Below are positions 1 to 64,000 of a DNA stretch of 64,000 nucleotides, one piece after another. The notes beneath the pieces were generated by a model that saw nothing but the letters and a program-made list of their open reading frames with translations, searched no databases and was not told the DNA's origin. The position numbers were made by a program, and so were the translations under genes. Location: NCBI RefSeq assembly GCF_002835465.1, contig NZ_PIZM01000004.1:1-64000 (forward strand), in the 5' to 3' direction. This DNA is from Psychromonas sp. psych-6C06. GTDB lineage: Bacteria; Pseudomonadota; Gammaproteobacteria; Enterobacterales; Psychromonadaceae. The first letter of the stretch is position 1; every line of letters starts with the position of its first letter.

Positions 1-3000
1 GTGAGCCCGCACCTTCGCCACCTTGAATCTCGGTGATTAAATCCAGGTTGGTGATATTAAATGTATCTTTCGCATTACCACCTACTAATTTATCTATATT
101 TTTAAAAGTAACAGAAACCACATTTGCAACTTTTATCGTGCCTTGATTAGAGCTAGAAACATCCCAAACATTAATATTATTGTTTGCTTGTAAACTATTA
201 TCAGTGGTTCCGGCACCACCATCGATTGTGCCTGAAATAGAGGCATCATCTACAATTACAAAGCTATCTTTTAGATTACCGCCGGTTAAGTTAGCAAAAT
301 CTAAAAAGTACATATCCCCTTTACTATTGGCATTATTGAATATACCGTCATTTACACCATCATTTTTCGCATCACCTAAGCCATCTATTTTTGTAACCGT
401 CCAGTTATTCTCAAAACCATCTTGGCCATTTAAAGTGCTACCCGCGCCATTGCCGATAATGCCAGTAAAACCAAAGTAATCATCTACATTAATGTCATGC
501 GTCCCCGCACCAGAGAAGTCAATCCATTCATTACCGGCACCGCCACCTGTATATGTTTTTATATTACTAAATGCAACGTACTGAGTATCATCTACTTCTT
601 TGATCACACCTTTGCTAGTTGTTTCAAAATTCCATTTATTGGTAACACCTTGGTATGCCTCAATACTATTGGCTTTACCTGTCGCTTTACCATCCACAGA
701 GCCAATACTACCTTTGATAATATTCGATGGATCGGTCGCATCGTATACAAACACAAATGAATCCGCGCCCTCGCCACCTAATAAGCTAGAGAAACCAGTA
801 AACGCAAAGCCCGCTACCGTCCCGCTATTAACACCATTAATTTTCCAAGTGTTATCATTATCATCACCGGTTAAACGGCCACCATTACCATTGATAACTT
901 CAATACTTTCAAATTCTGACATCGCTAGGTGTTTAACGATATCACCAGTAAAGTTAAGTGTGTCTTGAACGCTATCGCTACTGCCACCAATAACTGTTCC
1001 CGTAACATTGCCGCTATTATCTATATTAATTGTATCTTTACCCACACCACCCGTAATACTGGCAATCATCGCACTAATTGTGAAACCATCACCACCACTG
1101 CCTGCAATTAGGTTGTTAATATTGGTAAATTTAATTGCGCCCTCAGTGTCCTTATTAAAGTCACCACCGTGATCACTAGAGACCTCCCAAGTATTTGAAT
1201 CTGAATTGCCCGCTTGCAAGGTATAAACTGCGCCACCAGTACCATTGACATTTTCAATACTTTTTAGCTTGTTTAAATTTAAAGTTAACGCGTCACTGCT
1301 TATTAACTGAGCTTTATCGGCTACTGTGCCTGCGCCATCAATCAAGTCTTTGATGATGAACCCTTCATCAAGACTGAACGTATCAGCACCATCACCACCT
1401 GTAATTTTATTGATTTCGGCAGAAATAGTGAAAGTATCCCCTTTATTACCTGCCTTTAAATTAGCAAAATTAGTAAACTTAATGGTGCCAACTTGCCCTG
1501 CATTTTTAGCATCAACAACCCACCCATTAGTACTATCAGTGATACCTTGCAGGATATTTGTATTACTGCCATCGTTTGACGCTTTACCATTTACATTTTC
1601 AACCAGCGCTAATTTACTAATATCAACAGTTTTATTTTCTAATAATAAATTCACCGTATCATCACCAGCACCACCAGTTATGGTACTCGTAACGAGAGCT
1701 AATTCATTGATATCTACCTTATCAGCACCACCCCCTGCATCAATGCTGTCAATCGTAGTGGTGACAGTAAACTCATCAACACCCGTACCACCTTTTAAAA
1801 TATCAAAATTGGAGAAAGTAATACTTTGTAGTTCAGTACTGCCGTCTTTTTGTTCGATTTTCTCTGCGCCACCATCTATGGTCCAGATATTTTGGTAATC
1901 AGTATTATTCCAACCAGTTAAAGTATTACTGCCAGTGGCAGCGTTAACCGTCTCGAAGCTACCAAGTGTATTTAAGTCAACTGACTGTCCGGCATTACTG
2001 AACTCCAAAGTATCATCATTAGTACCGCCTAATAATGTAGCGACCAACTCGGTATCTTTTTGGTTGGTGGTATCGTTCAACGTGACTTTGTTTATACCGT
2101 TGCCTGTATTAACCTCCTTAAGCGACGTTGAAATAGTAAACTCATCAGCGCCTGTACCACCATGTAACTTATCAAACCCAGAAAATTTAATACTTTTAAG
2201 CTCAGTTAAATCACTTTCTTGCTGAATTAAAGTATTTGAACTGCCATTAACAGTCCAGACGTTGATATCACTACCACTACTATTCCAGGCAGTTAACTTA
2301 TTGTCTTCTCCCGTCGCAGAGACTGTTTCAATATTTGTCAAAGGATTGCTTTGTAAATTCACGTCAGCACCAGCAATCGCAAACACTAACTTATCATCAT
2401 CCCCACCACCATCAAGGTTGGTTATTTGATCAAATGCGTTAATGGTGATGATATCATTACCAGCATCGCCATTAACGGTAGTGAGGCCACCGCCAGTGCC
2501 AACGGTAATTTCATCATTACCTGCACCTGCATCAATCGACGCTAGATTGGTATTAACATCATATTTATCAACCCCACTGCCACCATTTAAGGCGGTAACA
2601 TTAGAAAAAATAACGGTTTTCAGCACAGGGTCACCGCCATTCACTGTTTGCGTTAATGAGTTTTTGATGCCATCCACGGTCCAGCTATTAAAGTTGTCAG
2701 TACTGCTCCAAGCCGTCAAACGATTACTGCCTTCACCGCCATCAATGCGGCTCACATCACCATTACCGCTGAATACGAATTGATCGTCGCCCTTTGAGCC
2801 AATTAATTCCTCTATTTGCTCAAAACTGGTTTTGTTCGCATTAGCCGCGTCAACTTCATTCAGCGTGCCAATCCCATTTCCAGTGATTGACCAAGCGTTA
2901 TGTTGGACAACACTAACACTCTTATCAGCCCCTGTAAGCTTGTCTGTCACATAAGCATTAGCACTACCCTGCAGTGTTTGCATATTACTAAAATCAACAC

Positions 3001-6000
3001 CATTTAATGAGCCAGCATGCACGCCAGACATTGCCCAGTTATTATCTAAAGGTGTATCCTCTGTTGCTTCTTTACTGCTGATTAATTTATTATTGCCAGA
3101 TGTTCCTCCACTGATGGTGCCAGTTAAATGGCCATCAGTAGCAACGGTAAAGGTATCATCATTAGCATTACCCACTAATGAATTGATATTATTAAAACTA
3201 ATGCCATCGGCATCACCTGCAGCAACCTCTTTAACCAGCCCACCACCCGCTGAGTCAATTAACCAATCATTAGCTTGTGCATGCCCCGTTAATGTATCAG
3301 TTGCATTTTCACTGCCCGTAATCGTTTGAATATTTTTAAATACTTTATCGTTAAATTTACCGCTGTGTTTTGTTGCTGTTAAACCCCAAGCATTGCTTCC
3401 AGTTGCTTTTATACTTTGTAGCTCATTATTACCACCACCACCATCAATCACACCTGAAATTTGCCCACCATCATCAATCTCAAACAGGTCTGCACTGCCG
3501 CCACCGGTGATATTTTTCATACCGGTAAAGGTTATTGTGTCGGTTGGTGTAGTTTCATTTTTCGCAACCGTTCCGTTACCTGCGCCAGTAATCGTCCACT
3601 TATTACTTTGTGCAAGCCCAGTTAGAGTATCGTTACTGACATCGTTAATGTCTTCTTTACTGCCACCAGCAATAAGCTGATGGAAACCACTAAAGGTGAG
3701 CCCATTTAATGTACCTTGCTGAGCAGCATTTAATAACCAAGCATTATCCGCGATATTCGCAGAGGTTAAACTGTGGTTACTATTAGTACCTGTACCTTGA
3801 TAAACAAAAACAGATGAGAAAGCAGCTTTATGGTTAACAACAATTGCACCATTCGCATAAGTACCGTCCACTTTTACAGTGATAGTGCCATTATCAGATT
3901 GGTCTGTTGTATCCTGTGCATTAATATCACCGTTTAAGGTAATACTTGGTGTACTCTGCGTTTCATCCGTGCCATTTTCGCTGGCAACCAGAGAGATATC
4001 ACCCCCTGTGTCACTGCCAGAGGCATCAATGGTGCCTACGGTAATATCCTGGGCGGCAATATCAACCGCACCGCCTATCGTACCTCCCGAGGTGGTGATA
4101 TCGGTTGTCAGCACAGAAGCGCCATTTAGTGTGACTGCACCAGTCGCACCACCATCTGTTGTGATAGTGCCAACATTAACTGCATTAGTCACCGCAATGG
4201 TCGCTTTGCCCACGGTAACAATATTACCAGCGCTAAAATCAGTCGTTGTAATAGTTGGGTTTATCGTGCCGTCAGTAGTGTCGATGGAGTTAGCTGAAAT
4301 AGAGTAGTTGCTAGCATTGACCGCACCGCTATTAGCAAAAGTCAAATTACCCAGTTGCTGATTGCTGCCAACATGGTTAGAAAAAGTAATATCTTTACCG
4401 GTTAAAGAAAGGTTAGAACTATTACCCGATTTTCCATCAAGAGTATCTTTAAATTGAATGTCACCCGCTGTGGAGCCAGTGCTTGTTAACGTAACATTGT
4501 CGGCAGCAACAACAACTGTACCATTTAAGACAATATTACCGCCTTTGCCTAAGGCTTCATTACCAGTACCACCTTGGGCAGAGAGTTGGCCTTGTAGATT
4601 AATCGTTGCACCTTGCAGAATAATAGCATTTGGATTAATCGCCTCCGGTACTTCAGGTGCAGCATAGGCGTTACCGCCGATAGCAGTATCACCAGTTTGT
4701 GCACCAGCACCACCGTTATTGATGATATCATCAACGGTAATGCTACCCGCAGTTGCAATCGTTACACGTCCAGCGTCACCACCCGTTGCATCTTCATTAC
4801 CATCTTTACCATGAGCATCACCGCCAGAGCTATTAATGCTCCCTTGTATACTGATATCTCCAGAGGTGCTTGTTAAGTTAATTTGGCCACCTTTACCGCC
4901 ATTTTGCCCTGTACCATCACCAATACCAGAAATATCATTACCTTTACTACCTAATGCACTGATTGCTTCTTTAATCGTATAAGGATCACCATCAGCGTCT
5001 GTATAATTAGTGTCAAACCCTGTGACAGTAATGCCTGTGGCAGCCTGAAGAGTAATATTACCGGCACTTTGACCTACAGTGTTAATTGAAGTAACTAAAC
5101 CACCATTACTGCTTAACTCACCAGCTTGAATAGATCCAACATGCGCGGTTAAGTTAATCGCTCCACCAGCGCTGTTTTTCTTCCCGTCGGTATTAATCTG
5201 TTTCCCCACAGTAACGATGATATTATCGCCGTCAGCGGTGAATGAGCCACCATAGGTGAATATATCATTATCAATGATAACGTCACCGCCACCATCATCA
5301 GCATCAGCTCTATTTTTGTTAGCTTCAAGAATTAGGTTTAGATTAGGGTTAAAGGTATTTGCAGCTTGATTACTATCGTATATTTTCTGATTAATAATTA
5401 CATCATGGTGGGCAGATAGGGTCAGCGTAGGCTGGCCTCTGTGGCCTAGATCATTAATATCTAATTCTGCGTCTAATGTTATATTACCACCACCATTAGC
5501 TTCAGAGAGCCCTCCTTCACTAGTTTCGATTAAAACTTTGGAAGAATAACCTAGAGCCAGCCTCAGTGTAGAGATTTTAATATATGAATCTTCACCATCA
5601 TTAGTAAACCTTTGCGAGTAAAGTTTGCCATCAGAGTCAGTGTACGACCACTCTCGGTCAAACGTCTCGTCATCTTCACTATTTCCATTTTCATTAATAG
5701 TTATGTTATAAGGGTCAATTAACCACTCACCACCTTCACCTTGCTCAGCTGAAGTATCAACTCTTAAATCTAGATCAACATATTTAGCGGAGGTTTCTAC
5801 AAAACCACCATCGCCAGATTCACTACCGCCTTTGGCATTGATTGTGCCATAAACTTTTGCTGAGTCATTACCCCAAACAATAACCTCACCACCATCACCG
5901 TTAGTAATCGCATCGGCATTAATAGTCGCTTCATTACCGACATAAGTGCCTGACGCATTTCGGATTTGTTTATTTTCACCGCGGTAATCACCGCCGATTA

Positions 6001-7288
6001 AAGCTTGTCCACCTCCATTGGCACCCGACACATCAACGCTTGCTTGATCAAATAGCCCAACTTTATCACCTAATACTTTGACATCACCACCTTGACCAGT
6101 GGTTTCTGCAACAGCAGATATGGTTGCATTTTCGGTTAATAAATTGGTATCAGTGGCATGAAGCTCAACCGCACCCGCACCGGTTATTTGTGAATTAGCT
6201 AAAATTTGCCCGGAGTGTGTAACATTTTGGCCAATTGCGACAACTTGCCCCGCTGTCTGGCTATAGTCACCCGAAGACACATCAATGGTACCGGTATTGA
6301 TTAAATCGGCACCGCCACCGAGAGTGAAGCTGCCATCGGCATGTACCACCGCACTGGTTGCTTCATCTAAGCCATTGACCGCTTGTGAAAAAACATCTTG
6401 GCTGGTACTGGCAGTTAGTAAGACGCGACCACCTTGGGCATTAATTTCACCACTATTAACCACAGCTGCATCAAGGCCTAATTCATCTTGGAGAATCTCT
6501 TTACTGACTTTAACGCCAAGCAGGCCACCGGTTTCAAAGGTCAATACCGCTTGTTTGCCAGCGGCCAACGTCACAGAGCCTAAATCAGCTGAAATCAAAC
6601 CACTGTTTTCAACCTGCTTACCAATAAGAGCAACATTACCGCCAAGCGACGCACTAATTAAACCTCGGTTAATCACCTTACCTTCGGTGCCGACGACTTC
6701 ATCAAAGATGTAATCGCCGTTCATGAAGTCACTGGTCTTCATATTTAAACCAGAAGCAATAATCCCGCCGACGTTAAGCACGGCAGTTTCCGTGAACACT
6801 AAGCCATTCGGGTTAATTAAAATCACTTGACCGTTAGACTGGATTTTACCGGCAATGGTTGAGCCATTAACACCAAGAATACGGTTAAGGGAGATGGATT
6901 TTCCGTTGGGCTGGATATATTTCACCACCTCGGTGGCATCGATGTTATAGCTATCCCAATCAATCGCCATATTTTGTGAGGTTTGTTTGATGATAGTGGC
7001 TAAATCATCTTTAGAGATAGTCCCCGTACCACCAACAACCACGCCCCCTTTCGGCCCAGCATGTGCCTCATTAAACAGGGTGGGTAAGCTAAAGCCTGCA
7101 AGGGTAATGCACACCGAAAGTGCCGTGCCCGAGAAACGTAGGCGACGTTGCACCCAGCGGTTTTGTGGTAAGCTTTGTAATAGGTTTTGATGAAACGCGC
7201 CCACCAATGAGCTAGTGACGACTTTTTGACTCACAGCAGAAGTTGATTTGACTAAAGCATTCGCAGAGAAAGGCAGTAAGCGTTTCAT
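1..7288 (-). CDS. Giant two-partner-secretion (FHA-type) adhesin, 3' part outside window
   Basis: One reading frame is open from an ATG at 7288 to the left edge (at least 2429 codons, no stop seen), so the C-terminus is missing. Residues 1-77 form a very long signal peptide ending AHA/GPKGG. The next 250 or so residues resemble the TPS secretion domain, with NPNG at 159-162 and a GGIIASG stretch after it. A beta-helix-like passenger follows, containing the FHA-family landmarks GGFVETS and WLIDP. From about residue 1130 the protein changes to repeats of roughly 70-120 residues built from an N-x-W core (NAWSITG, NTWKING, NIWTIDG), a following F-x-N-F/I strand and GGxGxD turns resembling RTX nonapeptides. 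Family knowledge says such proteins are exported through a TpsB outer-membrane pore; none is in view. Likely a cell-surface or secreted adhesin. Many apparent plus-strand frames here are only shadows. Confidence 0.93.
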   Translation of the reverse strand, partial: MKRLLPFSANALVKSTSAVSQKVVTSSLVGAFHQNLLQSLPQNRWVQRRLRFSGTALSVCITLAGFSLPTLFNEAHAGPKGGVVVGGTGTISKDDLATIIKQTSQNMAIDWDSYNIDATEVVKYIQPNGKSISLNRILGVNGSTIAGKIQSNGQVILINPNGLVFTETAVLNVGGIIASGLNMKTSDFMNGDYIFDEVVGTEGKVINRGLISASLGGNVALIGKQVENSGLISADLGSVTLAAGKQAVLTFETGGLLGVKVSKEILQDELGLDAAVVNSGEINAQGGRVLLTASTSQDVFSQAVNGLDEATSAVVHADGSFTLGGGADLINTGTIDVSSGDYSQTAGQVVAIGQNVTHSGQILANSQITGAGAVELHATDTNLLTENATISAVAETTGQGGDVKVLGDKVGLFDQASVDVSGANGGGQALIGGDYRGENKQIRNASGTYVGNEATINADAITNGDGGEVIVWGNDSAKVYGTINAKGGSESGDGGFVETSAKYVDLDLRVDTSAEQGEGGEWLIDPYNITINENGNSEDDETFDREWSYTDSDGKLYSQRFTNDGEDSYIKISTLRLALGYSSKVLIETSEGGLSEANGGGNITLDAELDINDLGHRGQPTLTLSAHHDVIINQKIYDSNQAANTFNPNLNLILEANKNRADADDGGGDVIIDNDIFTYGGSFTADGDNIIVTVGKQINTDGKKNSAGGAINLTAHVGSIQAGELSSNGGLVTSINTVGQSAGNITLQAATGITVTGFDTNYTDADGDPYTIKEAISALGSKGNDISGIGDGTGQNGGKGGQINLTSTSGDISIQGSINSSGGDAHGKDGNEDATGGDAGRVTIATAGSITVDDIINNGGAGAQTGDTAIGGNAYAAPEVPEAINPNAIILQGATINLQGQLSAQGGTGNEALGKGGNIVLNGTVVVAADNVTLTSTGSTAGDIQFKDTLDGKSGNSSNLSLTGKDITFSNHVGSNQQLGNLTFANSGAVNASNYSISANSIDTTDGTINPTITTTDFSAGNIVTVGKATIAVTNAVNVGTITTDGGATGAVTLNGASVLTTDITTSGGTIGGAVDIAAQDITVGTIDASGSDTGGDISLVASENGTDETQSTPSITLNGDINAQDTTDQSDNGTITVKVDGTYANGAIVVNHKAAFSSVFVYQGTGTNSNHSLTSANIADNAWLLNAAQQGTLNGLTFSGFHQLIAGGSKEDINDVSNDTLTGLAQSNKWTITGAGNGTVAKNETTPTDTITFTGMKNITGGGSADLFEIDDGGQISGVIDGGGGNNELQSIKATGSNAWGLTATKHSGKFNDKVFKNIQTITGSENATDTLTGHAQANDWLIDSAGGGLVKEVAAGDADGISFNNINSLVGNANDDTFTVATDGHLTGTISGGTSGNNKLISSKEATEDTPLDNNWAMSGVHAGSLNGVDFSNMQTLQGSANAYVTDKLTGADKSVSVVQHNAWSITGNGIGTLNEVDAANANKTSFEQIEELIGSKGDDQFVFSGNGDVSRIDGGEGSNRLTAWSSTDNFNSWTVDGIKNSLTQTVNGGDPVLKTVIFSNVTALNGGSGVDKYDVNTNLASIDAGAGNDEITVGTGGGLTTVNGDAGNDIITINAFDQITNLDGGGDDDKLVFAIAGADVNLQSNPLTNIETVSATGEDNKLTAWNSSGSDINVWTVNGSSNTLIQQESDLTELKSIKFSGFDKLHGGTGADEFTISTSLKEVNTGNGINKVTLNDTTNQKDTELVATLLGGTNDDTLEFSNAGQSVDLNTLGSFETVNAATGSNTLTGWNNTDYQNIWTIDGGAEKIEQKDGSTELQSITFSNFDILKGGTGVDEFTVTTTIDSIDAGGGADKVDINELALVTSTITGGAGDDTVNLLLENKTVDISKLALVENVNGKASNDGSNTNILQGITDSTNGWVVDAKNAGQVGTIKFTNFANLKAGNKGDTFTISAEINKITGGDGADTFSLDEGFIIKDLIDGAGTVADKAQLISSDALTLNLNKLKSIENVNGTGGAVYTLQAGNSDSNTWEVSSDHGGDFNKDTEGAIKFTNINNLIAGSGGDGFTISAMIASITGGVGKDTINIDNSGNVTGTVIGGSSDSVQDTLNFTGDIVKHLAMSEFESIEVINGNGGRLTGDDNDNTWKINGVNSGTVAGFAFTGFSSLLGGEGADSFVFVYDATDPSNIIKGSIGSVDGKATGKANSIEAYQGVTNKWNFETTSKGVIKEVDDTQYVAFSNIKTYTGGGAGNEWIDFSGAGTHDINVDDYFGFTGIIGNGAGSTLNGQDGFENNWTVTKIDGLGDAKNDGVNDGIFNNANSKGDMYFLDFANLTGGNLKDSFVIVDDASISGTIDGGAGTTDNSLQANNNINVWDVSSSNQGTIKVANVVSVTFKNIDKLVGGNAKDTFNITNLDLITEIQGGEGAGS

Positions 7289-7322
7289 ATTAATATCCCT
7301 ATTACAATGTTATACAATAACG

Positions 7323-7345
7323 CCACCTTGCTCCATGCAAGGTGG
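7323..7345. terminator. Perfect hairpin between lipoprotein and adhesin genes
   Basis: CCACCTTGC and GCAAGGTGG form a perfect 9-bp stem around TCCAT. It lies just upstream of the adhesin start (7288) and downstream of the lipoprotein stop. There is no T-run on the minus side, so it may be an attenuator or mRNA-stability element rather than a true terminator. Confidence 0.45.
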
Positions 7346-7365
7346 TTAAAAATAATAAATACAAG

Positions 7366-7385
7366 TAGCCGTCAGTTTACGGCTA
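7366..7385 (-). terminator. Possible terminator of the BspA-like lipoprotein gene
   Basis: TAGCCGT and ACGGCTA form a 7-bp stem with a 6-nt loop, 12 nt past the lipoprotein stop codon on the minus strand. It is followed by T-rich sequence (CTTGTATTTATTATTTTTA). This may separate lipoprotein transcription from the adhesin gene. Confidence 0.45.
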
Positions 7386-7396
7386 ACAATAAATGG

Positions 7397-8893
7397 CTAA
7401 GGAGCAACACCGCCATCTGTAATAAGCCAAAAATTGGGAGCGCTAGTTAGAACATTACGAGCATCTTGCGAGCTAGATGAATAGTTAATTGTGCCAGCAC
7501 CAAATTCAACGCCTTGTTTTAACGTTAATTGACTCCAACTAGTTAGTATCGCGTCATAATTGGTTTGAGATAGACCTGAATTAGAAAACATTTTTTCCAT
7601 TCTCGTTGCAGAGCTTACATCCCAACTGCTCAAGTTTTGGTCAAATGCTAGAGCCCCTTCAAACATACTGTACGTCTCTTCAACTTGACTGACATCCCAG
7701 TTACTTATATCACGATTAAAAGCTTTAGCTCCTGCGAACATTTCACCAGTCTTAGTTACAGAGCTAACATCCCAAGTACTTAGATCTTGATTAAAGGAAT
7801 CCGTATATGCAAATAAAGCACTCATATCTGTTACATTACTTACGTCCCAGTGTTCGATTGAACTATTAAACATTAGTGCCCCTGCAAAAGCTTCTCGCAT
7901 ACTTTGAACCAAACGTAAGTCTGGGGTATCTTGAGCATGACTAACCATATTGACAGTTTCTCCAAAAGCGCCTTGGAATGATAACCACTTAATGTCGCCC
8001 CACTGTTCAATTGAAATTAACTTCTCAGCATCATGCTGAATCAAAGAGTCAAAGTTTGTTTGTGGGAAAACCCCACGAATTGTAACCGTGTAAACACCGG
8101 GCCCAGTTTGATAACCAGGAACAGTATTATCATAAGTATGCGTATAATCCCCGGTTAAATTTTCACTCGTCGTGCCATCTCCCCAATCTACGTTATAGTC
8201 ATAGGTAAACTCCCCCCCATTGTCGATGGAATTCGTGGTGATTTTGATTTGATCATTCGCACTAAAACCTGATTTAGTGGTGTCCCATGTAGTAATAAAA
8301 GGCTTTTGTTTACGTACCACAACTGTTCTTACGGTTGTTGCAGCATTACCTGCATTGTCTGTGATGCTATAAGTTAGTGGGTAACTACCCAATTTAGTTG
8401 AATCTATCTCACCTGAAGGCGCCTCAACGGTTAATGCCCCATCCACATCATCCTGTGCTATTGCGCCGAGCTCTTGGTAAGTATCAAATTGCACCAACCC
8501 GACTTCATTGTCACCATTTAACGTAATCACCGGCGCCGTTAAATCTTCAACCGATACGGTACGTTTTTCAGTCGCTTTATTGCCCGCTTTATCAGTCGCC
8601 GTGTAAGTAATGATGTAATCGTTCATCATGTCGCTATTCACGCCACCTTCCACACTCACCTCAACAACGCCATCAACAGCATCTAAAGCGGTCGCACCTA
8701 GCTCAACATAATCGCGACCATAAGCATGCTTTAATGGGTTCGCGCCCGTTACAGTGATAACTGGCGCAGTGGTATCTTTTTTCACTTCTGGCGCCGAACC
8801 GCCACCACCGCCACAACCAGATAGTGCGGTTAAACTTAAGACAAGCGCCGTTAATGGCGCTTTGTTAGAAAAGGAGATTGGTAACCGTGTCAT
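7397..8893 (-). CDS. BspA-like surface lipoprotein with DUF5011 and DUF285 repeats
   Basis: A 498-residue protein with a lipoprotein signal (lipobox LSGC followed by a glycine run), so it is probably anchored in the outer membrane. Two Ig-like DUF5011-type domains follow (about 45-115 and 118-192, each starting APVIT and ending in a D-x-AGN-x-A motif). Then comes a PKD-like segment around residues 200-270 (YNVDWGDGTT, GVYTVTIRG). The C-terminal half has BspA-like DUF285 repeats with the signature FN-x-x-x-x-x-WDVS-x-V (four to five copies of WDVS). In other bacteria such repeats occur in surface proteins that bind host or matrix components. It is oriented like the adhesin gene 108 bp downstream, which suggests a shared surface role. 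The family assignment is firm; the ligand is unknown. Confidence 0.88.
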   Translation of the reverse strand: MTRLPISFSNKAPLTALVLSLTALSGCGGGGGSAPEVKKDTTAPVITVTGANPLKHAYGRDYVELGATALDAVDGVVEVSVEGGVNSDMMNDYIITYTATDKAGNKATEKRTVSVEDLTAPVITLNGDNEVGLVQFDTYQELGAIAQDDVDGALTVEAPSGEIDSTKLGSYPLTYSITDNAGNAATTVRTVVVRKQKPFITTWDTTKSGFSANDQIKITTNSIDNGGEFTYDYNVDWGDGTTSENLTGDYTHTYDNTVPGYQTGPGVYTVTIRGVFPQTNFDSLIQHDAEKLISIEQWGDIKWLSFQGAFGETVNMVSHAQDTPDLRLVQSMREAFAGALMFNSSIEHWDVSNVTDMSALFAYTDSFNQDLSTWDVSSVTKTGEMFAGAKAFNRDISNWDVSQVEETYSMFEGALAFDQNLSSWDVSSATRMEKMFSNSGLSQTNYDAILTSWSQLTLKQGVEFGAGTINYSSSSQDARNVLTSAPNFWLITDGGVAP

Positions 8894-9179
8894 AAAGCAT
8901 CCCTGTAAAAATTTATTTGAGTAAGTACGTTAAATTGCCAAGCAGTTAAAATACACTGAAAGCATAAACAAAATAACAAAATTCAGTAGCGCAAATTTAT
9001 CAGAAAACAAGCAAAAATGACATTAAAATAAGCAAAATGTGGCAATCTTTACACTTAACAACAATCAATTACCTTCTAAGCGACAAATCAGCGACAAAAT
9101 CAAACTAACAACACAAAAAAGACACTGCACTTTATTATTTCAAAAAAGTGATCGAGTACATTCGGTAATTGGTTAATTG
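8894..9179. other. AT-rich non-coding region upstream of the lipoprotein gene
   Basis: Very AT-rich sequence with A-runs and no credible reading frame. It presumably carries the promoter of the lipoprotein gene on the minus strand. No clear operator was recognised. Confidence 0.5.
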
Positions 9180-9452
9180 GGGACATCCCAACTTTTACCA
9201 CAGAGAGCACAGAGCGCTTCGCTTTCATAGAGGAAAGATGAACACGTGATGATTTTTTGTAGCTGTAAGTCTAAGAATAGTGTTCAGGGACATCCCAACT
9301 TTTACCACAGAGGGCACAGAGCGCTTCGCTTTCACAGAGGAAAGATGAACACGTGATGATTTTTTGTAGCTGTAAGTCTAAGAATAGTGATCGGGGACAT
9401 CCCAACTTTTACCACAGAGGGCACAGAGCCCTTCGCTTTCACAGAGGAAAGA
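9180..9452. repeat. Tandem direct repeat, 107-bp unit, about 2.5 copies
   Basis: Units begin with GGGACATCCCAACTTTTACC at 9180, 9287 and 9394, an exact 107-bp spacing. The first two units are nearly identical over their whole length; the third stops after about 59 bases (GAGGAAAGAT). Each unit contains an ACCACAGAG-GCACAGAGCGC-TTCGCTTTC-AGAGGAAAGA core, a type of non-coding repeat seen in many bacterial genomes. A 68-codon plus-strand frame here (9353-9559) consists mostly of repeat sequence and is not considered a gene. Confidence 0.9.
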
Positions 9453-9480
9453 TTGAGAAGTTAGTCAAAAAGGCATGGGT

Positions 9481-9530
9481 ATCCCAAAATAGAAAGATGC
9501 TGTGGGATGAGGGAAGCGTGTGCGCTTCCC
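9481..9530 (-). terminator. Compound hairpin downstream of yghU
   Basis: GGGAAGCG-TGTG-CGCTTCCC (9511-9530) is a perfect 8-bp stem. Beside it is the pair ATCCCA (9481-9486) / TGGGAT (9503-9508). It lies just past the yghU stop on the minus strand. There is no T-tract, so it may be a REP-like palindrome or a factor-assisted terminator. Confidence 0.5.
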
Positions 9531-9541
9531 GTCTCGTGTAT

Positions 9542-10399
9542 TTAAGGACGCTGTGCTAATACCTTATCAATATCAGTAGCACTATGTCGTTCAGGTAGTT
9601 GTTCCCAAGCTTCACCCCAAGAACGGTTGACGATACAACCACGCTGTACCGCGCTACGTTGTTGTAATTGAGTCGCCCAACGCATGATATGGGTATAGTT
9701 TTGTACCTGTAAAAACTCTGCCGCATCATACAATTCGCCTAATACCAATTTGCCATACCATGGAAAAATCGCCATATCGGCAATCGAATATTCTTCTCCT
9801 GCAACGTAGGTATTGTTTGCCAGTTGTTTATCCAGTACATCTAATTGGCGTTTAGCTTCCATTGCAAAGCGGTTAATCGGGTATTCTAATTTTTCATCTG
9901 CATAGGCATAAAAATGGCCAAAACCGCCACCAAGAAATGGCGCTGACCCTTGCGCCCAAAATAACCAGTTAAAAGTTTGCGTGCGTGCGCTCCCCTGCGC
10001 TGGTAAAAAGTGACCAAACTTTTCGGCCAAATGTAGCAGTATAGAAGCGGACTCAAAGACATTTACCTCTTCATCGCCGGATTTATCTAGCAATGCGGGT
10101 ATTTTTGAATTTGGATTTACGGCAACAAAACCCGATGAGAATTGATTGCCTTCACCGATATTTATCAGGTAAGCATCGTATTCCGCCTCTGTAATGCCCA
10201 ATGCGAGTAATTCTTCTAATAGAATGGTTACTTTTTGGCCGTTAGGTGTGCCTAATGAATATAGCTGTAATGGGTTATCACCTTGTGGAAGTGCTTGTTG
10301 ATGTGTTGCACCAGAAACGGGACGATTAATGTTCGCCCACTTGTTGCCTGACGCGGTATTTTCACTCCAAATTTTAGGGGGTTGATATTGCTTAGTCAT
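9542..10399 (-). CDS. yghU: YghU-type glutathione S-transferase / disulfide-bond oxidoreductase
   Basis: The ATG at 10399 (MTKQYQPPKIW) is chosen because it has AGGAA six bases upstream and gives 285 residues, close to E. coli YghU. Longer versions of the frame run into the preceding gene. The N-terminus matches the Nu-class GST family: LYSLGTPNGQKVTILLEEL in the thioredoxin-like domain with the Thr-Pro-Asn active-site region, then NPNSKIPAL and ESASILLHLAEK. The C-terminal part is the all-alpha GST domain (SIADMAIFPWYG). Members reduce disulfides and organic hydroperoxides with glutathione in the cytoplasm. The gene follows the deacetylase gene by 22 bp and may be co-transcribed with it. Confidence 0.92.
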   Translation of the reverse strand: MTKQYQPPKIWSENTASGNKWANINRPVSGATHQQALPQGDNPLQLYSLGTPNGQKVTILLEELLALGITEAEYDAYLINIGEGNQFSSGFVAVNPNSKIPALLDKSGDEEVNVFESASILLHLAEKFGHFLPAQGSARTQTFNWLFWAQGSAPFLGGGFGHFYAYADEKLEYPINRFAMEAKRQLDVLDKQLANNTYVAGEEYSIADMAIFPWYGKLVLGELYDAAEFLQVQNYTHIMRWATQLQQRSAVQRGCIVNRSWGEAWEQLPERHSATDIDKVLAQRP

Positions 10400-10421
10400 C
10401 AGCATTTCCTTTAATAATTGA

Positions 10422-11507
10422 TTAAAATAATAGGGTAATATCGCCTTTATCCGTTTGATATTCAAACTGAATTTTTCCATCTTGCTGAACAAAAGCTAAT
10501 GCTTCTCCGCCCTGCTCAACCGCAACCACTTTTTGCTCCACATCGCCCATAGCGGTCAACTCACGATTAACCTGCGAACACAATTGCGTCTGGGTAACCG
10601 TTCCTTGTATTGAGAAACGTTGCTGTTGTGCATCGGATTTTTCTAATGTTAGGGTGCAATACTCTCGTGCATAGCGATAATTAACGATTTCGCCAGCATC
10701 ACTGACCCACACTAAATCGGTGTCAGAGGCCTGTTTGAGTTTGTCTAGCAATCTCAGGTATTCTGTTTTACTGACGGCAAAGTAAGAGTCATCATTAATA
10801 CCGTGGAAATACTGCACACCAAAGCCCTGTTGTGAAATGACATCCTGTAAAAATGCCCCTAAGCGTTTCTTTTTTCCCAATTTCCAATAGGGGCTCCAAT
10901 CATAAAAAAGCGATACTTTTAATTTATAACCATTGTAAAAATCTTTGTCGTTAATACCTTGATTGCCAGCCCATACTCCATTATTTTCTACTGGCGCACG
11001 CATGGCAATTAACTCAGGATGTTCACGTACATATTTATAGCTTTCATCACTACCAATGTCATAGGGCATAGCCATTAAGGTCGGCGTGTAACCAGTTTTG
11101 GCTTTTATGCGCTCGTTTGCTTTGCCAATATCTAATTCATTTTTCCAATCATCACGAAAGGTTTTCGACTCCCAAGTCGGCTTAAACGCAGGTGTGTGTC
11201 GCATCGAATGGTTATAGAGTGTAAAACCGTCATCCACATACTGCTTGGCTTTATCCCAAAGATCAGGCCAACAACTTCTTGCTATCACACCAAAAGAGGC
11301 GGTTAAACCTCGCTTTTTCAATTCAGGAACAGCAATGTTATGGATACTGTCTTGTGTACCTCCGCAATAATCATCGTGTTGTAGTGCATAGGCTGATTGC
11401 TTATTGTATTTCCAAGTACTATTAACAAGGGAGATGTCATTGGCTTGGGAAGCCTGTGAGAGGGTTGCCAAAAGAAGTGCGCTGGCGCTTATTTTAATAA
11501 CAGACAT
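10422..11507 (-). CDS. Secreted polysaccharide deacetylase family protein
   Basis: A 361-residue protein with a signal peptide (hydrophobic core ALLLATL, likely cleavage after SQA at about residue 22). The NodB-homology fold is indicated by HDD at 44-46 (metal-binding motif 1, usually T-x-DD), HSMRH at 100-104 (the H-x-x-x-H motif 2) and LYNHSMRHT context typical of carbohydrate esterase family 4. It is expected to remove acetyl groups from a polysaccharide such as chitin oligomers, peptidoglycan or exopolysaccharide in the periplasm or outside the cell; the substrate cannot be read from sequence. The start has a good AAGGAT site upstream. The C-terminal 90 residues look like an added beta-rich domain. 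It precedes yghU. Confidence 0.8.
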   Translation of the reverse strand: MSVIKISASALLLATLSQASQANDISLVNSTWKYNKQSAYALQHDDYCGGTQDSIHNIAVPELKKRGLTASFGVIARSCWPDLWDKAKQYVDDGFTLYNHSMRHTPAFKPTWESKTFRDDWKNELDIGKANERIKAKTGYTPTLMAMPYDIGSDESYKYVREHPELIAMRAPVENNGVWAGNQGINDKDFYNGYKLKVSLFYDWSPYWKLGKKKRLGAFLQDVISQQGFGVQYFHGINDDSYFAVSKTEYLRLLDKLKQASDTDLVWVSDAGEIVNYRYAREYCTLTLEKSDAQQQRFSIQGTVTQTQLCSQVNRELTAMGDVEQKVVAVEQGGEALAFVQQDGKIQFEYQTDKGDITLLF

Positions 11508-11593
11508 AATATCCTTCCAAATTGTGGTGAAGCTGAATTATCTCCTATCGATGATTAAAAAACAGTGAAATGTGTGCTTTTTTGTGAGGCAAA

Positions 11594-11618
11594 ACTCGGC
11601 ACTATCTCAGTACCGAGT
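11594..11618 (-). terminator. Terminator of the aceB-aceA operon
   Basis: ACTCGGCACT and AGTACCGAGT pair with one mismatch around a 5-nt loop. On the minus strand the stem is followed by TTTTGCCTC. It lies 15 bp past the aceA stop codon. Confidence 0.65.
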
Positions 11619-11632
11619 GTCAATAAGTCTGT

Positions 11633-13231
11633 TTATGAGAATTGACTCATGGTGTTATTTTCGCCCGAGGCTTTTAAGGCTTGATCACCTGAGAAGTACT
11701 CTTTGTGATCATCACCTATGTTGGAGCCTGACATGTCTTGATGTTTTACTGATGCCAGAGATTGGCGGATCTCTTGGCGCTGCACATTTTCAACGTAAGC
11801 CAGCATGCCGCGCTCGCCAAAGTATTCTTTAGCTAAGTTATCGGTTGAAAGCGCTGCCGTATGGTAGGTCGGTAGCGTGATCAAATGATGGAAAATACCC
11901 GCATGTTTAGACGCTTCCCTTTGGAAGTCTTGAATCTTCTCATCGGCCGTCGTTGCCAGCGCTGTGTTATCGTAAAGCGGGCTCATCAAGTCACCGCGAT
12001 GGTATGAGCTTAAGTCTTTACCTTCACTTTGCCACGCATCAAATACTTGCTGACGGAAGTTTAATGTCCAGTTAAAGGATGGGCTATTGTTGTAAACTAA
12101 TTTGGCATTGGGTACCACTTCGCGAATACGGTTTACCATGCCCGCAATCTGCTCTACATTCGGCGTTTCCGTTTCAATCCAAAGTAGATCTGCGCCATGT
12201 TGCAGTGAAGTAATACAATCAAGTACGACACGATCTTCACCGGTATTAGGTTTAAAGCGTACTAAGCCGTTCGCCAAACGTGTTGGTTTAATAAGCTCAC
12301 CGCCACGGTGTAACACCATATCTCCCGAGTCTAGTTGATCTAGCGAATTGAGTGGCTCGCCATCGATAAAGGCATTGTACTGTTCCGCTAAATCACCAGG
12401 ATATTGCGACACAGGGATTTTTTGAGTCAGCCCAGCACCTAGTGAATCAGTACGCGCGACGATAATTCCCTCTTCAACGCCTAATTCTAAAAAGGCATAA
12501 CGTACGGCATTAATTTTCGCGAGAAAATCTTCATGGGGCACCGTTACTTTACCGTCTTGGTGACCACACTGCTTAGCATCTGACACTTGGTTTTCAATCT
12601 GAATACAGCATGCCCCCGCTTCAATCATCTTTTTAGCCAGTAAATAAGTCGCTTCTTCATTACCAAAACCGGCATCAATATCGGCAATAATCGGCACCAC
12701 ATGAGTTTCAAATTCATTGATCTGTTTTTGCACTGCTTGTGCGGCGACTTGATCGCCACGACTTTGTGCGTCATCGAGCTCGGTAAACAGATGGTTTAGC
12801 TCACGCGCATCCGCCTGTTTTAAGAAAGTATATAGCTCTTCAATGAGCATCGGCACAGAGGTTTTTTCATGCATTGACTGATCCGGTAACGGACCAAATT
12901 CTGAGCGCATCGCAGCAACCATCCATCCAGAGAGGTAAAGGTAACGCCCCTTAGTGGTGGTGAAATGCTTTTTAATGGAGATCATCTTTTGTTGGCCAAT
13001 AAATCCGTGCCAACAACCTAATGATTGTGTGTAGTTATCACTATTTTCATCATAAGCGTGCATATCTTCACGCATAATAGCCGCAGTATAATTGGCAATA
13101 TCTAACCCTGTTTTGAAACGATTTTGTAAACGCATACGGGTTACGTATTCAGCATTAATTGCATTCCATGTTGTACCTTGTTGGCCTAAGAAGTTGCTTG
13201 CGTTGTTCATTTCTGTTTTGTAATTCATCAT
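11633..13231 (-). CDS. aceA: Isocitrate lyase (glyoxylate shunt)
   Basis: Splits isocitrate into succinate and glyoxylate, letting cells grow on acetate or fatty acids. The 532-residue product is of the long proteobacterial type, close in length and sequence to the Pseudomonas aeruginosa enzyme. Catalytic loop KQCGH lies at about 220-224; other family stretches are YTQSLGCWHGFIGQQK, IIADIDAGFGN, LLWIETE and LVYNNSPSFNW. The start at 13231 (MMNYKTEM) follows GAGAGGG by 5 bases; the next ATG (13228) is equally possible, while an ATG at 13252 is upstream of the ribosome site. It lies 42 bp after aceB, so the two are very likely one operon. Confidence 0.97.
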   Translation of the reverse strand: MMNYKTEMNNASNFLGQQGTTWNAINAEYVTRMRLQNRFKTGLDIANYTAAIMREDMHAYDENSDNYTQSLGCWHGFIGQQKMISIKKHFTTTKGRYLYLSGWMVAAMRSEFGPLPDQSMHEKTSVPMLIEELYTFLKQADARELNHLFTELDDAQSRGDQVAAQAVQKQINEFETHVVPIIADIDAGFGNEEATYLLAKKMIEAGACCIQIENQVSDAKQCGHQDGKVTVPHEDFLAKINAVRYAFLELGVEEGIIVARTDSLGAGLTQKIPVSQYPGDLAEQYNAFIDGEPLNSLDQLDSGDMVLHRGGELIKPTRLANGLVRFKPNTGEDRVVLDCITSLQHGADLLWIETETPNVEQIAGMVNRIREVVPNAKLVYNNSPSFNWTLNFRQQVFDAWQSEGKDLSSYHRGDLMSPLYDNTALATTADEKIQDFQREASKHAGIFHHLITLPTYHTAALSTDNLAKEYFGERGMLAYVENVQRQEIRQSLASVKHQDMSGSNIGDDHKEYFSGDQALKASGENNTMSQFS

Positions 13232-13273
13232 AATTCCCTCTCTATTGATCATTTGTGTAGTGAATAAAACTAT

Positions 13274-15457
13274 CTAGAATTGCTGTTTTGCTAATATGCG
13301 GTACTCGTGTAACAGTGGTTCGGTATAACCGTTTGGTTGTTTATCTCCTTTAAAAATAAGTGCTTGCGCTGCTTGAAAAGCTAAGTTTTGCTCGCAATTA
13401 GGACACATGTTACGGTAGCCCGGCACGCCCTTGTTTTGCTCATCAACCACTTGAGCCATATTTTGCATTACTTGCTCAACCTGTGAGTGGGTGCAAACCT
13501 TATGTATTAACCAGTTGCTAATATGTTGACTCGAAATACGTAATGTGGCGCGATCTTCCATTAAGCCGATATCATTAATATCCGGCACTTTAGAGCACCC
13601 GACGCCCATCTCTACCCAGCGCACTACATAACCTAAAATACCTTGAATATTGTTAGCTAACTCACTCAATACCTGTTCCTCGCTAAGCTGTATTTCATTC
13701 GGCATAACAGGCATGGTTAACATCGCATCAAGACTGGCAGGCTGGCGTGTTAATATTGATTTTTGTTGTTCAAACACATCAATTTGGTGATAGTGCAAAG
13801 CATGTAAAGTGGCTGCTGTCGGAGATGGTACCCAAGCGGTATTGGCGCCAGATTGCGGGTGTACAATTTTATCTTGCATCATCTGCTTCATCTCATCGGG
13901 CATCGCCCACATGCCTTTACCAATTTGCGCTTTTCCTGAAAACCCACAGCGTAACCCTATCTCAACATTGTTATTCTCATAGGCTCCGATCCAAGGTTCG
14001 TTTTTAATGGCAGATTTAGGGTAAAAAGCGCCCGCTCTCATGCTGGTGTGGATCTCATCGCCCGTTCTATCTAAAAAGCCGGTATTAATAAACACCACAC
14101 GCTCGCGTGCTTCGTAAATGCACTGTTTAAGGTTGAGTGTGGTGCGACGCTCTTCATCCATGATGCCAATTTTTAAGGTGTTTTTAGGCAGGTTTAAAAT
14201 CTCTTCCACGCGACTAAACAACTCACAGGTGAAACGCACTTCTTCGGGGCCATGCATTTTGGGCTTAACAATATAAATGCTACCGGTATGGCTATTTCTA
14301 AATTTGTCTCCTTCGCGTTTTTGTAGATCTAAACTACCAATGAGCGCGGTAATCAATGCATCAACAATCCCTTCTGGCGCATTATTACCCTCACTATCTT
14401 GGATTAAATCGGTGCCCATCAAATGGCCAACATTTCGTACCATCAACAGCGATCTCCCCGGTACACGGTATAACTCGCCTGATTTAGCGGTAAAACAGCG
14501 ATCATAATTAAGATGACGCTCAACGGTGTGACCATTCTTCACAAAAGAGGCGGCTAAATTCCCGGTCATCAAGCCATACCAGTTTCGGTAAGCCGACACT
14601 TTGTCGTTACTATCAACTGCAGAAACTGAGTCTTCAAAATCAATAATGGTGGTCAACGCTGACTCAATCTGAATATCATCAATGCCGGCCTTATCAGTCG
14701 CACCAATTTTACCGTGGCGGTCAATCTGTAACCCCACATGTAAGCCATTATTTTTTAATAGCAGGTAACTTGGCTCATTTTTTGAACCATCAAAGGCGGT
14801 AAACTGGCAAGGTGTTTTTAAACCGCTTTCACGACCATCTGCAAAGAATGCAAGTAGATGCTGGTAATAAACTAAGTAGCTCGATACATCGTGGTGCGAA
14901 CCTGTTTCTAGCGGAAAATGTTCATCTAAAAAGTCTTTCGCTTTGTTGATCACCACTTCAGCACGTTGTGTATTAAAAGTGGCGCCCTTTGCTAACGCTT
15001 TGGTATCGTCAATAACATCAGTGCCATAAAATGCATCGTACAGACTGCCCCAACGTGCATTAGCCGCATTTAATGCAAAACGCGCATTACTCACGGGAAC
15101 CACCAACTGCGGACCTGCCATGGTAGAAATTTCCGGATCAACATTGCAGGTTTCAATTTGAAAATCGTTAATTTCAGGTGTGAGATAATTAATATCTTGT
15201 AAAAATTCACGATAAGCCTTGCTGAGTGTTGGATTATTGCTATAAGGGTTATCGTGGTGCCACTGGTCAATTTGTGTTTGCATCTCTTTACGAGTTTGTA
15301 GCAATGCACTGTTTTGCTCAGAAAAGTCACAGATAAGACAATTAAAGTCGTACCAAAAATTGACGCTGTTTAAAGATGTCTGTGGCAAAATTTCATCGTT
15401 AATAAACTGATAGAATGCAGGGTTTATCGCGCACTGTTTCTCTTGAGGTAAAGTCAT
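13274..15457 (-). CDS. glcB: Malate synthase G
   Basis: Condenses glyoxylate with acetyl-CoA to malate, the second glyoxylate-shunt step. The 727-residue length fits the G isoform (about 723 in E. coli), not the 530-residue A isoform. Family stretches include FEDSVSAVD, NVGHLMGTDL, FINTGFLDRTGDEIHT and PNCEQNLAFQAAQALIF. The ATG at 15457 (MTLPQEKQC) has AAGGAG six bases upstream; the longer ATG at 15475 lacks one. This is an unusual pairing in one sense: a G-type synthase sits in operon with aceA and appears to serve as the shunt enzyme, the job AceB does in E. coli. The gene is divergent from the putative regulator at 15625. Confidence 0.96.
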   Translation of the reverse strand: MTLPQEKQCAINPAFYQFINDEILPQTSLNSVNFWYDFNCLICDFSEQNSALLQTRKEMQTQIDQWHHDNPYSNNPTLSKAYREFLQDINYLTPEINDFQIETCNVDPEISTMAGPQLVVPVSNARFALNAANARWGSLYDAFYGTDVIDDTKALAKGATFNTQRAEVVINKAKDFLDEHFPLETGSHHDVSSYLVYYQHLLAFFADGRESGLKTPCQFTAFDGSKNEPSYLLLKNNGLHVGLQIDRHGKIGATDKAGIDDIQIESALTTIIDFEDSVSAVDSNDKVSAYRNWYGLMTGNLAASFVKNGHTVERHLNYDRCFTAKSGELYRVPGRSLLMVRNVGHLMGTDLIQDSEGNNAPEGIVDALITALIGSLDLQKREGDKFRNSHTGSIYIVKPKMHGPEEVRFTCELFSRVEEILNLPKNTLKIGIMDEERRTTLNLKQCIYEARERVVFINTGFLDRTGDEIHTSMRAGAFYPKSAIKNEPWIGAYENNNVEIGLRCGFSGKAQIGKGMWAMPDEMKQMMQDKIVHPQSGANTAWVPSPTAATLHALHYHQIDVFEQQKSILTRQPASLDAMLTMPVMPNEIQLSEEQVLSELANNIQGILGYVVRWVEMGVGCSKVPDINDIGLMEDRATLRISSQHISNWLIHKVCTHSQVEQVMQNMAQVVDEQNKGVPGYRNMCPNCEQNLAFQAAQALIFKGDKQPNGYTEPLLHEYRILAKQQF

Positions 15458-15624
15458 ATTTTGCTCCTTGGTCACATCACATCGCTGCTAAGATAAAAAT
15501 TCGAAAACCGTCTACCGCTCACTTTTCAAACTCTTTTTGTTTATTTGTCATTCAACAGTTGTAACTATAGAGAAATAATTCATATAATTTCACAAAGAAA
15601 ATTACACAGTGTAAATTTTACAAA
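15458..15624. promoter_or_regulatory. Divergent control region between malate synthase and ScfR-like regulator
   Basis: A 167-bp AT-rich spacer. At 15602-15614 lies the 13-bp palindrome TTACACAGTGTAA, extended by AAAA on one side and ATTTT on the other. It ends 10 bases before the regulator start codon, so a protein bound there could block the regulator's own expression and touch the divergent aceBA promoter. The right arm with flank, GTGTAAATTTT (15609-15619), recurs in inverse orientation upstream of the second fbp gene. That it is an operator is inferred. Confidence 0.5.
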
Positions 15625-17133
15625 ATGAAAATAAAAAAAAGCTTAGGAAGACAATCACACTTTCTCGGGACTAAAATACGTAACCTGCGAAAACGTAATG
15701 GATTAACGTTGGAAGATCTCTCTTCTCGATGTATTAAATTAGACGCGGAATATGCACCTTCGGTCTCTTACCTTTCGATGATTGAACGAGGTAAACGAGT
15801 GCCAAGTGAAGATATGCTGGCGGTCATTGCAACCGTTTTTCAAAAAAGCAGTCAATGGTTTTTAGATGATGCGCCAGAAGCACAGGATATTACACCAGAA
15901 AAGGGTAACAGGGGCGGTATTAAAGGCATGGCATTAGAGCCTAGCTTCTTGTTTTCAAATGAAATATTGCAAATAGCCATTCCTGAGATGTTATCGCAAA
16001 CTGGCACTACCGGAAGACAGTTTGCTCACCTGTTAATTCGTGCTCATCAAGAACACCATCAAAACCATTTTCCCGATTTAGAGCGCGCTGCAGAAGAGAT
16101 TGGTTTAAAGAAAATGCCACTTTACGCTGAAGATTTAATGGAGATAAGTGAATCTCGTGGATTAAAAATAAGTTGGTTTACACGCTTGCCAAAAGCGGAA
16201 AATGTTACTGACTCAAGTAATAAATTAGTTACCTCATACTTCCAGCCACCACGTACAGTTTACCTAAACAAAATATTAAAAAATAATATCACCCGGCTTA
16301 AATATGAGCTGGCTGTGCACATTGGACATAATGTTTTGCACAATAGTGATGGTGAAAAAAGCATCATGGTTGCCGGCGATCAAACTCAATATGATATTCA
16401 AAAGGAGCAGATCCCCTCTTCAAGCCAACTCGATGCGCAGGATATTTTGCATGCTTGGCGTGATTTTGAATGTAGCTTTTTTGCAGCGGCCCTGCTTTGC
16501 CCTAAAGTCCCCTTTAGGCAGCTACTTGATCGTGAAGGTTATGAGATAGATGTGTGTAAACAGATTGAAGTGTCAGAAGCAGTAGTAATGCGCCGTATGA
16601 CAGCGGTTTCAGCTTATCCGCACTGGCACTATTTTGATGCCTATGCACAGGGGAAATTAAAAGCAGTGTATCGAGGTAATGGTATTCCATTGCCTTGGGG
16701 AAACATGCGTATTGTCCGCGACCCTTGCCAGCATTGGTCTGTATTTCGTATGCTAAACCAACCCGCGGCCGGAACCGCAGCTCAGTTTTCCATTTTAAAT
16801 GAAAATGGCATTGCCAAAATATATTGCTGTGAGTCTATCAAAGTACAAGATTTAAATAGTGCCAGTCATGTGCTGTGTACCGGCATTGAGCTCAACCCTG
16901 CGATCAGTGCGCAGGGGCACGATGCCACTTTATTGGTCAATGAATTACAAAAATTATGTATTGAAAATGGTGGTACTTGCAAAATACCACCTAAAATGAA
17001 AACAGTGCTTAATAGCGTGGCACGGATTCTCAACATAAATTGGATAACCCGTGGCATAGAACAGGAAGCACAGCTCATTTGTGCACGTGGTGCAGTTTGT
17101 CCTCGTAAACCAAGTTGTTACAGCAATCAATAA
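15625..17133 (+). CDS. ScfR/RamB-like XRE-family regulator of acetate/short-chain fatty acid metabolism
   Basis: A 502-residue protein: an XRE-type helix-turn-helix at about 12-70 (GTKIRNLRKRNGLTLEDLS, SYLSMIERGKRVPS), an IrrE/ImmA-like middle domain and a long C-terminal domain of the DUF2083 type. The metallopeptidase motif of IrrE proteins is degenerate here (VHIGH in place of HExxH), so proteolysis is unlikely. A cysteine-rich tail (CARGAVCPRKPSC) is a hallmark of this family. Family members such as RamB of Corynebacterium control glyoxylate-shunt and acetate genes. Its position divergent from aceBA supports that role; activation versus repression cannot be told. The ATG at 15625 has no good ribosome site. 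It is 9 bp upstream of fbp copy 1 and probably co-transcribed with it. Confidence 0.85.
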   Translation: MKIKKSLGRQSHFLGTKIRNLRKRNGLTLEDLSSRCIKLDAEYAPSVSYLSMIERGKRVPSEDMLAVIATVFQKSSQWFLDDAPEAQDITPEKGNRGGIKGMALEPSFLFSNEILQIAIPEMLSQTGTTGRQFAHLLIRAHQEHHQNHFPDLERAAEEIGLKKMPLYAEDLMEISESRGLKISWFTRLPKAENVTDSSNKLVTSYFQPPRTVYLNKILKNNITRLKYELAVHIGHNVLHNSDGEKSIMVAGDQTQYDIQKEQIPSSSQLDAQDILHAWRDFECSFFAAALLCPKVPFRQLLDREGYEIDVCKQIEVSEAVVMRRMTAVSAYPHWHYFDAYAQGKLKAVYRGNGIPLPWGNMRIVRDPCQHWSVFRMLNQPAAGTAAQFSILNENGIAKIYCCESIKVQDLNSASHVLCTGIELNPAISAQGHDATLLVNELQKLCIENGGTCKIPPKMKTVLNSVARILNINWITRGIEQEAQLICARGAVCPRKPSCYSNQ

Positions 17134-17142
17134 GGAATAAAT

Positions 17143-18144
17143 ATGATCACCTTAGGCGAATTTATCATTGAAAAACAACAAGATTTTCCAGAAGCCAGTG
17201 GCGAGTTAAGCGCATTGTTAGGTGCGATTAGGCTAGCCGCCAAAGTTGTTAACCGTGAAATAAACAAAGCAGGCATCGCTGATATTATTGGTGCAACGGG
17301 CGTTGAAAATATTCAAGGTGAAGTGCAACAAAAAATGGATCTGTACGCTAACGATAAATTCAAATTAGCGCTCGAAGCACGGGGTGAGGTATGTGGTATC
17401 GCCTCTGAAGAGGAGGATGATTATGTTTCTTTTGATAGTGAACGAGGCTGTAACAGTAAATATGTGGTGTTGATGGATCCGCTTGATGGCTCCTCTAATA
17501 TCGATGTGAATGTTTCTGTGGGCACTATATTTTCAATTTATAAACGTGTCAGTCCGCTTGGTAGCCCGGCGACGTTAGCGGATTTTTTACAGCCAGGCGA
17601 TCAACAAGTGGCCGCCGGTTATGTTATTTATGGTTCATCTACCATGCTGGTATATACCACAGGTAATGGTGTACACGGCTTTACTTTAGACCCTTCTTTA
17701 GGTGTCTTTTATCTTTCACATGAAAATATGACTATCCCTAAAAATGGTGTTATCTACTCAATTAATGAGGGTAATTACCTAAAATTCCCAATGGGTGTTA
17801 AAAAATACTTAAAATATTGCCAAGAGATAGACAGTGCCACTCATCGTCCCTACACCTCGCGCTATATCGGCTCTTTAGTTTCAGATTTTCACCGTAATTT
17901 GCTCAAGGGTGGCATATATATCTACCCTTCAACCGCCTCTGCCCCTCAGGGAAAATTGCGTTTACTCTATGAATGTAATCCGATGGCATTTTTAATGGAG
18001 CAAGCAGGAGGTTTAGCCAGTGATGGCGAACGTCGCATTTTAACTATCTCTCCAACAGAGTTACACCAAAGAGTGCCTTTCTTTTGTGGCAGTGAAAATA
18101 TGGTTAATGATGTGCAAGGCATGCTTAGCCAATTTAAAGATTAA
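17143..18144 (+). CDS. fbp: Fructose-1,6-bisphosphatase class 1, copy 1
   Basis: Hydrolyses fructose 1,6-bisphosphate to fructose 6-phosphate, the committing gluconeogenic step. At 333 residues it has the full family length, with the metal/active-site stretch [17 protein letters not shown], the acidic EEED loop after GIAS, and [16 protein letters not shown]. The start has AAGGAATAA seven bases upstream. The distance of 9 bp from the ScfR-like regulator gene suggests one transcript, which would tie gluconeogenic flux to the acetate regulator. It is about 85% identical (counted by eye) to the next gene, so the two arose by tandem duplication. Confidence 0.96.
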
Positions 18145-18175
18145 TAAAAATACAGTATTCAGACATTTCATCAAT

Positions 18176-18201
18176 AGGGGCTAGTACATGAGAAAGCCCC
18201 T
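18176..18201 (+). terminator. Possible terminator after fbp copy 1
   Basis: AGGGGCT and AGCCCCT form a 7-bp stem with a 12-nt loop, followed by TTCTT. It lies between the two fbp genes. Confidence 0.5.
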
Positions 18202-18230
18202 TTCTTGACTAAAGAATTATCTTTAATGGT

Positions 18231-18241
18231 AAAATTTACAC
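18231..18241 (+). promoter_or_regulatory. AAAATTTACAC, half-site shared with the aceB/regulator spacer
   Basis: This 11-mer upstream of fbp copy 2 is the exact reverse complement of 15609-15619 in the malate synthase/regulator spacer. It could be a binding half-site of the ScfR-like regulator. The regulatory role is inferred only from the match and the gene context. Confidence 0.35.
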
Positions 18242-18344
18242 TTTAATATCACAAAACCACTAGATATATCATCGGATCACGCGTTACAATGCACCGCGAA
18301 GATTGATTTGTAATATAATATCACTTTATTAATTTGGAGCTAAG

Positions 18345-19343
18345 ATGATCACACTAGGTGAGTTTATTATTGATAAGCAACACGATTTCCCTGAAGCGAG
18401 TGGTGAATTAACATTACTACTCAGCGCTATTCAGTTGGCAGCAAAAGTAGTTAACCGAGAGATCAATAAGGCGGGCTTAGCCGATATTATTGGCAGTACT
18501 GGCAATGAAAATGTTCAGGGTGAAGTGCAACAAAAAATGGATCTGTACGCTAACGATAAATTTAAAGCAGCCTTAGAAGCGCGGGGTGAAGTATGTGGTA
18601 TCGCCTCCGAAGAGGAAGATGAATTTATTAGCTTTGATACAGAGCGTGGTTGCAACAGTAAATATGTCGTACTGATGGATCCACTTGATGGCTCTTCAAA
18701 TATCGATGTAAATGTTTCAGTTGGTACTATCTTCTCAATTTACAAACGTAAAAGCCCAGTGGGGACTCCTGTTGTCTTGGCAGACTTTTTACAACCTGGT
18801 GTTGACCAAGTTGCTGCCGGTTATGTGATTTACGGCTCTTCTACCATGCTAGTATATTCTACGGGTAATGGTGTGCACGGCTTTACCTGTGATCCCTCTT
18901 TAGGTGTATTTTATCTATCACATGAAAATATGCAGATCCCAGATAATGGCAAAACATATTCAATTAATGAAGGTAATTACCTTAAATTTCCACAGGGCGT
19001 AAAAGACTATCTTAAGTACTGCCAAGAAATTGATAGTGCGACAAACCGCCCTTATACCTCACGTTATATTGGCTCTTTAGTTTCTGACTTTCATCGTAAC
19101 CTTTTAACGGGAGGTATCTACATTTACCCTTCCACGGCCTCTGCACCAGAGGGAAAATTGCGCCTTCTTTATGAATGTAACCCGATTGCATTTTTAATGG
19201 AGCAAGCAGGTGGCAAAGCAAGTGATGGTCATCAGCGCATTTTAGAGATCATGCCAACTGAATTACACCAGCGAGTGCCTTTCTTCTGTGGTAGCAATAA
19301 CATGGTTGATAAAGCACACTCGATGATGGAAGCTTGTAAATAA
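18345..19343 (+). CDS. fbp: Fructose-1,6-bisphosphatase class 1, copy 2
   Basis: A 332-residue paralogue of the preceding gene with all the same active-site stretches ([37 protein letters not shown]). Differences cluster in the first 60 residues, around the GTP/LGS loop at 140-155 and in the last 40 residues. It has its own 200-bp upstream region and a good ribosome site (TTGGAG 7 bases before the ATG), so it is probably expressed independently of copy 1. Both copies look intact and functional. The pair may differ in allosteric control or in the carbon source that induces it. Confidence 0.96.
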
Positions 19344-19352
19344 AGTCGCTTA

Positions 19353-19387
19353 AACAACAATGCCACTCATGAAGTGGCATTGTTGTT
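19353..19387. terminator. Bidirectional terminator hairpin between fbp copy 2 and acyl-CoA ligase
   Basis: A 15-bp perfect stem (core ACAACAATGCCACT / AGTGGCATTGTTGT) with loop CATGA lies between convergent genes. Confidence 0.7.
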
Positions 19388-19406
19388 GTCAGAGCGCTAT
19401 TGCACG

Positions 19407-21104
19407 TTAAATATGTAAATAACGCTTTATTTTTTTGGTCGGTGTTTTAATAAAAGGCTCCGATTGTTCAAAGACAGTCATTATTTTTGAATAGTTAGCA
19501 AGTTGAGTATTAGCCTCATTTTTAATGCTTTCTAATGCGGCTAAAATCTCAGTGTGCAATGCCGAATCGCTGGTTTTTTTGATATTATGAGTTTCATCAA
19601 AAAGATCATAATCGATATGAATTTTCGCAACAACTTTACCTTCTAATTCATACACTAATGAATCCACTACCAACTCATTTTGATTGATAATTGACTCTAC
19701 CGCTTCAGGATAAATATTTTCACCACTTGCACCAATAATCACATTTTTACTACGACCATTAATGCTTAATATTCCGTTTTCATCAAGTTGACCAAGGTCA
19801 CCAGTATTTAACCAGCCGTCTTTATCTAACACTTCATCCGTACGCGTTTTATCTTTGTAATAGCCCATCATGACATTCGGACCGCGCACATGTAATTCAG
19901 CATCGCCTCCCTCTTGCCCATGCTGTACAAAACGTGTTTCCATGCGATCAACAATAATACCCGTTGTGCCGACAGCTGTGTTTCCCGGAATTGCGCCCGC
20001 GATAATCGGTGCCGTTTCGGTTAAGCCATAACCAATCGCATAGGGGAAGTTTGCTTCTTGTAAAAATTGTTCGACGTAGGGCGATAATTTGGCCCCCCCA
20101 ATACCAAAGAAGCGGATCTCTCCACCAAAGCTTTCAACTAACTTTGCACCGGCAATTTTATTAAGCTTTTTACGAATAAAACCAACATGGTTATACAAAT
20201 ATTTAATGATTGCATTTTTGTTGAAGCTAGCTTGTACCTTAGACTTATAAATTTTTTCAATCACTAAAGGCACGCTTAACATACAGGTTGGTTTTACTGT
20301 TGTCATCGCTTTCAAGATGATTTTCGGTGCAGGTGTTTTACTGATATAAAAAATGGAGGAACCATTACAAAATGGCACTAAGAAGCCAATTGAACATTCA
20401 AAGGTATGCGCAAGGGGAAGAATCGATAAAAAGCGATCTTCAGGAAGAATTTTAATTAATTTATCAGCCTGTTTTATCTGCGACACTAAATTATCATGCG
20501 ATAGCATCACCCCTTTAGATTGGCCAGTTGTACCGGATGTATAGATGATCACAGCAAGATCTTGCTTGTTGATACTCACCGATTTTTTTTCAGGTTGTTC
20601 CGATTTACTTAATTTAGCGCGAAATTGAGCAAGCTTTTCACTGCCTTTAAGCAAAAGCTCATTTTTTGAAGCGTAATCTTCTAGTAAACGTAAACTTTCT
20701 AATGAGAGAACAAATTTCAACGATGAGGTGAAATCGTCTTCCGCTAATTTATTACTCATTTTTTCAGAAACAAAAATCCCCTTAGCTTCTGAGTGTTTAA
20801 CGATATGATGAATCTCATTACTGTGAAAGTCAGGTAATATTGGCACGGCAACGGCGCCCATGGTGGTGATAGCAAGATAAGCGATTCCCCAATGTGGCAT
20901 ATTTTCGCTACAAATGGCGACTTTATCACCCTGTTCAATTCCTAAAGAGACTAATTTAGCCTGTAAAATTTCTATTTTTTGCTGTGCTTGTGCATAAGTG
21001 ATCGCTTCGCCATCCACATTGGCCACTAAGGTACAGGTTGAAAACTCAGAAAATGCGTGTGATGTAATATCTAATAACGTCTGAGCGTTGTTAATTGATG
21101 GCAT
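19407..21104 (-). CDS. AMP-dependent acyl-CoA synthetase (FadD-like ligase)
   Basis: Activates a carboxylic acid, probably a fatty acid, to acyl-AMP and then acyl-CoA. The 565-residue protein carries the adenylate-forming family motifs in order: YTSGTTGQSKGVMLSH (P-loop), GYGLTETAP, the NTGDLG hinge region with the conserved Asp, GRSKN and a C-terminal KTPTKKIKR containing the catalytic lysine. The large helical insertion typical of eukaryotic long-chain ligases is short here. Substrate length cannot be fixed from sequence. It is transcribed towards fbp copy 2, with RNase T upstream on the same strand 71 bp away. A role in fatty-acid feeding of the glyoxylate shunt would fit the surroundings. 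Confidence 0.85.
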   Translation of the reverse strand: MPSINNAQTLLDITSHAFSEFSTCTLVANVDGEAITYAQAQQKIEILQAKLVSLGIEQGDKVAICSENMPHWGIAYLAITTMGAVAVPILPDFHSNEIHHIVKHSEAKGIFVSEKMSNKLAEDDFTSSLKFVLSLESLRLLEDYASKNELLLKGSEKLAQFRAKLSKSEQPEKKSVSINKQDLAVIIYTSGTTGQSKGVMLSHDNLVSQIKQADKLIKILPEDRFLSILPLAHTFECSIGFLVPFCNGSSIFYISKTPAPKIILKAMTTVKPTCMLSVPLVIEKIYKSKVQASFNKNAIIKYLYNHVGFIRKKLNKIAGAKLVESFGGEIRFFGIGGAKLSPYVEQFLQEANFPYAIGYGLTETAPIIAGAIPGNTAVGTTGIIVDRMETRFVQHGQEGGDAELHVRGPNVMMGYYKDKTRTDEVLDKDGWLNTGDLGQLDENGILSINGRSKNVIIGASGENIYPEAVESIINQNELVVDSLVYELEGKVVAKIHIDYDLFDETHNIKKTSDSALHTEILAALESIKNEANTQLANYSKIMTVFEQSEPFIKTPTKKIKRYLHI

Positions 21105-21175
21105 AGTTACCTACTAATAAAAAAGATAAATAAGGAGTTAAGTAAAAAAACATGACTTTATTTTCAATATGGTGA

Positions 21176-21790
21176 TTAAAGTGGCCAACCGCCAAGTGCT
21201 TTTAATTTGTTAACCATATAAAAAAACAGTGATGCGGTTACTTCTGTATCGTACAGAGCTGAATGCGCTTCATTATTATCATAGGCTATATTTGCTTGTG
21301 CGCACGCTTTAGCGAGTACAGTTTGCCCGAGTATCAATCCCGCCATACTTGCGGTATCAAAGCTGGCAAAGGGGTGAAATGGCATTCTTTTTAAATTACA
21401 TCGTTGCGTTGCTTGATTAATAAAACCTTGGTCGAAGGTCGCATTGTGGGCCACAATAATGGAGCGATTACAGTGATTTAACTTTTGATGCTTGCGGACC
21501 AATTTAAATATATCAGTCAAAGCATCACGTTCATCAACCGCACCACGCAATGGGTTAAAAGGGTCAATACCGGTAAATTCCAGCGCTTTGGGATCTAAGT
21601 TTGCGCCTTCAAAGGGAGCCACGTGAAAATGAATTTTATCAGCGCAGTATAAATAACCTTGATCATCCATTGCTGGGAAAATCGCTGCAATCTCTAGTAT
21701 TGCATCGGTCTGTGCATTTAGCCCAGAGGTTTCAATATCAATGATAACGGGATAATAACCTCGAAATCGCTTCGCTAATTGGTTTTCCAT
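21176..21790 (-). CDS. rnt: Ribonuclease T
   Basis: A DEDDh-family 3' exoribonuclease that trims the CCA end of tRNA and the 3' ends of 5S and 23S rRNA. The 204-residue length is close to that of E. coli RNase T. Exo I motif DIETSGLN holds the first Asp/Glu pair (residues 18 and 20), Exo II is [10 protein letters not shown] and Exo III is [11 protein letters not shown] with the general-base His and last Asp. The N-terminal FRGYYPV stretch is typical for RNase T and separates it from DNA polymerase epsilon-type exonucleases. Its only close neighbour is the acyl-CoA ligase gene. Confidence 0.95.
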
Positions 21791-21907
21791 AAAATACTCA
21801 TAATCAAAAATGAGGGGCGATTATGCCATAAAGTGAATATATTTTGCTAAAGAATGCGGCCACACTGCCGATAGTTTATTTATGCAGCCCAATTGATGAG
21901 ATTAATT

Positions 21908-22777
21908 ATGAAAATACAGTTAATGGCAACGCTACTTTTATGCATTAATAGTAGCTATGCTACTAATAAAAGCTACAACGCCAACATTGATAATTCATTG
22001 TGGTACATCTCTAGTTCGACGCCTATTCAGTGTACCCTTGAGCACCCTATTCCAAGGTATGGTCAAGCTCACTTTGAAGCGCGTGCAAGTAAAAATATCA
22101 ATCTTGATTTTATTTTGCATAGTAAACGCGCACTCCCCAAAACCCGCTCAGTGACCTTAAAGTCGGTACCACCGCAATGGCGACCAGGTAGCGAAGCACA
22201 GACAATTGGAAAAGTCACCTTCCACCAACAATTTGATGGTTACGTAACGCGTCAAAATGCATGGCAGATGCTCAGTGAACTCGAACAAGGTAAAGTACCC
22301 ACTTTTTATTATCAAGATTGGTATAACAAAGATCAGGTAACCAGCGTTGGTTTGTCTGCAGTTAATTTTATGAAAAGTTACGACGACTTTAACAACTGTA
22401 TCGACCAATTGCTTCCATACAATTTCGATGACATTGCCTACAGTATTCTCAAATACAATAAAAACGGTGTTAAGCTAACCGCTTTTTCTAAAAAACGATT
22501 AAAAATGATCGGCGATTATATTAAACATGACGAGAGTATCAGTGTTGTACTCGTTTCAGGTTACTCAGACAGTTACGGTGCGAAATATCGTAATTTAGAA
22601 CTCTCTCAGCAACGTGCAAGTTCAGTTAAAGATTACCTTGCTCAGCTAGGCCTCGATGATGAAAAAATCCAAGTATCCGGATATGGAGAAAAACACCATG
22701 TTGCAGATAATGGAACTGTTCTGGGACGTATGCAAAACCGACGCGTGGTGATTTCCATCGAAAGAGAAGAGATATAA
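21908..22777 (+). CDS. motY: Sodium-driven polar flagellar protein MotY
   Basis: Part of the T-ring that anchors the PomAB stator around the basal body of Na+-driven polar flagella in Vibrio-like bacteria. The product has a signal peptide (MKIQLMATLLLCINSSYA), the MotY-specific N-terminal domain (CTLEHPIPRYGQAHFEARASKNINLDF in two pieces, two conserved cysteines) and a C-terminal OmpA-like peptidoglycan-binding domain (about 170-290, GYSDSYGAKYRNLELS, QQRASSVKDYL). The ATG at 21908 best fits the signal peptide; an ATG at 21896 would add four residues. No other flagellar genes are in the window, which is normal since motY is often solitary. Confidence 0.93.
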   Translation: MKIQLMATLLLCINSSYATNKSYNANIDNSLWYISSSTPIQCTLEHPIPRYGQAHFEARASKNINLDFILHSKRALPKTRSVTLKSVPPQWRPGSEAQTIGKVTFHQQFDGYVTRQNAWQMLSELEQGKVPTFYYQDWYNKDQVTSVGLSAVNFMKSYDDFNNCIDQLLPYNFDDIAYSILKYNKNGVKLTAFSKKRLKMIGDYIKHDESISVVLVSGYSDSYGAKYRNLELSQQRASSVKDYLAQLGLDDEKIQVSGYGEKHHVADNGTVLGRMQNRRVVISIEREEI

Positions 22778-22868
22778 ACAGCAAACTCAGTTGCTCCTAA
22801 TGATCTAATAGACAGTCTGGTTCGTATCAGTGATCATCAGTAATTGAAAACAGACATTGGAGCTTGTT

Positions 22869-23240
22869 ATGTTACGTATTTTATTAATGTTACTCTTACC
22901 TTTCGCCCTATTTGCATGCACTACAACCGAAATACAGGATCAAGTGAAAGCTAAAAATTGGTTTGCAGTCGGAGAGTATGATGCCAGCCATGGTTTTATT
23001 GAAAAATCAGAAAAAAGCTTACAAAAACTAAGTGATAAATTTGCCGATAAAAGCATCAACTATGCTGAATATTTAAAAGGGTATAAACAAGCATTAGATA
23101 GCTACTGCGATATAGAAAATGCTTATATTCTTGGAGTCCAAGGTATGACTTATCGTAATATTTGTGATCGCTACCCTCATGGATGGGCTTTTTATCAAGA
23201 CTGGATTAGTGGACGTAACTCACGAGCGGCGTCGATGTAA
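22869..23240 (+). CDS. DUF2799 lipoprotein
   Basis: A 123-residue protein starting MLRILLMLLLPFALFACTTT, a clear lipoprotein signal with the lipobox cysteine at about residue 17. The mature part fits the DUF2799 pattern: W-x-x-VGEYDASHG, a helical middle, Y-x-x-GYKQALDSYC, then GVQGMTYRNICDR. Conserved cysteines after the lipobox suggest a disulfide. The ATG at 22869 has TTGGAG six bases upstream. Function of the family is unknown; it is probably in the outer or inner membrane facing the periplasm. It lies 91 bp downstream of motY. Confidence 0.8.
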   Translation: MLRILLMLLLPFALFACTTTEIQDQVKAKNWFAVGEYDASHGFIEKSEKSLQKLSDKFADKSINYAEYLKGYKQALDSYCDIENAYILGVQGMTYRNICDRYPHGWAFYQDWISGRNSRAASM

Positions 23241-23256
23241 GTATTGCTTGTTATTG

Positions 23257-23288
23257 ATGAATGGCTTAATTTTAAATAAGCCATTCAT
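23257..23288. terminator. 12-bp hairpin, likely bidirectional terminator
   Basis: ATGAATGGCTTA and TAAGCCATTCAT pair perfectly around an 8-nt loop, between the DUF2799 gene and the convergent YajD-type gene. Confidence 0.6.
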
Positions 23289-23443
23289 ATCAAAAGAAAT
23301 AAATAGTCTCTCTCATATATAATTTAAAATAGCTTTATCTCTTCACAGACATTTTCTAAGAAAAAATAGTTAGGTGAAATTTATGCTTGAGCTAGGACAC
23401 TTTTACTAAATGAAATTACATAATTAATTCGATTGCTGAAGCG

Positions 23444-23776
23444 CTATTTTTTCATCTTACTCATCAAATCAGCAAAAGGGTTATACGTCGCTCCACCTTG
23501 CATATCATCCCCTGCCTCAACACTACTTCCATATAGATCAGCTTGCGTGTATTTATCATGTTCGTGATCATGGCAATAGATGCACAATAACTCCCAGTTA
23601 CTGCCATCTGCCGGATTATTACTATGATCGTGATCCATATGATGAACAGTCAGCTCTTTCAAATTCGAATAGACAAATTCGCGTGCACACTTACCACAAA
23701 CCCATGGAAACAGTTTCAATGCTTTATCACGGTAGTCACTTTCTAAACTTTTATAATTGCCAGGAATATAAGCCAT
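23444..23776 (-). CDS. yajD: YajD-type HNH nuclease family protein
   Basis: A 110-residue protein matching E. coli YajD in length and layout. It has zinc-ligand pairs CGKC (27-30) and CIYCHD, flanking the HNH core VHHMDHDHSNNP-ADGSNWELLC. HNH domains cleave or nick DNA, but YajD itself has no established role. AAAGAG precedes the ATG by about 6 bases. It stands alone on the minus strand between plus-strand genes. Confidence 0.88.
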   Translation of the reverse strand: MAYIPGNYKSLESDYRDKALKLFPWVCGKCAREFVYSNLKELTVHHMDHDHSNNPADGSNWELLCIYCHDHEHDKYTQADLYGSSVEAGDDMQGGATYNPFADLMSKMKK

Positions 23777-24065
23777 AGTTTTCTCTTTAATTATTGATCA
23801 TTTATTGCCGTAGTTTAACGTTATCACAGTATCAGGTACAACAGGTTCAAGTGCAATTGTCTTTTGCACCAAACTAGATGCGATTGCTGTTTCGCGTTTT
23901 TTTGCAAAAAATGTAGCTATTGGGGTTCAATAAAAACACTTTTATCTTGATCTATTAGCCTTCAACAGTAGGCAACACAAAACTAAAAGACGTTTCTACG
24001 AACTTCACTACCGATAGTGATATACTGATAGTTATTTTATCTCACTTATATTAAACAGGTCTTTT
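23777..24065. other. Non-coding region upstream of the unknown operon
   Basis: No reading frame is credible in these 289 bases. It presumably carries divergent promoters for the yajD-type gene and the 24066 gene. ACTAAAAGACGTTT near 23985 also occurs inside the inverted-repeat element at 49484-49678, and TTTCGCGTTT near 23890 resembles the left part of that element. A decayed third copy is possible but not shown. Confidence 0.4.
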
Positions 24066-24728
24066 ATGGTTCTCTTTTCTCAAGAAATATACACATTAAT
24101 CTCAACTGCACTCTCTGAATTAGAGGCTTCACAGGCATCTGGACGTACTCCGAAAAACCCACTTAATGAAGCCCATTATCTTGGTGCTTGGGTGACAACA
24201 GCAATGAAACAGAAACGCTTTGATGGCATTACTGTACCAACTTTAAAAGCATGGCAAAGCAAAGCGCGAAGTTTAGGTAAAAATGCGGGATTAAAAGATC
24301 AATTTGCCTATCTTCAAAAATGCTATGACCAAGTTCTTGATGAAGATAAAAAAGTAAAAGTGGTCAGCCGTGCTCAAGTTGATGCGTTAGTCGAAGCACT
24401 TGAGTTACAACAATGGATGGTTAACACCGATCTAATAGTCGGTAATAAACTTAATCGCCACAGTGGTGGGGCAGCCTCTTTAATTATTTGTGCAGATGAA
24501 CTAGCTGACTGTTTCGATGAACAAGATATTTTAATCAAGCCTCTGTCTATTTACTTGCGTGGCGATTTACAAATATTGGTTGGTGCTGCCTTTACACAAA
24601 ATTTACTGTTGCATAAAATCACTGATTATAAATCTAAGGTAAAATATCACGGTGAGTTTATCGTTTATCCTAATAATGATGGCGAGAAACTTCCCGAGTT
24701 TCCAATAGATGTTGTATTAGAGAAGTAG
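24066..24728 (+). CDS. Hypothetical cytoplasmic protein, possibly DUF2913-like
   Basis: A 220-residue soluble protein without signal peptide or membrane segment. It is helix-rich in the first half (repeated Leu/Ala heptad-like spacing, SALSELEASQASGR, LKAWQSKARSLGKNAGLKDQ) and more beta-like towards the end (HGEFIVYPNNDGEK). The pattern, with an N-terminal helical bundle and a basic middle, recalls the DUF2913 family of Vibrionales and relatives, but I recognise it only weakly. It is 13 bp upstream of the 24742 gene and surely in one operon with it. No function is offered. The frame, ribosome site (AGG before the ATG) and coding character are convincing. Confidence 0.6.
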   Translation: MVLFSQEIYTLISTALSELEASQASGRTPKNPLNEAHYLGAWVTTAMKQKRFDGITVPTLKAWQSKARSLGKNAGLKDQFAYLQKCYDQVLDEDKKVKVVSRAQVDALVEALELQQWMVNTDLIVGNKLNRHSGGAASLIICADELADCFDEQDILIKPLSIYLRGDLQILVGAAFTQNLLLHKITDYKSKVKYHGEFIVYPNNDGEKLPEFPIDVVLEK

Positions 24729-24741
24729 TCAAAGGATGCCA

Positions 24742-26118
24742 ATGTTAGAACAGCAAAGTTCAATTTTATCAGAACAAGAGTTGCAATTATTGGCATCGTA
24801 TTCACGAAAAAATAACTACTCTCGTTGCAAAGTTTACAGCTATAAGAATACCTACCGTAGTATTACTAACGAACTGCAAGTTGCTAATAATATTGAGCAG
24901 TTAATTTTTATGCTTCGCTCAAGCCCACGTGGCATAGCATTGATTGTTCCTGATAGTATCGAATCTGAGCCAGCTAGTGATATTGAAGAGTTAGTGACAC
25001 TCTTAACACATCGCGCCGATATTCGCGTACTTTGGTTAGGCTCATTACCAAGCATGGAAACTAACATTTCTTCTTTTGTACATTGTAGCGATGAAGAAAA
25101 TCTTAAAGAAAATATCACCGAATGGAAACAATCACTTAAACGACTCTTTGAAAAGTGGTTAAGCGATTACTCTGTTGTGTTAGTAAGCTCTGATAATAAA
25201 AAAAGCATTCATCAGACAGCCTTTAACAATATAGGTTTAGATAATGTCCACTACCTTGATGCCGATACCCTTAGTGCTTCGCTAGGTAAACCTAAGCTAT
25301 TAATTATTGATTTACAAACAGAGGGGTTACACCTTGTCAACGAGTTGAATGAGCTCACTAATAACGACTGGTTTCCTATCATTATCACGTTTGGTGAATT
25401 ACCGGCCAACGTTTGCTATGCAACCTATACACTGATCGAAAATAGTGGTTTTCCAGTACTTGCCACATTAAATAATATTCCTGATAAATCCCAGTGGGAG
25501 CAGCTATTTTTATCGCTTTTTTCACGCGTTTACTTAAAACATTGGGTCAGTGAATCCCCCACTTCTGCCGGTGCTTATAAACTTTATCATTTAGAGAAAA
25601 GTGTCATTGAAAGTTATTTTTGCGTACATGGCATGAATAAAACACAGATTTCGGCACTGCCGAAGTCCGACAATATCCGCTATATTATCCATGCTAAAAG
25701 TGTTCAAGACTGGTTTCCCGATGGCGTCCAACGTGAAATACGTTTTAAACTCGCTGACGAATTGGGATGCGATGCCAATCATTTAGATATTTGTATTGAG
25801 CACCCCGAAAGAATATTGCGCACCTCTATCTTTTTTTCAGGGCTAGTCATGGCTCGCTTAATTAATACCAAGGTTTATTGGTGGATTCACAGTGAACGTG
25901 AACTTTTAACAGACATTCTTAAAAACTTTCCCGTTTCTGATGTCATTTTGTCTGAATCGCTTAGCCACCAGCTGATCAGAGGTCCTTCAGAGTTATTGCT
26001 TGATTTTCTCGAGCAGGCACAGCAACAACAGATCAATATGATTGCTAGCCTATCCCCTTCAAATAGCACCGCAGAAGCACTTGCTTTATATGGTATTACA
26101 GCAGTTATTAGTCGATAA
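24742..26118 (+). CDS. Unknown protein, possibly a degenerate receiver-EAL signalling protein
   Basis: A 458-residue protein of unrecognised family. The ATG at 24742 is preferred because AAGGA sits 5 bases upstream; the ATG at 24736 directly abuts that site. Residues about 150-250 have receiver-like alternation (VVLVSSDN, LLIIDLQTEGLHLV, FPIIITFGELP) with an Asp at the usual phospho-acceptor place but lacking the normal acidic pair. The last 110 residues resemble the C-terminal half of an EAL domain (VSDVILSESLSHQLI, LLDFLEQAQQQQINMIASL, TAEALALYGITAV) without the catalytic glutamates. If right, it would be an enzymatically dead c-di-GMP or protein-interaction module. It is in operon with the 24066 gene. 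The similarity is by eye only. Confidence 0.5.
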   Translation: MLEQQSSILSEQELQLLASYSRKNNYSRCKVYSYKNTYRSITNELQVANNIEQLIFMLRSSPRGIALIVPDSIESEPASDIEELVTLLTHRADIRVLWLGSLPSMETNISSFVHCSDEENLKENITEWKQSLKRLFEKWLSDYSVVLVSSDNKKSIHQTAFNNIGLDNVHYLDADTLSASLGKPKLLIIDLQTEGLHLVNELNELTNNDWFPIIITFGELPANVCYATYTLIENSGFPVLATLNNIPDKSQWEQLFLSLFSRVYLKHWVSESPTSAGAYKLYHLEKSVIESYFCVHGMNKTQISALPKSDNIRYIIHAKSVQDWFPDGVQREIRFKLADELGCDANHLDICIEHPERILRTSIFFSGLVMARLINTKVYWWIHSERELLTDILKNFPVSDVILSESLSHQLIRGPSELLLDFLEQAQQQQINMIASLSPSNSTAEALALYGITAVISR

Positions 26119-26205
26119 TTTTTACCATCCACATAATATTGTTATTGGGGCTTATTACCGAAAAGTGATGAAGAAAAGAGCAAGTCGCATTCCCCCCTAA
26201 TAGCG

Positions 26206-26289
26206 AGGGTCTGTTGATATTTAGAGTTGTTTTGCAACAAATATTGCCCTACGGGTTCAACATTTAAACGACAAAGTTCAACACACCCT
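26206..26289. mobile_element. 84-bp inverted-repeat-ended element, short copy (MITE-like)
   Basis: The left end AGGGTCTGTTGATATTT and the inverted right end AGGGTGTGTTGAACTTT match at 14 of 17 positions. Inner blocks (TTTTGCAACAAATATTGCCC; CATTTAAACGACA) are shared with the longer element at 49484-49678. It contains no gene. It looks like an internally deleted non-autonomous element. Target-site duplications were not clear. Confidence 0.6.
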
Positions 26290-26342
26290 AACTATTATTT
26301 TAACCAACAACAAGTAGCTCAAAGAGCTGATATGGATATGGA

Positions 26343-26882
26343 TTAACCAACCGAGTAACTACATGTGGTCAGTAACTCTTTTTCAATCAGTTTTAATAGA
26401 AACAACTCTCGTTCAACCGACATGCCTTTCTTATCGCTTTCAGCCAAAGTGTTCTGGTTGTGTTTTATTGCCTCACTGATTGGCAACCAAACCGCTTTCA
26501 TACCATTTTTTATCTCGTAATCTTCAAATTTAGTCTCACCAAGTTGCTCATCAATTTCACAACGAAAGCAGTAAGATTGCATTTTCATGGCATCAAAATC
26601 TTCTTTGTACCATGGTCGAAACTCTTCGTATAATCCAAACTCTTCGATATTACGAATATGCTTTGCGCCGGTTTCCTCTGCTAACTCTCTTTTAAAACCT
26701 TCAAGCAACGCTTCTCCATCATCAACTCCACCGCCGGGTAAAGTATAATCATCATAACGCTCGGTATATAAGAGTAATATTTTGTCACCTTTTAACACAA
26801 TCGCCCGTGTAGCAATACGCTCAAAATAGCGATACTCAGCTAAATTCACAGCAGGATGGCAAGTCGATCGTAATAAGCGCAT
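26343..26882 (-). CDS. Nudix hydrolase
   Basis: A 179-residue protein with a complete Nudix box: GGGVDDGE, then a spacer, then RELAEETGA, which supplies the metal-binding glutamates. Members cleave nucleoside diphosphates linked to another moiety (NTPs, ADP-ribose, NADH, CoA derivatives); which one applies here is not readable. Residues before the box (RAIVLKGDKILLLYTERYDDYTLP) form the typical first strands. The ATG at 26882 (MRLLRSTCHP) has GGAA nine bases upstream; an upstream TTG is less likely. It lies 35 bp downstream of trmK and may share its transcript. Confidence 0.85.
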   Translation of the reverse strand: MRLLRSTCHPAVNLAEYRYFERIATRAIVLKGDKILLLYTERYDDYTLPGGGVDDGEALLEGFKRELAEETGAKHIRNIEEFGLYEEFRPWYKEDFDAMKMQSYCFRCEIDEQLGETKFEDYEIKNGMKAVWLPISEAIKHNQNTLAESDKKGMSVERELFLLKLIEKELLTTCSYSVG

Positions 26883-26917
26883 GGTAAACAGTTCCAATAA
26901 TTAAATAAGGGCGAAGA

Positions 26918-27595
26918 TTATAACCTAGCAATCGCTTGATACGCGCTAATTATTTCACTCGCTTTACTATTCGAATTTTTAGCCATACGTTGATAATGGC
27001 TAATTGTTTGTTGAAGATAAGTTCGATGCTCGCTATTTGCGAAATCCCACATTTTATCGCCAACTAAAGAAACAGGAGCACCTGATCCATTACTGATATG
27101 CAACACTTCATAAAAACGCTTGTTTTCAGCAACGATAAACTCATCGATAAGGGCACAATCATTCTCCTTCAAAAAGTGGCGAAGTTGATAATTGTGATGT
27201 ACGGGAGACAAAATAAATTCAACATTGCTTTGTTGTACCTGAGGCAATATTTTTTCAAGTAGATCAATTAATAAATGCCCACCTATACCGGCAATGATAA
27301 TTAAATGTCTGTCGTTATTAAATGCTTTAATAGGTAATGTTGCCACATCTAAACAATGTACTTGCCAGTGCTTATCACCGCTATAAAAACGGGTCAATTT
27401 ACAGGTTATCTCCTCCATTAACGGGGCAACAACATCAACAAAATGGACACATTCTCCTTTACCATGGGCAAGTAGCTGAAACCCTAATAAGCCATGATCA
27501 CAACAACAATCCCAAATATGATCATAGCCCTCTCTCACCGACGCCTCAATGGCAGCTAATCGTTTGCCTAGTTTTACCTTACTTAATTCAATCAT
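26918..27595 (-). CDS. trmK: tRNA (adenine-N1)-methyltransferase TrmK family
   Basis: A class I SAM-dependent methyltransferase of 225 residues, related to TrmK, which makes m1A22 in bacterial tRNA. SAM-binding motif I appears as DCCCDHGLLG (residues 29-38), motif II as HFVDV, the later strand as LIIIAGIGGHLL, and the catalytic-loop region as SPVHHNYQLRHFL. Its first 8 bases overlap the end of tex, so it is translationally coupled to that gene. Gammaproteobacterial members are often annotated only as SAM-dependent methyltransferase, and whether this one really modifies A22 is untested. Confidence 0.82.
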   Translation of the reverse strand: MIELSKVKLGKRLAAIEASVREGYDHIWDCCCDHGLLGFQLLAHGKGECVHFVDVVAPLMEEITCKLTRFYSGDKHWQVHCLDVATLPIKAFNNDRHLIIIAGIGGHLLIDLLEKILPQVQQSNVEFILSPVHHNYQLRHFLKENDCALIDEFIVAENKRFYEVLHISNGSGAPVSLVGDKMWDFANSEHRTYLQQTISHYQRMAKNSNSKASEIISAYQAIARL

Positions 27596-29765
27596 TTCGC
27601 ATACTCAGCGCAATGCGTTGACGAGTGAGATCGATTTCTAATACTTTAACGGAAACAATTTGCCCCGCTTTGACAATTTGCGTGGGATCGCTGACAAATT
27701 TATCTGCAAGATGCGATATGTGTACTAAACCATCTTGATGCACGCCAATATCCACAAATGCCCCAAAGTTTGTTACATTAGATACTACACCTTGTAACAT
27801 TAGCCCTACGCTTAAATCTGATATTTCATTAATCCCCTCGGCATATTTTACTGTTTTAAACTCTGGACGAGGATCTCGATTGGGCTTTTTCAACTCATCA
27901 ATAATTGCGCCGATTGTTAATGTGCCAAACTGTTGGTCAATTAAGTCTCTTTGCTGAAGATTATCTAATAGTGCTGTATTGCTAAGCAGTTGTTTGATTT
28001 CAAGACCTAACTGCTTAGCCATTTTATTGACCAGATAATAACTCTCTGGATGTACCGCTGTGTTATCAAGTGGGTTATGTGCCTCAGTAATACGCAGGAA
28101 ACCCGCACATTGCTGAAAAGCTTTATCGCCAAGTCGCACTACTTTCTTTAGCGCACTACGCGTATAAAACAAGCCATGCTGATCACGATAATTGACGATG
28201 TTTTCTGCAATACTTGGGTTTAGGCCTGCAACATAGCGTAATAAAGGCGCAGAGGCACTATTGAGATCCACGCCAACGGCATTAACACAATCCTCTACCA
28301 CGGCGTGCAAGCGTTGGCTTAATTGCGTTTGGTTGACATCATGCTGATACAAACCAACACCAATGGCTTTGGCATCAATTTTGACCAATTCTGCCAAAGG
28401 ATCTTGTAATCGCCTTGCTATCGATACCGCACCACGAATCGAGACATCTAGGCGGGGCAATTCATCACTAGCTAACGCGGAAGCAGAATACACCGATGCC
28501 CCCGCCTCACTGACGATCAAATGCCGAATATCAAGACCACTGCTTGATATACAATCACTCATAAACTGATCACTTTCACGCGAGGCGGTGCCATTACCGA
28601 TTGCAATTAAATCCACCTGATACTGTGTTAATAGTTTAATGACCTGTTGCTTGGCAATATCATATTGCTGTTGTGGTGCATGTGGATAGATAGTTGCGCT
28701 ATTTAAATATTTTCCAGTGGCATCAATAACCGCCACTTTACAGCCGCTACGAAAACCGGGATCAAAGCCAAGTACTACTTTACGTCCAGCTGGCGCACAC
28801 ATTAGTAATTCTTTTAAATTAGTGGCAAATAGCTGAATTGCCTCTTCGTGGGCTTTCTCTTTTAATGTACTGATAATTTGTGTTTCTAACATCGGCAATA
28901 GTTTCGATTTCCAAGCTTTTCTTATCACCTCAACTCGCCAATTATTTGCCATCAGCCCCTTCAATGAGAAACCTAAATGGTTGGCGATTAACACTTCGCA
29001 ATAAGATGTTTTAATACTTTTATCTTGTCGTGGATCAGGCTCTATTTTTAGCCGTAAAAAACCTTCACTTTTAGCACGTAGAATGGCTAACAAACGATGT
29101 GATAACATCCGTCTTATTGGTTCGTTATAATTAAAATAATCTTTGAATTTAAGCGCTTCTTGCTCTTTTCCCTTGATAACAGAAACCTTAAAGTTTGCAT
29201 TATTAAGCAGTTGTTTTCTCAGTTTATCAAGCAGGCTAAGATCAACAATTAAACGCTCTATAAGTATCTGCATCGCCCCTGCTACTAACGCTTCTATGTT
29301 ATTAAAAGCGGGACAACGATAAGATTTACAAAGTATCGTTTTATCACTTTCAGGCTGAAACCAAAGCTTGTCGGCCAGCGACTCAAGCCCAGCATCTATC
29401 GCTAATTGCGCTTTATTAACCCGTTTACTTTTAAAAGGTAGGTAGAGTTGTTCTAATATCGTTTTACTTTGACAACTTTTTACCTGTTCACGCAATTGAG
29501 GCGTTAATTTCCCAGATTCATTGAGCGCTTTTAAGATAGCCTCTCTGCGAGTATCAAGCTCACGTAAATATATTAAGCGCGTTTCTAAAGAACGCAGTTG
29601 TATATCATCAAGCCCACTCGTCATCTCTTTGCGATAACGAGCGATAAATGGCACCGTATTACCATCGTCATAGAGGGTAATGAAAGCATTAACCTGCGGT
29701 TTTGTCAGGTTTAGTTCATTGGTGAGTTGCTGATTGATGTCTGTTATTATTACTGGCTTATTCAT
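27588..29765 (-). CDS. tex: Tex family transcription accessory RNA-binding protein
   Basis: A 725-residue protein with Tex architecture: N-terminal helical region (PFIARYRKEMTSGLDDIQLR), YqgF/RNase H-like domain (GFDPGFRSGCKVAVIDATGK at about 333-352), helix-hairpin-helix region (NSASAPLLRYVAGL, SIAENIVNYRD) and a C-terminal S1 domain (NFGAFVDIGVHQDGLVHIS). Tex/Spt6-like proteins bind nucleic acid and elongating RNA polymerase. The protein ends soon after S1 (LTRQRIALSMRND), lacking the basic tail of about 50 residues found in E. coli YhgF. The stop overlaps trmK. The gene is divergent from the oxidoreductase gene at 29822. Confidence 0.95.
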   Translation of the reverse strand: MNKPVIITDINQQLTNELNLTKPQVNAFITLYDDGNTVPFIARYRKEMTSGLDDIQLRSLETRLIYLRELDTRREAILKALNESGKLTPQLREQVKSCQSKTILEQLYLPFKSKRVNKAQLAIDAGLESLADKLWFQPESDKTILCKSYRCPAFNNIEALVAGAMQILIERLIVDLSLLDKLRKQLLNNANFKVSVIKGKEQEALKFKDYFNYNEPIRRMLSHRLLAILRAKSEGFLRLKIEPDPRQDKSIKTSYCEVLIANHLGFSLKGLMANNWRVEVIRKAWKSKLLPMLETQIISTLKEKAHEEAIQLFATNLKELLMCAPAGRKVVLGFDPGFRSGCKVAVIDATGKYLNSATIYPHAPQQQYDIAKQQVIKLLTQYQVDLIAIGNGTASRESDQFMSDCISSSGLDIRHLIVSEAGASVYSASALASDELPRLDVSIRGAVSIARRLQDPLAELVKIDAKAIGVGLYQHDVNQTQLSQRLHAVVEDCVNAVGVDLNSASAPLLRYVAGLNPSIAENIVNYRDQHGLFYTRSALKKVVRLGDKAFQQCAGFLRITEAHNPLDNTAVHPESYYLVNKMAKQLGLEIKQLLSNTALLDNLQQRDLIDQQFGTLTIGAIIDELKKPNRDPRPEFKTVKYAEGINEISDLSVGLMLQGVVSNVTNFGAFVDIGVHQDGLVHISHLADKFVSDPTQIVKAGQIVSVKVLEIDLTRQRIALSMRND

Positions 29766-29821
29766 AGTTTAATTCTTATTATTGTTTTACTTTTCATTCG
29801 CTATTCATAAAAGGGTTTCAC

Positions 29822-30796
29822 ATGATCAACTTTGCAGTCATTGGTAGTAACTGGATCACCGAAAAATTCGTTAACGCAACACGTGTTGATAATGCGCTTT
29901 CATTACGGGCAGTTTACTCCCGCACATTAAAAAGCGCACAGCTTTTTGCAGATAAGTTTTCTGTGTCCACCTGCTATGACGATCTGCAGACACTGGCTGA
30001 TGATGATGATATTAAAGCTGTTTATATTGCGAGCCCCAACTCGTTGCACTTTGAACAATCCATGCAGATGCTAAAAGCGGGTAAACATGTCATTTGTGAA
30101 AAACCACTTGCCTCTAATGCAGCACAAGTTGAACAACTTTTTGATGTAGCAATTGAAAATGGCGTGATCCTTTTTGAAGCTTATATGAGTGCACATTTGC
30201 CTAATTTCAAACAGGTAAAAAATAACTTAAATAAAATTTCTCCGATACGCAAAGCAAATATTCATTACTGCCAATACTCTTCACGCTACCCAGCTTACCT
30301 TGCAGGTAATAATCCGAATACTTTTAATCCACAATTCTCAAATGGCTCAATAATGGATATTGGTTATTACTGTATCGCTTTTACTGTTGCCCTATTTGGT
30401 AAGCCTAAAAAGATCCAAGCGCAAGCTCACCTACTTCAATCAGGTGTTGATGGATGCGGTACTGTTATACTGGATTATGGCGACTTTATTGTTACCGTTG
30501 ATCATTCAAAAATCAGTAATTCAACACTGGATAATGAGATTCAGGGAGAGAATGGCAACCTGACTATCAAGCACGTTGCCCTATGTGAAAAAGTAACCTT
30601 GACGCAACAGGAAAGTCTGGATTTAACGCTTGAGCAAAATGAAAACAGCATGTCCTATGAAGCTCAATTTTTTGCTAAACAGATAATTGCTAAGCAGATT
30701 GACGAGGAAGCAATGCAACGCGCCAAAACAACCGCGGCAGTGATCACTGAAATTCGTCGCTTAACTGGGGTTAAATTTCCTGCAGACAATAAATAA
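29822..30796 (+). CDS. Gfo/Idh/MocA family NAD(P)-dependent oxidoreductase
   Basis: A 324-residue protein with an N-terminal Rossmann fold (FAVIGSNWITEKFV, where the usual G-x-G-x-x-G is replaced by GSNWIT), the strand VYIASPNSLHFE and the family motif CEKPLASN with the catalytic-region lysine. The C-terminal domain is the alpha/beta fold of the family (SNGSIMDIGYYCIAFTVALFG contains the D-x-G-x-Y stretch). These enzymes oxidise or reduce sugars, polyols or related ring compounds; the substrate is unknown. It appears to stand alone, divergent from tex and upstream of the DUF3943 protein. Confidence 0.88.
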   Translation: MINFAVIGSNWITEKFVNATRVDNALSLRAVYSRTLKSAQLFADKFSVSTCYDDLQTLADDDDIKAVYIASPNSLHFEQSMQMLKAGKHVICEKPLASNAAQVEQLFDVAIENGVILFEAYMSAHLPNFKQVKNNLNKISPIRKANIHYCQYSSRYPAYLAGNNPNTFNPQFSNGSIMDIGYYCIAFTVALFGKPKKIQAQAHLLQSGVDGCGTVILDYGDFIVTVDHSKISNSTLDNEIQGENGNLTIKHVALCEKVTLTQQESLDLTLEQNENSMSYEAQFFAKQIIAKQIDEEAMQRAKTTAAVITEIRRLTGVKFPADNK

Positions 30797-30892
30797 AGTC
30801 GATTAATATATTATATCTTTGCGCTAGATCGCATTTTACTGTAAATTTGCGCCCCATATTTATTGTTTATTAAAAATTATTTTGGTGTTGAT

Positions 30893-32287
30893 GTGCATTC
30901 TCATTTTTATTTAAAAACTGCGTTACCGCTTGCGCTACTGTTTACCTCTTTTACTTTTGCTGAAAGTGCTCCTGCGGAGCCGGCACTAAGTGAAACGAGC
31001 ATTGAAATTTATCAAAAACACGCGACCAACTCTGCTTGGGAAGAGAAAGATATCGACCCCGCTTTTTATGACAGCCCCTATCAGGTATCTTTGTTTGACT
31101 CAAAAAATGGCGAAGATAGTGATCGCTTACTGTCACAAACTTATTCTATATTTGGGCTTGGGTTAGGTGTAATTGCAGTGCTCGCTGTAATGCCAGAAGA
31201 GATCACGAACTGGGAAAAAACCGACCTACAGCTTGGAAAGAAATGGGCTGACAATGTTAAATCAGGCCCCACTTGGGATAGGGATGATGTGGTTTTAAAC
31301 TATGTCATGCATCCTTACTTCGGTGGCGTTTATTACCAATCAGCACGTAAATCAGGTTACCGTCAATGGGATGCATTTATGTATTCAGCGGTTATGTCCA
31401 CTTTTTTCTGGGAATATGGTGTTGAAGCTTTCGCTGAAGTCCCCTCTCTTCAAGATTTAGTAGTTACACCTGTATTAGGTTGGGCTTATGGCGAATGGGC
31501 ATATACCACTGAGCGCGATATATGGCTTAACGGTGGTACTGTTTTAGGCTCTGAATACCTTGGAAATACTGCACTGTTCTTTTTAGATCCCGTTGACTCA
31601 CTTGGCCGTAACTTCAATTATCTATTGGGCAAAGACGTTATTAAAGCCGGCACAGGATACTTTACCTTTAACGAAGTCCCACTTCCGTACGGTACAGAAA
31701 CTGAAAATCAAATAGGCTTAAAAGTAAGCTATATATTTGGTGATGATGATAGCCCTGCATTGCCAGGTATCAGTGGAAAGAAAGTGGTACTTTCTCGTTA
31801 TGAATCTCGAACAGAGGATCCGGTAGATACAGGTATCATTGGTGTTTCTGCCGGTGGAGCTTGGGTAAACTTAGATGATGAGTGGGGCAAAAAAAGTGCC
31901 TTTGGAACACAGTGGTCACTTGGACTTTACTTTACGCGTAGCTTTTCTACTCGCTTAAACTATACCCGTGCAACAGTGGATAGTAAATCGGCTGGCGATG
32001 ATATGATTTATGAAAACTACGGCATAGATAGTCAATACTACTTTAATAGCGATGCTAATTTACGCCCCTTTATCACTGCCGGTTTAGGCGAAATGATGGC
32101 CGACGAAGATAAAACTAAAAGACGTTTTCAAATAAATGCAGGTCTTGGCTTACATTACAAAATTACCAATAACTGGGCTATTCAAGGTGATTGGCGGAGC
32201 TACTACAGCACACGTACCAAAACCCATGAGAACCATTTAAGTAGTTCTATTATTTACCGCTTTGGTAAAGGTGAGTGGTCGCTTTAA
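30893..32287 (+). CDS. DUF3943 outer-membrane protein with C-terminal beta-barrel
   Basis: About 464 residues. The GTG at 30893 is proposed as start because it gives a clean signal peptide (MHSHFYLKTALPLALLFTSFTFA); a TTG at 30863 would add ten residues. The DUF3943-like region (NYVMHPYFGGVYYQSARKSG, STFFWEYGVEAF, LGWAYGEW) is followed by strands alternating aromatic and polar residues and ending in a barrel-type C-terminus (SSIIYRFGKGEWSL). The family is thought to lie in the outer membrane and has no known function. A strong hairpin follows the gene. Confidence 0.78.
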   Translation: MHSHFYLKTALPLALLFTSFTFAESAPAEPALSETSIEIYQKHATNSAWEEKDIDPAFYDSPYQVSLFDSKNGEDSDRLLSQTYSIFGLGLGVIAVLAVMPEEITNWEKTDLQLGKKWADNVKSGPTWDRDDVVLNYVMHPYFGGVYYQSARKSGYRQWDAFMYSAVMSTFFWEYGVEAFAEVPSLQDLVVTPVLGWAYGEWAYTTERDIWLNGGTVLGSEYLGNTALFFLDPVDSLGRNFNYLLGKDVIKAGTGYFTFNEVPLPYGTETENQIGLKVSYIFGDDDSPALPGISGKKVVLSRYESRTEDPVDTGIIGVSAGGAWVNLDDEWGKKSAFGTQWSLGLYFTRSFSTRLNYTRATVDSKSAGDDMIYENYGIDSQYYFNSDANLRPFITAGLGEMMADEDKTKRRFQINAGLGLHYKITNNWAIQGDWRSYYSTRTKTHENHLSSSIIYRFGKGEWSL

Positions 32288-32308
32288 AGCATTTATAATC
32301 TGGCATAT

Positions 32309-32345
32309 ATCCAGAATAAGTTTTTTAAATAAGCCTATTCTGGAT
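32309..32345. terminator. Bidirectional terminator hairpin
   Basis: ATCCAGAATA and TATTCTGGAT form a perfect 10-bp stem with a 17-nt loop containing a T-run. It lies between convergent genes and overlaps the 3' end of the acetyltransferase gene. Confidence 0.6.
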
Positions 32346-32943
32346 CTGCAAACTCTCCCCACCAACTGGCTAACAACTCCTCTGATGGCATTTGACCATG
32401 TACCACATTTTTAATTACACGACATGGGTTACCAACTGCAATCACATCACTGGGAATATCTTTCGTGACGACACTTCCAGCACCAATAACACTTCTAGAT
32501 CCAATGGTGACACCACCTAGGACAATGCTTCCCGCACCTATCCAGACATTATCACCAATATTAATTGGCTCTGCACAGGCATAAGGCTTAACACGCTCAG
32601 CTAAGTCTATCGGATGGTTTACCGTACTTAATACAACATTAGGGGCAAGTAAAACATACTCACCAATAGTTACCGGGGCAATATCTAAAATTTTAACATC
32701 ATAGTTAATAAAGCCCCCTTCACCAAAGAAGATGTTACTCCCCATATCACATTGAAAAGGAGGCTCAATATGGGTGTTTTTAAAACGGCCAAAAAGCGTA
32801 GATAAAATTTTATGACGTTTTTCACCTTCACTGGGACGAGAAAAATTAAAATCGTATAGTTTCTCTTTACAAGCAAGTTGTTGTTTCACCAACTTTTTAT
32901 CAATGCGCAATTGCACTGAAAAATCTTCCACTTTTTTATGCAT
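32335..32943 (-). CDS. Hexapeptide-repeat sugar O-acetyltransferase (Maa/LacA-like)
   Basis: A 202-residue left-handed beta-helix acetyltransferase. The N-terminal helical part (LACKEKLYDFNFSRP) is the Mac/maltose-acetyltransferase lead-in. Hexapeptide repeats run from CDMGSNIFFGEGGFINYD through IGDNVWIGAGSIVLGGVTIG to IGAGSVVTKDIPSDVIAVG. The acetyl-CoA-dependent catalytic His is expected in STVNHPID. Members acetylate sugars or galactosides with acetyl-CoA in the cytoplasm. It lies 20 bp downstream of the SppA-like gene, so the two may share a transcript. Confidence 0.88.
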   Translation of the reverse strand: MHKKVEDFSVQLRIDKKLVKQQLACKEKLYDFNFSRPSEGEKRHKILSTLFGRFKNTHIEPPFQCDMGSNIFFGEGGFINYDVKILDIAPVTIGEYVLLAPNVVLSTVNHPIDLAERVKPYACAEPINIGDNVWIGAGSIVLGGVTIGSRSVIGAGSVVTKDIPSDVIAVGNPCRVIKNVVHGQMPSEELLASWWGEFADPE

Positions 32944-32963
32944 GATGCCCTCTACCAGCCATA

Positions 32964-33923
32964 TTAATGTAGTGTTAAAGACTGACTCTGTGTTGATAGC
33001 TGATTGGCAATGCCACTACCAATTGAAATTCCTAGCTTTTCAATAACCTCATTGATTGCTGAAGATTTAACTGAGTAATCAACAACCTCTTCTGCTCCGA
33101 CAATCTCTCTTGCGACAAAACCTGGGCTACCTAATCCATCGATTAAACCTAAAGACAATGCTTGCTCACCATTCCAAATAAGTCCCGAGTACAGTTTCTC
33201 TTGCTCTTCGGCCGCTTTAATCCGATCGCCTCGTCCCTCTTGAACAACGGCAATAAATTGTTGGTGAGTGACATCTAACACCTGTTGCCAAAACTTTGCT
33301 TCACTCTCTTTTTCAGGAGAGAAGGGATCTAGAAATGCCTTATGTTCTCCAGAGGTAAAATGGCGGCGTTTAACCCCCACTTTTTCCATTAAATCCACAA
33401 AACCAAAACTAGATGCGGTGACGCCAATTGACCCCACTAAGCTGGCTTTGTCAGCATAAATAAAATCAGCACCAGCAGCCATATAATAACCACCAGAAGC
33501 GCCCAACTCTGCAATCACGGCATATAATTTTTTCTCCGGGTATATACCACGCAGGCGTTTCATCTCATCATAAACATAGCCAGCTTGTACTGGGCTACCG
33601 CCGGGGCTATTAATCACTAACATCACGGCTTTACTATGCTCGTTTTTAAAAGCATCTCTTAAACCAGTAACGATACGATTAGCATTAGCTTCTTGATCGG
33701 CAGCGATCACACCATTAACACGGACCAAAGCGGTATGGGATTTCTCTGCACTTATATCCCCCTTGGGAGCAGCATTAAGAATTAATATCAACGCCACAAA
33801 GAGATAAGTAAAAGTCAGTAATTTGAATAAGATCCCCCAGCGCCGTGTTTTTCTTTGCTCAGCAAAAGTTTCTTTAATTATTCCTTTAACCCATTGTTCT
33901 TCTACTTTATTAGTGTCGCTCAT
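32964..33923 (-). CDS. sppA: Short SppA-like signal peptide peptidase (S49 family)
   Basis: A 319-residue membrane-anchored serine protease of the short S49 type. One membrane segment near the N-terminus (ILFKLLTFTYLFVALILILN) is followed by the ClpP-like fold: INSPGGSPVQAGYVYDEM, the catalytic-serine stretch ELGASGGYYMA and SLVGSIGV, which carries the oxyanion region. Such enzymes degrade cleaved signal peptides in the membrane. The start at 33923 (MSDTNKVEEQW) has AGGA seven bases upstream; the longer frame from 34001 overlaps the divergent gene and is rejected. The pairing with a divergent TPR protein at 33996 may mean shared control. Confidence 0.9.
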   Translation of the reverse strand: MSDTNKVEEQWVKGIIKETFAEQRKTRRWGILFKLLTFTYLFVALILILNAAPKGDISAEKSHTALVRVNGVIAADQEANANRIVTGLRDAFKNEHSKAVMLVINSPGGSPVQAGYVYDEMKRLRGIYPEKKLYAVIAELGASGGYYMAAGADFIYADKASLVGSIGVTASSFGFVDLMEKVGVKRRHFTSGEHKAFLDPFSPEKESEAKFWQQVLDVTHQQFIAVVQEGRGDRIKAAEEQEKLYSGLIWNGEQALSLGLIDGLGSPGFVAREIVGAEEVVDYSVKSSAINEVIEKLGISIGSGIANQLSTQSQSLTLH

Positions 33924-33995
33924 TGCTTTATCCTGCCCTATCGTTAGTATCAATAAACTAGCAACATAATTATAACAAAACAAGAGGAAAGCAAC

Positions 33996-34859
33996 GTGCA
34001 CAAACTTTTATTTTTCATTACCTTATGGCTCACTAGCAGTGCACTTTATGCAACCAGTAATGCTGAGACTCAAGCTTCGCAAGCAGACAAAAATCAAATT
34101 CACGATAAGCCATTAGTAGAGCGTTATGTGTTAGATGAACTTAAATCGTTACGCCATGACTTCCAAGACTTAGAGCGACGCATCACTGTCGATATTACTG
34201 ATCGAGAACTCGATGTTGCCGATAAGTCGTTAGGTTATGCATCTAATACAGTGACTTATTTTTTCTATATCATTGCGGGTGTCGCTTCAATGATTGCAAT
34301 GATCGGATGGCAATCTCTGCGAGAAATCAGAGAAAATACTAAAAAAATGGCTAATCAGCAGATAAAAAATATCTCTGAACAGTATGAAAAACAGTTTGAA
34401 ACATTAGAAAAAGACCTACGTCGTAAGACACGTCGTATCGCTGATAATCATATTGAAATTGAAAAAATTAATGAGATTCATAATCTTTGGTTACGGGCAC
34501 AAAAAGCACAAACACCGACACAACGCATTGAAGCTTATGATGAAATTCTAAAAATTCGCGCTGGCGATTTAGAAGCACTTACCTCTAAAGCCGATGCTGT
34601 TATGGAGATGCGTGAATTCCACTGGGCATTAAGTATTTGTAATCGAGTACTAGAAGTAGACGATAATAATCAAAATGCACTTTATCAACGTGCCTGCGCT
34701 TATGCGTGTTTAGGTGTTGAAGAACAAGCTATTTACGATTTAACACGTGCGATTGCTGGTCGAGCAACACTGAAAGAGTTAGCTGCCGAAGAAGCTGACT
34801 TTGAAAACTTAAAGGGTAACGAGAAGTTTGAGCAGTTAATGCATGGCGATCATACTTAA
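33996..34859 (+). CDS. Membrane-anchored coiled-coil/TPR protein
   Basis: A 287-residue protein starting at GTG (GAGG eight bases upstream). It has a signal peptide (MHKLLFFITLWLTSSALYA), a short periplasmic part, one membrane helix (TYFFYIIAGVASMIAMIGW), then a coiled-coil stretch rich in Lys/Glu (about 110-160) and TPR-like helices (about 165-255, LEALTSKADAVMEMREFHWA, NALYQRACAYACLGVEEQ). The topology suggests the TPRs lie in the cytoplasm. It probably scaffolds other proteins; no specific partner is known. It converges on arcB with a strong terminator between. Confidence 0.75.
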   Translation: MHKLLFFITLWLTSSALYATSNAETQASQADKNQIHDKPLVERYVLDELKSLRHDFQDLERRITVDITDRELDVADKSLGYASNTVTYFFYIIAGVASMIAMIGWQSLREIRENTKKMANQQIKNISEQYEKQFETLEKDLRRKTRRIADNHIEIEKINEIHNLWLRAQKAQTPTQRIEAYDEILKIRAGDLEALTSKADAVMEMREFHWALSICNRVLEVDDNNQNALYQRACAYACLGVEEQAIYDLTRAIAGRATLKELAAEEADFENLKGNEKFEQLMHGDHT

Positions 34860-34868
34860 AAGTGCACC

Positions 34869-34906
34869 TGTTACGTCATTGGTTGATTACAACAAATGAC
34901 GTAACA
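34869..34906. terminator. Bidirectional terminator between TPR gene and arcB
   Basis: TGTTACGTCATT and AATGACGTAACA form a perfect 12-bp stem with a 14-nt loop between convergent genes. Confidence 0.75.
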
Positions 34907-34910
34907 ATTG

Positions 34911-37163
34911 TTATTGCTTGGCAATCCACACTTTTAAATCACGAATATCCTGTTCATAGTGACCTTTTATCAGCTCAACCCAGTCGTCAATATTATCCCA
35001 CCACGCCGGTAGATCGGGCGACTGTACTTTTTGAGCTAATTGCTGGATACGCTTTAACCCCACAGAGCCGGCTGCACCTTTCATTTTATGCGCCTCGCTG
35101 ACAATACGCTCTTTATCTTTGGCTACCATATTAGACTCTAATACCTGCATATAATCGGGCATCATTTTTGCGAATAATGCAATGTTATCAAGCATCACAG
35201 AGCGTGGAATAAACGCTAATAGTTCAGTAAGCATCGGGGTATCAAAAACAGCTTCTTTAGCATCCTCCTGAATCGTCTTCTCAGCTAATGGTGGCCTATC
35301 ACTCTGTGGAGAGTCATCCGTGAAAAAATGCTTTAGCATCTGTTTGAAGGAGCTTACGGTGAGGGGTTTACCCAACGCATCATCCATTCCTTTATCAATA
35401 AATGACTGTTTATCAGTAAAAACATTCGCAGTTAAAGCGACGATAGGAGGTAATTGGTTATGCTTTTCACGTAGTAAAGTGGTGACCTGATAGCCATCCA
35501 TATCTGGCAGCTGTATATCCATCAAAATAAGTTGATAATTATTTTCTTCTACTTTTTGTAACGCCTGCTCTCCATTTTCAGCCACATCCACTTGGTGGCC
35601 TAATTTGTTGAGTAGTGCTTTAGCAACAACCACATTAAGGGCGATATCTTCTACCAATAAGATACACAGTTCTGGCACCTTTGCTTCGCTTTCTTGCGCA
35701 AGAGAAAACTTATCAGGACATACCACCGGTAAACAAAGTTTAAAGGTGCTGCCTTTTCCAAGCTCACTACTCACTGTGATATGACCTCCCATTGCGTCCA
35801 CTATTTTTTTAGAAACAGCCAGACCAATCCCGGTACCGGTTGCATGTCGATTACCCTTTACTTGGTAGTACATAGCAAATATTTTTTCTAATTGGTCCTC
35901 TGGAATACCAATACCAGAGTCTTCAATCTCAAAACACAGACGAGCCTTATTAGCATTTTCAAATTCGCAAAAACAACGAATACTGACTTTACCCTGCTCA
36001 GTAAACTTCACCGCATTGGTAACAAAATTCCATAATACTTGGCGCAGACGCGTATCATCTGCATCGATATAATCGGGTAAAATACTACCCTGCTCAAAGT
36101 CTAAAGCTAAACCTTTTTGCTCGGTTTGAATAAATGCAAGGCTCTCTAAATCACTAATAAAATCAAGCATATTAATATGATTAGACACTAAGTTTAAACG
36201 TCTTCGATCGAGCTTGTCTAGGTCGACAATATCATTAAAAATATTACCTAGTGTTATGGCGCTCATATGAATAGTTTTTAAGTATTTTCTCTGCTCTGCG
36301 CTTAGCTGATCATCTAATAACATTCGACTTAAGCCGACAATACCATTTAGTGGCGTGCGTAGCTCGTGGCTGATGGTAGAGATGAATGTGGTTTTATCAC
36401 GACTGGCTTTTTCCAGTGATTCTTGATGTTTTTTCCGCTCTGTAATGTCGCGTCCAAATCCGATCACCCCAACGCAAATGTGCTGTGCGTTATACAGTGG
36501 TAACGCACGTACTTCGAAAAAGGCTTGACGACCGTTAGGGTAATTTAGCCAATGTTCATGAATTTGTTCTTGCTCTGTTTCTTGTGCTTTTTGATCCCGT
36601 TGTACAACTTCAATTGCATACTCTTCAGGATAAATGTCAAAGGGCGTTAAACCGATTAGTTCCCCTTCACTTCGGCCAGTTACTAGTTCCATCGCTTTAT
36701 TGCAGCTAACAAATGCTCCCTTTAAATCTCGATGAAAAAAAAGATCAGAAGATGTGTTTAAAAATGATCGTAATAAAATGGTGTGTTCTTCTAATAATTG
36801 TTGTGTTTTTTGCCGTTCAACAATTTCGGACTCAAGTGCGCGGGTCTGTTTTTGATCTTGCGATAACATAACTTGAAGTCTAGCTACGGTGCCATCTAAG
36901 CGTTGCCTGGCTTCTTCGAGATCTCCCACGACCACCGTTAAAAAGTAAACCGCCCATGGCGTAATTAATAGTCCCAAAATAAAAGAACGCGATATATCAC
37001 TGATATCAAGTGGATCATTGAAATAATATGCAAGTAACATCTGTAACACCGAGTCAGCACTAATGATCGCAAAAGCCAGTAACAAGCTGAAACGAAATGC
37101 CCCCAAACGTTTCAGTAATGCTACGTAATAATGTACCCAGGTCTTTAAATTAAAAATACTCAC
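34911..37163 (-). CDS. arcB: Aerobic respiration control sensor kinase ArcB
   Basis: A 750-residue tripartite sensor kinase. Two membrane helices (about 25-45 and 58-80), a coiled coil (85-125), a PAS domain (130-243), HisKA with His266 in STISHELRTPLNG, HATPase (DSGIGIPEDQLEKIF, GTGIGLAVSKK), a receiver (LILMDIQLPDMDGYQ) and a C-terminal HPt (EAHKMKGAAGSVG). It phosphorylates ArcA under low oxygen. The E. coli enzyme is silenced by quinone oxidation of Cys180 and Cys241. Here the first is kept (Cys154 in FVSCNKAMEL) but the second is Phe215 (GRQAFFEVR), while another cysteine lies at 230 (QHICVGVIG). Redox sensing may therefore use a different cysteine pair. Confidence 0.95.
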   Translation of the reverse strand: MSIFNLKTWVHYYVALLKRLGAFRFSLLLAFAIISADSVLQMLLAYYFNDPLDISDISRSFILGLLITPWAVYFLTVVVGDLEEARQRLDGTVARLQVMLSQDQKQTRALESEIVERQKTQQLLEEHTILLRSFLNTSSDLFFHRDLKGAFVSCNKAMELVTGRSEGELIGLTPFDIYPEEYAIEVVQRDQKAQETEQEQIHEHWLNYPNGRQAFFEVRALPLYNAQHICVGVIGFGRDITERKKHQESLEKASRDKTTFISTISHELRTPLNGIVGLSRMLLDDQLSAEQRKYLKTIHMSAITLGNIFNDIVDLDKLDRRRLNLVSNHINMLDFISDLESLAFIQTEQKGLALDFEQGSILPDYIDADDTRLRQVLWNFVTNAVKFTEQGKVSIRCFCEFENANKARLCFEIEDSGIGIPEDQLEKIFAMYYQVKGNRHATGTGIGLAVSKKIVDAMGGHITVSSELGKGSTFKLCLPVVCPDKFSLAQESEAKVPELCILLVEDIALNVVVAKALLNKLGHQVDVAENGEQALQKVEENNYQLILMDIQLPDMDGYQVTTLLREKHNQLPPIVALTANVFTDKQSFIDKGMDDALGKPLTVSSFKQMLKHFFTDDSPQSDRPPLAEKTIQEDAKEAVFDTPMLTELLAFIPRSVMLDNIALFAKMMPDYMQVLESNMVAKDKERIVSEAHKMKGAAGSVGLKRIQQLAQKVQSPDLPAWWDNIDDWVELIKGHYEQDIRDLKVWIAKQ

Positions 37164-37415
37164 GAATGCCCCACGGATAATGGAAAAGTAATATTGTAAG
37201 CAATATCACCTTGAAATGGTTGCGGTTATTACACATTTCAGCAATTAATTATCTATTAAACGCAGAATAAAGCAGAGCGTCGGTCAATAAATAGACAATT
37301 TAATCAATCACTGATAATCCTTTTCATTTGGAGGTTTTTAATTGTCACGAACACGTTTATAATGCTCCGCTTAAATTTATTAACTTTTAATATCCTGTGA
37401 AGGGAGTTTTTTCTG

Positions 37416-38336
37416 ATGGCAATGCCAGATATCGCAAATAGCGCACAAGCTCAAACCGAAGGTACACTTGATCGCGTTGGAATGAGCAACATTGAACTAC
37501 CACTCATGGTACAAACGGATAACTGCGCTCCACAACAGGTTAGCGCGAGTGCTGAACTGTTCGTGAACCTTGGTGATGCGCAAGCTAAAGGCATCCATAT
37601 GTCACGTTTGTATCTTCAGCTTGATCAATTATCAACAGAATCTGAGCTGACGTTAGATACTTTAACAACCTTGCTAGAAGGGTTTATCGAAAGCCATCAT
37701 GAATTAAGTCAGGAAGCTTTTGTAAAATTTTCCTTTGATTATCACTTACGTCGTAAATCATTAATCAGTGAAAAACGTGGCTGGAAAGCTTACCCTGTAG
37801 TGATAATTGGTAAACTAACCAATGGTACTTTTAATTTTGAAATGCAAGTTAATGTCCCTTATTCATCAACATGCCCTTGCTCAGCAGCATTAGCAAGACA
37901 ACTGATTCAAGGTGCTTTTTCAAAGCAGTATGCAGAACAAGAAAACCTTAATAAAGAAGAGGTGTTAGCTTGGTTAGGCTCGACGCAAGGCATTGTTGCA
38001 ACACCTCATAGTCAACGCAGTGTTGTACAAGTAAAAGTTAAGCTAGATGCAGAAAATGATAGCTTTCCTGTCATTGAATTAATTGACTTGGTTGAAAATA
38101 CACTAAAAACACCAGTTCAAGCTGCGGTAAAACGAGAAGATGAGCAAGAGTTTGCGCGCTTAAATGGGCAAAACCTTATGTTTTGTGAAGATGCGGCAAG
38201 ACAGCTTCAATATGCTCTTCACCCTCAAACTAAGTTTTCTGATTTTTGGTTACGAGTTAATCATTATGAAAGCTTACACGCACATGATGCTGTTTCAATT
38301 ACGACTAAAGGTATTGCTGGCGGGTATCAAGCATAA
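37416..38336 (+). CDS. folE2: GTP cyclohydrolase FolE2 (type IB)
   Basis: Converts GTP to 7,8-dihydroneopterin triphosphate, the first step of folate and of queuosine precursor synthesis, and is the alternative to zinc-dependent FolE. The 306-residue protein has the type IB features: [10 protein letters not shown] near the N-terminus, [18 protein letters not shown] with the conserved catalytic cysteine, TPHSQRS and the acidic ED-A-R-Q run near the end. In many bacteria it is switched on by zinc shortage through Zur; I could not identify a Zur box with confidence. A TATAAT lies at 37358-37363 and AAGGGAG precedes the start. Confidence 0.94.
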
Positions 38337-38367
38337 TCAACAGAAAGTCGAACATTGTTAACCTACT

Positions 38368-38400
38368 AAGGCCAGTCAGTTAAATGATTGGCCTTTTTTA
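38368..38400 (+). terminator. Rho-independent terminator of folE2
   Basis: AAGGCCA and TGGCCTT form a stem (extended by further pairing in the loop) followed directly by TTTTTA. A textbook intrinsic terminator. Confidence 0.85.
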
Positions 38401-38441
38401 TATATCATTTAGTCTGCTTATTCTTAACCTTTCAGTAATAC

Positions 38442-38576
38442 CAAACAAAATAAATAGCTGATCTATTTTACTGGTTAAAAAAACTTACCTCTCAGCTGAA
38501 ACTTTCTCAAATAAAACAACCACTTATATCAAGTTTCGCCTTGAGTTAAGCCACTTTTCCTGCGCATAATATTTTG
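38442..38576. repeat. Dispersed intergenic repeat, copy 1
   Basis: CAAACAAAATAAATAGCTGA onward aligns over about 130 bases with 46242-46372. Shared blocks include TATTTTACTGGTTAAA, AACTTACC, GAAACTTTC-C-AAA, CAACCA, and CGCCTTGAGTT. The copy here seems to continue to about 38705: a later AGATCAGATACTTA matches AGATCGCATACTTA, which directly follows the shared block in the other copy. It has no reading frame. Confidence 0.65.
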
Positions 38577-38871
38577 CTAAGGGCGTATTGAGGAAAAATA
38601 ATAGAGAACAAGTCGCGCGATTCAGTAATAGCTAGCGATTGAATGCAACGTAGTTATCCATTCCTTTAACCAAAAAGATAGATCAGATACTTATGCGGAT
38701 TGGTCTAACACCTTTATTATACAAAAAGTACTCAGAGTAAGTTGAGCGTAAAACAAGCTCCCTGAATATATGATAAAAAAATAAACACACAAAAGGCAAT
38801 TACTTGTCAGCTTTTTTTACATGTATTATTTTTAACATATTATAAAACCATATATTTCAACAACTTGCATT
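38577..38871. other. Non-coding stretch upstream of the PEP-CTERM gene
   Basis: AT-rich sequence with no credible gene. It contains the probable distal part of the dispersed repeat (to about 38705) and the region where an enhancer-binding protein of the sigma-54 promoter would be expected to bind. Confidence 0.4.
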
Positions 38872-38890
38872 TTGGAACACCATTTGCATG
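38872..38890 (+). promoter_or_regulatory. Sigma-54 (RpoN) type promoter
   Basis: TTGGAACACCATTTGCATG has the GG-N10-GC core (GG at 38874, GC at 38886) and fits the consensus TGGCAC-N5-TTGCW at most positions. Transcription would begin near 38899, about 26 bases before the ATG of the PEP-CTERM gene. Confidence 0.65.
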
Positions 38891-38924
38891 TTTATTGTTT
38901 CAACAGAAATCAAATGGAGTGCAA

Positions 38925-39455
38925 ATGAAAAATATTGGATTACTAATTTGTTGTGGATTACTTACCGCTAATGTAAATGCCACAATTATGACCGGCGAAG
39001 TAGCACAAGATGCTTATGTAACTTATGAAAATTATGATTTAGCTTGGGCTTCACCATGTAGTGATGGTTTACTCGAAAGATCATGCGCAGCAATTGATTT
39101 ATCAGAACAATCTAATTATGGTTGGAGTGTTATGACCTCTGATTTATTTGCATCTTTGGGGATCAACGCATCAACATTTAAAGTAGATTATTCTTCTGCT
39201 AATACAGAGTCATATAATGGCAACAACTATGCCAAAGCGACGGGATGGTTTTCAAACTCCTACACCCATATTGATGTGACAAACGGTTTAGCTGGATTAT
39301 GGTCTTTCGTTGATGTGGCAGATGCTGACAGTTACTATGAAACCATCGTATACCGAAGCGCAAAAAGCATTGATGTACCGGCCCCCGCTTCTGTCGCATT
39401 GTTCGCCCTAGGCATGGCAGGTTTAGCTTTTTCTCGAAGAAAATTTAAACGCTAA
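38925..39455 (+). CDS. PEP-CTERM-type exosorted protein
   Basis: A 176-residue secreted protein. Signal peptide MKNIGLLICCGLLTANVNA, then a mature domain rich in Ser/Asn/Tyr with two cysteines close together (SPCSDGLLERSC). The C-terminus is a tripartite sorting signal: VPAPAS, a hydrophobic helix (VALFALGMAGLAF) and the basic tail SRRKFKR, a PEP-CTERM variant. Such proteins are processed by exosortase and linked to exopolysaccharide export and flocculation. The exosortase genes are not in the window. The ATG at 38925 has GGAG five bases upstream; the longer frame from 38865 starts within the promoter and is rejected. Confidence 0.85.
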   Translation: MKNIGLLICCGLLTANVNATIMTGEVAQDAYVTYENYDLAWASPCSDGLLERSCAAIDLSEQSNYGWSVMTSDLFASLGINASTFKVDYSSANTESYNGNNYAKATGWFSNSYTHIDVTNGLAGLWSFVDVADADSYYETIVYRSAKSIDVPAPASVALFALGMAGLAFSRRKFKR

Positions 39456-39763
39456 TCACGCTAAAAGGCTCAAGGTCAATTGACCTTTTATGCAAAAATT
39501 TGCGAGCTATTGCGGTAATCACTCCGTCAATTGCTCGCAATACAAAACTAAAAACACCTTTTACTTTTATGTGGTTATTACTGCTTAATTATAATTTTCG
39601 TAAATGGCCCCACTATTTAACATCAACGTCTTTTGGTTAATGTGCGATAAAGAATTAACCGAATTAATTTATTGGAATTGGTATTATTACTCAATCACCG
39701 TCCTTGTTCTCTATGATTGTTTCTCTGCAAGCCCTGATCACCATATTATGGTAATGCTAACAA
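39456..39763. other. Non-coding region after the PEP-CTERM gene, with two palindromes
   Basis: AAGGTCAATTGACCTT at 39472-39487 is a perfect palindrome followed by TTATGC and may act as terminator. A second, longer imperfect inverted repeat at 39500-39540 has TTGCGAGC pairing with GCTCGCAA. The remaining 220 bases to the end of the convergent GGDEF gene hold no convincing gene. Confidence 0.5.
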
Positions 39764-42295
39764 TTAATTATGAACGCTTATTTGGTCTCGTCCTGACATC
39801 TTCGCATCATACAATGCGCCATCAGCTTCTGCTAATAACATCTTCATTGTATTAAGATCACTTGGGAAGATACTGGATAACCCCATACTCATGGTAATAT
39901 AACGACTAACATCTGAATACAAATGCTCAACTTTGGTCTGATTAACTGCTTCACGAAGCTTTTCAACAGCACGTAATACTTTGGTCGCATTACCTCCCTT
40001 AATGATAACAACAAACTCTTCGCCGCCATAACGAGCAGCAAAGCATCCCATTTCATTAGCGGCTTGTTGTAAAGCAGTCGCAACAATTTTTAATGCTTCA
40101 TCACCTTTTTGATGGCCATAATTATCATTGTAGGGTTTAAAGAAATCTATATCGCACATCACGATGGAAAGCATCTCTTGCTCACTATATGCTTCTGACC
40201 ATAATTGACTAAAGCGTTCATCAAAGGAGCGACGATTAGCAATATTGGTAAGCTGGTCATTTAACATTTTTTGCTCGAAATCAGAAGCATCAGAACTTAA
40301 TTTTTCTTCTGTTAACTTACGCGAAGTAATATCCCGAGCCATAATGACAATTCCCTCAGAGCGACTTTCATCGTCTTTAAAGGGAGCTTTGTGGACTTCG
40401 TACCAGGTTTTCTTATCACCGCTAAAGAGAAGCTCCTCAAAGATAATTGGCTCACCTGATTTAAGTACTTCTTGATTTTGACGATCAGCCCAATCAGCAC
40501 GATCAGAAGAGAGTAATTCACTTTGCAATTTACCGATAATATCGTCAGGTTTGGCATCCATCAATTTTGCGAAGGAGTTATTTGCCCCAATAATACGCCC
40601 TTCATGGTCTAATAAACCAATCGGATCATAACTAGCTGCAAACACAGTACTGAGTAAAACACTTTGTTTTGATAGTGCTTTCTCTGTCTCTTTACGCTGT
40701 AAATTTTCATCTTTTAACTGTTTGGTTAAATTATGTAACGCGGTGATATCACTATCGATACTCAAAATAGCAAAAATGGTACCTTTATCATTATAAAGTG
40801 GCACTTTAGTGATATTCACTAGGCTCAAATCAGCAGCTTTCTTCTGTTGGATCCACTCTTGGGTGTTATAGGTTTCTCCATTCCAAACCGTTGCTTCTTG
40901 TTGCTTCTGTTTCTTAATTGCAGGTACCGACATCATATCTGCAACACTACGCCCCGTTGCATGGGCTACTGTAGTACTGTTCGCTTCCGCCCATGATTTA
41001 TTACAACCAATAATGGTACCTTTAGGGGATTTGAAGGCAATCTGCTCTGGGATAGAATCTAAGACTTTACGTAATAACTCGCGCTCTTCGATCAATTTTC
41101 TTTCTGCGCTAAGCAATGCTGTCACATCTTTAAGGTGGCATAACCAAGCGGTTTGACGTTTATAATGGATACGTTTGGCAAACAGTTCAATATCATGAAA
41201 TGTATCGTCTACTAACAAGCGAACTAAGCCATTATCGATGACTGTTTGATGACTCGCTTTGTTAATGAAACGAGATAGCAACAACTGGTTTTCAGTCTCT
41301 TCAAAAATATATTTTTTCTTTTTCTTTTTGAAGGGAAATAAAGATTTAACCTCATCATTAAGGTAAAAAATGGTGTTCCCATCAAGAGAAAAAATAGCCA
41401 ACGGATAAGGTGAAGAATCAAGTACATCTTTAAATTGTCTGTCTTTTTTTCGCTTTGAGCGACCAATAATAAACAACAAGAGAAATAATCCAGTGATCAC
41501 CAAAATATTACGCGTCATATTTGCAGAAGCGCCCCACCATGGGGCATTTAATGCAATTAATGAAGCGCGTATTTGATCATCTATCTGTTCAAATTGATTT
41601 CCCCACTGTAGCCATTTAAGTAATGTCTCTTGACCTGTAGGTAGGTATGCGTATAGCTGGTTATTACTGCTATCTATTGAGGTTGTCGATAATATTGAAC
41701 TGAGTAGAAGATCAATCAAGCCATTATCTTCAGAGCCAATATTAAAAATAACTAACGCATCTAAATTATCTTGGTATAAATCCAACAATAGCTCTAGCAA
41801 GCCAGGGTATGCTTTGTAGATAATATTACTTTTATTTTGCAGAAGCGGTAACTGTTGTGCTTGTGGTAACAAGCCCCCAACAATAATGCTCTTTTTAGTG
41901 TCAATTAAGGCATCGGAAACCTTGTTGGCATGCTCAGAGAAATAGTATAAGTCACTTTTAATAGCTAAAATAACGTTTTTATCTAGTTCCCCAAGGGAAT
42001 GTTTATCAATATTTAATCCACTGTAAAGTGCAGGGCTGTTAGTCGAAAGTAAAGTACCAATATTTTGCTGTGGAAGATGCTTAAACTCTACACCAATACC
42101 TGTTTTTTCAGACCATATTTGCCAATATTGCGCATAAAGTCCTTGTGCTTGTTGCTGAGTATTAAATCCAGAATAGGGGAGGTTTTGATCTAAATAAATA
42201 TTAATTTTATTGGGTTTGGTGGATTCATTTAAAGCTGCAAAAGCAAAGGTTGAAAGGCAAAAAAATAACGTAAACAATGAAAGCCGTTTAAACAT
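39764..42295 (-). CDS. Periplasmic-sensing PAS-GGDEF diguanylate cyclase
   Basis: About 843 residues. Signal peptide, then a periplasmic domain (about 25-255) resembling a family 3 solute-binding fold (INIYLDQNLPYSGFNTQQQA, QYWQIWSEKTGIGVEF), one membrane helix (ILVITGLFLLLFIIG), three PAS-like domains and a C-terminal GGDEF (about 685-840). The active site is RYGGEEF with DIDFFKPYND and GHQKGDEAL, so it should make c-di-GMP. The RxxD inhibitory site five residues before GGEEF is absent (EMGC there), so product feedback is probably missing. The start at 42295 (MFKRLSLFTLFF) fits the signal peptide; a TTG further upstream is less likely. A terminator precedes it, so it is its own unit. Confidence 0.88.
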   Translation of the reverse strand: MFKRLSLFTLFFCLSTFAFAALNESTKPNKINIYLDQNLPYSGFNTQQQAQGLYAQYWQIWSEKTGIGVEFKHLPQQNIGTLLSTNSPALYSGLNIDKHSLGELDKNVILAIKSDLYYFSEHANKVSDALIDTKKSIIVGGLLPQAQQLPLLQNKSNIIYKAYPGLLELLLDLYQDNLDALVIFNIGSEDNGLIDLLLSSILSTTSIDSSNNQLYAYLPTGQETLLKWLQWGNQFEQIDDQIRASLIALNAPWWGASANMTRNILVITGLFLLLFIIGRSKRKKDRQFKDVLDSSPYPLAIFSLDGNTIFYLNDEVKSLFPFKKKKKKYIFEETENQLLLSRFINKASHQTVIDNGLVRLLVDDTFHDIELFAKRIHYKRQTAWLCHLKDVTALLSAERKLIEERELLRKVLDSIPEQIAFKSPKGTIIGCNKSWAEANSTTVAHATGRSVADMMSVPAIKKQKQQEATVWNGETYNTQEWIQQKKAADLSLVNITKVPLYNDKGTIFAILSIDSDITALHNLTKQLKDENLQRKETEKALSKQSVLLSTVFAASYDPIGLLDHEGRIIGANNSFAKLMDAKPDDIIGKLQSELLSSDRADWADRQNQEVLKSGEPIIFEELLFSGDKKTWYEVHKAPFKDDESRSEGIVIMARDITSRKLTEEKLSSDASDFEQKMLNDQLTNIANRRSFDERFSQLWSEAYSEQEMLSIVMCDIDFFKPYNDNYGHQKGDEALKIVATALQQAANEMGCFAARYGGEEFVVIIKGGNATKVLRAVEKLREAVNQTKVEHLYSDVSRYITMSMGLSSIFPSDLNTMKMLLAEADGALYDAKMSGRDQISVHN

Positions 42296-42414
42296 GATAA
42301 GTAAATCCAATAATAGAACAGAACGACTAATTTTAGCGCACAGTTCAATGAAAGGTAATTTTATAATAGGCGTTACATGCTAGCCCTCACAGTTTATTAA
42401 TTAAATAAATATAA

Positions 42415-42440
42415 AAAAGGTCACTATTAAGTGACCTTTT
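42415..42440 (-). terminator. Rho-independent terminator of the tyrS-OMP operon
   Basis: AAAAGGTCACT and AGTGACCTTTT form an 11-bp stem with a 4-nt loop; the minus strand continues with TTTATATTTA. Confidence 0.8.
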
Positions 42441-42471
42441 ATTAATTTTATAGGTTGATTAACCTGCTAAT

Positions 42472-43134
42472 TTAGAAAGTAAAAATAGTTTTTACACTAA
42501 ATTCTTGATCTGTATTGTAATGCACTGAAAATGCAAATGACTCTGACAGCTGTATACCCGCATCCACTGAACCATACCACTCACTTAACTCTATTCCTTT
42601 CATCGCATAGGTATAAGTTGGACTGACACCAACCCACAGTTTATTAGTAAAGCTATAACGAGTGGTCGCATCAAATTTGATATAAGTCGTTGATTTAACA
42701 TCGTCTCCCCAAAGCATACCCAAATCAAGCTTAGGATAAACGTTCAACTTATTATTCATGAGTGGAACTTTTGTAAAAACACCGATAGAGGTATCATTCA
42801 CATCACGAATCCCCCACACATCTCTATCCCAAGTGCTTTCAAAGCTAAATCCAGTATTGTTACTTGCATTAATCAGCATGTAATCAACGTTGTAATAATC
42901 GAGATCATTCATCGCTTCAAGGGTGATCTTATGCTTATATTGGCCATTTAAATAGCCACCATAACTTCCTGAAATATTAACGCCTTCATTACCAGCTGCA
43001 ACACTAACACTTGAGTAAATCGCACGAGGATCACTCAAATCAATCCAATTTTCTTCATTTTGCTCTTGCGCAATAACAGACAAAGGCAAAGTGAATAAAG
43101 CCATACATGCTAAAGAACGATTAAATATTTTCAT
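42472..43134 (-). CDS. Putative outer-membrane beta-barrel protein
   Basis: A 220-residue protein with a signal peptide (MKIFNRSLACMALFTLPLSVIA). The mature part is made of short amphipathic strands (GVNISGSYGGYLNGQYKHKI, LWVGVSPTYTYAMKGI) and ends in phenylalanine (FSVKTIFTF), as barrel proteins do for BAM recognition. The number of likely strands is about 8 to 10. I do not recognise a named family. GGAAATAATA precedes the ATG, inside the end of tyrS; the start is 2 bases from the tyrS stop, an unexpected operon partner. Confidence 0.65.
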   Translation of the reverse strand: MKIFNRSLACMALFTLPLSVIAQEQNEENWIDLSDPRAIYSSVSVAAGNEGVNISGSYGGYLNGQYKHKITLEAMNDLDYYNVDYMLINASNNTGFSFESTWDRDVWGIRDVNDTSIGVFTKVPLMNNKLNVYPKLDLGMLWGDDVKSTTYIKFDATTRYSFTNKLWVGVSPTYTYAMKGIELSEWYGSVDAGIQLSESFAFSVHYNTDQEFSVKTIFTF

Positions 43135-43136
43135 TA

Positions 43137-44408
43137 TTATTTCCAAATAAATAAGTTAAACAGACGCTTACCACGTTTTATTACCGTATATTTAGCAAAT
43201 AACGCATCAGATTTTTGTAATGTCATTTCGCTGTCAGAAGCTTTCTCGCCATTAATACTCACTGCGCCATTGTTAATAAATTCACGTGCCATTTTGTTTG
43301 ATTTGGCTAGCTCACAGCTGGTTAATAAGTCGACCAAACTTTTTTCTGACTCTGTTACCTCTGTAGCTGGAAGGCCGTCTTGTGCAAGCTGTGCAAGGTC
43401 AGACTCACTTAATGCACTCAAATCACCTGAGAATAATGCTTCCGTAATGCGTTCTGCTGATGCAAGCCCCTCTTCACCATGAACAGTACGCGTAACTTCT
43501 TTAGCTAGAATTGCTTGTCCCTGTGGGCGACCTTGAATCGTTTTATCTTTTGCTTCAATGGCATCAATCTCTTCGATTGAAAGGAAGGTAAAGTAACGAA
43601 GAAACTTATAAACATCAGCATCAAGTGTCGTGATCCAAAATTGGTAAAATGCGTAAGGTGATGTTTTCGATGCATCCAGCCAAATCGTCCCAGATTCCGT
43701 TTTACCAAATTTAGTTCCGTCAGCTTTCGTTACTAGTGGTAACGTTAAACCAAACACTTTCTCTTGATTCATGCGTCGGGTTAAATCAATACCACCAGTG
43801 ATGTTACCCCACTGATCAGACCCGCCAATTTGTAACGAACAACCATTCATCTTATTCAGCGCAGCAAAATCGTAGGATTGTAACAGCATGTAACTGAACT
43901 CAGTAAATGAGATACCCGCACCTTCGCGGTCGATACGCTGTTTTACAGACTCTTTTTGAATCATCGCATTAACACTAAAGTGTTTACCTACATCACGTAA
44001 AAATGAAATTGCATCCATTTCTCCGATCCAATCAAGATTATTAACGACTTCGGCAGCATTTTCTTGCTCACCAAACTCAATAAATGCGCTAACTTGAGCA
44101 CGAATTTTACTTACCCAGTTTTCCACGACATCATCAGTGTTAAGTTTACGTTCAGCCGCTTTGAAGCTTGGGTCGCCAATTAATCCCGTTGCACCACCAA
44201 CTAAAGCAAGTGGCTTATGGCCTGCATCCTGGAAACGTTTTAGTGTTAATAAAGGTACTAAACTACCAATGTGTAAGCTGTCTGCTGTCGGATCAAAACC
44301 ACAATAAAGTGTTTGGCAACCACTTGATAAATGTTCATGTAATTCTTCATCAGCAGTTGTTTGTGCAACCAGTCCGCGCGCTTTTAAATCTTCAAGTAAA
44401 GCATTCAT
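43137..44408 (-). CDS. tyrS: Tyrosyl-tRNA synthetase
   Basis: A class I aminoacyl-tRNA synthetase of 423 residues. The HIGH-like signature is [18 protein letters not shown] at about 37-54; tyrosine-binding residues lie in [13 protein letters not shown] and [11 protein letters not shown]; the KMSKS-like loop is KFGKTESG. The C-terminus holds an S4 RNA-binding domain ([20 protein letters not shown]). It is the housekeeping TyrS type. No T-box or other leader was seen upstream. Confidence 0.97.
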
Positions 44409-44557
44409 AGTGTAGTGATCCCTAATTCATTAACTGTTTTATAAATATGGAACAGGATTTTACACAGTTAATAGAAACAAAAAAACCATTCAGTGAAGAA
44501 GTTACGATGATTGTGCTAACATTACCCTTTTATGATGAAATTACAGAGAGTTAAACG

Positions 44558-45253
44558 ATGAAAATAGGCATTATCGGTGCAATGGATGAAGAAGTTAGCA
44601 TCCTAAAATCAAAATTAAAGAATATTGAAACCACAATCATTGCAGGATGCGAGTTTTACCAAGGTACGTTAAACACAAAACAGGTCATCGTGACTAAATC
44701 TGGCATAGGTAAAGTAGCAGCGGCAGTTGCAACGACGCTATTATTAGAGCAATTCAAACCTGATACGATTATCAATACGGGTTCGGCCGGTGGTTATGAT
44801 ACTAACCTTAGTGTCGGTGATATTGTTATATCTACTGAAGTTCGTTTTCACGATGTTGATTTAACGGCCTTTGGTTATGAGATTGGTCAAATGGCGCAAT
44901 TGCCACCGGCATTTGAAGCAGATAAAAAACTTATTGATGTAGCCCAGAAAGCAGCACAAACAATTAATGGCTTGAACATTATTCAAGGCCTGATCTGTAC
45001 CGGTGATATTTTTATGGCTGATCCTCAAAAAGCAGAAGTGGCCCGTAATAATTTCCCTACAATGGCAGCCTGTGAGATGGAAGCGGCAGCAATCGCACAA
45101 GTTTGTCACCAGTTTAAAGTCCCTTTTGTCATTATTCGCTCTCTTTCTGATATTGCGGGCAAGAAGTCAGAGCTCTCATTTGAACAATATCTTCCAATTG
45201 CAGCTAAAAATGCCTCTATACTAGTAGAAGCCATTCTCAACAGATTAGATTAA
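44558..45253 (+). CDS. mtnN: 5'-methylthioadenosine/S-adenosylhomocysteine nucleosidase
   Basis: Hydrolyses methylthioadenosine and S-adenosylhomocysteine to adenine and the thioribose compounds, serving methionine salvage, SAM recycling and autoinducer-2 formation. At 231 residues it matches E. coli MtnN in length. Recognisable stretches are MKIGIIGAMDEEVSIL, TKSGIGKVAAAVATTLLL, NTGSAGGYD, MEAAAIAQVC (substrate-binding Met-Glu) and RSLSDIAG with the catalytic Asp. Its stop directly abuts the start of the CbiB-like gene, an arrangement also seen in related marine gammaproteobacteria. Confidence 0.96.
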   Translation: MKIGIIGAMDEEVSILKSKLKNIETTIIAGCEFYQGTLNTKQVIVTKSGIGKVAAAVATTLLLEQFKPDTIINTGSAGGYDTNLSVGDIVISTEVRFHDVDLTAFGYEIGQMAQLPPAFEADKKLIDVAQKAAQTINGLNIIQGLICTGDIFMADPQKAEVARNNFPTMAACEMEAAAIAQVCHQFKVPFVIIRSLSDIAGKKSELSFEQYLPIAAKNASILVEAILNRLD

Positions 45254-46222
45254 ATGGATCATTTGATTAATTTTATAGAGCAGTACAGTCACTATTTTTC
45301 AATAATAGCGGTCGCCCTGCTCTCTTTTTTTATTTCGTTGCCCAAAGACCTCAATCCGCTGGCAGCAGTTGAACTTATATTTAGACAAATTGCAGTTAAA
45401 GTAAACCTCGAGGAGCGAAGCGATGCGTACAAAAGAGTCGCAAGTTTACTGTCTATTAGTTTGATTTTTTTTCCTACTATCCTCATTATTAGCCAGCTTT
45501 ACAATATCGTATATCGACCTCTTACTATTGATATTCTTTTACTGTTCATTTTGCTTTCTTGGCATGACAAAAAAGTAGTCTACCTTGCAATTAGTGATGC
45601 ACTAAAACGTAATAATTTACCTCTCGCAAAATTTAAACTAAATAGCCTCACCGAACGAGAAACAAAGCCCCTCTCTTTGATGGGGGTAAATAAAGCCACT
45701 ATTGAATCAATGGTTTTACAGCTCAGTGCTTCATGGTTTGCAGTGCTTTTCTGGTATATGGTAGCGGGTATCTACGGCGCCATTTTTTATCGCACAATAC
45801 AAATTTGCTCGCAACAATGGAATGCTAAAAAAGCGGAATTTACCACACTGACCAGTATTCCCAGCTTTATCTATACCTTGATGTTGTTTCCAGTACATCT
45901 ACTCATTAGCTTTACTTTTGCCCTTTACGACCGTCCCCTTCAAAATCTCCCCAAAAAATTTAAGCAAAGTATGCACTGGCATCACTTTTCATCTGGGTTA
46001 ATGCTTGCAAGTTTTGCATTAAGTATGCAATTAGAGCTCGGTGGCGTGCGTTTATATCAAGATCAGAAAATCACCTATGCGACACTGGGTAGTAATGCAG
46101 CTCCTGCGGTTGAAAAAATTGAGCTTTCTTTACAGCGTATCAGTCTAAGTGCATGGTTTTGGCTTTGTTGCTTTACTGGATATACATTCTTTCCATTGAT
46201 ACTTGAGTTTATGCGAATTTAG
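45254..46222 (+). CDS. CbiB/CobD-like membrane protein
   Basis: A 322-residue membrane protein with four or five hydrophobic segments (SIIAVALLSFFISL, LLSISLIFFPTILII, ASWFAVLFWYMVAGIYGAIF, FIYTLMLFPVHLLISF, LSAWFWLCCFTGYTFF). Features of the CbiB family are RLAS-type substitutions in LSASWFAVLFWYMVAGIYGAIFYR, equivalent to the conserved R-D-x-x-A-P-x-F-W region, and GAFALYDRPLQ. CbiB makes the amide bond to aminopropanol in cobalamin synthesis, but no cobalamin genes lie nearby, so its real substrate may differ. It starts exactly after the mtnN stop (TAA-ATG). Confidence 0.78.
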   Translation: MDHLINFIEQYSHYFSIIAVALLSFFISLPKDLNPLAAVELIFRQIAVKVNLEERSDAYKRVASLLSISLIFFPTILIISQLYNIVYRPLTIDILLLFILLSWHDKKVVYLAISDALKRNNLPLAKFKLNSLTERETKPLSLMGVNKATIESMVLQLSASWFAVLFWYMVAGIYGAIFYRTIQICSQQWNAKKAEFTTLTSIPSFIYTLMLFPVHLLISFTFALYDRPLQNLPKKFKQSMHWHHFSSGLMLASFALSMQLELGGVRLYQDQKITYATLGSNAAPAVEKIELSLQRISLSAWFWLCCFTGYTFFPLILEFMRI

Positions 46223-46241
46223 ATATTATTATTTTTTATAG

Positions 46242-46372
46242 CAAACGAAATAAATAACAGGCCTATTTTACTGGTTAAAGTAACTTACCCCTTCGTTAAA
46301 ACTTTCCCTAAAGGGGCAACCATTTACGTCATATTACGCCTTGAGTTTAGTTTCTTTTGTAGCGCAAAATTT
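46242..46372. repeat. Dispersed intergenic repeat, copy 2
   Basis: CAAACGAAATAAATAACAGG onward aligns with 38442-38576 over about 130 bases, and AGATCGCATACTTA follows directly, as if about 100 bases had been deleted relative to the other copy. It has no reading frame. Confidence 0.65.
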
Positions 46373-46442
46373 AGATCGCATACTTAATTCAGTTGATATT
46401 AGAAAGACAACTCGATCACACATTTTGGCCACCTCCCCTTTA

Positions 46443-46458
46443 CTGTTTAAAAAAACAG
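46443..46458 (+). promoter_or_regulatory. LexA (SOS) box 1 of recN
   Basis: CTGTTTAAAAAAACAG matches the CTGT-N8-ACAG consensus exactly and is flanked by TA on both sides, making a perfect palindromic edge. Confidence 0.88.
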
Positions 46459-46465
46459 TATTAAA

Positions 46466-46481
46466 CTGTATTTATACACAG
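46466..46481 (+). promoter_or_regulatory. LexA (SOS) box 2 of recN
   Basis: CTGTATTTATACACAG is a second exact CTGT-N8-ACAG site, 23 bases downstream of the first and 20 bases before the recN ATG. Confidence 0.88.
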
Positions 46482-46501
46482 TCTTTTTAGGTATCAAAAT
46501 T

Positions 46502-48181
46502 ATGCTTAACCAACTAACCGTTCAACACTTTGCGATTGTTCAATTTTTAGAATTAGAATTTAACAATGGAATGACCACTATCACAGGTGAAACAGGCGCG
46601 GGTAAATCCATTGCCATTGATGCATTAGGATTGTGTTTAGGTTCACGCTCAGATGCAAATATGGTCAGGGTAGGCACCGATAAAGCAGAAATTAGCGCAC
46701 GCTTTACACTGAGTGATACTCCACATGCAAAACAATGGTTAATGAATAATGACCTTGAAAACAACGAAGATAATAATGAATGCTTGTTGCGCCGAACTGT
46801 AAGTAAAGATGGTCGCTCAAGAGCCTATATTAATAGTACGCCAGTTCCCGTTTCCCAACTTAAAAGCTTAGGGCAATTACTCGTTAATGTTCATGGGCAA
46901 CATGCGCATCAAAGCCTCCTAAAAAGTGACATTCAACTATCCATCATCGATGACTATGCAGCCCATCATCAGCTACTACAAAAGGTAAAAGATACTTACC
47001 AAGGTTGGCATTTTTTAAATAAACAGCTTAAGCAACAACAGGCATCGCAACAGGAAAAGCAAGCACGTAAACAATTATTAGAGTACCAAATTCAAGAGCT
47101 AGATGAATTTGCATTAGGGGAAGATGAATATGAAAAAATTGAGCGTGAACATAAACGACTAGCAAACAGTGGAGCCTTGCTTGAGAGCTGCCAAATCAGT
47201 TTAAATCAAGTGAGCGATGGCGAAGAGTTTGATGCATTAAGCCTGTTACGTAGTAGTGTTGTTGCCCTTGAGAAACAAGTTGAAAATGATAAAAACCTAG
47301 AAAATATTATTACAAGCCTTCAAGAAGCAGTAATTCAAATTGAAGATGCAAGCTACGAGTTACGACACTTTAGTGAAAATCTAGAACTCGACCCTGAGCA
47401 ATTTTTGCAACTTGAAGCGCGAATGAGTGATGCGCTGTCTTTAGCACGTAAACACCAAGTACAACCTGAGCTTTTATTTTCCCATCACCAAAAATTGAGC
47501 AAAGAGTTTAAACAGTTAAATAGTGGCGAACAACAAATAGAACAACTTAGCGAAGATCTTCTTAAGGCTGAAGAAAACTATTATTTGCATGCTAAAAAGC
47601 TAAGCCAAAGTCGCAAACGTTACGCTAAAGAGTTAAGTCAAAAAATAACGAAAAGCATTCAACAGCTTAATATGCAAGATGGTGTTTTCCATATCGCGTT
47701 AAGCGAAAGTAGCCAACGATCATTAAGCCCTCTTGGTACGGATAATATTGAGTTTCAAGTCAAAACAAACGCGGGGCAAACCTTGCAAAACCTAGGAAAA
47801 GTAGCATCGGGTGGTGAGCTTTCTCGCATTGGCTTAGCAATGCAGGTCATTATTAGCCAACGAGTTGCCACACCAACGTTAATTTTTGATGAAGTCGATG
47901 TTGGAATCAGTGGCGCTACAGCGGCTGTGGTTGGCAAGTTACTTCGCAGTTTAGGTGAAAGTACACAAATATTCTGTGTAACCCATCTTCCACAAGTCGC
48001 AGGAAATGGACATCAGCAGATGTATGTGACTAAGCAGAGTAATGGCAAGAATACGAATACAACCATGATCAGCTTGTCAGAGAATGATAGGTTAAAAGAG
48101 TTAGCACGCTTACTCGGTGGCGATAATATCACTTCCCACACATTAGCAAACGCTAAAGAGTTATTAGTTAACACTGACTGA
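46502..48181 (+). CDS. recN: DNA repair protein RecN
   Basis: An SMC-like ATPase that acts early in double-strand break repair and holds chromosomes together. The 559-residue protein has Walker A GETGAGKS (29-36), two long coiled-coil arms (about 165-215 and 320-385), the ABC signature VASGGELSRIGLAMQVI and Walker B TLIFDEVDVGISG. Two tandem LexA boxes before the gene show strong SOS control, as in E. coli. A 12-bp hairpin follows. Confidence 0.97.
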   Translation: MLNQLTVQHFAIVQFLELEFNNGMTTITGETGAGKSIAIDALGLCLGSRSDANMVRVGTDKAEISARFTLSDTPHAKQWLMNNDLENNEDNNECLLRRTVSKDGRSRAYINSTPVPVSQLKSLGQLLVNVHGQHAHQSLLKSDIQLSIIDDYAAHHQLLQKVKDTYQGWHFLNKQLKQQQASQQEKQARKQLLEYQIQELDEFALGEDEYEKIEREHKRLANSGALLESCQISLNQVSDGEEFDALSLLRSSVVALEKQVENDKNLENIITSLQEAVIQIEDASYELRHFSENLELDPEQFLQLEARMSDALSLARKHQVQPELLFSHHQKLSKEFKQLNSGEQQIEQLSEDLLKAEENYYLHAKKLSQSRKRYAKELSQKITKSIQQLNMQDGVFHIALSESSQRSLSPLGTDNIEFQVKTNAGQTLQNLGKVASGGELSRIGLAMQVIISQRVATPTLIFDEVDVGISGATAAVVGKLLRSLGESTQIFCVTHLPQVAGNGHQQMYVTKQSNGKNTNTTMISLSENDRLKELARLLGGDNITSHTLANAKELLVNTD

Positions 48182-48198
48182 TTCAACTAAATTATAAA

Positions 48199-48230
48199 CC
48201 TACATCATCATGCTTATTTGATGATGTAGG
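48199..48230 (+). terminator. Terminator hairpin after recN
   Basis: CCTACATCATCA and TGATGATGTAGG form a perfect 12-bp stem with an 8-nt loop, 17 bases past the recN stop. There is no T-run. Confidence 0.7.
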
Positions 48231-48351
48231 AAATCGATAAACGCCTATTAGTCATTTTTTCGCGTTGTACGCAAAAATGGTAAGCCCCTCCTTTTTCATT
48301 AATAAACCATCAAGATCTAGCTAATAATTTGCAACATTTGAGATGTGAATT

Positions 48352-48381
48352 ATTCTTTGTAAAGTCGCCTTTATAAAGAAT
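48352..48381 (+). promoter_or_regulatory. 13-bp stem-loop at the HD-GYP ribosome-binding site
   Basis: ATTCTTTGTAAAG and CTTTATAAAGAAT pair along 13 positions (one G-U) around the tetraloop TCGC, ending 5 bases before the ATG at 48387. Any Shine-Dalgarno sequence (AAAGAATAAG) would be partly hidden, which suggests control of translation. Confidence 0.5.
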
Positions 48382-48386
48382 AAGTT

Positions 48387-49472
48387 ATGCTAATAAACCT
48401 CAGTAAACGTGAAAGCACAGCCCGCATTATTATCGCTACCATCTTTATCGCGATAGGGACGCATAGCCATGCAATTCTTCTAATGCCAATGGGAATAATA
48501 TTACTCTATACCGGCCTCACACATAAATGCTGGTTAAGTCGCCTTATAAATAGGCAAACACAGGCAGCACAAGAAAACTTATTTATTCATTATCTACCTA
48601 AATATAACCCACAACCTGTTTTTATTTTTAAAGCAGATAGCAGTCTACTCTTTTGTAATAGCCCCGCAAAAAAACAGTTCCCTCACATTTCCCACTTTAA
48701 TCAACTGATTGAAAAGCCCATCAACACTTTGATTAAAAAAGAAAAAATCGAAACTCACACACTCACTATTGATGACAAAATAACCTACTCACTCGTTATT
48801 CGTGGCACGCTTGCGTTAAATGGCGTCACTGTATACGCCTCAGATATTTCCGAAGTTATTCACCTAAACCAAGAAATTTTAGATACTCAAAAAGAGATAA
48901 TCTATGCCATGGGAGAAATAGGTGAAACACGATCTAAAGAAACCGGAGATCATGTTCGTCGCGTTGCCGAGTACTCGGAACTATTAGCGCAACTTACCGG
49001 AATTTCAGAGAGTGAAGCTTCACTCATTAAACTTGCATCGCCGATGCATGATATAGGTAAAGTAGGCATACCAGACGCTATTCTAAAAAAGCCTGGAAAA
49101 TTAACAGCTGATGAATTTGAAGTGATGAAAACGCATGCTGAGATTGGATATGACCTACTGAATCACTCTAAACGTCCAGTATTAAAAGCAGCAGCCATCA
49201 TCTCATATCAACATCATGAAAAATGGGATGGCACTGGTTATCCACAACAGCTTAGTGGAGAAGATATTCATATTTATGGACGTATTACCGCTATTGCAGA
49301 TGTATTTGATGCGCTGGGTAGTGATCGAGTATATAAAAAAGCTTGGCCTATTGATGAAATTTTAGACTTCTTTACAGACCAACAAGGTAAACATTTTGAC
49401 CCAGCGCTGGTATCGTTGCTAAAGAATAACCTAACGTTGTTTCTCGATATTAAAGAAAAGTATCCCAACTAA
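48387..49472 (+). CDS. HD-GYP cyclic-di-GMP phosphodiesterase
   Basis: A 361-residue protein with two N-terminal membrane helices (ARIIIATIFIAIG and AILLMPMGIILLYTG), a PAS-like region (about 65-160) and an HD-GYP domain (about 170-355). The catalytic HD lies in ASPMHDIGKVG, the GYP in WDGTGYPQQLSG, and the later metal site in RITAIADVFDAL. It should hydrolyse c-di-GMP to GMP. It is followed by a MITE-like element and then a GGDEF cyclase on the same strand; the two may form an opposing pair. Confidence 0.93.
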   Translation: MLINLSKRESTARIIIATIFIAIGTHSHAILLMPMGIILLYTGLTHKCWLSRLINRQTQAAQENLFIHYLPKYNPQPVFIFKADSSLLFCNSPAKKQFPHISHFNQLIEKPINTLIKKEKIETHTLTIDDKITYSLVIRGTLALNGVTVYASDISEVIHLNQEILDTQKEIIYAMGEIGETRSKETGDHVRRVAEYSELLAQLTGISESEASLIKLASPMHDIGKVGIPDAILKKPGKLTADEFEVMKTHAEIGYDLLNHSKRPVLKAAAIISYQHHEKWDGTGYPQQLSGEDIHIYGRITAIADVFDALGSDRVYKKAWPIDEILDFFTDQQGKHFDPALVSLLKNNLTLFLDIKEKYPN

Positions 49473-49483
49473 GTTTATAGCAC

Positions 49484-49678
49484 AGGCCTTGTTGATCTTT
49501 CGCGTTTATTTTGGCAACAATTTGCCCCAATTGACTAGGTCAATAGCGCCAATACAAGCTAAAAGACGTTTTGCTCTCCGCCAGATGAAATTTGCTTAGC
49601 ATGACTAAGCCACATTCCATCTGCCTTGCTCAAAGTGAGCAGTGTTGAAAAATTTAAACGACAGAGGTCAACAGACCT
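49484..49678. mobile_element. 195-bp inverted-repeat-ended element, long copy (MITE-like)
   Basis: The left end AGGCCTTGTTGATCTTTC and inverted right end AGGTCTGTTGACCTCTG are similar. It shares TTTTGG-CAACAA-TTTGCCCC and AATTTAAACGACAGAG with the 84-bp copy at 26206-26289. The middle holds small hairpins (GCTTAG-CATGA-CTAAGC; GCTCA-AAG-TGAGC). It ends 15 bases before the GTG start of the next gene. It contains no gene of its own. Confidence 0.6.
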
Positions 49679-49692
49679 TAGCAGGAGTTACG

Positions 49693-50766
49693 GTGAAGAA
49701 AATTAATTCAATTAAATTTATCGATTCATTGGCTGAGATTACGCGTTATCGTGACAGAGAAGTAATAGAGCGGAGTCTACTTAAAACATTGCTTGAATTT
49801 GAAACAGAGAGTTGCTTTCGTTTGTATCAAGTACTCAGTTGTGAACCTGAATTAAAAATGGGCATTCTTGCTTATGCAAATGGCACAGAGATAATCACGA
49901 CTGAGCATATTAAACATCACGCTTTACCTGCTTATTTTCATAATGCTCTGATGCAAGTGATAAATAATGCTCAAATCACAACGATTAACTCTGAAGAAAA
50001 ATGTAACGAAAAGCAGACTATTTACCCTGCTTTTGATGCCAACGATGAGATTTTTGCCATATTGGTACAAACAGCCAAGAAGATAGATCCTGAGATACAA
50101 CGTTTTGTTCACAGTTTGTTACGTATCTATTCTAACTATCTGGAGATGATAGAAGTTACGAAACGAGACAAACTAACAGGATTATTGAACCGTGAAACAC
50201 TTGAGTCTGAGATCACTCGAATATTAATTAGTAACAATCAAAATGAGGTACAAATGGTCATGCCTGACACCCCTGATCCAAAAGACCAAAGAGCTCAGAG
50301 GGGCTGGTTAACATACTGGTTATGTGTGTTGGATATTGACCACTTTAAATCCATCAATGATCAATATGGACATATATATGGCGATGAAATACTAATTTTA
50401 GTCGCAAGACTACTAGAAAAAAGTGTCCGTGAATTTGATAAAATATTTCGCTTTGGAGGCGAAGAGTTTGTGATTTTAGTAAAAGCTCATGATAATCACG
50501 ATGCACTTCGAGCCTTTGAAAGAATTCGTGATGTTATTGCCACACACCAATACGCAAAGATTTCAACCCTCACTGTCAGCATTGGCGGGATTGAAATTAC
50601 TCATCAACCAGATCCAAGAAACGTTATTGAAGCGGCAGATAGTGCACTATATTTCGCCAAAAATAATGGCAGAAATCAAGTACACTTGTATGAAGATCTC
50701 GTCGCTAAAAATAAAATAGTCGCGCAAAAGAATGAAATAAACGACTCTGAAATCGATTTCTTTTAA
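49693..50766 (+). CDS. GAF-like/GGDEF diguanylate cyclase with inhibitory site
   Basis: About 357 residues. The GTG at 49693 (MKKINSIKF) is chosen because AGGAG lies 5 bases upstream; the longer frame would begin inside the MITE-like element. The first 165 residues look like a GAF sensor, then GGDEF from about 170 to 340 (LDIDHFKSINDQYGH, FRFGGEEF). The RxxD inhibitory site is present (REFD five residues before GGEEF), so feedback by c-di-GMP is expected. A roughly 25-residue insert after LLNRE lies between the first helix and the catalytic strand. It follows the HD-GYP gene. Confidence 0.9.
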   Translation: MKKINSIKFIDSLAEITRYRDREVIERSLLKTLLEFETESCFRLYQVLSCEPELKMGILAYANGTEIITTEHIKHHALPAYFHNALMQVINNAQITTINSEEKCNEKQTIYPAFDANDEIFAILVQTAKKIDPEIQRFVHSLLRIYSNYLEMIEVTKRDKLTGLLNRETLESEITRILISNNQNEVQMVMPDTPDPKDQRAQRGWLTYWLCVLDIDHFKSINDQYGHIYGDEILILVARLLEKSVREFDKIFRFGGEEFVILVKAHDNHDALRAFERIRDVIATHQYAKISTLTVSIGGIEITHQPDPRNVIEAADSALYFAKNNGRNQVHLYEDLVAKNKIVAQKNEINDSEIDFF

Positions 50767-50854
50767 CCATTATTAATCTTAATTTTTTTAGTTTTTTATG
50801 CTCTATTACCACTCATTAACATAGCATGTTAAGCTAGACTATTTATTTGGCTCA

Positions 50855-51469
50855 ATGTTACTTATGAAATGTCGTATTTGTTATCTCCTTATCCCCTTAT
50901 TGCTTGTTGGCTGTGCTCAAACCCCACACACTGGTATTGAAACTCATGATTCATGGATTAACCAACAAACACGCCTTGAAAATTTATCTTACTGGTCTCT
51001 CTCCGGAAAGCTTGCAGTAATAACACCAACAGAGAGAAATAGTGTCAATATTCATTGGCAACAATCTGATGAAGACTTTCAAATCCACTTAACCACTTTT
51101 TTAGGTTTAAATATCTTAGAAATAAAAAAAGTTGGGTTACGCACAGTTATAACAGACCAAGATGGCAATAACTATGTATCAGACGATACACAGCAATTAG
51201 TGCAACAATTATCAGGTATGGACATTCCTATAAAGCAACTACAACAATGGATAAAGGGCAATCCTAAGCAAGCAAATTACCAGCTTGGTGATAATCAATT
51301 AGTCAGTAGCCTCTTAAGTAACCAAAATGATAAACAAGGCTGGTCTATTAACTATAGTGATTACCGCACCGTAAAAGGTATTAATTTGCCCTACAAATTA
51401 GATCTCACACGTGGGCAACTCCGATTAAAATTTGCCATTGCTAATTGGCAATTACCAACAACGCCATAA
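50855..51469 (+). CDS. lolB: Outer-membrane lipoprotein LolB
   Basis: Receives lipoproteins from the periplasmic carrier LolA and inserts them in the outer membrane. The 204-residue protein has a lipoprotein signal (LLIPLLLVGCAQTP) and LolB-like strands such as YWSLSGKLAVITPTERNSVNIHW and LTTFLGLNILEIKK, with the exposed hydrophobic loop residue conserved. The ATG at 50855 is used; the one at 50864 is possible. The order lolB-ispE-prs is conserved in gammaproteobacteria and supports the call. Confidence 0.94.
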   Translation: MLLMKCRICYLLIPLLLVGCAQTPHTGIETHDSWINQQTRLENLSYWSLSGKLAVITPTERNSVNIHWQQSDEDFQIHLTTFLGLNILEIKKVGLRTVITDQDGNNYVSDDTQQLVQQLSGMDIPIKQLQQWIKGNPKQANYQLGDNQLVSSLLSNQNDKQGWSINYSDYRTVKGINLPYKLDLTRGQLRLKFAIANWQLPTTP

Positions 51470-51488
51470 ACCGACTTCAGAAGACAAT

Positions 51489-52343
51489 ATGCTAAAAAAT
51501 AATACTATCCGCTGGCCTGCCCCAGCTAAATTAAACCTCTTTCTTTATATCAATGGCCAACGTGAGGATGGGTATCATGAACTGCAAACACTGTTCCAGT
51601 TTATCGATCGTTGTGACTACTTAACTATTACACCAAACCTATCAGGAAAAATAACACTTAGCCCTGATTTTGAAGACTTGCCAAGCACAGAGAACCTTAT
51701 CTATAAAGCAGCCTTAATGCTGCAGCAACAAACGAAAATGTCAGTCGGAGCTGATATATATATTGAAAAAAACCTTCCTATGGGGGGGGGATTAGGGGGC
51801 GGTTCCTCAGATGCGGCCACCACTTTGCTAGCATTAAATTATCACTGGAACCTTAATTTAACCAAAAAACAACTTAGTGCGATGGGCTTATCACTCGGTG
51901 CTGATGTACCGATATTTATTGAAGGAGTTGCGTCCTTGGCAGAGGGTGTTGGCGAGAAGCTAACTAAGGTGTTCCCCTCCGAAGATAACTACTTGGTTGC
52001 CATTCCAAACTGCCATGTTTCTACGCCCGAAGTATTCAAAAATCCAGTGCTGATTAGAAACACCCAAAAGCGAAGTATCACTGAATTAATGCAGCAAAAA
52101 TGGCACAATGATTGCGAGCCCTGCGTAAAAAATAGCTATCCTAAGGTTGCCAAGGCAATGGACTGGTTGATAGAATACGCACCAACTCGATTGACTGGCA
52201 CCGGCGCATGTGTTTTTAGCACATTTGCCACCGCCGAAGAAGCGCAAGTTGTATTAGATAACAGCCCACAATGGTTAACTGCTTTCACCTGTAAAGGTGT
52301 AAACACGTCCCCCGTTAATACGCTCTTATCCACCCTAAATTAA
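51489..52343 (+). CDS. ispE: 4-diphosphocytidyl-2-C-methyl-D-erythritol kinase
   Basis: Phosphorylates the 2-hydroxyl of CDP-methylerythritol in the MEP isoprenoid pathway. The 284-residue protein belongs to the GHMP kinase family: WPAPAKLNLFLYINGQREDG at the start, the ATP loop LPMGGGLGGGSSDAAT and LTGTGACVF near the C-terminus. The ATG at 51489 (MLKNNTIRW) is right by alignment with the E. coli protein; the upstream frame overlaps lolB. It lies 19 bp after lolB. Confidence 0.96.
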   Translation: MLKNNTIRWPAPAKLNLFLYINGQREDGYHELQTLFQFIDRCDYLTITPNLSGKITLSPDFEDLPSTENLIYKAALMLQQQTKMSVGADIYIEKNLPMGGGLGGGSSDAATTLLALNYHWNLNLTKKQLSAMGLSLGADVPIFIEGVASLAEGVGEKLTKVFPSEDNYLVAIPNCHVSTPEVFKNPVLIRNTQKRSITELMQQKWHNDCEPCVKNSYPKVAKAMDWLIEYAPTRLTGTGACVFSTFATAEEAQVVLDNSPQWLTAFTCKGVNTSPVNTLLSTLN

Positions 52344-52431
52344 ATTATGTGGTCGATTAATAGTCTACCACCCATGTTAACTAGCATATTGCTTTTTAAT
52401 ATCAACTATCAGGATGACAGAGGTCCTCACA

Positions 52432-53379
52432 GTGCCAAATATGAAACTATTTGCAGGTAACGCCACCCCAGAATTAGCACAAAAAATTGCTGATCGTCTT
52501 TTCATTAAACTAGGAAGCGCAGAAGTAGGACGCTTCAGTGATGGAGAGATACACGTACAAGTAAACGAAAATGTACGTGGCGATGATATCTTCATCGTGC
52601 AATCAACTTGCGCACCAACCAATGATAACTTAATGGAATTGATCGTGATGATCGATGCAATGCGCCGCGCTTCAGCGGGACGTATTACAGCTGTTATTCC
52701 TTATTTTGGTTATGCTCGACAAGATCGTCGCGTACGCTCTAGCCGTGTGCCAATTACTGCAAAAGTGGTTGCAGATTTCTTATCTAATGTAGGTGTTGAC
52801 CGCGTTTTAACAGTAGATCTTCATGCTGAGCAAATTCAAGGTTTCTTTGATGTGCCAGTTGATAATGTATTTGGTAGTACAGTCCTACTTGAAGATATGT
52901 TAGAGAAAAAACTAGACAACCCAATGATCGTTTCACCTGATATTGGCGGTGTTGTTCGTGCTCGTGCGCATGCAAAACTATTAGACGATGCTGATCTTGC
53001 TATTATCGATAAACGTCGCCCTAAAGCGAACGTGGCACAGGTAATGCACTTAATCGGTGATGTAGAAGGCCGTCACTGTATCATCGTTGATGATATGATC
53101 GATACGGGCGGTACATTATGTCAAGCAGCTGCGGCTCTTAAAGAGCGTGGCGCACTTTCTGTATACGCTTATGCAACACACGCTGTATTTTCAGGAAAAG
53201 CCGTTGAAAACATCAAAAACTCTGTCATTGATGAATTCATCGTAACTGATTCTATACCTCTTTCAGATGATCTTGTTGCAACCGGTAAAGTGAAGCAATT
53301 GACACTGAGTGGCATGCTTGCTGAAGCGATTCGTCGCGTTAGTAATGAAGAATCGATCTCTGCGATGTTCCATTATTAA
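52432..53379 (+). CDS. prs: Ribose-phosphate pyrophosphokinase
   Basis: Makes PRPP for purine, pyrimidine, NAD, histidine and tryptophan synthesis. The GTG at 52432 ([15 protein letters not shown]) is chosen: GAGG sits 8 bases upstream and the product is then 315 residues, exactly the E. coli length and alignment. The ATG at 52414 would add six residues. Typical stretches: [57 protein letters not shown] and the PRPP-binding [10 protein letters not shown]. Confidence 0.97.
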
Positions 53380-53446
53380 AAAGCACTTTACTGTCTATTA
53401 AAGCGCACTAACTGCCTTTTAAAATCAGTAAACGATGCAAATGATT

Positions 53447-53475
53447 AAAAACGCCTTTTAAAGGCGTTTTTTTTT
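53447..53475 (+). terminator. Rho-independent terminator of prs
   Basis: AAAAACGCCTT and AAGGCGTTTTT form a strong stem with a 3-nt loop, followed by a T-run (TTTT). It separates prs from rplY. Confidence 0.9.
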
Positions 53476-53484
53476 GCTTTTCAT

Positions 53485-53513
53485 TTGTACAAATATATCG
53501 GTTGCGTTATTAT
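53485..53513 (+). promoter_or_regulatory. Sigma-70 promoter of rplY
   Basis: TTGTAC (53485-53490) and TATTAT (53508-53513) are spaced by exactly 17 bases, so a start near 53520 is expected, giving a leader of about 110 bases. Confidence 0.6.
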
Positions 53514-53553
53514 GGCGCGCCTTTTTTATACACGCCTTTATGGCTTGAAAGGT

Positions 53554-53615
53554 GGTTTTATCTGGTCGCAAGGTAAAATCTATTTTAAATTTGAGGATCG
53601 AACTATCGATTTCTC
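53554..53615 (+). ncRNA. Candidate L25 ribosomal-protein leader (rplY 5'UTR structure)
   Basis: Two stem-loops lie in the rplY leader. GGTTTTATC (53554-53562) pairs with GGTAAAATC (53572-53580) with two G-U pairs. A second stem, GAG-G-ATCGA (53593-53601) with TCGAT-TT-CTC (53606-53615), ends about 17 bases before the ATG. Gammaproteobacterial L25 leaders are known as a class; I assign this one by position and structure only. Confidence 0.4.
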
Positions 53616-53632
53616 GTTATTGGAGTTACACC

Positions 53633-54253
53633 ATGTCTATTAAATTAGTTGCACAAACACGTACGGACCTAGGGAAAGGTGCGAGCCGCCGCCTTCGTCA
53701 TGCAGACTTAGTACCAGCAATTGTATACGGTGCAGGCAAAGAGCCAGTATCAATTACTTTTGAACAAAAAGAATTACGTAAAGTTGAAGTAATTGAAGCG
53801 TTTTACTCTTCAATTCTTGATCTTGAAATCGATGGCACATCTGAGCAAGTTTTACTTAAAGCTATCCAACGTCACGCATACAAAGAGCAAATCCAACATT
53901 TAGATCTTCTACGTGTTGATGCTAGCCAAAAACTTCATACAACAGTTCCTCTACATTTCATTAATGAAGATACTGCTGAAGCTGTTAAAGCAGGTGGTGT
54001 TGTTTCTCACATCGCTAACGAAGTTGAAGTATCTTGTCTTCCAGCTGCACTACCTTCATTCATTGAAGTAGACCTAGCAACTGTTGAGCTTGGTGCAACG
54101 GTTCACCTTTCTGACTTAGTATTACCAGAAGGCGTTGAATCTGTTGAACTTTCTAAAGGTTCTGCACATGACTTACCTGTTGCAACTATTGCAGTAGCTA
54201 AGAAATCAGCAGTAGCTGACGAAGAGCAAGAAGAAGAAGCAGCAGCTGAATAA
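53633..54253 (+). CDS. rplY: 50S ribosomal protein L25 (Ctc-like long form)
   Basis: Binds 5S rRNA in the large ribosomal subunit. The 206-residue protein is the two-domain Ctc-type, longer than the 94-residue E. coli L25: an N-terminal L25 domain (about 1-92, [24 protein letters not shown] in two pieces) and the C-terminal Ctc domain (about 95-180), ending in an acidic tail ([11 protein letters not shown]). The ATG at 53633 has TTGGAG 7 bases upstream. The stop lies 2 bases before the pth start. Confidence 0.96.
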
Positions 54254-54255
54254 TC

Positions 54256-54846
54256 GTGTCAACTACGATTAAACTGCTTGTGGGCCTGGCAAATCCAGGC
54301 CCCGAATACACACACACCCGACACAATGCCGGACAATGGTATCTAGACCAACTCGCCTCACAAGAAAATATCCAACTGAAAGCAGAAGCTAAGTTTTTTG
54401 GTTTAACCGGCCGTATTCAATTTGCTGGTAATGATATTCGATTACTTGTCCCTACTACTTTTATGAACCTCAGTGGCAAATCAGTGGCAGCCATGGCGAA
54501 TTTTTATCGTATTAAACCAGAAGAGATACTCGTTGCACATGATGAGCTTGATCTACCTCCTGGTGTCGCCAAGTTCAAATTAGGTGGCGGTCACGGTGGA
54601 CATAATGGCTTGAGAGATATTATTAGTAAGCTAGGAAATAATAAAAATTTCTATCGCTTGCGTATTGGTATTGGTCATCCGGGTGACAAAAACAGAGTCA
54701 GTGGTTTTGTGCTTGGTAAAGCATCGAGAGCAGAGCAAAACTTAATTGACCAAAGTATTGATGAAGCAGCACGTTGTACGCCTATTTTAGGCCAAGACGG
54801 GCTAGCTAAAGCGATGAATCGCTTACATAGCTTTAAAGCACAGTAA
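54256..54846 (+). CDS. pth: Peptidyl-tRNA hydrolase
   Basis: Releases tRNA from prematurely dropped peptidyl-tRNA and is essential in E. coli. 196 residues against 194 in E. coli. The start is a GTG two bases after rplY. Active-site stretches: [18 protein letters not shown] with the catalytic His, [25 protein letters not shown] with the conserved Asp, and [13 protein letters not shown]. Translational coupling to rplY is likely. Confidence 0.97.
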
Positions 54847-54876
54847 AATAATTTAATAAATCAAAGGGTTTACATC

Positions 54877-55968
54877 ATGGGTTTCAAATGTGGCATCGTC
54901 GGTTTACCAAATGTGGGTAAATCTACTCTTTTTAACGCACTGACTAAAGCAGGCATCGAAGCAGCAAACTTTCCGTTTTGTACTATTGAACCGAATACGG
55001 GCATCGTTCCTGTTCCTGATCCACGTCTTGATAAACTTGAAAAAATTGTAAATCCTGAACGCGTCATTCCAACCACAATGGAATTTGTTGATATTGCAGG
55101 ACTGGTTGAAGGAGCTTCTAAAGGTGAAGGTTTAGGTAATAAGTTCCTTGCTAATATCCGTGAAACCGATGCCATCGGCCATGTAGTTCGTTGTTTCCAA
55201 GATGATAATATCGTTCATGTTTCAGGTAAAATTGATCCAAAAGATGATATCGATATCATTAATACTGAACTTGCTTTAGCTGACTTAGAGAGCTGTGATC
55301 GTAGTATTTTACGTGTTGCTAAAAAAGCAAAAGGTGGCGATAAAGATGCTAAATTTGAACTGCCTGTATTAGAAAAAATCAAAGCCCACCTAGAAGATGA
55401 CGGCATGGTGCGTGGTCTTGATTTAACCAAAGAAGAAAAAGCAGCGATTGGTTACCTTAACTTTTTAACCGGTAAACCAACCATGTACATTGCTAACGTT
55501 GCAGAAGATGGTTTTGAAGATAACGAATACCTTGATATTGTGCGTGAAATAGCAGAGAAAGAGAATGCTGTTGTTGTTCCTGTATGTGCTTCTATTGAGT
55601 CTGAAATCTCAGAATTAGATGAAGAAGACAAAGCTGAATTTCTTGAAGCAATCGGCCAAGATGAGCCAGGCTTAGACCGTGTTATCTTTAGTGGCTACCA
55701 ACTGTTACACCTACAAACATACTTTACTGCGGGTGTTAAAGAGGTACGTGCTTGGACTGTTAAAGTTGGCGCAACAGCACCTGAAGCAGCCGGTGTTATT
55801 CACACTGACTTTGAACGTGGCTTTATTCGTGCAGAGATTGTGAGCTACGATGACTTCGTTGAATTTAATGGAGAATCTGGCGCTAAAGAAGCCGGTAAAT
55901 GGCGTTTAGAAGGAAAGAAATATATTACCCAAGATGGTGATGTTATCCACTTTAGATTCAACGTTTAA
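54877..55968 (+). CDS. ychF: YchF/Ola1-type P-loop ATPase
   Basis: A universally conserved OBG-family nucleotidase binding ribosomes; bacterial and human members prefer ATP. The 363-residue protein has the P-loop GLPNVGKST (8-16), switch region [29 protein letters not shown], a coiled-coil and a C-terminal TGS domain (about 280-363, [20 protein letters not shown]). In this family the usual NKxD base-recognition motif is N-x-x-E, seen here as IANVAED. It closes the lolB-to-ychF run. Confidence 0.97.
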
Positions 55969-55981
55969 AGTAATTAAAAAT

Positions 55982-56011
55982 AATAAAAGGTAACTTCGGT
56001 TACCTTTTATT
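55982..56011. terminator. Bidirectional rho-independent terminator after ychF
   Basis: A 13-bp perfect stem (AATAAAAGGTAAC / GTTACCTTTTATT) with a TTCG tetraloop and T-rich flanks on both strands. It overlaps the stop codon of the receiver-GGDEF gene on the minus strand. Confidence 0.9.
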
Positions 56012-56891
56012 ATTGTGCTAGTTCTAATCTATCACGGCCATTTTCTTTAGCATCGTACAATGCCTGATCAGCACGTTTCAATAATCTCTCAAAAGTTACA
56101 TCCTGCTCAACAAGTTTTGCCATTCCAATACTCACAGTGACATTAATATTATGTGGCTTTAGTTGTCTTATTTTATTAAGTATACGTTCCGCTTTCATGA
56201 TTGCATCAGTTTCATTACATGGATCAAACATGACTACGAACTCTTCCCCCCCAAAACGCGCAGCCAGATCTTCACTGCGATTATCCAATGCTAATGTCTG
56301 AGCAACCTCTTTTAATATTTCATCTCCCATTGGATGACCATGGGTGTCATTTATGCTTTTAAAATGGTCGATATCTATCATTAGTACCCATAAGTCATAA
56401 CGGTGTCTTAAGGCGCGTGCTACTTTTTTACTCGCCATATCAATTAAAAAGTGACGATTATAAAGGCCAGTTAATTGATCGTAAAAAGCCATTTTATTTA
56501 ACTTATCACGTTGTAGTTTCAATGTGATATGGGTTTTCACCCGAGCGATAACAATAGCTGGACGAATAGGTTTTGTAATGTAATCCACCGCGCCTAGTGC
56601 AAGCCCTTTTTCTTCGTCTTTATCACCTTGTAATCCCGTAACAAAAATAATTGGAATATCAGCAGTTTGCGAAGATGACTTTAGGTATTTACACACTTCA
56701 TAGCCGTTCATACCAGGCATTTCAACATCCAGTAAAATCAGATCTGGTTGTGGGGATGTTTGCGCTATTTTTAGGCATTGCTCCCCACTTGTGGCGACTT
56801 TTACACGATGTTTGTCCTTCACGCAAGCGGCTAACACTTGCAAGTTTGTCGGTGAGTCATCAACAATAAGCACTGTTGCTTTATTCAACAT
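56010..56891 (-). CDS. Receiver-GGDEF response regulator (PleD-like)
   Basis: A 293-residue protein: a receiver domain (1-125, LIVDDSPTNLQVL, phospho-acceptor in LILLDVEMPGMNGYEV, switch residues in FVTGLQG and YITKPI) joined to a GGDEF domain (about 130-290, MIDIDHFKSINDTHGH, RFGGEEF). The RxxD site (RSED five residues before GGEEF) is kept, so it should be feedback-controlled. It starts at the base after the stop of the giant kinase gene, so it is very likely the phosphorylation target. Output would be c-di-GMP synthesis. Confidence 0.95.
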   Translation of the reverse strand: MLNKATVLIVDDSPTNLQVLAACVKDKHRVKVATSGEQCLKIAQTSPQPDLILLDVEMPGMNGYEVCKYLKSSSQTADIPIIFVTGLQGDKDEEKGLALGAVDYITKPIRPAIVIARVKTHITLKLQRDKLNKMAFYDQLTGLYNRHFLIDMASKKVARALRHRYDLWVLMIDIDHFKSINDTHGHPMGDEILKEVAQTLALDNRSEDLAARFGGEEFVVMFDPCNETDAIMKAERILNKIRQLKPHNINVTVSIGMAKLVEQDVTFERLLKRADQALYDAKENGRDRLELAQ

Positions 56892-59800
56892 TTAACCATT
56901 TCCTTCTTTTAAAGCCTTTAACTTCTCAATAAGTGTTGCCGTAATTTGCTGTGCATTATCTAATTCAAATAATGTAATTTTTTGCTGTAACTCATTTAAT
57001 AAACCATTAATTTCACTAGCAAAATGACTATCAATAAAAGGCTGAATCTCTTCTGATTCGATATAGTCACACTCCGATAACCTGGAACTTAATGTATTTA
57101 AAAATTCAATCGCTTGTTCACATGAGATGCGGTTATCCACTGTATTATCTGATTTAGTTGCACTTATATATTGGTTAAATGCTTGTATCAGTTGGTTATA
57201 GCTTTCTTCAATTTTAGTAAAGATAGTAAAATAAGCATCATTAAATCCCCCCTCTTCTTTTGCCAGTTTCTCTAATTGAAAGCAATAATGAGCTAATTTT
57301 AAGCCGCTAAGATTGGCTGAGGCACCTTTTATATTATGCGCTAGTAGTGCGACTTGTTGCTTATCTTTTTCGTTAATAGATTCATTTAACTGTTCTATTT
57401 TTTCAGGCATTTCCTCAAAAAATGTTTTTACAAGTGAAGTTAATAAAGACTCATTATTCACCAAACGCTGTAAAGCACCTTGTTGATCCCAAACTTGTAA
57501 GTCTTGTTGTCCATCATTTAGCTCTGAGGGTTGCAACTTCATCATCTCTTCCCTTGCATTAACGTTACCAGATAGCCAATTGTAAAGTTTCGCTTCTAGC
57601 AATTTGGGCTCTATCGGCTTACCAATATAATCATCCATGCCAACCTCAAGGCATTTCTCCCTGTCACCTTCCATCGCATTCGCTGTCATAGCAATAATGG
57701 GGATATCTTCATATCGTTTTCCAGCATCACCCTGACGAATATTAATCGTCGTTTGGTAACCATCCATGACTGGCATTTGGCAATCCATATATATTAATTG
57801 GTATGGTGTGTTCGATGAGCTACCTTGTAATATTTCCAGTGCTTGAAGACCATTTTCAGCGACATCTGCATTAAAGCCGAGCTCGTTTAAAACTCCTAAA
57901 GCGACCATTTGATTAACTTTATTATCCTCTACTAACAATATTTTTGTCGCATGTTTATCAACATTTTTTATCTTTTCCACCGGACTAACCTGCACTAATG
58001 ATGCAAGATAGTCATGGGTTACTAACGGTAATGCTTGCTGTAACGTTTCACCATTATCAACAACAACACTTAATGCTTGAAATAGATCAGATGTCGTCGC
58101 AGGTTTGGGGAAGTAAGCATTAAAACCCAAGTCAGCAAAAAATTGTGTTTCATTCTGAGAAGCGATAGAGGTCATCATCACCAGTTTCATGGTATCGAAG
58201 TTTGAATCATTACGTATCCGTTCTCCCAGTTCTGCTCCATCCATTATCGGCATCTGCATATCCAGTAATGCGACATCAAAAAGTGGCTTTTTATCATTAA
58301 TACACTGATAACATAAATCTAATGCTCGTTGACCGTTATCTGCTTCAACTACGGATGCTCCCCAATGCTCTAGCTGACCTCGAAGTACCGCTAAATTGGT
58401 GTTGTTATCATCTACAATTAATAGTGTTAGCTTACTGATATCGACAAGCGGTAATACGCGTTGAGATTGCTGACTGGTTTTTAAATTGGCAGTAAAACTA
58501 AAATTACTTCCTTTGCCAAACTCACTGGTGACTGATATATCACCCGACATCAAGTTTGCTAGCTTTTTACTGATCGCAAGACCTAAACCAGTACCTCCAT
58601 ATTTACGTGTTGTTGATGCATCAACCTGTGTAAATACCTCAAATAATGTCGCGATTTTATTTTCAGGAATACCAATTCCAGAATCTTGAACTTGACATAA
58701 TAACCTTAGTTCACCACTTTCTTTTTCATGTGTTTGTACCGTTACCTTTATCTCACCTTGCTCCGTAAATTTAATCGCATTACTGAGTAAGTTGGTTGCA
58801 ATTTGGCGAATACGCCCAGAATCACCTATAACCATAGAATGTTCAACACCGGTGACATCAAGTATAATCTCAACTCCTCTTTCATGGGCTTTTAAAGCCA
58901 TGGCTTCAGAAAGGTCCCCCATCATTTCTCGCAGATTAAAATCAATCAAGTCCAGCTCAAGCTTCCCAGCCTCAACCTTGGAAAAGTCTAAAATATCGTT
59001 AATTAACACTAACAATGATTCCGCACTCGATTTAGCAATAATCGCTTTATGCTTTTGATCCGCATTTAGATCACTGTTTAATAACAAGCCCAACATACCT
59101 AACACTCCATTCATTGGTGTTCGTATCTCATGGCTCATGCTAGCTAAAAACTCTCCTTTTAATTGGTTATTTTGCTGTGCGGTTTCAGTCGCACGTTGGA
59201 GTAGCTTGTTCGCTTTATCACGTAAAATTGCATTGGTAAATATTGAGGCTATTTCACCTAATAACTGCACTTGATCATTATCTAACCCTCTATTCGCCTC
59301 GGTAAAGAGTAAAATAACACCAATTAAGCTATTTTTTTGCTGTGTGTTATCTTCTATTTTACTTGTGAGCGGTAAAATATAATGGCCATGTGGAGGCACG
59401 TCATTGCAACAGTGAGCATGACAAAGCGCATCTATAGTCAGCTCATTACTGTGTATCCCCTGTTCGCAGATAGTTAAAAACTGATCTAAAAATGGTGCTG
59501 GATAATCGGAAAAATCACCTTCTATTGCGCGTGATTCAAGTACAGAATGGTGACTATTAAAAGCGAATAAGCAGGCTTTAGGTTTCAAATTGAAATGAGG
59601 TAGCTCGAAGAGTTGCACTAGTGCATCAGATAACTGCTGATCAAGGCTATTCTCACCAGCGAAGGTGTTTGTGATTGATAACTTTATCGCAGCCACTTTA
59701 AGTCGCAGTTGTTGTTGCTCTTCAAACGCATGTTGTTGAGTAATATCTGTACGTATCGCAATATATTGCTGAACTTCACCAAACTCATCTTTGTAGGGAG

Positions 59801-61370
59801 TTATCGTCGTATCTACCCAATACTCCTCGCCACTTTTATTACGATTACAGATTTTTCCACTCCAAACTGAACCACGACTAATGGTGCGGTACATTTCAGT
59901 AAAAAACGCTTTAGGGTGGAAGCCTGAATTAATCATACGATGATTCGCACCGATTAATTCATCACGTTCATAGCCACTTATTTGACAGAATTTATCATTA
60001 GCAAAAATGATGGTGCCCGCTTTATCTGTGATGGCAACAATGGCATGTTGATCCAAAGCATACTGCTTGCTAGACAACTCACTTAAGGCGTTACGTAATT
60101 GTGCGTTACTTTTCTTGATAGCAATTTCATTTTTTTCTTTTTGAGAAAGCATATTATTAAATGCATCAGCTAACTGCCCTATTTCATTATCAACATCTAT
60201 GTCAACTTGCTGATTACTTTTTCCCATTGCCACGTTATGGCTAGCGAGGGCTAATTTGTGTAGTGGCGTGGTGATGCGTTTCGCTTGTATAATAGCGATA
60301 ATGCTGATGATAAAAATAGAGAAAAACAACACGATTAATACAGCTATTGCCATATCAGCACTGGTTTGTAACACTTCACCACTGTCAATTTCACTGATTA
60401 AAACCCAACGTACATTATTGATCACCACCAATTGGTGAACACCAAAGACATCTTTTCCATTTGGGCCAACATACTCCCAAACAATCTCACGTTGCTCATC
60501 GGGTTGATTCCCTTCATGGTGCTCTTCTCGCCAAAGTTCAAATTGTTCGGTATTTATCTCACGGGTTAATACGGAATCTAAATTTTGATTCATCGGACTT
60601 CTTAATAAGCCATCAGCAGCAACTAGATAGTGAGTTTGTGAGGAGCTTATTTCTTCATTGTAAATCATTCGATTAAAGATGCGGTCAAGACGGAGCTGTA
60701 TTGCAAAAACACCGATAATATCACCAGAGTCATCAATTAAAGGGGCGGTTAAAAAGCCAGATAAAAGTTGAGCAGATGGCCCATAGCGTTCAATATCTGA
60801 AAACAATGGGGCTCCACCTGGTAATGACCTCGCAACTGTTTGTGCAAATTTAGTCTGGGAAAGTGGCCCTGTTAACAGGTTTTGACCTAAGTCAGACTCA
60901 CGTTTTACACTAAATAATAAGTTTCCATCAGTGTCAATGAGGAAGAGATCATAGATGTAATCATAATTACGGCTTAAATTTACCAAATCATTCTGTAGTG
61001 CATCAACTCGCAATAACCAATCATAACTATTTACATACTCGCTTAGAGGTCGCTTGCTGTTTTTCCAGCCTTGCTTTAATCTTTGTAATAAACGGCGGTT
61101 AACTTGTGCACGCGCCTGAGTATTAATGTCCATAAAGCGGTACTCAAACCAATTATTAATAAACTTATGGCTGTCCTCTGAACTTTGATAGAGTTTTCGT
61201 TCAGTTTCATTGATTAAACTTTGTTTCGCTTGTTGATAGTTTATCCATGACGTAATGCTCATTGGTACTAGAGAGAGTATAAGAAACCAAAATATTAATC
61301 GACGAAACAAAGACTTACGCTTCGCTGGATGCAGTCTATTTTCATTATTCAAAGCATTTATTTCCTTCAC
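56892..61370 (-). CDS. Giant Cache-HAMP-PAS-GAF hybrid histidine kinase with two receivers and HPt
   Basis: A 1492-residue inner-membrane kinase. Order by eye: membrane helix (24-42), extracytoplasmic dCache domain (45-335), membrane helix (341-361), HAMP (362-415), PAS (440-545), GAF-like domain (560-715), HisKA with His747 in SMSHEIRTPMNG, HATPase (to about 970), receivers at about 1000-1115 and 1150-1275, HPt at about 1310-1400 (LLAHNIKGASANLSG). The GAF holds a Cys/His cluster (C635, C650, H653, C654, C655, H661, H663), perhaps a metal or heme site. The GTG start overlaps the stop of the binding-protein gene (TAGTG), and the next gene is receiver-GGDEF. A phosphorelay from periplasmic ligand to c-di-GMP is inferred. 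Confidence 0.92.
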   Translation of the reverse strand: MKEINALNNENRLHPAKRKSLFRRLIFWFLILSLVPMSITSWINYQQAKQSLINETERKLYQSSEDSHKFINNWFEYRFMDINTQARAQVNRRLLQRLKQGWKNSKRPLSEYVNSYDWLLRVDALQNDLVNLSRNYDYIYDLFLIDTDGNLLFSVKRESDLGQNLLTGPLSQTKFAQTVARSLPGGAPLFSDIERYGPSAQLLSGFLTAPLIDDSGDIIGVFAIQLRLDRIFNRMIYNEEISSSQTHYLVAADGLLRSPMNQNLDSVLTREINTEQFELWREEHHEGNQPDEQREIVWEYVGPNGKDVFGVHQLVVINNVRWVLISEIDSGEVLQTSADMAIAVLIVLFFSIFIISIIAIIQAKRITTPLHKLALASHNVAMGKSNQQVDIDVDNEIGQLADAFNNMLSQKEKNEIAIKKSNAQLRNALSELSSKQYALDQHAIVAITDKAGTIIFANDKFCQISGYERDELIGANHRMINSGFHPKAFFTEMYRTISRGSVWSGKICNRNKSGEEYWVDTTITPYKDEFGEVQQYIAIRTDITQQHAFEEQQQLRLKVAAIKLSITNTFAGENSLDQQLSDALVQLFELPHFNLKPKACLFAFNSHHSVLESRAIEGDFSDYPAPFLDQFLTICEQGIHSNELTIDALCHAHCCNDVPPHGHYILPLTSKIEDNTQQKNSLIGVILLFTEANRGLDNDQVQLLGEIASIFTNAILRDKANKLLQRATETAQQNNQLKGEFLASMSHEIRTPMNGVLGMLGLLLNSDLNADQKHKAIIAKSSAESLLVLINDILDFSKVEAGKLELDLIDFNLREMMGDLSEAMALKAHERGVEIILDVTGVEHSMVIGDSGRIRQIATNLLSNAIKFTEQGEIKVTVQTHEKESGELRLLCQVQDSGIGIPENKIATLFEVFTQVDASTTRKYGGTGLGLAISKKLANLMSGDISVTSEFGKGSNFSFTANLKTSQQSQRVLPLVDISKLTLLIVDDNNTNLAVLRGQLEHWGASVVEADNGQRALDLCYQCINDKKPLFDVALLDMQMPIMDGAELGERIRNDSNFDTMKLVMMTSIASQNETQFFADLGFNAYFPKPATTSDLFQALSVVVDNGETLQQALPLVTHDYLASLVQVSPVEKIKNVDKHATKILLVEDNKVNQMVALGVLNELGFNADVAENGLQALEILQGSSSNTPYQLIYMDCQMPVMDGYQTTINIRQGDAGKRYEDIPIIAMTANAMEGDREKCLEVGMDDYIGKPIEPKLLEAKLYNWLSGNVNAREEMMKLQPSELNDGQQDLQVWDQQGALQRLVNNESLLTSLVKTFFEEMPEKIEQLNESINEKDKQQVALLAHNIKGASANLSGLKLAHYCFQLEKLAKEEGGFNDAYFTIFTKIEESYNQLIQAFNQYISATKSDNTVDNRISCEQAIEFLNTLSSRLSECDYIESEEIQPFIDSHFASEINGLLNELQQKITLFELDNAQQITATLIEKLKALKEGNG

Positions 61371-62464
61371 TAATTATCAAACTGAGGTGCGGAAAATTGC
61401 TCAATATCGATCTCTTTTTCTAATATCTTTGCTTCAACAGCAAAGTTCATGATTAATTTCAGTCCTGGTTTATCAATATTCAAAGAGTGGTAGTTAATTA
61501 CATTTAAATGAGGATCTAAACTCGCAATTATAGCGTCTTTAGAATGTGCAGGAATGTGGTTTTGAATAATACGCACAATATCATCTAATGCTTCTCCTCC
61601 TTGATCTCTTGCTTGTTCGATATCATTACCAGCAATTTTGATGTAATCCATGACCTCTTTAGTGGCTAAAAATTTATCTGTTATCGCTTTGTCTGTCGCT
61701 ATTGCAATACATTCGACATGACCATGAGGAGAGGGTAAAACATCTTTTGAATACCAGGCTATATAGCCAAATTTATCTGTTTCGACAATATCCGCCCAAG
61801 GAAGAGACTGCTCAAATGCAGCCGGAATAGCGCGATTACTGTTTCCTTTAATAAACCCTGGCGCCTTATGTGGGGCAACAGGAAGTAAATGAACGGCTTT
61901 ACTGTTATCTTCATTAATTGTCAGTTGTAAACCATTATTTTTTAAATATTGATACAAGACAACACTATGTGTGGAGAGTATATGAGGAACACCAATTGAG
62001 GTACTTTGCCCACGTTCTTGCAATAATTGCGCTAATGCAACGGCTAGTTGATTATCAGGCTTTCTATGTATACGGTTTTCAACGAGTTTCATTTTCTCTT
62101 TGATCAGCTCATTGATAGCGAGTGCATTACCATCGCGGTGCATCAGCCCTATCCACTTAAAATTTGGATTACGATGATACATGTCCATGGCTAATGGACT
62201 CATTACGTAGGCCATATCAGCTTTACCTGACTGGAAATAAGCACGCAAGAAATCCCAATTTTTCATTTGTAGAATTTGAAAATTTGCATGAATCATTTTG
62301 TTTTTATAACGGTCATAGGCCACTAAAGCAGCATAATGATCAGCAAGAGGCACATAAAGCGCTCTGATTGTCTGTTTTTTAGATGGAGCTGAATAAGCTA
62401 AACTGGAAAAGGCAATAATCAGTATAAATATTAATTTTATTGCCTTGCTAAAGAAGTTGTACAA
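61370..62464 (-). CDS. Solo periplasmic binding protein (NMT1/NrtA-type), sensor partner
   Basis: About 364 residues with a signal peptide (LIFILIIAFSSLAYS). The mature part fits the nitrate/taurine/thiamine-precursor type of substrate-binding proteins (ALYVPLADHYAALVAYDR, GKADMAYVMSPLAMDMY, GVPHILSTHSVVLYQYL, GHVECIAIATDKAI). No permease or ATPase gene is adjacent; instead it is translationally coupled to the giant kinase. It likely presents a ligand to the kinase's Cache domain rather than feeding a transporter. The TTG at 62464 has AGGG nine bases upstream; the TTG at 62488 is an alternative. The ligand is unknown. Confidence 0.85.
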   Translation of the reverse strand: MYNFFSKAIKLIFILIIAFSSLAYSAPSKKQTIRALYVPLADHYAALVAYDRYKNKMIHANFQILQMKNWDFLRAYFQSGKADMAYVMSPLAMDMYHRNPNFKWIGLMHRDGNALAINELIKEKMKLVENRIHRKPDNQLAVALAQLLQERGQSTSIGVPHILSTHSVVLYQYLKNNGLQLTINEDNSKAVHLLPVAPHKAPGFIKGNSNRAIPAAFEQSLPWADIVETDKFGYIAWYSKDVLPSPHGHVECIAIATDKAITDKFLATKEVMDYIKIAGNDIEQARDQGGEALDDIVRIIQNHIPAHSKDAIIASLDPHLNVINYHSLNIDKPGLKLIMNFAVEAKILEKEIDIEQFSAPQFDN

Positions 62465-62557
62465 TATGAAATACCCTAAGCTTATCAAGATGTAATAAGC
62501 TTAGACTATTATTGGATTTACATTATTTTACGCGTTACATTTAAATTGATAATTGTG

Positions 62558-62998
62558 TTATGCATCTAATAAGCGATACACCGATAAACCGATTAATGAT
62601 TGCATCTTCTCTTCACCAACTTTCTCAGAAAAATTTTCAAAACCTTGTTTTGCTAATGCTTTTCCCGGTGAATCATTAGAAATTGCTCCAATAAAGAATT
62701 TAAGACAATTTCTAAAATGCAGGTTATCTAGCGCACGAACCCAGCTATCGGTTAATGAATGTTCATTAGAAAAGTCGAGCTGCTTGGTAAAAAACTCAGA
62801 AACCTGACCTTGGAAGGCCCCCATCATTGCATCTTTATTCGGGACAATACGCTGTACGCCACCGCGCGAGAGGCCAGTATGTTTTGCAATTGAGCCGTAG
62901 CTTATTGCCTCCCAACCTTTCTCCATAAAGATATCAACAATTGCTTGTTGTATGCGTTGTTCTGTTAACAATGCTTGTTTTTGTGTACTTTTAGCCAT
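62558..62998 (-). CDS. TetR-family transcriptional regulator (short)
   Basis: A 146-residue regulator with a TetR-type helix-turn-helix near the N-terminus (QRIQQAIVDIFMEKGWEAIS, YGSIAKHTGLSRGGVQRIV). The effector domain is shorter than usual for TetR proteins (about 190-200 residues), so it may be a small variant. The ATG at 62998 (MAKSTQKQA) has GGAAG eight bases upstream; the ATG at 63013 lies before it. It is on the same strand as the neighbouring genes and could control the binding-protein/kinase operon downstream; that is only inferred from position. Confidence 0.8.
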   Translation of the reverse strand: MAKSTQKQALLTEQRIQQAIVDIFMEKGWEAISYGSIAKHTGLSRGGVQRIVPNKDAMMGAFQGQVSEFFTKQLDFSNEHSLTDSWVRALDNLHFRNCLKFFIGAISNDSPGKALAKQGFENFSEKVGEEKMQSLIGLSVYRLLDA

Positions 62999-63031
62999 TT
63001 TTATCACTTCCATTTGATAATTACTGTTGAG

Positions 63032-63793
63032 TTAATCTGCGCAAATCTCTATTTGCACCCCTTGATCCTTCAATAGTTGCAATATTTTATTCTCTGAAGT
63101 CGAATCTGTCACGAGTAAATTCAGCTTATTACTGTCGCAAACCTGATAAGTGCCCATTTTTCCCAATTTTAATGAAGACCCTAAAACAATCACCTGTTCT
63201 GATTGATCAATAATGGTTGCTAATGTTTCAGCTTCATCTAACTGATTAATACTTAAGCCTTTATTAGGGTGCAGAGCATATACACCTAGAAAACAACTGT
63301 CAAAATGAATCTTGCGAAGCATGGCATTTGTAGTTGCTCCAAGCGCCATTACCGCCGACTTTAAAATTTTACCACCAAGGAGTATCAACTCGATATTATC
63401 ATGATACATTAATTTACTTGCGACTAATGGACTTGGTGTCACTACTGTAAAGTTAAAGTGGGTGGGTAGGTTCATCGCAAATTGTAAACAAGTTGTTCCT
63501 GAATCAATTAAAATAGTTTGGTCAGGTTTGATAAATTGAATGGCGGCTAACGCAATGCGCTTTTTCAGAGGGTCAATTTCATCTTGTCGCTCCCGGTAAG
63601 CTTCCGACTCTTGTTGCAAAGGTAATGCACCGCCATGAACACGCCTTAATAATTTATCTTCATCTAACTGCTTTAAATCTCTGCGGACAGTATCTTCAGA
63701 GACCCCAAGATCTTGGCTTAACTCTGTTGCATAGACTCTTCCTTGCTGACAAAGTAAATCTAAGATCATGTTATGTCGTTCTTGCTGTAGCAT
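63032..63793 (-). CDS. DeoR-family transcriptional regulator
   Basis: A 253-residue regulator of the DeoR/GlpR type: N-terminal HTH (LQQERHNMILDLLCQQGRVY, ATELSQDLGVSEDTVRRDLKQL), the linker RRVHGGALPL and a sugar-phosphate-binding domain (ILIDSGTTCLQFA, ELILLGGKI, FDSCFLGV). Family members respond to phosphorylated sugars. The target operon is not in view. Its ATG shares one base with the sbcC stop codon (TGATG), so translation is coupled to that gene, an odd partner for a sugar regulator. Confidence 0.9.
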   Translation of the reverse strand: MLQQERHNMILDLLCQQGRVYATELSQDLGVSEDTVRRDLKQLDEDKLLRRVHGGALPLQQESEAYRERQDEIDPLKKRIALAAIQFIKPDQTILIDSGTTCLQFAMNLPTHFNFTVVTPSPLVASKLMYHDNIELILLGGKILKSAVMALGATTNAMLRKIHFDSCFLGVYALHPNKGLSINQLDEAETLATIIDQSEQVIVLGSSLKLGKMGTYQVCDSNKLNLLVTDSTSENKILQLLKDQGVQIEICAD

Positions 63794-64000
63794 CACTCAC
63801 CTTTTCTATATTGCTTATCTAACACACTATACCCTGCGCCACTGTTTTTGTGGACATGGATTTGATGATTAATTCGCTCTTTTAATGCATCAACATGAGA
63901 GATAATACCAATTAATTTACCCGTTGAGTTCAAACGCTCCAAAGCATCAAGTGCCATCGACAATGTACTCTCATCTAAAGTACCAAAGCCTTCATCTAAA
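63793..64000 (-). CDS. sbcC: SbcC nuclease subunit, C-terminal end (5' part outside window)
   Basis: The right-edge minus frame translates to [20 protein letters not shown] followed by [11 protein letters not shown], the Walker B/D-loop and His-switch region of the SbcC ATPase. SbcC with SbcD cuts DNA hairpins and protein-blocked ends. Only the last 68 codons are seen; the stop TGA at 63795-63793 overlaps the DeoR-type gene start. Confidence 0.93.

Follow-up and report, generated by a model that had tools for sequence, protein, structure and literature searches.

The second gene of a two-gene unit in Psychromonas sp. psych-6C06 encodes what profile and structural evidence together identify as a decayed REC-EAL response regulator, and it stands directly behind a gene of the DUF2913 family. 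We give about even chances to the reading that this regulator descends from a RocR-type REC-EAL protein and has turned into a non-enzymatic adaptor acting independently of phosphorylation, with the DUF2913 protein as its likeliest candidate partner. Both genes are encoded on the plus strand of the window, the 64,000-nucleotide stretch of contig NZ_PIZM01000004.1 that was analysed: gene 1 (24066–24728, 220 aa) specifies the DUF2913 family protein and gene 2 (24742–26118, 458 aa) the atypical response regulator, in which receiver and EAL domain are both degenerate, with no membrane span apparent in either product. These two reading frames agree with those described in an earlier note made from the letters of this DNA. 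An in-frame ATG at 24736, six bases before the start chosen for gene 2, would yield a product of 460 aa and lies 7 bases from the stop of gene 1; judged from the sequence, AAAGGA (24731–24736, plus strand) is likely to be the ribosome-binding site of the start at 24742, since it is spaced better for that ATG. The flanks of the pair are occupied by minus-strand genes, one for a YajD-type HNH nuclease and one for a NUDIX protein, which leaves gene 1 and gene 2 as an isolated two-gene unit that is probably co-transcribed in Psychromonas. A simple promoter scan revealed no promoter excess at the locus and an Rfam scan no Rfam elements there. Close upstream, at 21893–22777 of the window, is a gene for a MotY-type flagellar protein, a neighbourhood that is also seen in loci of P. 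marina and P. hadalis.

Domain anatomy of gene 2

Gene 2 returned no family match from Pfam, NCBIfam or PHROG, and a Pfam scan of 15 members of its family detected neither receiver nor EAL models at E-values up to 5. Run on whole genomes, the gene 2 family profile gave weak matches to the receivers of canonical REC-EAL proteins of ~400 aa, and against the PDB its best match was the response regulator 3eqz (E 2.8e-7), with most of the ten PDB matches carrying response-regulator names. Alignment of the profile with ten canonical REC-EAL proteins (hhalign, E 1.1e-10) was collinear, continuing past the receiver into the EAL domain. Its score was 85.9, whereas none of 60 column shuffles scored above 26.5, and its significance derives from the receiver part. 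The C-terminal half alone was not significant in profile comparison with the REC-EAL references, nor with the EAL domains of the same genome (profile score 18.7; shuffled maximum 23.5).

Structure prediction was more informative for this half of the protein. An AlphaFold model calculated from 11 sequences (gene 2 itself and ten relatives) has a mean pLDDT of 76, rising to ~85 in the C-terminal half, and a pTM of 0.47, which corresponds to a loose placement of the domains; the single-sequence prediction was uninformative (pLDDT 38). In a Foldseek search with the model, four chains of RocR from Pseudomonas aeruginosa (PDB 3sy8) came out on top (best E 2e-9), followed by GGDEF-EAL and EAL-only structures, with target-normalised TM values of 0.54–0.59 for the better EAL-only chains; comparison with a viral fold library gave nothing useful. 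As EAL-only structures match the model, the EAL assignment is independent of the receiver, and gene 2 is predicted to possess an EAL fold behind its receiver. The earlier note had described an EAL-like C-terminal half devoid of catalytic residues and had named an unrelated predicted fold as grounds for abandoning that description; the predicted fold agrees with a receiver-EAL protein. RocR thus offers the closest fold and has the same order of receiver and then EAL domain, but gene 2 differs from it in being without both active sites and the phosphodiesterase motif, in possessing an extra N-terminal domain of ~140 aa and in having an EAL domain that is ~40 aa shorter.

The pseudo-receiver domain (25168–25530, plus strand) was delimited through profile matches to PDB receivers and to the receivers of REC-EAL proteins, which bears out the receiver-like block reported before. 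The lone Asp of this block, D190 in the numbering of the 458-aa product (25309–25311, plus strand), falls on the phospho-acceptor column, and its presence there in 11 of the 13 Psychromonas sequences would be in keeping with a receiver that can still be phosphorylated and that drives the protein through D190. However, the alignment columns show Asn in the other two Psychromonas sequences and no acceptor Asp in either of the distant relatives aligned, and out of the five active-site residues of a receiver (DD, D, T/S, K) gene 2 has the single D alone, itself not invariant, with the acid pair, the Thr/Ser and the Lys all unconserved. We therefore regard control through D190 as highly improbable; by a published definition of a pseudo-receiver (PMC12632262), the domain qualifies as one. 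Preceding it is an N-terminal alpha/beta domain (24832–25167, plus strand; residues ~30–143) that adds to the anatomy given in the earlier note. According to DSSP analysis of the AlphaFold model, where the pLDDT is mostly ~80–88, this domain displays the strand order of a receiver, with alpha-1 and alpha-4 missing and a long final helix: its topology is receiver-like and suggests a second pseudo-receiver.

The EAL domain (25573–26115, plus strand) is degenerate and shortened, as seen from the model (pLDDT ~85 in this region), the EAL-only Foldseek matches, motif counts and alignment columns. The motifs DDFG, E-x-T-E, AEGVE and QG are present in 10/10 reference REC-EAL proteins and in 0/14 close members of the gene 2 family (13 from Psychromonas together with one from genome G096), meaning that the metal-binding and catalytic residues have been lost from the family. 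Between strand 1 and strand 3 the model has ~34 residues compared to ~72 in the references, such that ~40 aa are missing. A dead EAL domain, or a pseudo-receiver, could nonetheless bind c-di-GMP without cleaving it and relay the signal, perhaps to DUF2913. There are precedents for both: FimX and LapD have a dead EAL fold in common with gene 2 and bind c-di-GMP through residues that they retain (PMC7288161), whilst REC1 of ShkA, along with the pseudo-receivers of atypical response regulators, resembles gene 2 in exhibiting a receiver fold without phosphotransfer residues. ShkA is a hybrid kinase, unlike gene 2, and is the only one of these pseudo-receiver proteins for which c-di-GMP binding has been demonstrated (PMC7010744). 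Against such a role for gene 2, the c-di-GMP positions used by FimX (the EAL motif with its R, the beta-7 E and the beta-8 QG) are unconserved when the single residues of the EAL half are mapped by strand register, as opposed to structural superposition. The loss of these positions together with the missing segment makes a protein adaptor likelier than a c-di-GMP receptor, so that of the two roles put forward in the earlier note for a dead EAL protein the former is favoured; gene 2 may still bind c-di-GMP at a non-canonical site.

Selection, distribution and gene neighbourhoods

Given that its catalytic residues are lost and that it is missing from some Psychromonas, gene 2 might be seen as the decaying remnant of a pseudogene. 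This possibility was rejected on the basis of dN/dS, and we give it practically no credence: over five close species pairs the value for the whole gene is 0.05–0.10, which indicates a functional gene under strong purifying selection, and the EAL half (0.02–0.11) is as constrained as the rest of the gene, with no relaxation. Moreover, the reading frame is intact in all 13 Psychromonas carriers.

These carriers, which include the source genome of the window, were found among 24 Psychromonas genomes searched, and in every one of them (13/13) gene 2 is situated directly behind the DUF2913 gene. The adjacency persists across deep branches of the genus while the flanking genes vary between clades, and the gene trees of DUF2913 and gene 2 concur in their main groups. 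Other Psychromonas possess DUF2913 without gene 2, and no remnant of gene 2 was detected in the Psychromonas that are without the gene. At least two gains or losses are needed to explain this presence pattern, with ~4 changes by parsimony, and hence gene 2 is probably old in Psychromonas and has been lost several times with retention of DUF2913. No gene 2 homologues were found in plasmid or phage records.

Beyond the genus the two families largely go separate ways. In an order-wide sample of 395 genomes, where an E-value below 1e-15 was taken to denote a clear gene 2 homologue, DUF2913 is present in 132 genomes, 118 of which are without gene 2; a clear gene 2 homologue is present in 26, with DUF2913 in 14 and without it in 12, all 12 belonging to a single family (f10). 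Being widespread without gene 2, and having been kept where gene 2 was lost, DUF2913 is not dependent on gene 2. These counts leave room for an adjacency that is no partnership, in which gene 2, a conserved dead REC-EAL adaptor, acts on a different target and has no more than a promoter in common with DUF2913 in Psychromonas. Several neighbourhoods point in the same direction: the distant gene 2 relatives of family f10 lie directly behind a purT-like gene in the six loci read, DUF2913 of most Vibrio and Photobacterium loci is immediately preceded by an rsuA-like gene and a gene for a Bcr/CflA-type transporter, and genome G096 contains DUF2913 and a closer gene 2 relative that are not adjacent. 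DUF2913 outside Psychromonas did not adjoin a gene 2 homologue in the loci examined, and the loci of Photobacterium, Vibrio and Ferrimonas had none within ~5 kb of it. What speaks against mere adjacency is the retention of the pairing in every Psychromonas carrier, over deep branches and despite differing flanks, and on balance we hold it to be somewhat unlikely. The new signalling pair envisaged in the earlier note is thus partly supported, by the conserved adjacency within Psychromonas, but the pairing is confined to this genus. A Nif3-like gene is often found near the purT-like gene and gene 2 in the loci of the distant relatives.

In four loci of one Psychromonas clade, the gene behind gene 2 encodes a membrane dCache/PAS-GGDEF protein (in L045 at 7104–9110, where the GGEEF motif is intact); in four further loci of the same clade this gene is located directly behind DUF2913 and gene 2 is missing. 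The cyclase gene is thus kept behind DUF2913 whether gene 2 lies between them or has been lost. A diguanylate cyclase next door would suit a c-di-GMP receptor; however, most gene 2 carriers, including that of this window, have none adjoining, and together with the altered EAL half this makes the receptor reading decidedly unlikely in our view.

The product of gene 1, which could not be placed in the earlier note, is a clear member of DUF2913 (PF11140, E 2.7e-74, 249.8 bits versus a gathering cut-off of 23), which is a family without known function. Gene 1 is conserved within Psychromonas, at 54–81% identity, and a sequence-profile search revealed no convincing relative of solved structure. Two open-access mentions of the family concern SO_1380, a DUF2913 gene of Shewanella oneidensis that has been tabulated with a predicted Fur motif (PMC12442407), and a machine-learning screen on K. 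pneumoniae and carbapenems in which DUF2913 proteins are among the features. Because of the motif listed for SO_1380, a Fur box was sought upstream of the operon: the best match in the window (13/19) is within the range of shuffled upstream regions of relatives, no conserved Fur box was found among the relatives' upstream regions, and the candidate was rejected. The conserved rsuA-like/transporter neighbourhood might hint at the role of DUF2913. A DUF2913 homologue was also encountered at 1891944–1892531 of NZ_AP026896.1, an Aeromonas caviae record from a plasmid collection whose size (4.94 Mb) points to a misfiled chromosome.

A proposed adaptor role for gene 2

Since gene 2 is under strong selection but has neither active site left, the most economical reading is that it functions by binding. 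For the adaptor that we favour, a RocR-type REC-EAL ancestor would have lost its phosphorylation chemistry as well as its phosphodiesterase chemistry, and a second receiver-like domain would have been gained or kept at the front. Activity would then be set by the amount of the protein, or else by binding of a ligand or protein, and the surface of the EAL fold would bind a protein target in a manner comparable to YdiV with FlhD and BluF with BluR. YdiV (RflP) and BluF resemble gene 2 in exhibiting an EAL fold without phosphodiesterase residues: both are reported to act via regulator binding, YdiV with FlhD as its target, and BluF neither cleaves nor binds c-di-GMP. There are also differences, as BluF carries a BLUF light sensor, unlike gene 2, and YdiV is not known to carry a receiver, again unlike gene 2. 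Furthermore, the partners of YdiV and BluF are known, whereas for gene 2 it is adjacency that makes DUF2913 the best candidate partner.

Taken further, DUF2913 and the dead receiver-EAL protein might work together in Psychromonas as a two-protein signalling module not described before, with a link to a membrane diguanylate cyclase in one of the clades. The pseudo-enzyme would then be an adaptor controlling either DUF2913 or the cyclase, and neither phosphorylation nor hydrolysis of c-di-GMP would be involved; this extension appears rather doubtful to us at present. The significance of gene 2 lies in being a response regulator that has lost both its input chemistry (phosphorylation) and its output chemistry (c-di-GMP hydrolysis) and yet is strongly selected, outside every curated family library tried. 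Gene 2 thus provides a testable case of the conversion of an enzyme into an adaptor beyond the enteric bacteria as well as a candidate partner for DUF2913, and the two-protein module, if true, would afford the first functional handle on this family.
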